This document shows, piece after piece, positions 1-64,000 of a stretch of DNA of 64,000 nt; the stretch's first letter is position 1; each line of letters begins with the position of its first letter. The position numbers and the translations under genes are program-made. The stretch spans positions 930,001-994,000 of the forward strand of contig NC_082620.1 in NCBI RefSeq assembly GCF_030936135.1, read 5' to 3'. The DNA comes from Gavia stellata (lineage: Eukaryota; Chordata; Aves; Gaviiformes; Gaviidae). Below the pieces are notes generated by a model. The model did not search any database, was not told the DNA's origin, and was given only the letters and a program-made list of their open reading frames with translations.

Positions 1-299
1 ACTGAACACCCCCAGCTCCCTCAGCCGCTCCTCATCAGACTTGTGCTCCAGACCCCTCACCAGCTCCGTCGCCCTTCTCTGGACACTCTCCAGCACCTCA
101 ATGCCCTTCTTGGAGTGAGGGGCCCAAAACTGAACACAGCATTCGAGGTGCGGCCTCACCAGCGCCGAGTACAGGGGCACGATCCCCTCCCTACTCCCGC
201 TGCCCACACCATTTCTGATACAGGCCAGGATGCCGTTGGCCTTCTTGGCCACCTGGGCACACTGCTGGCTCATCTTCAGCCGGCTGTTGACCAGCCTGT
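1..299 (-). mobile_element. CR1 LINE fragment, 5'-truncated, cut by window edge
   Basis: Reverse-strand CR1 sequence encoding the C-terminal part of ORF2. It matches the copies at 14,090-14,370 and 17,215-17,510 almost base for base, including the stretch coding for [12 protein letters not shown]. Homology stops near 299, where the other two copies continue toward the reverse transcriptase, so this copy is 5'-truncated. Its 3' end lies left of the window. It sits in a CCDC30 intron, downstream of the exon at 724-839, in the same orientation as the gene. Confidence 0.88.
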
Positions 300-3200
300 C
301 ATGCTGTACAGTGGGCACAGGAAAACATGTATTTCAGGGCTCTATGCTGCAAGCCCTAAAGCACGTACCTACTTCAAGCAGGCACAGCCCCCTCGGTGTT
401 TGGTGAAGTATCAAACTTCCTGCACTGAAGGATGCTAAGAGAGCTGAACTTTCTTCAGGGTTGCAGTAACAGCAGCTGCTTTAAAACACTCTTTGGTTAT
501 TTATTCTGCCTGTTTCCCAAAGTTTATTACTCCACGAGCCATGAAACATCAGAACCACAGCTCTGGAAAGACTGGCTACAGAAAAGAGAGGGGAAATAGA
601 GAGGCAGGGCAGGTTAAGGAGTAGGGCTGAATGTCAGGAACCAGCCCACGAGCGTTGGCTGCGCAGAGGCTCGTTGGTGCCACAGCAGCCCAGGAGATCC
701 AGCAGCAGGAGATGGGTACTCACCAGATCGAGGAACGCTTTTCTTTCCAAGTCAAGCGTCTGGACCCGTGCTTGCAGCGCCAGAATTTCCTTGTCCAGTC
801 TGCTGCTGTGCTCCATGGCCTTCTGTAGCTCAGTCCTGTCTGTACGGAACAGAAAAATCTGGTCACCACCACCAGTTTGGCCCTTGACCAAGCTCAGAGG
901 AGGGCTACTGCATGAATAAGGTTTCTGAAATTGCATTGCCCTTATGCACAGGTGTATGTGTGCAACAGCACAGAGGGGAGTTCCCCATATATATGGGAAC
1001 ACGTTCTCTTACTCACGTAGTAGAGGTTTATGCTTCTGGAGATCCAGGTTCAGTAGCAGTGCTATGTTTATTAGAGAAGCACAGCAGTCTCTCCACAGTT
1101 ATTCAAGGGATTCAGTTTACCTCTAGATCATGGAAAATGCCTCACCTCAGATGTTTAGGTATGGGTTTCACAAACAACCAGGGTAAGCTTTGAAAAACCC
1201 AAACAGCCATATTTCTTATTTTCATCCTAAAAGTCATAATTTGCTGCGAGCAGAAACACAATCCCAGTTAACGTAGCAGCGTTGTGCTAGCGTTAATATT
1301 TATGAAATGGCCAGTACAGTAAAAATTATGGTTGTACACCAAACCTTCGAGCCTGATTCAATAAACATATGCCACCATCACACCAGTTAATGCAGACTAC
1401 CTCGTATTTCAAGTGCAAGAAATAGGAAAAGATGTTTGTATTACGAGCACACTGACAGAAGTGTGTCGGCGTATACACTGGTATCCTAATCCTAAGGAAA
1501 ACCAGTGATAAGACTGTTTACCTTTTCTGCAAGGAAAACTAACATTTTTCCCTTTTCAGCTTAACGCTGGGCACAGGAAATTTCAGCTTAAATTTTACTT
1601 TTATTCGGGCAAAAATAAAAACATACCTTCTTTCTTGGTCCCAATCTAGCAAAAAAAAAAAAAACAACATAACCCCAAACCTCCATTTCAAAGAAGGATT
1701 TTGATATTGGATTTTCAGTTTTGTAATTTCAAATAAAAGGCAATGAACACCTTCTACCAAAGTGTTTATTTTGCTGAAAAGCCTGTTTACCACTACAGAA
1801 AGCCTTGATAAAATTCTGGATCTTTCCTGCTTGCAAATAGCATGACCTACCACTCTCTGTCCATTCGTTCACCCCTTCCTCCTGGCTCTCAGGCGCTTGC
1901 AGGGCGGACCACGAGGCCGAGTCTACAAGGATAATAAAGAGACAGTTTTGCTGTGGCAGTCCATTTGTATGCTTCCGAACACAAAACTCAGCAACATTTT
2001 TAATGCACTTTGTTAAATACAGAGTTGAAGGAAAACTAAAGAAAAAAAATGAAAGCAGCAGCCAGCTAGGCACACAATTTAAAATCTCTCATCACCAAAG
2101 ACCCAATAACTGGGCTACAAACTGGCCAGGAGCAATCTTGTATTTTCTCTTCAATGCAAGCAAGCAGCTGCAAGTTTTCATGGAACCAAAATACACTGTT
2201 TAAGTGGAGTTTTACTAAAGATCAGAGATTTCATTTTAGGTTTTTATTATTAGAAAATCAATTTATTTATAGAGCAATTGGCTCTGAAACTCATCAGGAG
2301 CAGGCATGCAGATATGCAGCATCAGGGAAGCCACTAAGATGTCATAACACTAATTTTGCACACTAATACTCGCAGCGTAACAAACCACACAGACATAACA
2401 AGCATTAAACCCTTACTTACAGTTTGGAAAGCCTTACATTCATTTGATACTTAAGAAGATTATAAACCACAGATTTTCCCCACGCAGGCTACGATCCACT
2501 GAGAGGAGTCGCACGCTGCAGCCCGTCCGTGATCTGGAGAAGCAGTACTGTTTGAAGGCTGCAACACCCCACGCGCTCCATCCCCAGGGACACGTGTGTA
2601 TCAATCGATACACAAAGCAGATGCCCGCAGAGAGCTCATTTCCCTGCCTTTGATTAAAAGGCTGTAAATGATGGCTCTGGAGGCTGGCTGGAAGGTTTAG
2701 CTAGGTCCGAGTGTTGCGAGTGAGCTGCGAGGTCAGCATCAGGACCTGTGGTTCACACATAAACCCTACCCAGGTGGTACCAGTCTCCTTAAGTGAATCG
2801 GTCTCTGCAAAGGCACGTGAGGCAGGAAGATGTTATCTCATCACGTTTTGCTGTTCTCCACTGAAATTCTGCATCACAGATTTTGGGACAACGTAAGTAA
2901 CCCAGAGAAAAAGCATCCAGAAAGCGGTGTTTTGCTCGGGAAATCTCCTGTAGGAAGTAGCAGTGAAGCGCCTGGCTTTAGGGACCACTCCGACAGCAGC
3001 TTTATCAAGTAGTTTGATTTTTCCTCCAGAAAACTGTTTATTTTTACAGTCAGTATTTTAAAAAAATGTAGCACTTAAGGTCTAGTCAACAACAGTTATT
3101 TCAATAAGGAGGTTAAGCAAATATTAGCAGTGATAAGAATCTAACCAGTCACTTCAAGATTGCTGACAAGCGCTCATAACCGGCGCTTGCTAACAACTCA

Positions 3201-6200
3201 TAATGAGGTAGCATCCCAAACGTAGCATCTGAAGAACCTAGAGACGAGTGGTCCAGCTGTGCTAACGCTGTGTACATGGTATTTTAGCTACGCTGTTCCT
3301 GGAGCAAGGTGTCATTTTCCTCTCCATCCCCTCCTAGGGCATGAATTTCTCCCTGTATATGAGCCAGGGAGAGGAAGTCAGTCAAGACCCTGCTGCTGTA
3401 ATCACAGATCACATAACCCCACGTTTGAGCTTTCCCCACTCAGAATTGATTGATTTGTGACTGTTAACGACTGCATGCAGAGCTCCGAGGTACCAGCTAA
3501 CATCTGACACTGTTTTTTCCACATGACAAGCAGAGAGGACACAGGACAACCTGCCTGCCGCTCCCCTAGGCGAGATGTCCCAGGCTTACACTAGCCAGGG
3601 GTGGGCTAAGTGCAGGCCAGTAATTAGGAGCAGCCACAAGAGAAGTGCTTACCTATTTTGCCGTGCTCCTTTCTTTGTGCATCCAGCTCATCTGTCAACC
3701 TCTGGGTCTCTTCCTGGGCCATCAGCAGCCTCTGTGTGGCCTCATCCGGATCTCGTTTAACTCTTGCGCACGATGCTCGTTCCCTCTCCAGCTCTTCCCT
3801 GTAGGACCGAAACACAAGGGCTAATGCTCCAACAGAAACGAGATAACCCTCCCAATGATGCAACCGAGGCAGGTTTCCTCTCTGCGCTACACCTGACCCA
3901 CCAGAACAGGGGTGGCAACACAAACAGAAAGCAGGTGAGCTTGGGGAAGCCACTGCAGAGGCAGGAGACACAGACACACAGTGGATAACCCTCTTCACCG
4001 CGAACACGTGCAAAAACCACAGGTGTTGAACAGCATGGTGTGGCTGTTTCCCTACACAAGGCTCTGTTTTTCCCTTCCCTGAGACAATGCCATTAATTAC
4101 GATGCATTTTTCAAACACATTATATATGAGGTTTTCCAAGCAGAGGGCTCCACCGCACCCCGTGAGAGTTTGCTCCAAGGACAAGTCAATTCTGCACGTT
4201 TGTGGTCCCATGGCCGTTGTGAGAGCTAGTCCGAAGCCAGCCTGGCACTGCTAACCTCCTCTTCCAGTCTGCACTGGCTCCTAGAGTGCCGGAGCCAGAG
4301 ACTGCTCCCACTGACCTGTGATTCTGCAGAAAAGTAATTTCAGCTGATACAAAAAGAGCTATTTTTCACCTCCTTTGGTCCACTCATCTCCAATGGCATT
4401 TATTTGAGGCTACCGTTAAAGGCACATGAGTGCTCACAAGCCAGCCCTGACCAAAAGCTGGTGAGATGTTAACCCTGGCTCTCAGCAGAAGCGATTAACT
4501 CATGCGTAGCACCAGGCTGATGTGGTTGCACAGCCTGAAGTTCAGAGCTCATCTGCATCCCATCAGCTAAGAACAATAAAAAAAACCTCACAGCATGCTT
4601 AAGAACAGACCCACCGCTTGAAATCTCAACTGTGGGCCATACCATCAGCAAGAAAATGTGCAAATTTATTACCTTATTCATTGTCTCTCCAGTAAACCAC
4701 ATCGATTCATGCTGTTGGTGGAGTTCATCTTCTAATATCTGATGAATGTGATCAAACACAGCCTCGCAGAGAAAGATTTCAACACCACCAGAAAGCATGC
4801 TGCCATGTATCCCTCGACACCAGTGTGTAGGATTTTCAGTTTCAACATACCTTGATTAGAAGGCGTTTTGTAATCATACTTTATATTTGAAGAGAACGTT
4901 TCAACCAGAGTTACCCCAAATCCTTGTGAAAATCCCTTACTTGTCTCAGCTAGTACCGGGAACTCTGCGGGTTCACTACTTTCATTTTTATTTTTTTTTT
5001 TAAAAAAACCTGTGATCTCCTTGGTATCTTCCTTTTAAAGCCCGTGGGCTCAGCTTTGCCCAAAGAAATATATTGGTGCCGAGTATGCTTAACTCACTTT
5101 ATCAGAGTGACACTGGGTTACTTCCCCATGTGCCTCTCATTTGAACCACTTAGCGAGTTAACAGATTCCTGCTCCCCTGCAGCCTGCACACATGAACCAG
5201 CATCAAGGATTTGCTAATGCTCAGGAGGTTGGTTGTCATTAATATTTTGCACCTTGGCTCTACAGAGGTGAGCGCGCTTGTATATGCCATGCCTTCTACC
5301 AGAGCTCGGAAAGCATTTCCCCATGTATATATTAGAGACAACTACACAAAGACGCGTGTTTGTACCCTGGCTTTTTGCATTAGTGAGGATGCATCAAAAA
5401 AAATCAATTATGCTTGAGCGGTCCAGCTAAAAGCTGCATTCATTTCTGTAACAGACAGGAACGTATCTGGACCTTCAGTCTAAGAGTGAAACAAGTACGT
5501 AACAGGTCATTTGAGAATAAGAAAGGCTACACGTTCCAGTAAACAGAGTAACAAGAGCAATTAACCTATTAACCTGTAACACTGCCGTGACTCTAATGAT
5601 TCTGTAAACCAAGTGTGATGCTACCCCAAACAATGGGGCGCTTAATCAACAGTTTCTAGTTCACAAGCATAGACAGCAATGACATCATTTGGGGAGAATA
5701 AACAGTCCGCTTTAGAGAAACTGTTTTCCTGGAAAAAGAGATCTCCAATATATCTTTCACCTGGTTTTGAAAAACACAGAAAGAAAGGTGCCCAGTATAA
5801 GAACTACAGACAAGTCGTGTGTGATTAGTAATGAGGTGCATTAACACATTATAATGTGTTTTGATCGTGCAAGAATACATTTTCCTTTAATAAGCCTCAT
5901 TCCTCTAAACAGCAGCATGAAAAGTGGGTAAAAATCAGGTATTTACAGCCCTGTCTACCTACTAGGGCACTCTGGCACTACATACCAGGAGGAATTCAAG
6001 TAAACTCCACGCTGTTCTTCACACATAGACAGCCTATATTATTTCCACATAAGACGACTTTGCCTTGGCTCTGTCTTTCATCCAGCCCAGCTGCAACAAC
6101 ACTCTCTCCCCCTTTACCCAGTAGTCAAGACCAGTCTCGTTACAGAAAAATGTTCATTACAGAATCACTAGAGAGAACGGTCCTGAGAGGGGACTGCTAG

Positions 6201-9200
6201 GAGAAGTCAGCTGCATCCTCAGAAGGACGAGCTCCATGCAACGAGGTTTGGATTCAAGACCAGACTTGCAGGCAGCTGCATCCTTCATTTGCCCTGACCC
6301 TACTTCCCTTACTCAGCCGTGGCTCTGAAGAAAAAGCAAATCCAATCACATCTGGTCAACGCTCGGTAGCAGACGTGGTTAACTGGCATTTCATCGGAAG
6401 GTTACAGCTCTGCTTCCCCTCTTTAACTACTAGTGGGGTTTCTATTACACTGCTTCGCAGGAAAAAAATGCAGCAAACATTTGTGTCAAGTGACAGGCAT
6501 TCACGGGTAGATTATTGAGGATTTGCAGAGAGGCATTTTCTATCCAAGAGCGGGAGACAGCACATCAGGGAAGTTTCTCTGTCCCACTGGAAAGAGATTC
6601 TTTGTTTCCAAGGTGAATATTTACATCTGAAAGTGTTACTGTACCATGGATGAATCCCGAATGACACCCAACTCTACAATAGTTAGGCAGACTAGGACTC
6701 TCCAGCCAGAAAGGGATGCTCCGGAGGTCAGTAAAATCCCAAGTGGCACAGAAAAGGCAGATAAAAAGGCAATTGTTCACTGCCTCTTAATACAAGAGCT
6801 GGAAGGCATCAAACGAAGCCGGGAGATGGTAGGTTGAAACAAAGGAACTTCATGTGGCAGTAGCTGAACTGTGAAAGTCCTCACTACAAGATGTTGAGGC
6901 TATTAAGAAAACTGCACGGGTTTAACAAGCAACCAGATTCATGGAAGAGAAAAATTAATGAAGGACTACTAGACACAATGGTAACACCTCTGATTCAGAT
7001 ACTGCAGGCCACTGGAGGGAAGGGGAGCATTTGTGATGAACTATCACGACATATTTGCCCTCCTGCGACACTGTCTTCTGAGGTTTTGCATTTGGCTTCT
7101 GCTTAGGTGGTGCAACACAGCCAAAATCAAGCTGAGCTTCGCGGCGGGTCTGCCGAGCCTCCCTCCTTCAGCGAGCTGGCCCAAAAAAGGCCAAGAAGCT
7201 TTTCAAACTCCAAACCAGTTTTATCAGAATGAAAAACTAGAAACTTAAAACCGTAGAAAGTTCAAGGTAGTGACAGAAGATGAGACAGCAATGAAATGGT
7301 CTGTCTGCAAGTCTTCCACTTGCCTGTGTCCCAGCCAACTCCAACCTGGAGGTCACCAAACCCTGCCTGTCCCCAGGAGGGCTTTCCTGTGACTCCTGGC
7401 TAGCTGCTCTTCGCAGGGGCTGCAGCTCCTGGCCCTCTCCTGTCCCCCTTGCAGCCTGAAGCCTTCTCCCCTAAGCTCACCCACTGCGTCCCCAGACAAG
7501 AGCAGCCCCTCTCCCTCCAGAGGGGCAACCTGGCCTGGACACTTCTGAAGTGGCGGAAGGAGATTGGGAAAAAGAAGAAAAACTTAACAGCGTATCACAA
7601 ATACCGCAGGGCTAAACAGGCTCTAGACCTGGCCCAGTGCAGCAATTTTTGTCCTCCTGTACCTCCTCCAGCCATTGCTGTCAGAACTGTTATGGATGAG
7701 GCCAGTAAGCACAGCAATGCAGGAGAAACAGCTACGAGAGCCAGCGGCTCCTGGGCTCCAGTTCCGTGAAATGGCCATATTCAGGAGTAGGTGGAAATCG
7801 GTGGCCTTGGTGGGAGGGAGATCTCCCTAAGCGAGACGATCTGTCAGAAATTGTCTCTGCAGCATGCAGTAGCTGCTGCTCCTCCACCATTTGTCAGCGT
7901 TCTTCATCTCGACCTCAGAAAGCAAAAAAAAAAAATCAAGACATGGATGGTCCTCTCTAACCTGCCAATCATCAAGTCATGCTGTGAAATTTATTTACTA
8001 AACTCAGTTTGTAAGCAGAGGGTTGTTTAACTTCCCTTGTCTTCTAGCTACTGAGCTAGAGGATGGAAGAGTTTTAACCTCACCTTAAGTATAGGGAAGG
8101 GGTTTTTTTCCTTAAATTAATGATTTTCAGGGGAACTCAGTCATCTGAAATTAAACACTGGATCATCCGGAAATCTGGATTAGTCGAAAGTCATTATTAC
8201 TCAGTGAAGATCCTCAGACCAACTATATCACAAACTCTTCAACATTCTCTCTGTTAAAATTAAGCCTATTCACTATGCCTATGCAAGATGTGGGAGCAAA
8301 TCAAGCGTAAATATACAAGTGTGAAAACTAATAAAGAGATCAACTTCAGCATTAAGAATCCACAGTGTCCTCACAGATAGGACAAATACTTTTACTTCAA
8401 AAAATATCTCACAGACAACCTTTTTTCCCCAGCACGCTTTCCGTCAGCCTGAGCAGCTAAAGCAGGAGGGTACCTGACGCTGTGCTGCACACAGCCGTCT
8501 ACGTAGTTGTGTGAATTCAACTTCTGATCTGCGATCTCCAGTTTCTCCAGCAGTGTCGTTCTTTCCACCAGTAAATAAGCAACCTGTTCGCTGGCGTTAC
8601 TGTGAGCTATTTCAGACAAGCCTTCCTGTTCCAGCATCTCCTTGACCTCCTTCAGCTGGGCTTCTGCAAGACAAGGCTTTCTGTGAGCAGAGGAACAAAT
8701 GAAGCCCGATTCCTTCCAGATCTGTGTCCTAGCTCCTCTAAACACTCCCCACCACTACACCCCTGGAGCTCACCAACAGCTCATAAAACATTTAGTCTCT
8801 TCACCTGCTTCCCACCTCCCTTTCTGCCTCTTATCCCCCGTTCTTATCTCAGCCCCGTTCCCACTGCCCCAATGTTTCTGATCTGTCCTAACGTTTCCAC
8901 TCACATCCACTACCCTGCCTGCCAAGCAAGTGCTAGGACCTGCTACATCTAGACTGAGTTCTCCTGCCTTGCTTCAAGTAGTAGAGTTGTTGCGACCATT
9001 TTCCTCTACCCAGCAGCTGAGTTTCACCAACCTGGTTATCCCCAACCCTTTTACCCCTTAATACAGTCTGGTGGAAATTAAACAACAGATTAAAAAGGCA
9101 TTGAGAGAAACCAGAGGGAAGGGCAATCACATAAACATTTTCTTTGGAAAAACAGACACAAAATACCTTATTCATTTACATAAGCAGAACATCGCTATTT

Positions 9201-12200
9201 TCCTAAGGACTGTCTGGTAGGGAGGCGGATCTGAATATCTTATTTTTCCCCGAGCGCAGCAGGGATGCACAGCAGCACCTGGGGCATTGTGGCAGCCCGT
9301 GGTGGAGATCGGGGTGTTGGATCCCTTGTGATATGGTAGGAAAGCATGGCGAGGAACCAACAAGGGCCTGAAGCAGCTGGAGAAAGAGCACCCCATGGGC
9401 ACAAAGCGACTCGGAGTACTTAAAACATGACTTTAGAAATCACTCCCTGAACAGCGTTCCTGACCCATTCCTCCAAAACCAGCTAGAAACCCAGGCTAAG
9501 GACTGCTTCTAGTAACACAGACCTGTTGTCTGAAGGTCTCCTGTAGGATTAAAGGAGCAAAAAAAATCCTTTTAGAATTAAACCGTCAATTCTGCACCGT
9601 TTATGCCAAAATTATAGCTAGGAAGACTCTGTACTGGGAAAAACTTCAAGATTCAATGGCCTCCAAGGCAAATAGATGACAACAACATTTGCAAGAGAAG
9701 CTGGTTTATGGCTAGGCACCATTGTGTTTGTGCAACGAACAGTTGTTAAAAAGAGCCCCTCGCTTGCATGGTTGGAAATTTATCTGCCAGGAGAATATGA
9801 GGAACCTTTCGTCTCCTGCGTGGTCAGGGCAGCAACACCTGCCCTGGATCCAACAGCTTGTTAAGCTAAGGAAGCGTTTTTCAAAACCTCCCTATGTAAT
9901 TCATATTAAAAAGAAAACCAACAAACCCTGCTCCCAATTTCTAGCCCAAACCAGATTATAAAGTTTTCCAGGTGCTGTAGGATGGGAACTGGGGGGATTT
10001 GTGGGTTTTGTGTGGAGGAAGGAGGGATATTCACACTCCTTCGCTGCTTAGGGAGCTAAGGTTAGACATCTGGAGTTAAGCAGAGCAAATATTCCTCATA
10101 CTCTTACACAGGATACATACACAGCTCTGGACAAGCCTGTTCCTCACTTCCATACGCTGGATTTAACAGAGGACTCAGTGCAATCACATCCTCAGGCTCA
10201 AATCAATCGCGTGTTTCCACTCTGCATTTTGCAGGCAGCTCCGTCCAGCCCTATGGATGGAAAACACCCTGCGGTTCCCCATTTGCCTTCCCCTGTGGTT
10301 ACAAATTACAGCTTGTTCAATGAAGAGGTCAAACATGAGTGACGCAGCTTTCCTGCGTGAAGCAGAGCAAAATATTGTGTTTTGCAGTTTAAAAATAGCT
10401 GGCCACTTGCTCCATACGCATTATGAACAGCCCACAGCTCATACTCAACTGAACCGCCGCCTTGCCTCCAACCTGCCTTGCAACTTCCTCCCAGTTTTGC
10501 CAAATCCCACGTAAAATAAGCCGAAAGCTGCTCTGCTTTATGGCCAGAAACGGGACAACCATCTCTCTTTAGGACCAACGCTCTGATCTCATATGGTGGC
10601 TCCTACACCGACAGTTTCGCTTCAAGTACTTCCCCTACACCCAACCTGCAACGCAATACTAAGCAGGAGAGTTTCAGGTAACAGGACCTAGAAATTTTCC
10701 ACAGGCTGAAGAGGAAAAAAGATCTGGGAGGATGAGGGGAGTCTGCCGTACGCAGCACAGATTACCTGCTTGTCAAAGCTCATTAATTTCTTACGGGTAT
10801 CTCAAACACCTTCCCTACCACGTCCAACGTGTCCTGTTTGAGAAGGGCAAAGACCTCGTACAAGCAACGTTATACCAGTGCACTGATGTGTTCCCGCTAG
10901 CAAGTATCTCCTGCACCACCTCTGCGCTCACTTCTTTGGAAGTGAGTTTTATATTTGCAAAGGTGTCTTACCCCAGGAAGAAATTCTCAGAAATAAGCAG
11001 TTCACCGGTATCCTCACACCCACCACAGAAGCTGCATCCGCTCGTCTGTGCTGGGTACGTTTAAGCAGTACAGCTGTTACAATAAACAAGATCAGCCTAC
11101 GACTATTTATTCTTTTTGTTTCGCTTTTTAAATAAATCCAGGCTAGCCCCCAACAGCGTTGTGTTTTACCGCCACTATATTTGTTTTTCAGAAAGGCTTT
11201 TGGTAATGCAGCGCATGAGTTATCGATCCGCCCTCGAAAACCACCGAGGCGTATTCGACAAGAACCATTGGAAACGGATTATGAACTGCCTCGAGGAAAG
11301 GAAAAATTGCACTCTGGGCAGAGGTACCAAATGAGGTGAAGCTCAGATCAATAGCCCAACATAAAGCCAGCAGTGGCTGCTCTCAGCAGCAGCCCTTCGA
11401 GCCTGTTCCAGGCAAAAAGTAAATGCGTAAGCAGAAACTTACTTTTTATCACCAGAAACAGCTTTTGGCAGATCGAGTTGCTCCCAGCCATCCTCGGACC
11501 AAGCAGAGCTTCCGATCTGTTTGGCTGCTTTTGGAGGAGGGAGTGCGCTCAGTCCCGAGAGCCCACCCAAGTGATCTCCTGCATTTACCCGAGTCTTTGC
11601 CTCTTCCCTTCCCAATCTCTCTGCTCCCCAAAGCTGGGACTTCCAACTGTCACCACAAGCAAGATCAGGACGGATCCTGTCCGCTTGCACTTCACCGTTC
11701 ACAGGTCAGGGCCCTCCTTTGCGCCACAGGCTTGAACCAGCCTCTGTCCTCAACCGCCCTTTCCCATCTGAACTCGTTATCATTCCAAACCTCCCAAAAG
11801 CTCCCTACCCACCATCCTCTGCTCTTGCCTTGCCCACACCCTTGTTTAACAATCCCAGTAGAGCGGGGTCTGCCTTTCCACAAGACCCTTCTCCAGCCCC
11901 GTTTCCAGCCTCATCTGCAGTATCATCTTGTCCCTACTAAAGACAGCCAGCTGCCCCGCAAAAATAAGAGGGGGAGTAAGACCCAGAGGACAACCACCTT
12001 CTAGTTCGAGACCTTCAGCCTGCCCTACACCCCACAGGGCTCAGGAGGCATCTCTGGGTGGGTTTGCACAAACTCTGATGAAAAGCAGGGGCCTGGGGAA
12101 CGGACACAGGGATGCGGCATCGAACCCTGCGGCAGAGGTCCGTTAGAAGTCTTTGAGAAAGCGCAGCAGCTAAAGCACAAGCACATCCATCTGCTCTGTG

Positions 12201-15200
12201 CCAGATACAGCCAGTGGTTCGGTTTTATTTCTTCTTGAGAGGCTGACCTGCAAGACAAAAAGACAGTCCCTCAAGAAAACGATCTACCAGCATCCCATAA
12301 CACACCAGGGTTGGCACGAGGACAGCCTGGTGGAAGACAGGGCTTCACCCACTGCCCAGATTACTAAATTATCAACGCGTATTGCAGGAGCGTTGCTAAT
12401 GCCATCAGTAAGGTAATAACAACTCTTAAAAACCAAAGTCTGACAGCGATATCCCAAAACAAACTCCTCCAGAAAGCTGCACAGAAACACCGTATGGCAC
12501 CGAAGCATCGCAGAACCACAAAAACCTCTCGGGGACGGCTTGCTCGCAATTAGCAACCCACCAGGGAAACGGACAGGGATCTCTGTTTCCATTCGAGCGT
12601 TAATTGTTGCTCAACAGCCAGAAGAATCCCTAAAATAATGGAGAAAGTCCAAAGGAGCAGAGCCACTACGAAGAAATAAATGCAAACCCAGCTTTTGGGA
12701 CATTTTTGTCATTCGCCTGCCACCTCGTGGGGAAGATGAGAGAAGAACCAACGATAAAGTTTTCTGCCACAGCGATGCTCGCGAAGGCTCCTTAGTCATT
12801 TAAACCCTTGCGTGCCAGCATTTTCAACACGAGACGATGGCTTTAGGTGCCCAGAGGAAGCAAATTTTCAGGCAGTGCTTAAGCACACCCATCTCTGAAA
12901 AGTCTCTCCATCAGACGTGCTCCCTGAAACCCGCAGGCTGGCCAAAACTGCGCAGAGACTCAAAACTGCAATCAATTTCCCGAAATTCCTGGATTTGCCT
13001 CCCCAAATAAAGGGCGCGTAACAAAGAAACTGTTCGAGCTGTGCTATCACCCCCAATTTTACCTTAGGCCCAGGATAAGACACACCACAAAAGGAGGAGT
13101 TAACGAGAACGGTGTGCTATTAGCAGTACTCAAAGCACAACAGAAGACTGGGAAGACTGAAGACAATCAAGAACTAAACCCAGCAAAATATATTTGCCCT
13201 CACTGGAAGCGATGCCAGGGTTTGAGAAGAAAGCAAATCATCTGAAGTGAAATATTAAGTGAAACAATTTGTTTTAAACAAAATGACTACACTAAAAAAA
13301 AGCATCACAATCACCATCACAAAACGTATCACCGTCCTTCAAAGTTGTTTTAAAAAACGTGGACTTTGTCTAAACCAAAGCCCATGGCAAAGTCACTGAC
13401 TTGAAGGGGAACACGGCTTGACACTCAGTTACCCGAGAAGTCACTGTCAAATAATACGGTGCTGTTTGTTTTCCAACTCTATCCATTCTGTTCTTCAAAC
13501 AGCCTCTGGAAGATGCTCAGTCCAACAACAGAGCCACACGAAGTGAGAAACTGCCCAATTTCCTGAATAAAGGCAGTAGAGGCAGACAAGAACCTCCAAG
13601 TCAATTACAAATCAGTTCTAATATTGCATTAACAGAATCACAGAATCACTAAGGTTGGAAAAGACCTGTAAGATCATCAGGTCCAACGTAAAAAAAAAAA
13701 AAAAAACCACAAAAAACACCAACAAAACACACCACACAACAACAACAAACCACAACACACCAAAAACCAACCCACCCAACACCACACAGCACCATGTCCA
13801 TCAAGCTACATCCCACAATGCCACATCCACACGCTCCTTGAATACCTCCCAGAGAGGGTGACTCTACCACCTCCCTGGGCAGCCTATTCCAATGTTTCAC
13901 TACTCTCTCAGGAAAGACATTTTTCCTAATATCCAGCCTGAACCTCCCCTGGCACAACTTGAGGGCATTTCCTCTTGTCCTGTCACTAGTCACTTGGGAG
14001 AAGAGACCAACACCCACCTCCCCACAACCCCCTTTCAGGTAGTTGTAGAGAGCGATGAGGTCTCCCCTCAGCCTCCTCTTCTCCAGACTGAACACCCCCA
14101 GCTCCCTCAGCCGCTCCTCATCAGACTTGTGCTCCAGACCCCTCACCAGCTCCGTCGCCCTTCTCTGGACACGCTCCAGCACCTCAATGTCCTTCTTGGG
14201 GTGAGGGGCCCAAAACTGAACACAGCATTCGAGGTGCGGCCTCACCAGCGCCGAGTACAGAGGCACGATCACCTCCCTACTGCTGCTGCCACACCATTTC
14301 TGATACAAGCCAGGATGCCCTTGGCCTTCTTGGCCACCTGGGCACACTGCTGGCTCATATTCAGCCGGCTGTCAATCAACACCCCCAGGTCCTTTTCTAC
14401 GGGGCAGCTTTCCAGCCACTCGTCCCCAAGCCTGTAGCGTTGCCTGGGGTTGTTGTGGCCGAAGTGTAGAACCCGGCACTTGGCCTTATTGAACTTCATC
14501 GGTTGGCCTCAGCCCATCCATCCAGCCTGTCCAGATCCCTCTGCAGAGCCTTCCTACCCTCAAGCAGATCAACACTCCCTCCCAACTCAGTGTCGTCTGC
14601 AAACTTGCTGAGGGAGCACTCGATCCCCTCGTCCAGATCATCAATAAAGACATTAAACAAGACCGGTCCCAAAACTGAGCCCTGGGGGACTCCGCTTGTG
14701 ACCGGCCGCCAGCTGGATTTCACCCCATTCACTACAACTCTCTGGGCTCGGCCATCCAGCCAGTTTTTTACCCAGCGAAGAGTGTACCTGTCTAAACCAC
14801 AGGCCGCCAGCTTCTCTAGGAGAATACTGTGGGGAACAGTGTCAAAGGCTTTGCTGAAGTCCAGGTAGACAACATCAACAGCCTTCCCCTCATCCACTAG
14901 GCGGGTCACCTGGTCATAGAAGGAGATCAGGTTGGTCAAGCAGGACCTGCCTTTCATGAACCCGTGCTGGCTTGGCCTGATCCCTTGGGTATCCTGCACG
15001 TGTCCCGTGAGCGCCCTCAAGATGAGCCTCTCCATAACCTTCCCCAGCACCGAGGTCAGGCTGACAGGCCTGTAGTTCCCCGGATCCTCCTTCCGACCCT
15101 TCTTGTAGATGGGCGTCACGTTGGCAAGCCTCCAGTCATCCGGGACCTCCCCCGTTGGCCAGGACTGTTGATAAATGATGGAGAGCGGCTTGGCAAGCTC

Positions 15201-18200
15201 CTCCGCCAGCTCCCTCAGCACCCTTGGGTGGATGCCATCAGGCCCCATAGACTTATGAGTCTCCAGGTGGCATAGCAGGTCGTTAACTGCTTCCTCCTGG
15301 ATCATGGGGAGCCTATTTTGCTCTCCATCCCTGTCATCCAGCTCAGGGAGACAGATACCCTGAGGATACCTGGTGTGGCTGTTAAAGACTGAGGCAAAGA
15401 AGGCATTAAGTACCTCAGCCTTTTCCTCATCCTTCGTGACAATGTTCCCCGCCGCATCCAGTAGAGGATGGAGATCCTCCTTGGCTCTCTTTTTGTTGTT
15501 AATGTATTTATAGAAGCTTTTTTTGTTGTCCCTCACGACCGTGGCCAGGTTGAGCTCTAGCTGGGCTTTCGCCTTCCTAATTCCCTCCCTGCATGACCTA
15601 ACGAGGGCCTTGTATTCTTCTTCACTTGCCTGCCCCTTTTTCCAGAGGTGGTAAATTCTCTTTTTTTCCCCGAGCCTCAGCATAAGCTCATTGTTCAGCC
15701 AGGCCGGCCGTCTTCCCCGCCGGCTCTTCTTACGGCACATGGGCACTGCCTGCTCCTGCGCCTTCAAGATTTCTTTCTTGAAGAAGGTCCAGCCTTCCTG
15801 GGCCCCTTTGCCCTTTAGGACCGTCTCCCAAGGGACCCTCCCAACCAGTGTCCTGAACAGGGCAAAGTCTGCCCTCCGGAAGTCCATGGTAGCGGTATTG
15901 CTCACCCGCCTCCCTACTTGGCTAAAAATTGAAAACTCTATCATTTCATGGTCGCTAAGCCCAAGACGGCCTCCGACCTTCACTTCTCCCACCAGACCCT
16001 CTCTGTTCGTAAACAGCAGGTCAAGCAGGGCACCTTCCCTGGTAGGGTCGCTTACCAGCTGCGTCAGGAAGTTATCTTCCACACACTCCAGGAACCTCCG
16101 GGACTGTTTCCTCTTAGCTGTGTTGTACTTCCAGCAGACATCCGGTAAGTTGAAGTCCCCCACAAGAGCAAGGGCTTGTGACTGTGAGACTTCTGCCAGT
16201 CGCTTGTAGAACGCTTCATCGGCCTCTACGCCCTGGTCGGGTGGTCTATAACAGACCCCCAGCAGGATATCCGCCTTATTGGCCTTCCCCCTCATCCTTA
16301 CCCATAAGCATTCAACCCCGTCGTGACAATCATCCAGCTCTATACAATCAAAGCACTCCTTGACGTACAGAGCCACCCCACCGCCTCTCCTTCCTTGCCT
16401 ATCCCTCCTGAAGAGCATATAGCCCTCCATTGCAGCACTCCAGCCATGCGAGTCGTCCCACCATGTTTCTGTGATGGCGACCACGTCATAGCTGCCCCGC
16501 CGCACGATGGCTTCCAGCTCCTCCTGTTTGCCACCCATGCTCCGTGCATTGGAATAGATGCACTTCTGCCAACCTCCCAAACGCCACCCCACGTACGCTG
16601 CTCTAACAGACCTCAGTGAGAAACACCACTCCGCTCTCAAAGAAGCTTTAAAGCAGCTCTGCTGAAAGACCCGTACACCGCTACCTGTTAACGCATCTCC
16701 GTGGACCGTGTTTTGGAGGGAAAGGAGCTGCTTGAGCAGCTGCGTCAGCTCAAGCATGAGCTGTTCGTTTTCTTTGTCATATTCGGTGGTGATAGCATCC
16801 CACTGCTCCGTCAGGTTACAGACATGACCCACATAGCTTTCCACCTAGAAATCACAGAATCACTACTGTTGGAAAAGACCTGTAAGACCATCAAGTCCAA
16901 CCACCAACCCAACCCCACCATGCCCACTAAACCATGTCCCACAATGCCACGGCCACATGTTCCTTGAATACCTCCAGGGATGGTGACTCCACCACCTCCC
17001 TGGGCAGCCTCTGCCAGTGTCTCACCACTCTCTCAGGAAAGAAGTTTTTCCTAATATCCAGCCTGAACGTCCCCCGGCGCAACTTGAGGCCATTTCCTCT
17101 CATTCTATCGCTAGTTAGATGGGAGAAGAGACCAACACCCACCTCCCCACAACCCCCTTTCAGGCAGTTGTAGAGAGCGATGAGGTCTCCCCTCAGCCTC
17201 CTCTTCTCCAGACTGAACAACCCCAGCTCCCTCCGCCGCTCCTCATCAGACTTGGGCTCTAGACCCCTCACCAGCTCCGTCGCCCTTCTCTGGACACGCT
17301 CCAGCACCTCAATGTCCTTCTTGTAGTGAGGGGCCCAAAACTGAACACAGCATTCGAGGTGCGGCCTCACCACAGCCGAGTACAGGGGCACGATCACCTC
17401 CCTGCTCCTGCTGCCCACACCATTTCTGATACAAGCCAGGATGCCGTTGGCCTTCTTGGCCACCTGGGCACACTGCTGGCTCATCTTCAGCCGGCTGTCA
17501 ATCAACACCCCCAGGTCCTTTTCTGCGGGGCAGCTTTCCAGCCACTCGTCCCCAAGCCTGTAGCGTTGCATGGGGTTGTTGTGACCCATGTGCAGGACCC
17601 GGCACTTGGCCTTGTTGAACCTCACACAATTGGCTTCAGCCCATCCATCCAGCCTGTCCAAACAAATAAAACATCACTACACCTGAGCACGTCTACCAAC
17701 ATCTCACCAGCGAGCTGTTGGCACAACCAGCTCTCGGTCCCCCGGTATTTAACAGGATAACCTCAAACACTTGCAGGACACTACTTCTTTATGCCTTCGT
17801 CCCACCTGGGGATGTTAACAACTTGACTGACAGGCCTGGAAGGCGGGAGGGGACGGCGGTACGAAGGAAGGCGCGGGGACGGCGGTACGAAGGAAGGCGC
17901 CGGGACGGAGGTATGACGGAAGGCGCCGGGACGGCGGTACGACGGAAGGCGCGGGGATGGAGGTACGAAGGAAGGCGCTGGGACGAGGAGCACTCTCGGT
18001 CCCGGCTCCGTGGAGGACGCTGGGCTCGGTGCGGCAGCGCAAGGCACCGTGCCGCACGCCCGTTCTTGCGGGCAAGAGGAAAGCGCTTGTGGCTGCGAAG
18101 CCCCGTGAACCGGCCGCTGCAGAGAGGGGGGAAAGGGTGGTGGTGGGCCCGGACGGGTTCAAAGCCGAAGGGGCAGCTCTGGTCCCTTCTCCCGGCCCTT

Positions 18201-18472
18201 ACGTCCCTCACCCCCTCGGCGTGTCCCCGCTCCATGTCGCCGAACTGGGCCTCGGCGCGTCGCAGCAGCCGCCCAGCCAGGCCCAGCGGCTCCGCGGGCC
18301 GGTACCGCGGCCTCCGCCTGCGGGGGAACCGAGAGGAGCCGCCAGCGACGGAGACCCGGCGGACCAACACCCCGTCGTGTCCCCCGTCCCCGTCCCGGGC
18401 ACCCACCGGGGCGGCGGCAGCCGCCTCCACGCGGCGCGGGCCTGGGCCCCCCCCCCCGCAACCCCGCGCCAT
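1..18472 (-). CDS. CCDC30: CCDC30-like coiled-coil protein, 5' part (five exons, runs off the left edge)
   Basis: Five exons on the minus strand join with matching phase: 18212-18472, 16685-16844, 8474-8663, 3653-3798 and 724-839, giving 873 nt or 291 codons before the window ends. Apart from an Ala/Gly/Arg-rich N-terminus the product is a nearly continuous predicted coiled coil with Leu/Glu/Gln heptads, for example around EKENEQL-type residues in exon 2 and [12 protein letters not shown] in exon 3. No catalytic motif is visible. CCDC30 is a coiled-coil protein once named prefoldin-6-like; in mammals it lies beside PPCS on the same strand, exactly as here, which is the main basis for the symbol. 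The start at 18472 is my choice: it has a good Kozak context (GTTGCCATGG), opens a frame to a GT donor, and its phase fits exon 2. A downstream ATG at 18235 would also work. Three CR1 copies sit in its introns. Confidence 0.78.
724..839 (-). CDS. CCDC30: CCDC30 exon 5 (residues 253-291)
   Basis: Acceptor GTACAG, donor CTG|GTGAGT. It completes an Asp codon begun in exon 4 and encodes heptad-rich sequence including [18 protein letters not shown]. It ends in phase 0. The next exon would lie left of the window. A second AG four bases further in would shift the frame, so I prefer the first. Confidence 0.87.
840..3652 (-). other. CCDC30 intron 4
   Basis: AT-rich unique sequence. I saw no further exon with matching phase, no RNA gene and no clear repeat, only short A runs such as the one near 1,651. 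Confidence 0.6.
3653..3798 (-). CDS. CCDC30: CCDC30 exon 4 (residues 204-252)
   Basis: Acceptor CCTACAG, donor ATAG|GTAAGC. It completes the Arg codon from exon 3 and continues [10 protein letters not shown], then [16 protein letters not shown]: charged coiled coil with Leu at heptad spacing. Direct joining to exon 3 keeps the frame, so no further exon is needed between 3,798 and 8,474. Confidence 0.88.
3799..8473 (-). other. CCDC30 intron 3
   Basis: Unique AT-rich intron with short poly-A/T runs (for example near 4,988 and 7,925). One exon-like segment at 4,673-4,762 was examined and rejected on phase. Nothing else recognised. Confidence 0.6.
8474..8663 (-). CDS. CCDC30: CCDC30 exon 3 (residues 141-203)
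   Basis: Acceptor TTGTCTTGCAG, donor TCAG|GTACCC. Starts in phase 1, completing the Glu codon left by exon 2, and ends with two bases of an Arg codon. It encodes a strongly helical segment including [17 protein letters not shown] and [19 protein letters not shown]. This is the most recognisable part of the protein. Confidence 0.9.
8664..13630 (-). other. CCDC30 intron 2, part downstream of the CR1 copy
   Basis: Mixed-composition unique DNA. Several open frames of 60-190 codons occur between 11,370 and 12,590, but none shows a domain, codon bias or splice structure I would trust. Confidence 0.5.
13631..16600 (-). mobile_element. CR1 LINE, nearly full-length ORF2 (endonuclease plus reverse transcriptase)
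   Basis: From about 16,600 to 14,496 a single open frame encodes an APE-type endonuclease (YSNARSM start, [28 protein letters not shown]) and then a reverse transcriptase ([22 protein letters not shown], catalytic FADD near 14,590-14,603). The C-terminal third continues in other frames (14,269-14,499, then about 13,800-14,347), so single-base breaks lie near 14,497 and 14,290, with a third near the end around 13,850. Comparison with the copy at 16,847-17,661 shows one lost base at the 14,290 break. The 3' end carries the CR1 tail (CAGAATCACAGAATCACT on the plus strand at about 13,633-13,650), and the 3' UTR contains an A- and CAA/CCA-rich expansion at 13,690-13,790. ORF1 and the 5' UTR are missing. 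It lies in CCDC30 intron 2 in sense orientation. Confidence 0.95.
16685..16844 (-). CDS. CCDC30: CCDC30 exon 2 (residues 88-140), between two CR1 elements
   Basis: Begins GTG GAA AGC after acceptor TTTCTAG and ends ACA G before donor GTAGCG (phase 1). It encodes a Glu/Leu/Gln-rich heptad segment that includes [18 protein letters not shown]. The upstream acceptor tract is the 3' tail of a truncated CR1 copy. Another CR1 begins about 85 bp past the donor. Confidence 0.85.
16847..17661 (-). mobile_element. CR1 LINE, 5'-truncated, ORF2 C-terminus intact
   Basis: Encodes the last 240 or so residues of CR1 ORF2 in one uninterrupted frame ([34 protein letters not shown], ending [11 protein letters not shown]), then the CR1 3' UTR (GGTCTTTTCCAAC on the minus strand) and an octamer tail TGATTCTGTGATTTCT that stops at 16,847. 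Truncation of the 5' end at about 17,661 is typical of CR1. It occupies most of CCDC30 intron 1 in sense orientation, and its tail forms the pyrimidine-rich end of that intron. Confidence 0.95.
17851..17980. repeat. 26-bp tandem repeat, five copies
   Basis: GC-rich unit GGACGGCGGTACGAAGGAAG plus six bases. The GGTA/GGTAT landmarks fall at 17858, 17884, 17910, 17936 and 17962, an exact period of 26. It lies in CCDC30 intron 1, about 230 bp downstream of the presumed first exon and inside the CpG island. Confidence 0.9.
18212..18472 (-). CDS. CCDC30: CCDC30 exon 1 (presumed first coding exon, residues 1-87)
   Basis: Open from ATG 18472 to the donor GGGG|GTGAGG at 18211. The first 60 residues are low-complexity (Gly run, Ala run, RRRRPR). 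The last 25, around [15 protein letters not shown], are amphipathic and run smoothly into the coiled coil of exon 2. It ends in phase 0, which is what exon 2 needs. Its position inside a CpG island fits a first exon. No cDNA support is available here, so the N-terminal half is less certain than the splice end. Confidence 0.6.
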
Positions 18473-18780
18473 GGCAACGGGGGGCCCCGGGCGCGCCATT
18501 AGGCCTACGGGAGAAGGCCACGCCCCTGCGCGCCTAAGCCACGCCCCAAACCACGCCCATGCGCGCCTAAGCCACGCCCCCAAACCACGCCCCTGCGCGC
18601 CTAAGCCACGCCCCAAAGCACGCCCCTGCGCGCCTAAGCCACGCCCTTGTGCGGCTAAGCCACGCCCCTGCGCCTACTCGGACACGCCCCCTCCCGGCAG
18701 CGCAGCAGGAGCGGCTCCGCTCCCTCCGCTCCTTCAGGTGACCCGGGAGGGAGGAACGTCCCGCTCCCGGTCCTAAAACC
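18473..18780 (-). promoter_or_regulatory. CCDC30 CpG-island promoter region with GC-box array
   Basis: GC-rich, CpG-dense sequence directly upstream of the presumed first CCDC30 exon. It contains a tandem array (about 18,515-18,690) with eight CCACGCCC elements (KLF/Sp-type) and two CACGCCC variants. No TATA box was seen. Assignment as a promoter rests on position and composition. Confidence 0.6.
18515..18690. repeat. Tandem repeat of about 33 bp containing CCACGCCC / GCGCCTAAG
   Basis: Alternating blocks CCACGCCCCTGCGCGCCTAA and CCACGCCCCAAA repeat about five times with minor changes. The core CCACGCCC is the best-kept part. Confidence 0.9.
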
Positions 18781-21232
18781 GGTGGCATTTAGGGCTTCCC
18801 CACCTCCACCTGCGCTTCCTTTGGGCCAGCGCTTCCAGCCCGTTGCACAATCAAAGGATCTAGCGGAAGAAAGCCTTCTGCTAGCTGTAAAACCCAGGCA
18901 AAACAGGCCGACGGTTTTTCTCATTTTCTTCTAAACCCCAAGTGATGCTGCGGGGGATGAAGGGCTTCCCCCGAGGCAAAACAAGCAAGTACGTGAAGAT
19001 GGAGAAACTGGAAGGAAAAATAGGCTTCGTACTGCAGAGCCGACTCACCAGCTGAAGGCACCGCGCCAGAGGATGGCGGAGAAAGGAAAAGACCAAGACG
19101 CGGAGAAAGGAAAAGACCAAAACACGGAGAAGAGGGACAGCACACCACCCAGCAGAGTCTGGGATCCTCGGAAAGCGACGTACAGATGGTCCTGGACCTG
19201 CAGGAGCTGATTCCTACTTACGGTACCACAACCAGCATCCCCGAAAGAGAAGGGCTGGTGCCCAAACACTGCCAGCGCCAGAGGCGTTGGTGGGATGGGA
19301 GCTCCTCAGGTCTTAGTTCAACCTCCCGCTCGGAACAGGACCATCACCGACGCGGGATCAGGATGGCTGTGGCTTTGTTGGAGCTTTGACGGTCTCCCCA
19401 GCCTGGGCTTCCCCACCCTCCCGAAGGAGTAGGGATGCCCACAGCCGTCTTCCTGACTCAAATGCTACAGCCCCTTGAGACTCCTGCAGGGTCCAAGACT
19501 GGTGACGCCCGAGTCTTCTCCTGGAGAAGTTTAGATTATTTCTCTCCTTCACAATCACCTTACAGAGAAAGTCCAGAATACCTCAAAGACAGCGTTCGTG
19601 GCACTTCTCCCACCCCTCATCCTAACACTCCTGCAAGGGTGTGTTCCATTTGCACAAGTTTTTATATTCCGGTCTTTGCCGGCCCACCCCTGCTTCCAAG
19701 TGCACGACTAAAAGACAACGGAAACCCCAAAACCAGCAGGGCCCGACGTTCACATCGATTACATACTGGAAGATGAAGACAGGCGGCTCTCGGAGCTCAT
19801 GAGCCCATACAACACGTGCGCAGGGCATTCCACCATCTTCTCCTTCCCTATCCGCACATCTCCGACGGGCACTTCCCACCTCTCTGGACGACGGTCTCCA
19901 CCTCAGTTCTCTCTCCGCCTTCGGCAAGTATCAGTCCCGGCCACGCAGAAGTTGTTCATTCTCCTGACTTGGTTACTAGCTGGATCTCAGCGCTCCTGAC
20001 TAATCTGGACAGCTTCTCCCATCGCTAACCGTACCCTCTCCGCACACCACAACAGTCCTTTAGCGCTCAGTGCTCCCTGCCGTCCCGCCGAGCCCACCCT
20101 CAACCCCTCTTCTCGCTCGTCCGGGTTTCTTACCCTCATCTTGTGAGCACGCCTCATTTCCAGGTGATCGATGTCATTACAAAAGTTTACCTTCCTGAAT
20201 GCTCGGTGGTTTTAAATCGAGCGCAGGCTCACCTCTGGAGAGGCTTCAAGTGTGAGAACAGCGTTCTTGTGCGTTACTGTCTGTCTTTACAGACTTCCAG
20301 TGAATTTATTTCAGGGAAAGCATGTAAATAGACACACAAATGGCCAGCAGTAGAGCAGCAATTAAGTTTTTTTACCACAGAATTGCACTTTGGTTCCGGT
20401 AAGCATGAGGAATATATGCTTAGAAGTTGGTAATCCTTTACATTTAGAGAAAACCAGGGATGTCCCGGTTCTAACTGGCTCCCGTTTTAATTCCATCCAA
20501 AGAGCCAAGAGGCGGTTCTCCTCCCAGGGTTGATCACTGCTACCCCGGCCGCTCTCACTGCCTACTCCTCCTCCAACCTCCTGTCCCCAGGCCACGCTCA
20601 GAGACCACCGCGGGTGCTCTGTGCCACATGCCTCCCTGCCTTTATCCTCCCCCAGCAACACCCGCGATGGAAGGAAAACCTTTGTGAAACAGCTGCTTTA
20701 GGGACACTGCTACAGTACCTATTTTTTGAACCGCGTTTCTGAGCGGAGCTCGTGAAGCGTAGGTCCGCTGGATCTCTCCCGGAGCAACAGCTGCTTTCCA
20801 GAGTTGTTACCACCTCATTCTCCTTCATCTTTTGCCACACTTGTTTCACCGTCCACTTTCGATACCAGCCGACTGTCCTCTCTGTCGCTCCACTCCAGTC
20901 GTAAAAACAGAGCATCTTGTCTTCTGCAAAGCACCATTCCTTCCGTCCGACAATTCAAGAAGAAACTTGGAGGAGGCAGATTCAAGAAAATCTTTTATAT
21001 ACAGACTTATATACCGTTTCTCCACCTCCCGGTTCTCCCAGCCCATGGGTCAGAAATAAAGCAATATATCCTTTCCTTCATTAGACACTAGAACAAATAT
21101 CATCCTTTGGAATGTTTTCACTTCAGTGTATTTTTCTTTTTCAAAGCAAGCAACAATAACCATTACCAAGCTGCAGAAGAGTTACATGGTTTTGGACGGC
21201 AGCCTTTCCCACAGCGTTTCACTGAGGATTGT
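18781..21232. other. Intergenic: CCDC30 5' side to PPCS 3' end
   Basis: No gene recognised. There is a short imperfect tandem GGAGAAAGGAAAAGACCAA at 19,077-19,130 and otherwise unique sequence. Long PPCS transcripts, or 5' untranslated exons of CCDC30, could extend into it. Confidence 0.5.
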
Positions 21233-21238
21233 TTTATT
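21233..21238 (-). terminator. Candidate PPCS poly(A) signal (AATAAA)
   Basis: Plus strand TTTATT, i.e. AATAAA on the minus strand, 75 bp after the PPCS stop codon. It would give a very short 3' UTR. Other signals further downstream (for example near 20,307) are possible. Confidence 0.45.
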
Positions 21239-21313
21239 TACCTGGGATAGAGAATCGCTCCAGTTCCACTCCCTCTCTAGTACAATTTCACTTGTTGCAT
21301 TCAGAGCCGGTCC

Positions 21314-21637
21314 TCAGACTTTCTTCTCTATAAATGCGGTGTGTTGGCCCTGAAGATAGCTCACTATCTTTTCCTCTATTTCCATGCCTTGCGCTATTTC
21401 CTCGTCAGAAAGAGATAACGGAGTCTGTGAGTCTTTGGTTACAATAATTACAGAGGTTCTCCGTGATTCCAGGATATTTGCTACCACCACCTGGTGACGA
21501 TATTTCTCCAGCGCCTGCCGTGATTTATCGATTAAGATCAAGGGATCTGTCTCCAGTTTAAAGGAAATAACAAATGCCTCCGGGGCCCATTCTTTGACGA
21601 GAGGAGACAGCATTTTTGGCACCATCTTCATTGTGAT
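21314..21637 (-). CDS. PPCS: PPCS exon 3 (residues 197-303, stop)
   Basis: Acceptor GATGTAG, phase 0, starts [10 protein letters not shown]. It contains ISFKLETDP and [10 protein letters not shown] and ends with stop TGA at 21314-21316. Sequence agreement with vertebrate PPCS is strong throughout. Confidence 0.97.
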   Translation of the reverse strand: MTMKMVPKMLSPLVKEWAPEAFVISFKLETDPLILIDKSRQALEKYRHQVVVANILESRRTSVIIVTKDSQTPLSLSDEEIAQGMEIEEKIVSYLQGQHTAFIEKKV

Positions 21638-23643
21638 CTACATCGGGGAAAGAGAGCAGAGAAAAGTTTCAGTGAAAACATTACGATGCAATTTTAGTAA
21701 GAGATGGGGGGCAGGGGAATTCCAGCTTCAGTTCACGTTGTATTTACACTGGGAAGTCTTCCAAGGCAGTATTGGGTCAGATCTCACCAAACAAGGTTAA
21801 AATGTCACTGGCACGCACTGTAACATTAAACTAAATTATCAGTCTGGTATTAACAATAAGCAGGGTGTTCTTAAGCAATGAAGCAGGCCCACAGCAACTG
21901 CGTAAATATTTTGTTATTTAAGAGCTAAAACCCACTCCGGTAACATAAACATAAGCAGAGGAAGATTAAAAAAAAAAGAATTACAACTGCAGAAGCCTGA
22001 GTTTTCAGCTCTCCAAAATCCAGGCAGCTTGTCAAATCTTATCCCTTCTATCAGCCTCTTTAGGGCACACGAAGCATAAATATGCCAAGGCACGGGGGAA
22101 ATGTAGGAGGCTTTTGTCCTCCAGCTTCTTAACCTCTGGGTCTGCCACTGGGAATCGGGTAGGGTCTCCTTTTTCCTACGCTAAGGATAAAGAATTAAGC
22201 CCAGCAACCTGTTAAAAGTTAATTAAATTAAACAAATTTGCCATATACAGAGCCCTAGATCCATCTGCTCCCACAGCTGAAAGGAACCTGGGCACCAGAG
22301 ACACGCGCTACGCATTCGGGCTGTTGTCAGCGTTAAGAAGGCAACACAAGTGCTGCAGCAGCAGCTATTCTTCAGCTGAGACCCACCATCTGCTCGTCTC
22401 CGTGCTGGAAGCGCAGACAGCTTCCAAGGAATATTTCCATGGGATTCTGCTCCCGTGGAAGTTCACCCTCCTATTCGCAGTGAAAACTCGTGCTTTTTCG
22501 GCCAGCGAGCCGTCGCTCTGCAACCTTCCCCGGGACTTATTCAGAGCCAGTCCCCAGGCAGCCGTGACCCTGGCAGGACGCTGGGACAGCCAGGGTGCTG
22601 GCAGGGGAGGAGGGGGTGGCGGAGGGGGGCCAGGCCCTGCGGAGCCTCACCTGGAGGGGCCCCTCCGAGGACTGGATCTTGTGCTCGGGCATCTCCGAGG
22701 CGGGGATGTAGAAATCGGACACGGCGGCTGCTAGGTAAAACATGACGCTGGAGCCTGCGGGAAATACAACTGCAGTCACCCGCCCGCAGTCTGGCGCCCA
22801 TCTGCCGGCACCCACCGCTGCCGGCACCCACCACTCACGGCACCCACCGCTGCCGGCACCCACCGCTCACGGCACCCACCGAGCAGCCTGGCCCTCTCCC
22901 CCCAGGGACCACCGGGATGGACCAGAGCCGGTTGGGCTGCCAATCCCCCCCACCACCACCCAGGGACCCCCTCAGAGACCCCCCCCACCCCCCCGCCAGC
23001 ACTGTCCAGAGCCGGGCAGCGCTGACCCCCCCCCCGGGGTCCCCTCAGACAGACTGTCACCCCCCGGGGCCACCTCGTCCCCTCACGCCAGAGCCCTACA
23101 GCCGCCGGGGAACCCCCCCCAGGCCCGGGCTCCCCCCGGGGCCGCCCCCCTCCCCGTACCGAAGGGCGCCAGGGCGCGGGCGGCGGCTCGCAGCAGCGCC
23201 AGGTACTCGGCCAGCCCGGTGAACTCGATGGCCAGCAGCGCCCCGGCCTCGGTAGCGCGGCGGTAGTCGCGGAGGGCGGGCAGCAGAGCGGGGAGAGCGG
23301 CGAGGTCGGCGGCCACGCCGGGCGGGGGCCCGGGGGCGAGGCGGAGCGCGTCGAGCAGGGCGGGCCCGGGCGGCGGGAGGGCCCTGGCCCAGGGGAAGGC
23401 GGAGCGGGCCCGGTGCAGGAAGCAGACGCCGTAGCCGGCCCCCACCAGGCGCTCGGCCGAGGCGGCGCCGCGCCGCCCGCTGCTGAAGTTCTCCAGGAAA
23501 CGGACGGCGCGCGCCTCCAGCGGCACCTGCGTCCCCCCCGACGTCACCAGCGCCACGCGCCGCCCGCGCGCCGCCTGCCCCGCCGCCCAGGCCCGCACGC
23601 GCGCCTCCGCCGCCGCCTCGTCCGCGCCGCCCGCCGCCGCCAT
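21314..23643 (-). CDS. PPCS: Phosphopantothenoylcysteine synthetase
   Basis: Complete gene of three exons (23160-23643, 22651-22754, 21314-21637), 912 nt, 303 aa; the human enzyme is about 311 aa. It makes 4'-phosphopantothenoylcysteine from 4'-phosphopantothenate and cysteine, the second step of CoA synthesis, in the cytosol; animal enzymes use ATP. Family hallmarks seen: the nucleotide-binding loop [17 protein letters not shown] followed by ENFSSGRRG in exon 1; [10 protein letters not shown] and the HKI segment in exon 2; [17 protein letters not shown] and the SDEEI segment near the C-terminus in exon 3. The start is the only in-frame ATG before the first motif. The segment at residues 75-130 is Ala/Pro/Gly-rich from high GC content and looks more diverged than the rest. 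It is transcribed away from ZMYND12, with only about 130 bp between the two reading frames. Confidence 0.97.
21638..22650 (-). other. PPCS intron 2
   Basis: Unique sequence with a GC-rich start next to exon 2. Nothing else recognised. Confidence 0.6.
22651..22754 (-). CDS. PPCS: PPCS exon 2 (residues 162-196)
   Basis: Acceptor TTTCCCGCAG, donor CTCCAG|GTGAGG, phase 1 to phase 0. It encodes [14 protein letters not shown] and PEHKIQSS, the most conserved block of the family and part of the active site. Confidence 0.97.
22795..22885. repeat. Short CCGGCACCCACCG tandem repeat in PPCS intron 1
   Basis: About five to six copies of a unit near 15 bp (GGCACCCACCGCTGCC / GGCACCCACCGCTCAC). It is followed by C-rich sequence with several C runs to 23,050, which makes this 405-bp intron extremely GC-rich. 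Confidence 0.8.
23160..23643 (-). CDS. PPCS: PPCS exon 1 (residues 1-161)
   Basis: ATG at 23641-23643 (GCCGCCATGG context on the minus strand is CGGCGGGCATGG-like and CpG-rich); donor TTCG|GTACGG leaves one base of a Gly codon. It holds the substrate and nucleotide-binding motifs ([14 protein letters not shown]) and a GC-driven Ala/Pro-rich linker. Confidence 0.95.
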
Positions 23644-23771
23644 GCCCGCCCCTTCCGCCCCGCCCCTTCCGCCGGAAGTGCGCCGCCCGCCCCTTCCGCC
23701 GGAAGTGCGCCGCCCGCCCCTTCCGCCGGAAGTGTCGCCTTGGCAACGCGGCCCCCGCGCACGGAGGGGCG
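23644..23771. promoter_or_regulatory. Divergent PPCS / ZMYND12 promoter with ETS array and X-box
   Basis: About 130 bp separate the PPCS ATG from the ZMYND12 MYND frame. TTCCGCCGGAAGTG, two ETS motifs (TTCC and GGAAGTG) back to back, occurs at 23667-23680, 23694-23707 and 23721-23734, an exact period of 27; a degenerate TTCC precedes them at 23653. At 23734-23747 the sequence GTCGCC-TT-GGCAAC fits the RFX X-box consensus GTNRCC-N0-3-RGYAAC completely. No TATA box. ETS sites commonly drive divergent CpG-island promoters, and X-boxes mark cilia-related genes; which gene each site serves is inferred. Confidence 0.8.
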
Positions 23772-23851
23772 CTGGAGGGGCCCCGCCGCTGCGAGCTGTG
23801 CGGGGCGGCGGCGCGGCTCCGCTGCGGCCGCTGCCGCCTCACGTACTACTG
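23772..23851 (+). CDS. ZMYND12: ZMYND12 exon 1 (first half of the MYND finger; start uncertain)
   Basis: Encodes [20 protein letters not shown] then YY, with donor TACTG|GTGAGA splitting the next Cys codon. The first four zinc-binding Cys are present. The frame is open upstream into the promoter repeats but without ATG. The listed left end is a CTG and is provisional. Confidence 0.75.
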
Positions 23852-26800
23852 GTGAGAGCCCCCGCTGGCTGCGGGGGATGGGGGCAGGCCCCGGGCGAGG
23901 CCCGGGACGCAGCCTGGGAGGGAGCCCGGGAAGCAGGGAGGAGGCGGAGGGCGCAGGGAGAGGGTGCGGGACGCGGCCCAGGAGGCAGGAGCCGCCCTGG
24001 GGCACAGGGGCAGAGCAAGAGGCAGGGACGAGTCCCGGGACGAGGCTCAGGGCACAGGGAGGAGGCCCAGGACGATGTGCAGGAGGCAGGAACGGGCCCA
24101 GGACAGGGCAAGATGCAGGGACGAGCCCCAGGACAAAGCTCCAGACACAGGGAGGAGGCCCAGGACGATGTGCAGGAGGCAGGAACAGGCCCAGGACAAG
24201 GCTCGGGGCACAGGGAGGAGGCCGAGGGCAAGGCCCAGGAGGCAGGAACAGGCCCAGGACAGGGCAAGGGGCAGGGACGAGCCCCAGGACAAGGCTCCGG
24301 ACACAGGGAGGAGGCCCAGGACGATGTGCAGGAGGCAGAAGCAGGCCCAGGACAAGGCTCGGGGCACAGGGAGGAGGCCGAGGGCAAGGCCCAGGAGGCA
24401 GGAACGGGCCCAGGACAGGGCAAGGGGCAGGGACGAGCCCCAGGACAAGGCTCCGGACACAGGGAGGAGGCCCAGGACGATGTGCAGGAGGCAGAAGCAG
24501 GCCCAGGACAAGGCTCAGGGCACAGGGAGGAGGCCCAGGACAGTGTGCAGGAGGCAGAAACAGTCCCAGGACAAGGCTCGGGGCACAGGGAGGAGACCAA
24601 GCGCAAGGCCCAGGAGGCAGGAATGGGCCCGGAACAGGGCAAGAGGCAGGGATGAGCCCCAGGACAAGGCTCAGGACACACAGAGAAGGCCCAGGACGAT
24701 GTGCAGGAGGCAGAAACAGGCCCAGGACAAGGCTCAGGGCACAGGGAGGAGGCCCAGGACGATATGCAGGAGGCAGAAACAGGCCCAGGACAAGGCTCGG
24801 GGCACAGGGAGGAGGCCGAGGGCAAGGCCCAGGAGGCAGGAACGGGCCCGGGACAGGGCAAGGGGCAGGGACGAGCCCCAGGATAAGGCTCAGGACACAC
24901 AGAGAAGGCCCAGGACGATGTACAGGAGGCAGAAACAGGCCCAGGACAAGGCTCGGGGCACAGGGAGGAGGCCCAGGACAGTGTGCAGGAGGCAGGAATG
25001 GGCCCAGGACAGGGCAAGAGGCAGGGACGAGCCCCAGGACAAGGCTCCAGACACAAGGAGGAAGCCCAGGACAATGTGCAGGAGGCAGAAGCAGGCCCAG
25101 GACAAGGCTCAGGGCACAGGGAGGAGGCCCAGGACAGTGTGCAGGAGGCAGGAACAGGCCCGGGACAGGGCAAGAGGCAGGGACAAGCCCCAGGACAAGG
25201 CTCCGGACACAGGGAGGAGGCCCAGGACGATGTGCAGGAGGCAGGAACAGGCCCAGGACAAGGCTCAGGGCACAGGGAGGAGGCCCAGGACAACGTGCAG
25301 GAGGCAGAAACAGGCCCAGGACAAGGCTCGGGGCACAGGGAGGAGGCCGAGGGCAAGGCCCAGGAGGCGGGAACGGGACCGGAACAGGGCAAGAGGCAGG
25401 GACGAGCCCCAGGACAAGGCTCAGGACACACAGAGAAGGCCCAGGACGATGTGCAGGAGGCAGAAACAGGCCCAGGACAAGGCTCAGGGCACAGGGAGGA
25501 GGGTCAGGACAAGGCCCGAGGGGCAGCGCCAGGCCTAGGACACAGGGACAGGTCCCGGGCAAGGGCCGAGCGACAGAGACAATACCTGGGATGCACCCCA
25601 GGGTGCAGGGTCAGGGCAAGAGGCAGGGACTAGCGCTGGGATGAGGCTTAGGACACAGGGACAAGCCCTGGGACAAGGCTTAGGACACAGGGATGAAGCC
25701 TGGGAGGCAGGGACAAGGCCTGGGACGAAGGTCGGAAGGCAGGGCTGAGGCCCAGGAAGAAGGGACGAGGCCTGGGATGGAGACAGGGAGAAGGCGCAGG
25801 ATGAAGCTTTAGCAGGCAGGGTAGTGGGAACTGGAGTGGGCATGCTCAGCAATCGCTCAGCTGGAGCATTCCTCCTCGCTTCCAACAGTGCCCACATCAA
25901 ATAGCGAGCAGTGCAGGGAGCTTTTTGCATGTTTACACAAATATCTTCGCTTGCACAGGGTCCTCAGTGAAGTCACGCGTTATGTATTTCATTGGTTTCA
26001 CAATGACTTGGGGTTTGTTTGGCTTTGGGGTTTTTTTGTGTACTGTGGTGTTGAAAGCCAGGCATTTGCTCAAACCTAACTGTATCGGGAGTTTTGTGAG
26101 TGATTTAAATAAGGTTTTATCATACAGAATCACGTTCGCTTGGCAGGACAGTGCTGTGTTCCCGTTTGGGAATATCAAGGATATATGAGGTACCCTGTGA
26201 GCAGACTAAGGGCTGGTGGCTGTTGTGGGTAATTCTTGCGGTGAAAGTCCAGAAGATACAACAGGCAATAATCTTCCCTCACATCATTTCCAAGCAAACA
26301 AAAATATCGTTCTTGCCTTATTTTTTTAGCGATGTAGATCATCAAAAAGCTGACTGGGTTAGTATCCACGAGCGAATATGCCAGCTGCTGATTCCAATCC
26401 GTACGTCCCTCCCTTTTCTCCTTTCTGAAAAAGAAAGAAAACATGGCACGGAACAGCTGGTGAAGAGGCAGGTATGTACAAGAAAAACGAATACCACTTC
26501 AAAGTGCTGCCAGTGAAATTTAGTTAGAGCTCTTCTTCCTATACTTTGATGTACGTAGTGGCGGGAGGGCACCTCGCTGGTTGATCGGCAGTTAGTTGCA
26601 GAGCTTTAATTTTTTTTAAACAAAAACTCTATAATAAGGGGAGTGGGAGCATCCCCTCTCCGATTCTATGAGCCTCCTGCCTTTTTTGCAGTCCTTACTG
26701 GAAGTCCTGAGCTTCCTCAGACAGCGGCAATCCTGGCTCTCCCTCCTTGCCAGGTAGCTAGTCCATATTCCCGGTTAGTCCGGGATCCAGCTGAGTTTTG

Positions 26801-29800
26801 CTTCTTACAGGCTGTCCTCATCCTTCGCTGATGAGAGGGATTCCCCTTTCTCCAAGCAGGGGGGCAAAGAAATAAAGTCCCCTCCCTTTGTTTACCTGGC
26901 CAGCTTTAAACGCCCTTTCCCACTAAGTACCGTCTTTTATCTCTGCTTTTTGGCCTCGTGGGCGGTGCAGATGTGCAGCTCCTTTCCAGCCCAAGTGGTT
27001 TTGAACTTTTTGTTTGTTTGTTTATGGGGTGACAGGATCTGCTTTTCCACAATGTTGATAAAATAAAATAACCCGCCCAAATACATCTGCTACTTAAAAT
27101 CTTGCCCGTAAAAATAAATTATCCTTCTATCGTTGCATAACTCCTAATCGCAGAATAATAGGACAACAGAACAGCTGAAAGTGAGCTGGTAACAATCAAA
27201 CGGTACCACTGAGAACACCACCATTAATCTTCTGGATTTTACATCCCGTATTATTTTTAAGGTTGTTTCTGGGCCAGGTGCTTTGGTGACTGGCTCGTAG
27301 CTGCGGTCTTTCTTGGGAGCATCCAGAAAGTCTAAAAGGGGTGGAACCTGCCTAGACAAAAGTCCCGCTTCGTGAAAGCTTGCGACAGGCTTTAGGCAGC
27401 AGGTTCCTTTCGGCTTTGTAGGAATCAGGCAGTGACAACCCAGTTTGGTTTTGAAAAACCCATCTGTTTGAAAATCAGAGGCAAGATTGTTGACCAAAGT
27501 CCAAAGAAGGTGTGTTAGAACAGTACGTCCCAGAAGCGTCAGGAAAAATGCAAAAGCTCCTTTGTTCCAGGTTACGTTTAAGTTGATCTTTTATAAAGTC
27601 TGCAAAGAAAAAAAGTTAAAATTGGTCTTACTGGGGGTGGTGGCAGGGTTTTTTTGCACCCTTAACCGCTTAGAGCTTTTCCAAGAAACTTCACCTCCAT
27701 ATTGACCACCGATGTTGAAAGCATCTTGTTATTACATCACTGATTTTATAGCAACTAAAGTTATGCTATACACATTACAAAAGACCACGTAACCGCCAGA
27801 TCAAGGAAGTACTCCTTGATCAGCTGGATGCTAACCATTTGTTTTTATTAGGTTCCAGGGGAAGAAAGCAGGAAGACGGGGCTGGTGGAGAAGGGAGAGT
27901 CACTCCTCTTGATTGGAGCGCACACCTAGGTTAGCAGACGGCAGCTGCAAGCCTGCAGCTTGGGCCGAGGCTCGGAATGACTTCATGGGAAAAGTCATAG
28001 AGAGCAGGCGCCGATTTTTTTTTTTTTAAGTAGAGATTTTTATAGGACCTTTAACAACCCTATTGCATTTGTTCTTTGACCTTTGTCTCCAGACTATTTA
28101 AATAAAATAGATTCTGGGAACGGTATGTGCTGGGGCACTTTGTCTTCCTCCTCTCCTGAGAAAGGAGTGAAAAAGTGGAAACATCTTGTTGGTTACCTGC
28201 GTGCCTTCACAGCAAGACTGCAGCTCCTAGCCCACAAATGAAGTTTGCCTTTACGTACAGCAAGGTATACGGTGGACAGCATTGGGCCTAGACTGGCTGA
28301 CAAGCGCTGGAAGAGCAGTATGGAGAGGATGAGATTATTTAATGCCCTGTCTTGCTGGCTTCATCACATTCCTATTCACAGAGCTTTAAGAAAGGCCTTT
28401 GGAGCTCAGGGAAAAGCTATGTAGTCTCATGACGATCAGAGAAAAAAAACTTCTGCTCAAAGCCTGCCCATAGGTTTATTATTTTTTGAAGATTTCTGAC
28501 ATACTTCACAAACTCCTGCACGGTGTTTGTTTAGAAAACACAGAGCTCGAGCCCCAGTCAGGACACAGGAAAGCTTGTGCAGATCAAAATGCCCTGTGGC
28601 TTAAGGGAAGGTGCATGAAGCTGGGAGCCAGGAGGTTATGAGTTTCATACCTCGTCTGTATTCCAAAGCTTTGTTGATAGAAATCTGCTTTTGTCAACAT
28701 AGCCGGGGGGGTGCCTGCAGACAGTACCTCCAAACTGACAAAGCTCCAAGTTTCTGTTTGTAGAATAGCCTCACCTGCCTGCGTGATGTCAGCTTACCGC
28801 AGCCCCTGGGTACGGGAAAAGATCCATGCCTCAGCCAGCTACAGCAGTCCTCCAGCACCGACGCTAGCCCCGCCGACAGCAGGTTTCAACTCAAACTGAC
28901 TGGAAGCCTGCCTGCCTCTTTACGTCGTCGTTTCTTCAAGCGCGCCATCGTTTTTGGTGCCTGTGAGTGAGTAAATGAATGTGGCACCGAACCTCAAGCG
29001 TGTTCCCAACCACCTGAGCCCACCCGGAGCAGAGCTGGGGTCCTCAGCCTCCTCAAACCCCAACTGGGGGAAAACTGCGTGGGGGCATCTTCAGAGAAAC
29101 CTCCGTAGTTGCAGCACACATGAAAAGAGCCCAAAGCGTGCGGGTCCGGGGGCGTGAGGCTACGTGCAAGATGAAAAACAGCGCAGGGCCAAAGCTAACG
29201 ATCCCCCCAAGGCTTGTAACTGCGCAGTCTTAAATATTCAGTGCTGCAGGGCTCCCGTTGTCTCCTGCCCTTTTTCTGCTCCTGGGAGCTGTGCAAGAGT
29301 CTAACCCTTAGCTTGTCCTCACTGCAGATGTTTTAAGATAGCTTACATCATGGAAAGCGGCGATGATCCTATTGACAAGGAGTGAAAAAAGAATGATGCT
29401 GATTTCCAGCACCTCCCCAGATGACAATCTGCTTGATACCCACGCACCGAAGCCAGTGCCAGTAGCGACAGAGAAAGAGTGGCATGAATGGAAAAGGCAG
29501 CCTGATAAATAACAGCTTTTATTTCTCCTCGCCCTGAGCATGTGCTGACTTTCTCCTGGGCGCCACGTGCTCCCCCAACACGGCTTGTGTTTGGTGCGTG
29601 CCGTTTTCACTCTCTGTATGCTGGTAGCTCAGGGGCTAGAGAGGGGATGACCACTGTGTTTTCTACCTCTTGGCTCTCCTTGCTGTAGCAGGGTGCTATC
29701 ACTCTGGGGTGTGTTCTCCAAAGCTCTCATTTATCCAGAAAGAATGTCCCTTTATCTCAGCCAGGATCTCCAGGAAACACTGCTCACAGGCTGTCCTTGA

Positions 29801-32800
29801 GGTTCCCTGTCCCTGAGCTGTTCCTTCACCCATGGCACGACTCTCCCTGCCTCTCTCTAAGCACTTAAAGCTCAGCAACATGCCAAAGCCTGGCCTCCAG
29901 AAGCACTGGGATTCGTTTTTTCTGCCCTCTGCTCAGCCACGGCTGTAAAACAGGAGGCAACAAGGAGGTAAAATGGTATTTTCTGCCGGCGCTCACTGCA
30001 CAGGCCTGCCCGTGCCTCCTAGCAAGAGAAGAGCGAGTGCCTCGCTGACTTAACCGTGGCAGCACTGCTAGGCACACCAGCAACAAGATTTCTTTCCAGG
30101 CAGCTTTCCCGCTGCACCACTTGTGTGAAAAGCCGACACAGAAGTGTTGGGAGTTGGCAACAATTATGCTGAAAGCAAAGAGAAATAGATAAATAAGCTC
30201 TTTTTCGCTGGCATCCCTCAGCACGTTGCGAGGGCACAACGTCTACAGTTGCCGTAGAGCTCTTGGCAATGCACAGAGCTGGTGAATAGATCGGTTGCTG
30301 CAAAGGGTGAAAAGACCAAATGCGGTGTGGACTGCTAGACGCAGCAAAAGGCAGGAAGCAACTATACGTACGGCAAACATTATGGATTCTGACAACAAAC
30401 AGAAATCCTGCAGAAGCTGCTTGACCACCAAACGCGGCTCGGGTGATGGATAGACAGGAGTGTAAGGCAGTGCGTTAGGACGTTCTGATTTTGACCGCCT
30501 TTCCAGACTCCGCGCCCAAAATACCAGGCCCAAAACTGGCCGGGAGAGGGTGGGAGGAAGCTGCAGCACCATGTGAGGAGCTTTCTTCTCGCTCCCAGAC
30601 CGCGTCTCCTGCAGCTGGAGGCGTGCCATGCTGGCACTAGCTTGGCAAACCATACGCTCCGCTGCCTGCTATGAGTCACCGTTATTACCGTCAGCAAAAC
30701 CCCGCCATAGCCCCTTTGTCTAATCTTTTCTACGGTCTTGTGATGATCATTTCTGTGCTTCACAGCTTTTATTGCTGCAGCCTTATTAGCCCTTTTTCAT
30801 AGGCGTAAAGGATTCTTCGTCTCATAAGACACCACATGACTTAAGAGGATGTCCAAAGCTGTTCCTGCTAGAAGTAAGAATGAGAGCCAGGCTCTAATAT
30901 GACAGCTTTAATTTCCATCCATTAATTACAGACACAAAGAACATTACAATCACTGTTTTACAGTTTGCAAACTTGAAGGTAAAAAGAGACCGTGAGTTTT
31001 ATTTCTCCTTATCCTTTGCTCGCTCTGTCCCATTACTCTCTTTCCCTGCAGAAATACATCATCGATCTCGCGTACAGCACAGCCCAGGAGTTTGTTTTGG
31101 GTGGAAAGCATAAAGAAGCGATACCTGCAGCTTTGCACGCACTGCGTTTCAGTACTGAAGTGTACGGCTCAAATTCTGTGCAATTGGTGCCTGCTTATCT
31201 CCTCTTGGCTGAGGCCTCCGCTGGTAAGTATTGTCTAAATAGCAACGTTGGCAAGGGCAAGACCTCCCGTGGGTCAGGTTTCTGGTTTCCTTTTACCATT
31301 TATCAGGGAAGGACCAGCTCTGCCTTTCAACGTTGTGCCATGTCTCTACCCTGCCCTGCCTCAAGGGCATTTCAGAGAGATTTGAGAAGTCACACACCCC
31401 CCTCCTTTTCTGTGTGGGTCTGGGGAAAAGAATCATTCATCGGTGATGAGAGATCAATGAAAGCAAATGAAATGTTTTCTCCATCTCTGCCGATTCCCAC
31501 AAAAGAAGCAGTATAAAAATCCATTCTTTACCTCCGTGGCTTCGTGTGACTCTCAAAAGCATTAAATTCCTGAGGGTGGTTGGTTGCGCTCTTATCTCGG
31601 GGACCCAGCAAACATTTCTGAGGCCACTGCATCAGTGGAATGCCTCAGTTCATTCACAAAAGCGCGCTCTGCCTGAAGCCCAGCTTTTTCTCATTGACTG
31701 TATGCTTTATAAAAAATGTCAAATTAGGACTCTGCCTGTGGAGAACTGCCCTCCTCAGCTGCAGACGTAAAGGACTGAGAAATCACTGTAAATCACTGCC
31801 ATTACAGGAGTACACACAACGCTCTGCTGGCAGAATTGAGCTGTCTCAAGGATTCTTGTGAATAGTGTGGCAAAAGAAGGGGGAAAAAAAAAAACATCCG
31901 ATGAGTAATTCTAGTGTGATAATACACGAGTCATTAGTGGCTGCCCGTTGATAACCTGTTTTGAACACGTGTTTCAGAGATATTGAATGCAATACGCAGT
32001 TCCTGGCTTCTCTTGTAGCTCTAGACACTCAAGCCTGTCTGTAAATGAGATTTTTGAACACCTGCTTGGCTAAAGGAGCACTCGGGAGAGAAGTGGGGAA
32101 TCCACAGACTAGATCTCCATATCAGCCTACCGCAAAGGGAGAGCAGGCAGCATTCTCTAAATCTCTAAATAAAAAAAATGCCTTTTATGCTGCTTATTTC
32201 TACGTGTCATTTCAGGTGTTGGCCATCTTCCGCAGGCATCTAAGTATCTCTCCCAAGCCCAGTGGATTGTCCTCAGAACTCCAGACTGCAGCGTTGCTGT
32301 TCAGTATAAATTACATCGTAGTTTGGGGCTTTTTTGTGCTGCTGAAGGAAACTTTGAACAGGCTTTATATCACCTGGCAAATGATGTAAGCCAACTCAAA
32401 TACAGAAACGCTTCTATTTTCCTTCCTTCTCTAACACTTCCAGATCGATGTGAAAACCCCAGCGGGCAGATTTGTAATCCTGATTTTAGGTACCGAGAGG
32501 TTACACGTCACAAACACCTGAACTGTCTAGATCTAAGACACCTGTGTGTTACCCAAGTTGTGTTTTACCAGTTATCCTCATTCCCTTGAAGTGACATATA
32601 CGGAATGAAGTAACATATACGGAATTAAGTGACATATACCTTGTCTTTACTGCAGCTGCTTATAAATTTATCTATCAGCTTGGTTACAGTCCTGAGATGA
32701 ACAGACATGCCTATCCCGAATGGGTATAGTTGCCTTTTATTCACAGATAAGTTACTTTATATTTTGGCTGTCTTTTTCCTCAACGCTTGTCTGTTAGACA

Positions 32801-35800
32801 GCAGTTCTCTGTCAGCCGTTATTTAACGAGTGCCTTATTTAACTATTTAAATGGCTGGTTCAACAGCATTTTCCCTGATTCAGTCTTTTTAGCCACGAGA
32901 GCAGTTTGTCAAATCTGAAGTGGGTATTGCCAGCTGTGTTCCTGAGGATGCTTTGTCTGTCATTTGATCCCCCAAAGGCAGATGAACTCGGCGACATCCT
33001 ATTTATGTCCCGTGTAGACTAAATTTATCCAGTGCAGAGTGATGCATACCCACTACTGTTGAACTTGATAGTAGCTTTGTGTGGGCGTAAATGATGACAT
33101 ACGGTTGAGGAGAATTAGATCCTTTCTATTATAATATATACAACCCCGTCTTTGCTTAGTCTGTAAACCTTTTGGGAGATTCCCCACTGGGCCATTCGGT
33201 TTTTTTTTTTTTAGATACCCTGAATCTGGTGCCTGAAAGGGTGTCAGGTAATAGTTTTTTGCTATTAGCAAGTCGCCGGCCTACGTCAGAGCAGCCCAAG
33301 ACCTGCCTGAACTTTGGCTGCGTGTCTGAGATCTGCTGAGAGTCACACGCCAGCTCAGAATAGCTGGAATGCACCGCTGCCCTCCCACTCCCCTGGCTTT
33401 AGCTGGGGCGTCGGGGGGGAGAAATAGGCGCCGCGGGGAGGACGGGAGAGCTGAAAAGCGGCAGCAGGTTGTGCGTTGGAAGGCGTGAGACGTACGGGTT
33501 GCACGGGGAGAGAGGGAGATGGGGAAACCCACCCCATGCTTCAACGGGGTAATACGCTGTGATAAGGTTTCTCTGCCCCAGCGAGCGGGGGATTTGGGGG
33601 CGTTGCATTCCTTTGCATAAACCCCAAAATACAGCTTTTTTAGTACCACGCTTTGCAGTCGTGATCGGGTATAACTAACGCTACAGTTACACAGAAAAAA
33701 AAAGGAATGCTTGCAATATTATTAATCCGTAGTGAAAAATTTCCCAGGTTTGATATGCACATTAAACTTCTGCTTTTTCTTTTCTAAATATCGATTTCAG
33801 ATTTACCTTGCTAGTTCTACCTTTGGACTAAAATCTCTTGAGACCTCTGGAGGGTATTTTCACATGGCTAACGTTTTCTTTCGCCAGAACAAAATGGACA
33901 TAGCAAACTCGCTCTATGCTAAGGTTGGTAAAACCAAAAGTCATCCTCTATATATTTCTCAGGTTTCTTTCTGTGCTCTTTCCGATGTTTTTCCTGTTTC
34001 TGACTGCCTTTAATATGGTGGTGACCGTATCAAGCGTCAGCGTTGCCTTTTAGGATAAATCTCAGAAACCCTTTTCATACTTAAATATTTCTCTGAGTTA
34101 AAACCAGGACAGATAAATTCTGTACTCGGTAAAAAATTGTTAGGCAAATTGTCTTCAATTTGGGCAGCCAAACCTTGTTAAAAAATAGCTTTGCTACCAA
34201 ATACCCCGCGCCAGAGCTTAAAGAGAGTCCCACAAGTAGAGAGGGTCGCCAAGGAGTTTCCACGGCCAGGGAAGAGTTGCTGAGCAGCAGCGGAATGCAA
34301 ACAAGCCACGTCAAATTTACGCTGAGAATCAATGAAAAGTCACGCTGATAAACGATTGTCAGAACGGAGTGATCTAGCAAGAGAAGTAACAATTATCTAA
34401 TCGCTCTAATAACTGAAAAAATGAGCTTTCGTTTCTTTAGCCTGATTTTCTGTGGAAACGAGGCTTTGGCAGCTGTGCAATCTGCCTCCGTTCCCCTCGC
34501 AAACTTCAACCGAATTTGCTTTTGGTTAACGATTTAGTTAGATTTGTTCAAGTTTGGTGAAAATTAATAGTCAGATGGAGAAGTGAGCTTCCAGCTAGGG
34601 CCACCGCTGGGAGAAGAGCGGTCAGATCTCTACGTGAAACACCCAGCTTGGCAGCAGCCAGCTCACTAACCAGCAGGCACTCCGGTTATTGTGGTAGGGA
34701 CGCGCATTGCAGGACACATTGTTTATAGAACAACTAGTTGCTAAATACCATGTATTCACACAAGTGAAATAATTCATTTGCTTCCTGATAGGTAACCGAC
34801 ATCTGGCATGCCTTTCTTGTGAAGTCAGTTCAAGCGCAGGAGCAAATTCTCAAGTCACGACCGGAAATGTCTCCGTTCACCGAGGACAAGGAAGTCAGCG
34901 AAGACCATATAAGTAAGCACCGCTATTGCACAGAACCATTTGGAAGACGGGATTTTAAAGAACCCGTACATCCCACGGTTCCTGTTCACGCCATTGGGGT
35001 TTGCGTGGCATTTCCGTAGACCAAATTTAATCGGAATCACGGGTGTTTCTGATGTTGATGCTGAGTGGGTTGTGCTGGATGAAACAAATAAGGTCACTTT
35101 AGGAATGAGGGTGTTCGAGTGGAGACACACCTTTGCCCTTTTTATTACGTGCTCCTTTTCACAGCGCCCTTGGCAGTGGCTGGAACAATACAAGATTTTG
35201 CCTTTCCGGATTCGATTCCACTTCAACATTCTCATTTCTTTGCAGCTCCTTTGTCTCCATTTAATTATTGCAAAGTGACATTTCATCTCGGGCAGGTTTA
35301 CGACTCGGCCTTCTGAAGCAGCAGGACATGATGGAATAGCGTGTACTGATAATTGGGTGTATTAATCTGGAGAACACTCGGGAGAGAAGCTGGGGAATCT
35401 CTCCCTAGGACATAAAGGTGCATAAAGCATTAGGAGATACGCTAGTGTGCGTGGTACTACCCCACGCTCCGCTGAAGTCAGGCTAGGCTCCGGCCATTCT
35501 CTTCTTTCTACCATCTACGCTAATAAGAATATTGTCGGAGAAGAGGAACGTTTCCGTACATCCCTTTACCCGGCCGTGTCTCCATCCAGTAGGAACCACA
35601 CCAAGACGGGGCTACACGATACCATCTTCGGTTATGACAGGAGTATGAAAGTTGCTCTTTTCATGCAGCTGTTATGACTCCACATCCTTACTAAAGGCTA
35701 ATCAACACAATTACTGACTGGATGAAAAGATATGCGTTAATGGGTGTGTAATTTGCATGGAGCTGGGATACCGCGTTGATGCTTGTAGTAGAAATGCTTT

Positions 35801-37316
35801 GATGTCTAGAAGAGATAATTGGACAGTTTTGAATATATTATCTTGCATGCTTACATACATCCAACACGGTTATTTCGTTCTCGATGCAGCTGAAGCCCAG
35901 CAAGCAGAAGCAATCCGAGTACTGAATGCAGTATTAGGGATCAGAGAACAGGCACCAAAGCAACAACCTGGGGAAACTGCCCGCGTTCTGCATGCTCTTG
36001 CCATGCTTTATTACCTGGTCATGGATTTATCTAAGGTAAGTTTTGTCCGGTGAAAGGGTCCCGGAGAGTTGCCTAACTCTGTTTCAGTGCTCACCCCATC
36101 CCATGGAGCCAGTTGCCTGCGTTCACCTGGCACCTCCCCTGAGCCCGCAACAGCCTTGCAGCGCTGGATGACCCAGGACAAAGCTGCCTCGGTCGCTCTG
36201 CGTGAAGCCAGCTGGCGATCTGCGCTCTGTCAGAGCCCCCTGGAGCTGTTTTGGTCTCTGCCAGGCCGTCCACAGTGGATCCTGTAGTTATCCACGTTTT
36301 CTGGGTTCAGCCTTTATCTGGGATATCCTGGCAGAGTAGCTGCCTGTCACAGGCTGTGTTTAGACACCAGATGGGATGTTAAGCAGCGAGCAAGACATGG
36401 GCCTCGCACGTGTCTCTCCTTGAGCCAGACTCCCCGTAATTACCGTTCCATGAGCGCGGGTTCACTCTGTTGGACCCCTAATTCAGTTTTGAATTTGCAC
36501 CCCTGTCTTTTTATGGCTAAAAATTTCAGATGCGCCTGCAAACTTCAGAGCGCCCAATTCTCTCTATTAAAAATCATTGATTTTGAGGAAGTGCTGAGCA
36601 GTAACCACCTGGAAATCAGGCCTCTCTCTTGGGGCTAAGCGCTCAAAAGCCCGAGTTTCTTCTGCCTGTGGTTTGGAGGGTGAAAACACGGGTTACTGAT
36701 GGTTTCTTCGTTGTATCAGAGAAAGCCATAATGATGTGAGTCAATGTTTGGAAGACACAAAGAAACAAATTCAAATTAGAAAAAAGGCACGGCTTTATAA
36801 TTGTGAGAATGTCCGATCCCCTGGAAGAGCTACCAAGGGACACGAGGGATTTAGTTCAGACTGAGTCAATACAGCTGAGTTTTTCCTGAAATAGCTTTGG
36901 GAATGTTCGGATGAGCTGCTGTATTGGACGGGAGGTAATGATCCCCAGCGCGGGGGGCTGGGGTTAGTAATCTCTTCTGTCTGCACCGCTGGATCCTAAA
37001 TACGCGATCTCTTGGCAGCTTTACTCTCTCCTGTAAAGCAGCTTGTGCAGGTCACCCCCTGCAGCAGGCGGTGAGTGGCTGGAGCCGGGATCTGCTCCGG
37101 CGCAGCTATTCCAGTGAGCCTCCGCCGGTGTTTTAACTACCCCTTGAGAAAAGCCACATTCCTGACGGTTACCTTCTCTTTTCTGCTGCGTTCCAGGCTC
37201 GTGAGGTGGGGATGAAAGCCTTTGACCTGCTGAAACAACTGCCCCAACAAGAGTCTCTAGAAGCCGTTGGTCATTTGTTAAAATTAATTAACTCCAAGCC
37301 TTCCGACGCAAAATAA
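23772..37316 (+). CDS. ZMYND12: Zinc finger MYND-type protein 12 (eight exons)
   Basis: Exons 23772-23851, 26330-26471, 31052-31223, 32216-32385, 33801-33923, 34792-34912, 35890-36035 and 37197-37316 join in phase to 1,074 nt, about 357 aa; human ZMYND12 is 365 aa. The N-terminus is a MYND zinc finger split between exons 1 and 2: CELC, CGRC, YYC-x3-H, then H-x3-C near ERIC. After it come TPR-like helical repeats, with recognisable blocks [40 protein letters not shown] and [12 protein letters not shown]. Work on the family links ZMYND12 to sperm flagella and axonemes together with TTC29, so a structural or scaffold role is likely. No ATG lies in the MYND frame of exon 1; I begin at CTG 23772 only because it gives a length like the human protein (see findings). 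It ends tail to tail with SLC2A1. Confidence 0.93.
23960..25640. repeat. GC-rich minisatellite in ZMYND12 intron 1 (63- and 93-bp blocks)
   Basis: Blocks beginning CCCAGGACGATGTGCAGG or CCGAGGGCAAGGCCCAGG recur with spacings of about 63 and 93 bp, built from a subunit of about 31 bp (GGCCCAGGACAAGGCTC, CACAGGGAGGAGG). The best-conserved part is 24,030-25,510. The plus strand is purine-rich and has many GGG runs. Block lengths are multiples of three and lack stops, so long open frames occur on both strands; I regard them as artefacts. Degenerate copies trail to about 25,800. Confidence 0.95.
26330..26471 (+). CDS. ZMYND12: ZMYND12 exon 2 (second half of MYND finger)
   Basis: Acceptor TTTTTTTAG, donor GGCAG|GTATGT. 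It completes the Cys codon, then [20 protein letters not shown] supplies the remaining ligands (His, His, Cys). It closes with a charged helix and ends in phase 0. Confidence 0.97.
26472..31051 (+). other. ZMYND12 intron 2
   Basis: 4.6 kb of unique, fairly AT-rich sequence. No exon, RNA gene or repeat family recognised. Confidence 0.5.
31052..31223 (+). CDS. ZMYND12: ZMYND12 exon 3 (first TPR-like pair)
   Basis: Acceptor TTTCCCTGCAG, donor GCTG|GTAAGT. It encodes [20 protein letters not shown] and [14 protein letters not shown], helix-turn-helix sequence with TPR-like Ala/Gly/Leu spacing. Confidence 0.97.
31224..32215 (+). other. ZMYND12 intron 3
   Basis: Unique AT-rich sequence, nothing recognised. 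Confidence 0.5.
32216..32385 (+). CDS. ZMYND12: ZMYND12 exon 4
   Basis: Acceptor CATTTCAG, donor GAT|GTAAGC. It encodes [14 protein letters not shown] and [19 protein letters not shown], a clear TPR motif (G-x3-FEQA pattern). Enters in phase 1 and leaves in phase 0. Confidence 0.97.
32588..32641. repeat. Three-copy tandem of about 21 bp in ZMYND12 intron 4
   Basis: AAGTGACATATACGGAAT, AAGTAACATATACGGAAT and AAGTGACATATACC follow one another. The rest of this intron (32,386-33,800) is unique sequence. Confidence 0.8.
33801..33923 (+). CDS. ZMYND12: ZMYND12 exon 5
   Basis: Acceptor GATTTCAG, donor AAG|GTTGGT (a weaker donor). It encodes [20 protein letters not shown] and [19 protein letters not shown] is a family signature. 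Confidence 0.96.
34792..34912 (+). CDS. ZMYND12: ZMYND12 exon 6
   Basis: Acceptor TCCTGATAG, donor ATAA|GTAAGC. It begins VTDIWHAFL, matching the family block after the exon 5 helix. The second half ([19 protein letters not shown]) is polar and poorly conserved. Confidence 0.93.
35890..36035 (+). CDS. ZMYND12: ZMYND12 exon 7
   Basis: Acceptor CGATGCAG, donor AAG|GTAAGT. It encodes [18 protein letters not shown] and [17 protein letters not shown], two helices like the C-terminal TPR region of the human protein. Confidence 0.96.
37197..37316 (+). CDS. ZMYND12: ZMYND12 exon 8 (C-terminus, stop)
   Basis: Acceptor GCGTTCCAG. It encodes [15 protein letters not shown], a final helix and a short polar tail, with stop TAA at 37314-37316. 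Confidence 0.94.
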   Translation, partial: AREVGMKAFDLLKQLPQQESLEAVGHLLKLINSKPSDAK

Positions 37317-37317
37317 A
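37312..37317 (+). terminator. Candidate ZMYND12 poly(A) signal (AATAAA) overlapping the stop codon
   Basis: AATAAA overlaps the TAA stop codon, which would give a 3' UTR of only about 15-30 nt. No other clear AATAAA was seen in the next few hundred bases. Confidence 0.4.
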
Positions 37318-40104
37318 GAACTCTTCCTACCAGAGCCAGGCGTTTGGCTAGGTTATCTGTTTAACTAGGCTGCTGAAAACAAAAAGCGTTCCGAGCCGTA
37401 GGTGCTCTCTGCTGCTGCCATCTTTCCAGATGTGTCCCTTTCTGTCTCCGGGTGTTTGAAAATGAAAACTTTTTGGTATGTGTTAATTCTCACCTGCTGC
37501 TCAACCTCTGTAGCCTGTTACGGAATAACAGCGTGCGGGTGGGAAACCAAAGCACAAGCAACACACGATGCATAAATCGTTATCTAATGATTTATGAATA
37601 AGCAAACAGCCTCTTACGTCCTCGCATTGTCTGTCCAGAAGCTAAGACCAGCTGAGAGGTGTTTGTTACCGGTTTCCTCAATTTGCCTTTCAGTTTGATG
37701 AGGGAGATGCCGGGGAGGGGCACGGGGAAGGTCTTCGCTGCACACCGGACTTGGGTGCTTGTCATCTGCTCCCCAGGGCCTGGTTGGGCTCGATCAGGTC
37801 TTGCACCTCTCTGCAGTGCCCCTCCGTCTCCGAGTCTACGTTCTCTCTTTTTGCAGAGCTTCAGAGGAGTCCCGTAGCTCCGGGCATCAAGGGACTCGTT
37901 TGTTCCACTTACGGAAGAGCTCGCGCCCAGGAGGGACCACGAGAACAGCGTGAGGGACTAGACGCAGTCTTGAGGGAAAGGATGAAAAGGCCAGCTGGCT
38001 CCAGCCAGAGCTCCCAGCCCGAAGGAGACGTGGTTTCCTCGTGGCTGAGAGCTCGCCAGCACGTAGGCATCCCCTTAACTCCGACGCCAGCCGCAAGAGG
38101 GGGAAGTCCCTTGTGTCGCCCTGCGCTTCTGCCCGCCGAGCAGGCGCCCGACCTGCGGCTCTCACGAGCTTCTGCCCTGGAGAGCAGAGAGGAGAGCCGG
38201 TAGCGGGGACGCGTGACCTTGGTGCGAGGGTAAAGGGACGTGGGAGAAGGGCTAGAGGAGACCCCGGGAGAGCGAGACGGGACACGGCCTGTGCGGTGAA
38301 CTGGGTTCGGCCGCCGAAGCATGTGACAGCCTCGCACAGCTGGGAAAGAGGTTAGGGGAAACTTGCCCTGCTGCTAAGGTCTGAATTCAGCTGAGCTTTA
38401 AGCCGACGATTAAGTCTCATTTACTTCAGGAGGATTTATGAGTGCATTTAATTGCCTTGCTGAATTGGGATGGAGTCAAGTACGCTTTTTAAATGCTTCG
38501 TCAAGCTGGGACCTGAGCAATTAGAAGGGATTGATGCTGCTGGTAAAGGGAAAGCCTCCGCTTCAGCCAATGTGCATTACACCGGGGGGAAATAGCGCTG
38601 GTCGGGGTGCACGAGGGGCCCCACGGCAGTCAGGCTTGGGGGACGGGTGGGAGACCGCCGAATACTGCCCCGGGCGACGCTGGTGGACACGTCCACCCTC
38701 AGCTGGTCTCTCCACGGCCGGGCCGACCACCTCCGCGGGACGGGGAGGGGGGGACGCTGCGGGGGACTCTGCCGGCTGGCACCATGCCTGGGGGCGCGGA
38801 GGATTTGGGTCACCGCGGCCGGGGATTTGGAGCTGCGGGCTGGATCGTGGCAGTAATCCCTCGGGACGCTCCGCAGCCAGGCTGAGCCTGCCTGACATGC
38901 CAGGCCAGCGGCTCGGTCTCGCTGCTCCTGGGCTGTTCAACGCCATAAAAGACGGCACGAAAATTATCTTTGCATAGGGCTGAGCACCTCCTGGAGCAGT
39001 GACGGGCAAGGGCTGGGAATGGAGACGTTAGTGTGGGCGATGAGAAGAGCCCTGAGCAAATAAAGAACATTTTTGGGAGCTTTGAAAGACTTTACGAGAG
39101 CCATTTCCTACAACACGCCGCAACAGCCATTTCCAACGCGTGCACTTAAGGGCAAAGAGACGTTTCAATAAATAGAAAAAAGCCTGAAGTGACCAAGATC
39201 AGCGTTTCTTTGCCCAAAAGTGTTCAGACTTGCAGCTCTTGGCACCTTGTCAGTTCAAGGGGAAAGGAAAAAAAAAAAAATCTGCCAAGCAGCAGCAGCA
39301 GCAACCTCCTTCCCTGCCCTGCTCGGGTGCTCGCAGCGAGACGAGCGCTGCGGCCCAAAGCAAATCCTCTTCCCAACCCCATGGGCAGAGCCAGGGGGTA
39401 GGCAAGTTTTGGGGTCCGGCGAGGCGAGGGAGCGGGTCAAGGCTCCAGCCAGGTGCCCCCACGGCACCAGCCCCGGGGTGGGGGGGTCAGCGGTGGGGCT
39501 GCTCAGGGCGGTTTAAACCCGGTCGGACACCCAGGGAGGGCGTTTGGCACCGGGCGAGTTGTTCCCGCGGAGGAAAAGCTTTGCAGGGACGCGCTCGCCG
39601 GCCACGCTGCGGGGACCCGCCGGCCTGTGCCTCTGCAAGGCCCATGGCTGCTGGCACGTCCGCAGGCAGCGCGTTGCCGCCTGTTTGGCCACGTCTTGCT
39701 GCGTGGACGGCTCCGCTCCGCAACGAGGGGTTCCGGAGGGAGCAGGGCCACGCTGGTCCCAGCAAACCCCAAATTTGGGAAAGATGCTGTGAGCCCCGTC
39801 CCCAAAACCGGGGCGCCAACGCTGTGCCAGGGTGCAGAGCGAGGGGAGCGCGTTTCCCTGGCCCGGCTCCCCGCTGGCCCTGGCAGCAGGATTCCCCCTC
39901 CCCAGCCCCACCGCAACGCCCCACGGGGAATTAACGGGGAGTCGGGGCCCACCTGGCCGCGGGGACAGCGTTTAAGCACGAAGGCAGCCGGGAGGATGAG
40001 GAGGATGCGGTGATGGAGGGGGACTGCGACGCTCGCCCGCCCCAGGCAGAAATCCCCCCTCCCGGGCCGCGGAGGGGAAATCAAGGCACAGGAGGCGGCC
40101 GGCC
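37318..40104. other. Intergenic between convergent ZMYND12 and SLC2A1
   Basis: AT-rich up to about 37,650, then increasingly GC- and CpG-rich from about 38,550 to 40,100, with a short CAG run near 39,289. Many GC-driven open frames overlap on both strands but none has recognisable protein features. No gene called. Confidence 0.5.
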
Positions 40105-40125
40105 GGGTCGCTGCACACATTCTCC

Positions 40126-40131
40126 TTTATT
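40126..40131 (-). terminator. Distal SLC2A1 poly(A) signal (AATAAA)
   Basis: Plus strand TTTATT within CTCCTTTATTGTTCG. A second signal lies at 40,299-40,304, so alternative ends are possible. Confidence 0.6.
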
Positions 40132-40298
40132 GTTCGCACACCACACACCTTCCTCTTGGCACTTGTTTTTATGTATTTGTTTTAAAAATAAAAAAACACA
40201 CACGCACACTCCCGGGGTGCTGTGCCGCGCAGGGACGCGAAGAGTTTTATCACAGGGTGGCTTTTTATATATATATATTTTTTTTTTTTCCCCCCACC

Positions 40299-40304
40299 TT
40301 TATT
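40299..40304 (-). terminator. Proximal SLC2A1 poly(A) signal (AATAAA)
   Basis: Plus strand TTTATT in CACCTTTATTTTC. It is the upstream alternative to the signal at 40,126. Confidence 0.45.
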
Positions 40305-41668
40305 TTCTTTCAAGTGTGGTCAAGTGAAATCACTTCCAAACCAGACAAATAAATAAAAACCAAACCCCACTCGGTAAAAAACTTGCCCCCGGCTTTGGGA
40401 ACGGGGCAGCAGCTCCCGCAGCAGCTGCACGTGGGGGGAAGGGAGGCTCTTTGTGAGGGGGGTGTTCAGTTTTGTTCGAAAAGGACAGTATTTCTCTCCG
40501 TTTTTAATATCCTACAGCCTGAAATTCAGTGCAATAGATACAACTACAGTGCAGGTAATAAACTATACAAAAGTCATCCTAACCATGTACAAGCTTTTGC
40601 TTAGTCGCTATAGAAACTATACCTTTGCGTCTGTACCTTTGTGTATACATTATACAGTGTGAATATACTCCGAGAATATTTACAGTACTTTGCTTGTCAA
40701 ATCAGAAACGCTATAACTTAAATGTCTACTATTAACAACCATTGAACAAAAATATATATAATATAAATATCTTCCAGTCTATACACAGAGCAGGAGAGGG
40801 ATGTATCCGCGTGATGATGCGTTTTGGTGAGGCCGGGAGCGGGAGCGATGGCGGGGGGTGCTGTAGTGTGGGGGGGCCGGTTCGCTCTGCCGGCGCTTCA
40901 CCGTCGGGCAAATATTGCCGAGATTAAACCAAAACCAAACGAAAAAGAGACACACACACCCCCCTCCCCTTTTCCCCTCCCCGCTGAAATTCAGGCAAAG
41001 GAGACGAGAAGCCGCGGGGGGAGACGCTGCTCCGCGACCCGCTGCAGGACATCGGCCCTTCCAAGCGCGTCGGCCCGGGCCGCCCCGTCCTCAGCGCAAC
41101 CCCGGGCGGGGAAATCCCCATCCGCGAACCCACCGGGGGCTTGAAATCAGTGAGACTGCTTTAAAAAATAACTCGTTTAGTTAAAAAAAAAAAAAAAAAA
41201 ATCCTTGGTTTCGATTTAGTCAATTTACATGATTTTTCTATGATTAGAGCGTGTTAAAAAAAAAAGTTTCCAGCTTTAAAAACTTCCGCTACCTGATTTC
41301 TCGTTAAATAACCTATCGCGTCGTTAAGAAAAAGGGAGCCGCCCTCCCGCTGGCGGAGGCTGCGTGGTTGGTTTTTAAAACATCAATCGGCTTTGAAATC
41401 CTGGACGCGAAACCAGCTAAAAATAAAATAAAATCGTTCCTAGCAGAAAAAAACCCCAGTAACAATAAAATCGGTCAGTCTGTCCCCGATAAACCAGTGG
41501 GGGAGTCTGGAAAAGGGGTGCAGGCGCGAGGGCGGCCCCGCTCCCTCCTTCCTGGTTTCTGTACAAAGTGAGTTTTTTTTAAAAAAAACAAAAAAAACAA
41601 CAAATCAACCCAAAGCCAGGAGAGGCGGCGGCGGTGGCCGGGAGGGGCCGGGCGGAGCCGCGGGCGGG

Positions 41669-53140
<11,472 letters not shown>

Positions 53141-53440
53141 GGCGGCCCCGGGCTGGCGGCGGGGCGGTGGGGCTGGCGGCGGCGGGCCGGGGCCGGGGGG
53201 GGCGGCGGAGCGGCGCGCGGCGGAGCGGAGCGGTGGCGCGCGGCCGCGGTGGGGGCATTGAAGCGGCTTAAGAAAGCGGGCGAGCAGGGGGCGCGCGGCG
53301 GCGCGGGGCGGCGGCGCCTATTGGGCGGCGAGGCGGAGGGGGCGGGGACAGGCGGGGGGAGGGGGCGTGGCCAGGCGGGGCGGGGGGGCGGGGGCGTGGA
53401 GGGGCGGGGTTGTGGGCGGGGCCGCGCGGGGTGCGGGGGG
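53141..53440 (-). promoter_or_regulatory. SLC2A1: SLC2A1 5' UTR and CpG-island promoter
   Basis: CpG-saturated sequence upstream of the GLUT1 start with several GC boxes (GGGGCGGGG-type at about 53,374-53,423) and GGGCGTGG elements. No obvious TATA box. The transcription start cannot be fixed by eye. Confidence 0.65.
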
Positions 53441-53830
53441 GGTGGCGCGCGCGCGGCGCGGGCGCGCGCCCGCCGGCGCGCGCGGGAGCGCGCCCGGCCG
53501 CGCGCCGGTACCCGCGTGTGCGCCCGCGAACCCGCACACGCTCCTGTGCCCCCCCCCCCTCCTTCCGTGAGCTGTGTCTACGCGCCCACGTGTGCGCGCG
53601 CCCCCCGCGTGCGCGCGCCCGCGTGGGCCCCCCGCGCGCGCCCGCTGCGCGTGTGCCATGCGTCGGTGCGCGCGGTCCGCGCGGGCAAACGCATCCGGGC
53701 AGACGCGCGTGTGGTTGGCGGTGCGCGTGCAAGCCCCCGCGCGTGCCTCTGCGCGTGGACGTACGCGGGTGCGCGCGTGCACACGCTTCCCTGCAAAGCC
53801 CTGCAGGGAACATGCGCGTGTGCAACAGCG
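53440..53830. other. Alternating GC/GT tract upstream of SLC2A1
   Basis: Dense GCGCGC and CGTGTGCGC alternating purine-pyrimidine sequence, the type that can adopt Z-DNA. It lies 0.3-0.7 kb upstream of the GLUT1 ATG. No gene seen, despite open frames caused by the lack of stop codons. Confidence 0.6.
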
Positions 53831-54015
53831 CCCGCAGGGCCCCGCTGCAGCCAGGGGTGCATCGCCCCCCTGCACCGACCCCCCTTTGCGAACTTGGGGG
53901 GCTCCATCCCCAAAAAAGCCGGGAGTCCCGCTGCTGAGCGAACTCCGGCTTCCCGGGAAGGGAGCGGGAACGCCGACAGTTGCGAGCTGCGAGCGCGCAT
54001 CCTCCTCTGGCATCG

Positions 54016-55690
54016 CCCTGGTGCAAAACCCTGCAGCCCAGCGCAATACTCCGTGCCCGCTGCAATACCCTGCGCCTGGTGCAAAACCTTGCAAGCGGTG
54101 CAATACCCCGCGGCCGGTGCAACACCCCGCACATGGTGCAAACCCCCGCGTGCGCTGCAACACCCCGCATGCAGTGCAAAACCCCACAGCCGGTGCAATA
54201 CTACGGGCCCGGTGCAAAACCCTGCACGCCGCGCAAAACCCCACGGCCAGTGCAATACCCCACAGCCAGCGCAACACCCCACACATGGTACAAAACCCCA
54301 CGCGCGGTGCAATACCGCATGGCCGGTGCAATACCCTACACCTGGTGCAAACCCCCATGGCTGGTGCAATACCTCGCATGCGGTACAAAACCCTGCATCT
54401 GGTGCAATACCCCGCATGCAGCGTAAAACCCCACGCCTGGTGCAATACTCCGGGCCCAGTGCAAAACCTCACACACAGCGCTAAACCCTGCACCGGATGC
54501 GGTACCCCATGCACGGTGCAAAACCCTGCACGCAGTGCAACACCCCTGCATGTGGTGCAAAACCCCGCAGCCGGTGCAAAACCCCGGGCCTGGTGCAAAA
54601 GCCCACGTGCGATGCAAAACCTGCAGCTGGTGCAAAACCCCAGAGGCGGTGCGAAACCCTGCAGCTGGTGCAAAACCCCGTGGCTGGCGCAATACCCCGG
54701 ACCCGCTGCAAAACCCCACACCCGACGCAATACCCTGCACCCAGTGCAAAACCTCGCACCCAGTGCAATATCCTGCAGTCGGAGCAATATCCCACGCCTG
54801 GTGTGAAACCCTGCACGCGGTGCAAAACCCTGCGGCCTGTGCAATACCCTGGGCTCGGGACAAAACCTGCAGCCGGTGCAATACCCCACATGTGGTGCAA
54901 AACCCCGCACCCAGTGCAATACCCTGGGCCCGGTACAAAACCCTGCACCTGGTGCGAAACCCTGCAGCCGGTGCAATACCCGACACGCGGTGCAAAACGC
55001 TGCACCTGGTGCAATACCCTGCAGCCAGTGCAATACCCTGGGCCCCGTGCAAAACCCTGCAGCCGGTGCAATACCCTGGGCCCCGTGCAAAACCCTGCAG
55101 CCGGTGCAACACCCTGCAGCCGGTGCAACACCCTGGGCCCCGTGCAACACCCTGCAGCTGGTGCAATACTCTGCAGCCGGTGCAACACCCCGGGCCCCGT
55201 GCAAAACCCTGCAGCCGGTGCAACACCCCGCAGCCGGTGCAACACCCTGGGCCCCGTGCAACACCCTGCAGCCGATGCAATACCCTGCAGCCGGTGCAAC
55301 ACCCCGGGCCCCGTGCAATACCCTGCAGACAGTGCAACACCCCACAGCCGGTGCAACACCCCGGGCCCCATGCAACACCCTGCACCTGGTGCAAAACCCT
55401 GCAGCCGGTGCAACACCCTGCAGCCGGTGCAATACCCCGGGCCCCGTGCAAAACCCTGCAGCCGGTGCAACACCCCGCAGCCGGTGCAATACCCCAGGCC
55501 CCATGCAACACCCTGCAGCCGATGCAATACCCTGCAGCCGGTGCAACACCCCGGGCCCCGTGCAATACCCTGCAGCCGGCGCAATATGCCGGGCCCCGTG
55601 CAAAACCCTGCAGCCGGTGCAACACCCTGCAGCTGGTGCAACACCCCAGACCCCATGCAACACCCTGCAGCCGGTGCAACACCCCCAAGG
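54016..55690. repeat. 19-bp minisatellite upstream of SLC2A1, about 88 copies
   Basis: Unit GGTGCAATACCCTGCAGCC, exact 19-bp spacing over most of its length. Variable positions are mainly the last six bases and the A/C/T after TGCAA. The right half (55,020-55,690) is more uniform, with CCTGCAGCC and CCTGGGCCC units alternating, while the left half is more diverged. The unit has no stop codon, so long open frames run through it on both strands; none is a credible gene. Confidence 0.96.
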
Positions 55691-56689
55691 CGCAGGGCTG
55701 GGTGGGAGCAAGCCGAGCACCCCCTCTCCCCCTTTTCCAGGGTGCAACAAATTTTTTTTGGGGGGGGGGGGAGGCATGCAGCTGCAATTCCGTCGGGAAA
55801 AGCAGCGGGACGGGGGTTTCTGGGGTGGATGTGCCGGCCTGCACGTCCGCCAGCTCCTCCCATCCCGGCGTCCCACCGCCCGGCCACAAAAGGTGATGCC
55901 GGGGGTCCCGCGCGGGGACGCGCCTGCAGCTCTTTGTCCACGCTCGGGCCCCCAAATCTCCCCCTTTCCCCCCGAAACCATTTTAAAAAATCGTCCACAA
56001 TCATTAAAATCCTAAAAATAATTGCAAAAAGTCACGATTTTTCTTCCAAGCCTCGTTTGTTTGCGATAGCAAAAAGCAGAAAAAGAAATGCAAGGAAAAA
56101 AAGGCCAAAAAAAGGCGAAAAAGTTGCAAAAAAAAAAAGAAAAAAAAGAAGGAAAACCAGAAATGGGGCGAAAGTCCCAAAAATCAAAGTCAGTGATTAA
56201 TTTTCTTTTCCTAAAGCTGCAAAATTTCGCCCCAAATTTGGCCGTTTTGGGCGAATCGCCTCTGAACTCCAATAAACAGAAATTTTAGCCGTCCCAACCC
56301 CCTTTTTTCATTTTTTCCCCTTTTTTTGGCTTATCCCAAATGGGAAACGGGGGAATTTTTTTGCTGACTCGGCATTTTTACGGGGAGAGGTGGAAAAAAG
56401 GGTGTCGGGCGGGAATGCTGACGGAAGGGAAAAGGGCCGGAGGCGGGATAATCCCGGCGGTGCCACGCGCTGGGGGGGATTTAGGGGAGATTTTGTCAGT
56501 CCCGACCCTTTGAACGGGGGGGAAAAGGGTCAAACCACGACCCCGGCGGCACCGGGGGAGGGCGGCGGGCGGGAGGGGACGGAACGGGGGAAGAAAAGGG
56601 GAAATTGGGGCTGGGGGGGGTTTAAGGGTCAAGGGGGGGGTTGGGGGAGGAGGGGGCGCCCGGGGGGGGTCAGGGGGTGGGTTTGTGTC
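55691..56689. other. Unique DNA between the 19-bp and 46-bp arrays
   Basis: G run at 55,760-55,770, an A-rich tract at 56,080-56,150, then G-rich sequence at 56,420-56,690. No gene or known repeat recognised. Confidence 0.5.
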
Positions 56690-57750
56690 AAGGCCAGAGG
56701 CCACAGGGATGGGCTCAGGGAGTCAATCCATGTCAAGGCCAGAGGCCACGGGGATGGGCTCTGGGATTCGAGCGGTGGTGGAAGCCAGAGGCCACGGGGA
56801 TGGGCTCCAGGAGTCAATCCGTGTCAAGACCAGAGGCCACGGGGATGGGCTCAGCCCCTCTGAAGAGATTTGGGTGGTGGTGGAAGCCAGAGGCCACAGG
56901 GATGGGCTCCAGGAGTCAATCCATGTCAAGACCAGAGGCCACGGGGATGGGCTCAGCCCCTCCAAAGAGAGTTGGGTGGTGGTGGAAGCCAGAGGCCACG
57001 GGGATGGGCTCAGGGAGTCAATCCATGTCAAGGCCAGAGGCCACGGGGATGGGCTTCAGGATTGGAGTGTTGGTGGAAGCCAGAGGCCACGGGGATGGGC
57101 TCTGGGATTTGAGCAGTGGTGGAAGCCAGAGGCCACAGGGACGGGCTCAGGGAGGTCTATTTGTGTCAAGGCCAGAGGCCACGGGGATGGGCTCCGGGAT
57201 TCGAGCGGTGGTGGAAGCCAGAGGCCACAGGGACGGGCTCAGGGGGTCGATTTGTGTTAAGGCCAGAGGCCACGGGGATGGGCTCCGGGATTCAAGCGGT
57301 GGTGGAAGCCAGAGGCCACAGGGATGGGCTCCAGGAGTCAATCTGTGTCAAGGCCAGAGGCCACGGGGATGGGCTCCGGGATTCGAGCAGTGGTGGAAGC
57401 CAGAGGCCACGGGGATGGGCTCAGGGAGTCAATCTGTGTCAAGGCCAGAGGCCACAGGGATGGGCTCAGGGAGTCAATCTGTGTCAAGGCCAGAGGCCAC
57501 AGGGATGGGCTCAGCCCCTCCGAAGAGATTTGGGTCTTGGTGGAGGACAGAGGCCACGGGGATGGGCTCCAGGAGTCAATCTGTGTCAAGGCCAGAGGCC
57601 ATGGGGATGGGCTCAGGCCCTCCAAAGACATTTGGGTGGTGGTGGAGGCCGGAGGCCAGAGGCCACGGGGATGGGCTCAGGCCCTCCAAAGAGATTTGGG
57701 TGGTGGTGTAGGACAGAGGCCACGGGGATGGGCTCAGCCTCTCCATCCTC
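56690..57750. repeat. Minisatellite of about 46 bp upstream of SLC2A1, about 23 copies
   Basis: Core CCAGAGGCCACGGGGATGGG followed by one of three alternative spacers: GGAGTCAATCTGTGTCAAGG, GGGATTCGAGCGGTGGTGGA, or CCCCTCCAAAGAGATTTGG. The core is nearly invariant and the spacers alternate, so the array is a mosaic of three unit types. Confidence 0.95.
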
Positions 57751-60700
57751 GTCCTCTTCCCCGCCACAGATTTCGGCTCTGACTCACCGGCGTGGCACCA
57801 CACCCCCACCCCCTGCCACGCGGCCGGCAGGATTTCTGCTGAAAAACGTAATTCATGGCAGACGAGGAAATCCGGTCCCTTTTATATCCCTCCCCTGTGT
57901 CACACCACGTTGTCGTGTAACGCGGTCGTTATCTCGCGGCCTCTCCCATCCCTACCCATGTCCCCAGCCTTGGGGACAGCGGGGACACGGGCGTCCTGGT
58001 GACACACCGGACTTGGGGGGTTTTTTTGGGCAGTGGCTCCTATGTTTTCGGGCAAAGTTGAGGCTGGGACAGCCTTTCCAGGAATGATTTTCGGGTAATA
58101 AGATTGGCATCACTGGCCGGCGCAAGGGAGGGAATTTGGCTTTGCCAGGACTTGATGCTGTCAGTGTCTCCACAGCCAAAAATCTCAGATTACCCCTAAA
58201 AATTTTAGGGAAAGCTTTTGCACTTGAACTCTGATGGTGAGCATCCCTGGGATGGCGTTAATCCACCTCGGGGGGGAATTTATTTTAATATTTCCAGCGT
58301 CCTGCAATGCGTTTCAGCCTCGAGGACCTTTAAAGTAAGTCCCTGAGCCAAAAGGGGTTTTTTTCCCCTTTTAAAATCCAGGCAAAAATCCCCCAAAATG
58401 GGATTTCCGCCACGCGCCAACCCAATTTCTCCCCATCCCCAAAAAATCACTGGGAAAAAAAAAACAAACACCGGAGCTTGTAATTCCTATTGCGGTTTGC
58501 ACAACAGCCCCGAAGAGCTAGAAGCAGCTGTCAACATCTGGTTGGCATCGCACCCCGGTGACCCCATCGCCGTGCCGGCGTTTGGCAAATTGGGTCAAAC
58601 CGCGGTGGTTTTGCCGCCGTGAGGCTCTTTGAAGGTGCGGGTTGAGATGGGATCGGGCCAGGAAGCGGCTGGAGCTGGAAAACATCGGCCCGGGTGATGA
58701 AATTCAGGGCAAAGTCCATAAGGAAATGGGGATTTGTAATAAAATTGGGTTGGGCGATGCCAGCACAGCCTTCCCCAGGGATTTCAGCCTTAAAAGGTCT
58801 TGGGTTGACTTTGCCATCGGGATTTTGTGTTGCTCCCGGAGGGGTTTTCGCCTCCACCCTTACCCAGGGGATGGTCCTGCTGCATCCCGGCACCGCACGC
58901 TCCGGCTGAAGGGACGCGATGAAGCATCATCCCCGGCGCCCCGACCCTGGAGACATCAAAGCGCTTTAACATCCCTCAGGTTTGGATTTCACCGCTGGAT
59001 CCTCTCGGATTTCACTTTTTACCTTTAAACCCGGACTAGTTAAACCCCTCTCCGTGTTAGGCTGGGATTAAAGCGCATGAAACCCTCCGGTCCTGGGGTT
59101 AGAGACAGGCAGACGCTCCGTGTCCAAGAACGCTGAACCCAATAAAAGCAACGATTGTCATTTAATTTACCCCAATTAATAAGCAGTGAGCCTCGTTTAA
59201 AGTTTTCCAGGCGAAGCAGCGACTCTCTAGTCCTAAACCGCGCTGGGTTGGGTGGCGTTTCATCCCTTAAAGAGGGAAAGGATTGGAAAATAAAGGAATT
59301 TTCTGGTTTATCCATTAAAGGGGGGGAATGATCCCCTAGTGCCGGGTCTTGCAAAGGTTGATTTTGCATTTCAGCCCCTTATTTTGCATTTTCTGGGTGA
59401 CCTGACGTACATGGCAAAGACGGGGAGAAAAGAGGCCGGGGCTAAAAATAACCGGGTGAGTCAGGCCGCGGCGCCGGGGGTGTTGTGCCGACGGAGCCGA
59501 GAACCATGGGGAGGAGGGAGGGAATCCGTTTTCCCTTCGGCTTCGCATGTTCGTGTGAGTGGATTCCTCTTCCTCCTCCAAGAAGAAAGAAAAAGGGAGA
59601 TAGGTATATATACTCACACATATACAATATATAGATATTATATACATATATATATATGTATATAATGCCACTTTTCCCTGCCCGTAAAAACTCCTTGGAC
59701 TTCACAAACTACCCTCACGCAGCCAAAATTGCAGGAAAAAGGGATTTTTTCCCCCTTTCCCATAACACTGAGACGAAATAATTCCCCTTTGCCGGAGTTC
59801 TCCCCTTCAGGAGCTATTTATGGAGCAAAAGGAGAGTGGCTGTTAACAATAATAATTAATCATTAATGATAATAAGCAGATAACGGCCACTCCCGTGTCT
59901 TAATTTGCAGCAATGCTCCTTTTTCTTTAATTTTTGCTTAGTTCCATTATTTTTCCATCCCATTCCCATGTTGTCAATGAGGCTATGGGGGAATTTGAGG
60001 GGTTTGGAGGGTTTTGGGGGTTCAAACACGAGGATTTTCTCCGCCTGGGGAGAAAAAGGTTGGAATCGGGACATTTTTGGCTGTTTGCTGCCCCGAGACC
60101 GGGCGGCCGGCGCGTCCCCAAGGCCACCGACCTTGGCTCAAGGTCGCCGCGATAAGGGACGCGCGAGCAAGAGTCGCGCCGGCGGCGCCCCAAAAACCGC
60201 CGTCAGCGAACCCCGCAACGAGCGGCCTCCCCGGCATCACCATCCCAGCGGGAAAGCCACCCAAAATTGCTCCGGATTTAGGAATTCTCCCGGTTTTGGG
60301 GAGGATTTGGCAGCGGCCGGGTCCTGCCTGACCCCGAACATCCCGCGGTGCCCGGAGAAATTGGGGGTTCGCTCCCGGAGCGATGATTTTCCTTGCAGGC
60401 AGATTTTGGTCTGCCCGTCCCGTGTTCCCAGCCGGGCTTGGCAAAGCCAAAAAAAGCTGATTTTTTCACCCCAAATAGCCCAATTTTGCTAATTGAAGGC
60501 ATCCTGACAGCCTGCAAGCTGCCAGCGTCCCCATCGGCATCCCCTTCTGCGGCCGGTCACCTGCGGGGAGCCTGGAAAGGGGCCGGAGGATGATTTTTGG
60601 GCTGATTTTCAGGGTTTTGGGGGACAGGGGATTGCATAAATGCAGTTTTAGAGGCTGGGAGCGTCGTTGCTGTCGCAATATTAAAGGCGAGGGTGGGCTG

Positions 60701-61380
60701 GGTGCTGCCGAGCGTCTCCCCGGGCGGGGGGGATGCTCCACGCGCCCCGCTTCAGATGGAGAAGGGAGATCTGAAGAGCTTTAAGGATGCTCCGTGGGAC
60801 GCCATTCCATTTTGAATGAATTAATTTAATTAATAATTCCCACACACACGCACAAAGCTGGAGCCGGGTGAGTTTTTCCTGCCCAGCACCCACGGGGAGC
60901 ACGTCGGACGCTGGGAGCCGGCGGCGTTGGCATCGCAAGCTGCAAAACGCCACAAAAGGGAAAGAAAAAGCGCAAAAATCCGCGTACCTTGCATTAAAAA
61001 TCCCTCCAGCCACGGGCAAGATGGGCTTTGCCCCCTCCTCCCCTTACTGGACTGGGAAGTGCCCAGTTTCTGCACTGGGAATAGGTTGGAGCAAGCTCCC
61101 ATCGGCAATTACCGCCCCGCAGGAAGACGGATTAATCCCCATTACCTAATTAAGTCGCTGAATAATAATTAGTCAGGTATTTCTTTGCTCTTCAGTCATA
61201 AAATCTCTTTTGCAGGGGCATGTTTTACAGCCCGTCCCGCACATCAAACACGTTTCTGCTTACTCAGAAGCAAAAAAGAATCATCGCCCCTGGCCCGGGG
61301 CGGCGAGCATCGTCCCGCTGCCCGTGCCCCCCCCACTCCCGCAGCGCTGGGCTGGGGTTTGAGGGGTCACCGTCCTCCCA
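57751..61380. other. Unique non-coding stretch far upstream of SLC2A1
   Basis: 3.6 kb with no recognisable gene. A TA/CA-rich microsatellite lies at 59,604-59,665; short A and T runs are scattered. No splice-linked frames with recognisable protein features. Confidence 0.5.
59604..59665. repeat. TA-rich microsatellite
   Basis: Alternating TATATA/CACACATA sequence with a central ATATATATATAT tract. Confidence 0.85.
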
Positions 61381-61383
61381 GGA

Positions 61384-62310
61384 CGATGCAATTTGATTTT
61401 TTGGGGGGGCCATCACCCTCCCAAGATGATGCAATTTGATTTTTGGGGGGCCATCACCCTCCCAGGACAATGCAATTAGATTTTGGGGGGCCATCACCCT
61501 CCCAGGATGATGCAATTTGATTTTTGGGGGGCCATCACCCTCCCAGGACAATGCAATTAGATTTTGGGGGGCCACCACCCTCCCAGGACAATGCAATTTG
61601 ATTTTTGGGGGGCCATCACCCTCCCAGGACGATGCAATTTGACTTTTTGGGGCCATCACCCTCCCAAAACAACGCACTTTGATTTTTTGGAGGCCATCAC
61701 CCTCCCAGGATGATGCAATTTGATTTTCTGGGGGGCCATCACCCTCCCAGGATGATGCAATTTGATTTTTTGGGACCATCACCCTCCCAAAATGATGCAA
61801 TTTGATTTTTTGGGGGGGCCATCACCCTCCCAGGACAATGCAATTTGATTTTGGGGGGCCATCGTCCTCCCAGGACAATGCAATTTGATTTTTGGGGGGC
61901 CATCACCCTCCCAGGATGATGCAATTTGATTTTTTGGGGCCATCACCCTCCCAAAACAATGCAATTTGATTTTTTGGAGGCCATCACCCTCCCAGGATGA
62001 TGCAATTTGATTTTGGGGGGGCCATCACCCTCCCAAAATGATGCAATTTGATTTTTTGGGGGGGCCATCACCCTCCCAGGACAATGCAATTTGATTTTGG
62101 GGGGCCATCGTCCTCCCAGGACAATGCAATTTGATTTTTGGGGGGCCATCACCCTCCCAGGATGATGCAATTTGATTTTTTGGGGCCATCACCCTCCCAA
62201 AACAATGCAATTTGATTTTTTGGAGGCCATCACCCTCCCAGGATGATGCAATTTGATTTTGGGGGGGCCATCACCCTCCCAAAACAATGCAATTTGATTT
62301 TTTGGGGGGT
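61384..62310. repeat. 41-bp minisatellite with TGATGCAAT elements, about 23 copies
   Basis: Unit: GATGCAATTTGATTTTTTGG, then GGGGCCATCACCCTCCCAGG. Period 41 with small changes in the T and G runs. Ten units contain the exact nonamer TGATGCAAT; the others carry CAATGCAAT or CGATGCAAT. A six-unit block (246 bp) is duplicated: the copy starting at 61,791 is repeated from 62,037. Confidence 0.96.
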
Positions 62311-63470
62311 GCTCCCAGCATCCCTCCACCTCCCAAAGCCTCACCCGCCCTCTCAATAACCCCGTTCCCCAAACTCATGACTCAGCATCTCCCGAAAATT
62401 CAGGAGGCGGATTGCAAAACTCATGACTTGACCCGTTCCTTTCCAAGTCGGAGAAGAAGAAAAGCCACACCGCCGGCTCGCCTCCAAAAAAAAAAACTCT
62501 CCCCAAAACCGTCTCTGCCGGCTTTGGGGTTTATTCCACTTTTTGTTGAGGCTTTATAAGTAATGAAGAATAAAAAGGTCGGATAGAAATTATCTGTATT
62601 ATTCTTAGCTGCGTCGGGCTGGGAGAGGCGAGGAGTCACCAACGCTTGCCCCAAGCATCGATGGGCGAGACACGGCAGAGCTTGCAACCCGTCGCTCATG
62701 GATTTCGGGATATACTCCCTCTTTTTGGGGGCGATGCAAAGCCGTTGGATAAAACCGATGGAAAATAACACCCCCCCCAAACCCCTCTCCCGGTTGATTT
62801 TCTTGCCGGGTCGCACCGGCCCCTCGCTTCTCCCAATTAAAAGAATTAAAGAAAGGAAATTGGAGATGCGGCCCCCGCTGCACCTCGTCTGGAGTAATTA
62901 AAGGCCAAGGTTTTAATGAGCGGCTGGTTAAATACAAAAGCAGAAGGAAAGGGAAAGTCTGCGCTCATTAGAAGGAAGCGGAGGCGGCGGAGCGGGGGGC
63001 TCGGACCCCCCAAAAATCGGGGGTGACGTGTAGGGTCTTGCTGCGGCCGCGGGGAAGGGGGGCCGATACCCTTCGCCGTTAAATCCTGAAATCTTGGGAG
63101 GGTGTTCCCAGCTGGAGTTGGCCGGAGGGGGTGCCGAGAGGCTTTTTGCACCTTATCTTGGCAGTTTGCAAGGTTTAATGCTTTTAAATCCCACTTGGAG
63201 GCTCCGATGGAGCCTGAAAGTCCCCAATGGCCAAACCGGCTCCGATGGCTTCCAGGCTGGCTTTTCCGTCCCCGTTCCCAGGGGCTGTAAATGTGACGGG
63301 AGCAGTTCAAAGCCCGGAATATTTGCCGAAGGGCTGCAAACGAGGCCCGAGTCCCTCCCAAAGTGCACGGCTGCAAAATAGCCCCCTTCGGCTTGATCCT
63401 GCATGCCCCAAAACCCTTCATGCACCTGCAGAGGCGGCTCTTTCCCTGTTTTCAGGCTTTGCTTCCCGTG
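62311..63470. other. Unique DNA between the last two arrays
   Basis: No gene recognised. There is a short run of A near 62,489 and C near 62,771. Confidence 0.5.
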
Positions 63471-64000
63471 CAGTCATCCCATGCAATCCCATGCAATCCC
63501 ATGCAATCCCTTGCAGTCATCCCATGCAATCCCGTGCAGTCATCCTATGCAATCCCAAGAAATTATCCCGTGCAGTCATCCCATGCAATCCCATGCAATC
63601 CCATGCAATCCCTTGCAGTCATCCCATGCAATCCCGTGCAGTCATCCTATGCAATCCCAAGAAATTATCCCACGCAGTCATCCCATGCAATCCCACACAA
63701 TCATCCCATGCAGTCATCCCATGCAATCCCATGCAGTCATTCCATGCAATCCCAAGCAATTATCCCACGCAGTCATCCCATGCAATCCCACACAATCATC
63801 CCATGCAGTCATTCCATGCAATCCCAAGCAATTATCCCACGCAGTCATCCCATGCAATCCCACACAATCATCCCATGCAGTCATCCCATGCAATCTGATG
63901 CAATCCAATGCAATCCCATGCAGTCATCCCATGCAATCCCATGCAATCCTATGTAGGCATCCCATGCAATCCCAAGCAATTATCCCATGCAGTCATCCCA
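63471..64000. repeat. ATGCAATCCC satellite-like array reaching the right edge
   Basis: 10-bp units ATGCAATCCC mixed with GCAGTCATCCC and CAATTATCCC units. A 102-bp higher-order block (landmark TTGCAGTC at 63,511 and 63,613) occurs twice, and a second higher-order pattern with CACGCAGTCATCCC follows. The array continues beyond the window. Confidence 0.95.

Follow-up and report, generated by a model that had tools for sequence, protein, structure and literature searches.

The 3' splice site of intron 1 of CCDC30, a gene on the minus strand of the window, is abutted by a truncated CR1 retrotransposon that ends seven bases before exon 2. In the best explanation overall, to which we assign a probability of roughly 0.6, a CR1 split the native acceptor and left a hybrid site with a poison competitor. 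The element would have entered the native 3' splice site in sense orientation, its RNA presumably base-pairing by the octamer end with TTCT as a target within the pyrimidine tract during target-primed insertion. The host sequence TTTCTAG would have stayed beside the exon, while the native branch point and tract would have been moved 809 bp upstream. The present acceptor would then be a hybrid, combining the host AG with a branch point and tract of the CR1, and would compete with a CAG of the CR1 located 21 nt upstream, the use of which adds in-frame stops. The structural part of this explanation is likely to be correct. The functional part, predicted from sequence, is that correct inclusion of exon 2 is reduced and that cryptic-AG transcripts and skipping are to be expected; here the odds appear evenly balanced.

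The window is a stretch of 64,000 nucleotides (C27:930001-994000) of the analysed genome of 1.32 Gb, whose CR1 content points to a bird. Downstream on the gene strand, at C27:909,594-914,274 (minus), the DUF4686 profile (PF15742), which we take to be a marker of CCDC30, gave seven matches, five of them above the cut-off; one of these five reads across a TAA. Upstream, a DFP domain, as in PPCS, is encoded at 23643-23164 of the minus strand (E 5.4e-06), and a MYND finger is located just past it (E 5.7e-12). The NCBIfam matches to the gene with the DFP domain were all under their cut-offs. PPCS and ZMYND12 are the neighbours of CCDC30 in human. Identification of the gene as CCDC30 is supported by the sequences of the DUF4686 exons and of the neighbour genes. 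Two repeats are located in the upstream region: the 16-bp repeat CTGCCGGCACCCACCG, present five times inside the PPCS gene region (22802-22881), and a minisatellite (24015-25542) with a 63-bp unit in 24 copies, also showing periods of 156, 219, and 375 bp, which adjoins the first MYND exon. The features of the CCDC30 locus are listed in Table 1.

Table 1. Features at the 5' exons of CCDC30 (window coordinates).
Feature	Position	Strand	Remarks
Upstream coding exon (exon 1)	18212..18319	-	donor GAGGGG/gtgagg; alternative donor 18203, same phase; 5' limit (18319) is an assumed acceptor
Putative displaced native tract, host TAGTGATGTTTTATTTGTT	17661..17679	-	GTGAT branch-point candidate, A at 17674
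CR1-A, 809 bp, 5'-truncated, sense; end of ORF2 and 3' UTR	16852..17660	-	aligns to CR1-B at 91% over 769 bp
CTTAC in CR1-A, branch-point candidate of yUnAy type	16882..16886	-	A at 16883; distance to exon 2, 39 nt
CAG of CR1-A, cryptic acceptor	16866..16868	-	when used, 21 nt are added, TAGTGATTCTGTGATTTCTAG, which carry in-frame stops
Terminal octamer TTCTGTGA of CR1-A, one unit	16852..16859	-	from copy alignment
TTTCTAG, last seven bases of intron 1	16845..16851	-	remaining end of native acceptor (best reading)
Exon 2, 160 nt, 53 codons	16685..16844	-	phase 0 in, 1 out; donor TAACAG/gtagcg, weak score
CR1-B, 2,933 bp, sense, intron 2	13634..16566	-	endonuclease and reverse transcriptase domains
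Exon 3	11443..11527	-	NAGNAG acceptor (11527 or 11524); phase 1 in, 2 out
Exon 4	8474..8680	-	phase 2 in; in-frame open after exons 1-3

The letters quoted in the earlier note for the minus strand directly 5' of exon 2 are present as given: TTCTGTGATTTCTAG at 16859-16845, followed by GTGGAA from 16844. At greater length, the border between intron 1 and exon 2 reads ...CAACAGTAGTGATTCTGTGATTTCTAG/GTGGAAAGC on this strand. By its sequence the element next to exon 2 is a CR1 beyond doubt. The earlier description of it as a truncated CR1 before exon 2 holds, and its orientation is sense; the limits of 17661 and 16847 are replaced by 17660 and 16852 on the basis of copy alignment. The alignment of CR1-A with CR1-B starts at 17660 with TGGACAGG. 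At its 3' end CR1-A carries an octamer of the TTCTGTGA type and no poly(A). Among 39 copies retrieved through their 3' ends, 37 have the exact octamer at the end position of CR1-A and the other two (L011 and L029) differ in its last base; 3' of the octamer the flanks of these copies diverge, or more octamers follow. Since the alignment starts at 17660 and the copies diverge past the octamer, CR1-A is delimited as 17660-16852 with one octamer. The claim that the sequence upstream of exon 2, with the branch-point candidates and the outer tract, derives from a retrotransposon is upheld. Tails of this family are found everywhere in the genome, the commonest type in the 3'-end sample having 10,032 exact occurrences. 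A single insertion comprising both CR1-A and CR1-B was considered and rejected: both are 5'-truncated, they are 91% alike, and single-copy host DNA lies between them (the stretch 16567-16700 occurs once in the genome).

The seven bases TTTCTAG between the octamer and exon 2 are best read, from the sequence comparisons, as the host remnant of the native acceptor. The CR1 octamer has been defined as TTCTGTGA, the first four bases of the flank after it tend to TTCT in the coscoroba, and the youngest copies were argued to be those with one octamer (St John and Quinn, PMC2612034). The 3' flank of CR1-A, TTTC, is TTCT-like and matches this published preference. For flank preference in this genome, 39 copies were retrieved by means of their 5' part, which leaves the tails unselected; 27 were parsed and 12 were unparsable. 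In the 23 copies with one octamer, T occupies base 1 in 16 and base 2 in 15, and C at base 3 and T at base 4 are each found in 10 of the 23, a T/C bias that is partly raised by remnants of second octamers. TTCT is common to the octamer and the target, which leaves a few bases at the element-host border that could be assigned to either side. TTTCT may be shared with the octamer as microhomology, with the AG belonging to the host; under either border the AG and the exon are host sequence, unless the AG arose by mutation. The 18-mer TGATTCTGTGATTTCTAG has nine occurrences in the genome, located at CR1 ends as judged by eye and followed by nine different continuations. Set against the exact occurrences of the commonest tail, this number makes TTTCTAG a rare flank and not a signature of CR1.

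The opposite flank of CR1-A resembles the missing part of an acceptor. The 12 host bases 5' of the element, GTTTTATTTGTT (17672-17661), comprise nine T, and no other part of host intron 1 is as rich in T. Twelve-mers with at least nine T number 183 of 39,048 in the CR1-masked gene region and 2 of 540 in host intron 1, both of the latter overlapping GTTTTATTTGTT, and the 12-base 5' flanks of 36 other CR1 copies contain at most six T. The two flanks, joined by script, read ...TAGTGATGTTTTATTTGTT(TT)TCTAG/GTGG, and this acceptor scores 9.4 with no duplication and 5.7 with an assumed short duplication, vs. 1.4 for the present site; all splice scores come from approximate matrices, which ignore enhancers. 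In the joined site without duplication, the A of GTGAT stands at -21 and no AG is found between GTGAT and the exon's own AG. Of 38,984 random flanks joined to TTTCTAG, 4,544 scored at least as high as the 5.7 version and 474 at least as high as the 9.4 version. A target-site duplication is not a defining feature of CR1 insertions. At CR1-A at most three bases match between the two sides, and in the 36 other copies the mean match is 1.42 vs. 1.39 in shuffled pairs, with none of the 36 reaching four or more. As duplications are undetectable in these copies, the joined site may lack bases or carry extra ones. Of the two possibilities raised in the earlier note, landing of the CR1 within a few bases of the old splice site is favoured over replacement of that site: TTTCTAG fits a host TTCT target, and a T-rich tract with the branch-point-like GTGAT remains across the CR1.

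The present site differs from the joined one. Within CR1-A, CTTAC is followed by TCTTTTCC and then by the CAG, which ends 17 nt after the A. The score of this CAG is 3.4 and that of the host AG, 21 nt downstream, is 1.4. The CAG variant is present in 3 of 39 CR1 copies, and CTTAG (score 0.1) is found in 28 of them. When the host AG is used, a script reads exons 1-4 open in frame, and the TTTCTAG junction was the only one of the tried acceptors to keep these exons in frame. Use of the CR1 CAG inserts TAG TGA TTC TGT GAT TTC TAG in frame, and skipping of the 160 nt of exon 2 shifts the frame, so that stops are met in exon 4. The previous statement that the acceptor appears to work is thus unsupported, a better-scoring CAG with immediate in-frame stops being located 21 nt upstream.

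The age of CR1-A was assessed against the majority sequence of 41 sampled copies, picked by their likeness to CR1-A; 38 of 769 non-CpG sites differ (4.94%), and the terminal branch of CR1-A is 0.048. With substitution rates of 2-3.9e-9 per site per year (PMC2946954), this divergence would place the insertion at about 12-25 My or less. The estimate also contains the divergence of the source and is therefore an upper bound. CR1-A, a fragment that presumably has no function, is itself open for 248 codons. Since it stayed open over the same age, the intact 53 codons of exon 2 prove little, and the open exon, which had been taken as a sign of a working acceptor, is weak evidence.

The main competing explanation holds that the branch point and tract of the CR1 work, that splicing takes the AG adjacent to the exon and that exon 2 is normally included, the acceptor being tolerated and exapted. 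Splicing at the host AG indeed leaves exons 1-4 open, and they are still open although the CR1 may be up to about 12-25 My old; in addition, a nearer GTGAT candidate, with its A at -16, lies between the AGs of the CR1 and exon 2. A distance of 16 nt is, however, near the lower limit for a branch point, the CAG comes earlier, scores better and stands at a normal branch-point distance, and the donor of exon 2 scores only 1.0. The intact frame carries little weight in view of the open CR1-A fragment. We regard normal inclusion as a possible but distinctly less probable outcome than the split acceptor with a poison competitor. A further reading concerns the origin of the AG itself, namely that TTTCTAG represents a second CR1 octamer altered by mutation. 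The element would then have reached or replaced the acceptor, and the AG would be a product of mutation. This reading draws on the copies L036-L039, in which TTTCTGTG or TTTCTCTG follows the first octamer, and on the nine CR1 tails that end in TTTCTAG genome-wide, CR1-A's among them, four of which (L058, L059, L061, and L065) follow at least two octamer-like units. The sequences past these nine tails all differ, nine tails are few when the commonest type has 10,032 exact occurrences, and a new AG would have been needed exactly at a phase-compatible exon start, all of which makes this origin improbable.

The split-acceptor explanation also depends on exon 2 being an exon, which it probably is, judging from its coding sequence and phase. 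Its exact phase with exon 1 (phase 0) and exon 3 (phase 1), as reported before, was reproduced and the frames join. The exon is open in one of six frames, where its codon score is +13.3 bits, and the other five have stops. If it were not an exon of the expressed gene, but a pseudo-exon between CR1s, or if the N-terminal exons were disused in favour of a downstream start, several observations would be accommodated: both of its splice sites are weak (1.4 and 1.0), its score with the donor (13.3 + 1.0 = 14.3) is reached by 39 of 600 random AG starts, and a home-made exon chain leaves it out together with exon 3, the downstream exons in the chain being believable. This chain is only a guide, as it includes chance exons such as 18116-17806. 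The peptide likewise has no convincing relative in Pfam or among solved structures: four weak matches to solved structures were obtained (best E 0.39), the Pfam search with the exon 1-2 peptide returned only PDCD7 below threshold (E 0.082), which was rejected as a relative and taken as chance, and the exon 4 peptide had no Pfam match. No second allele or paralogue of exon 2 was found by a protein search of its own genome, which returned only exon 2 itself; in the DNA search, in which 40 of 1,939 candidates were scored, the non-self matches listed all belonged to the CR1 part (query 1-117). Pattern searches with the peptide, aimed at stray bird DNA, gave 350 stretches in genome_contigs and 200 in viral_contigs, none of which was confirmed. 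Against the pseudo-exon reading stand the single open frame of six, the +13.3 bits and the fit with exons 1, 3, and 4, and we consider it rather unlikely.

A broader proposal was also considered, in which CR1 has a predisposition to insert into 3' splice sites and does so without destroying them. The octamer end of the RNA would pair with TTCT, a motif of pyrimidine tracts, favouring sense insertions just before an AG, and the 3' UTR of CR1 would bring its own branch point, tract and AG. If true, CR1 would be a mobile acceptor that repeatedly makes bird exons regulated or poison exons. The sequence AGTGATTCTGTGATTYYYAG was matched at 53 places in the genome, 11 of them within one tandem array. 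Thirty of the 53 places and the nine TGATTCTGTGATTTCTAG occurrences, giving 32 distinct loci with a CR1 tail followed by TTYYYAG, were scored for a following exon. The CCDC30 locus ranked first, ahead of a second-placed locus at 9.2; it scored 19.0 when the donor was taken inside CR1-B and 14.3 when the exon's own donor was used. As no convincing second exon behind an identical CR1 tail was found among the 32 loci scored, acceptor-seeking by CR1 is conjectural, and we hold the predisposition to be very doubtful. In contig C44 (G000:C44:10157175-10212828), these 11 CR1 tails lie on the same strand, many of them about 4.5 kb apart, a pattern suggestive of tandemly repeated units that each contain a CR1 end.

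Retroelements in acceptors are already known as a kind, as in the merle SINE and the chicken CR1 exonizations. In canine merle a SINE is located at the intron 10/exon 11 boundary of PMEL (PMC7349775). As is proposed for CCDC30, a retroelement lies in the acceptor, the original acceptor is kept beside the exon, a cryptic acceptor occurs within the element, and the branch-point distance is changed. The merle SINE is described as reverse-oriented, with a poly(T) tract and a 15-bp target duplication (PMC7349775), whereas CR1-A is a LINE fragment in sense orientation, with an octamer end that matches the TTCT of its putative target and with no detectable duplication. The intronic SINE near the exon 5 acceptor of canine FAM161A, for which RNA from an affected dog showed skipping (PMC3976383), is similar in the location of the retroelement near an acceptor and in the frame shift upon skipping, whereas the effect at CCDC30 is predicted from the DNA. 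In chicken, 70 exonizations of transposable elements, mostly of CR1, have been reported (PMC2911107), which likewise illustrate that CR1 gives splice signals in bird genes. In those cases the CR1 becomes an exon, whereas at CCDC30 it appears to interrupt the acceptor of a host exon; only the cryptic form at CCDC30 would exonize sequence, 21 nt of which 14 are CR1. The coscoroba CR1 (PMC2612034) shares with CR1-A a single perfect octamer, TTCTGTGA, and after it a T-rich flank starting with TTTC; the sections of that work cited here deal with insertion preference, and splice sites are not their subject. Neither a CR1 in the CCDC30 acceptor nor this locus was found among the matches listed for literature titles and abstract openings.

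The instructive part of the present case is the proposed CR1-specific reason for the survival of the AG. The locus offers a clean and roughly dateable LINE that seems to split an acceptor, and the target preference of CR1 would explain why the AG survived. Normal inclusion of exon 2 would make it a natural swap of branch point and tract for retrotransposon sequence, and abnormal inclusion would make it an in-frame poison acceptor; either outcome would tell how much damage a bird acceptor tolerates. Whether the TTCT preference steers CR1 to acceptors is directly testable in annotated bird genomes.

Several further observations were made at the locus. Exon 2 is squeezed between two CR1s, as 118 bases separate its donor from the start of CR1-B, whose endonuclease and reverse transcriptase domains lie in one open frame up to about 14496. 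The frame of exon 2 is open from 16844 to 14496 (minus), running via the start of intron 2 into ORF2 of CR1-B over 782 codons. The simplest reading of this run is chance; a read-through fusion, joining the start of CCDC30 to the CR1 endonuclease and reverse transcriptase, is conceivable from the open frame. A 33-bp GC-rich tandem repeat in 3.9 copies (18518-18646) lies immediately 5' of exon 1, where the promoter is likely to be, and a 26-bp tandem repeat in 5.3 copies occupies 17849-17985 of host intron 1. At the acceptor of exon 3, both AGs of the tandem NAGNAG (11524-11527) are phase-compatible.
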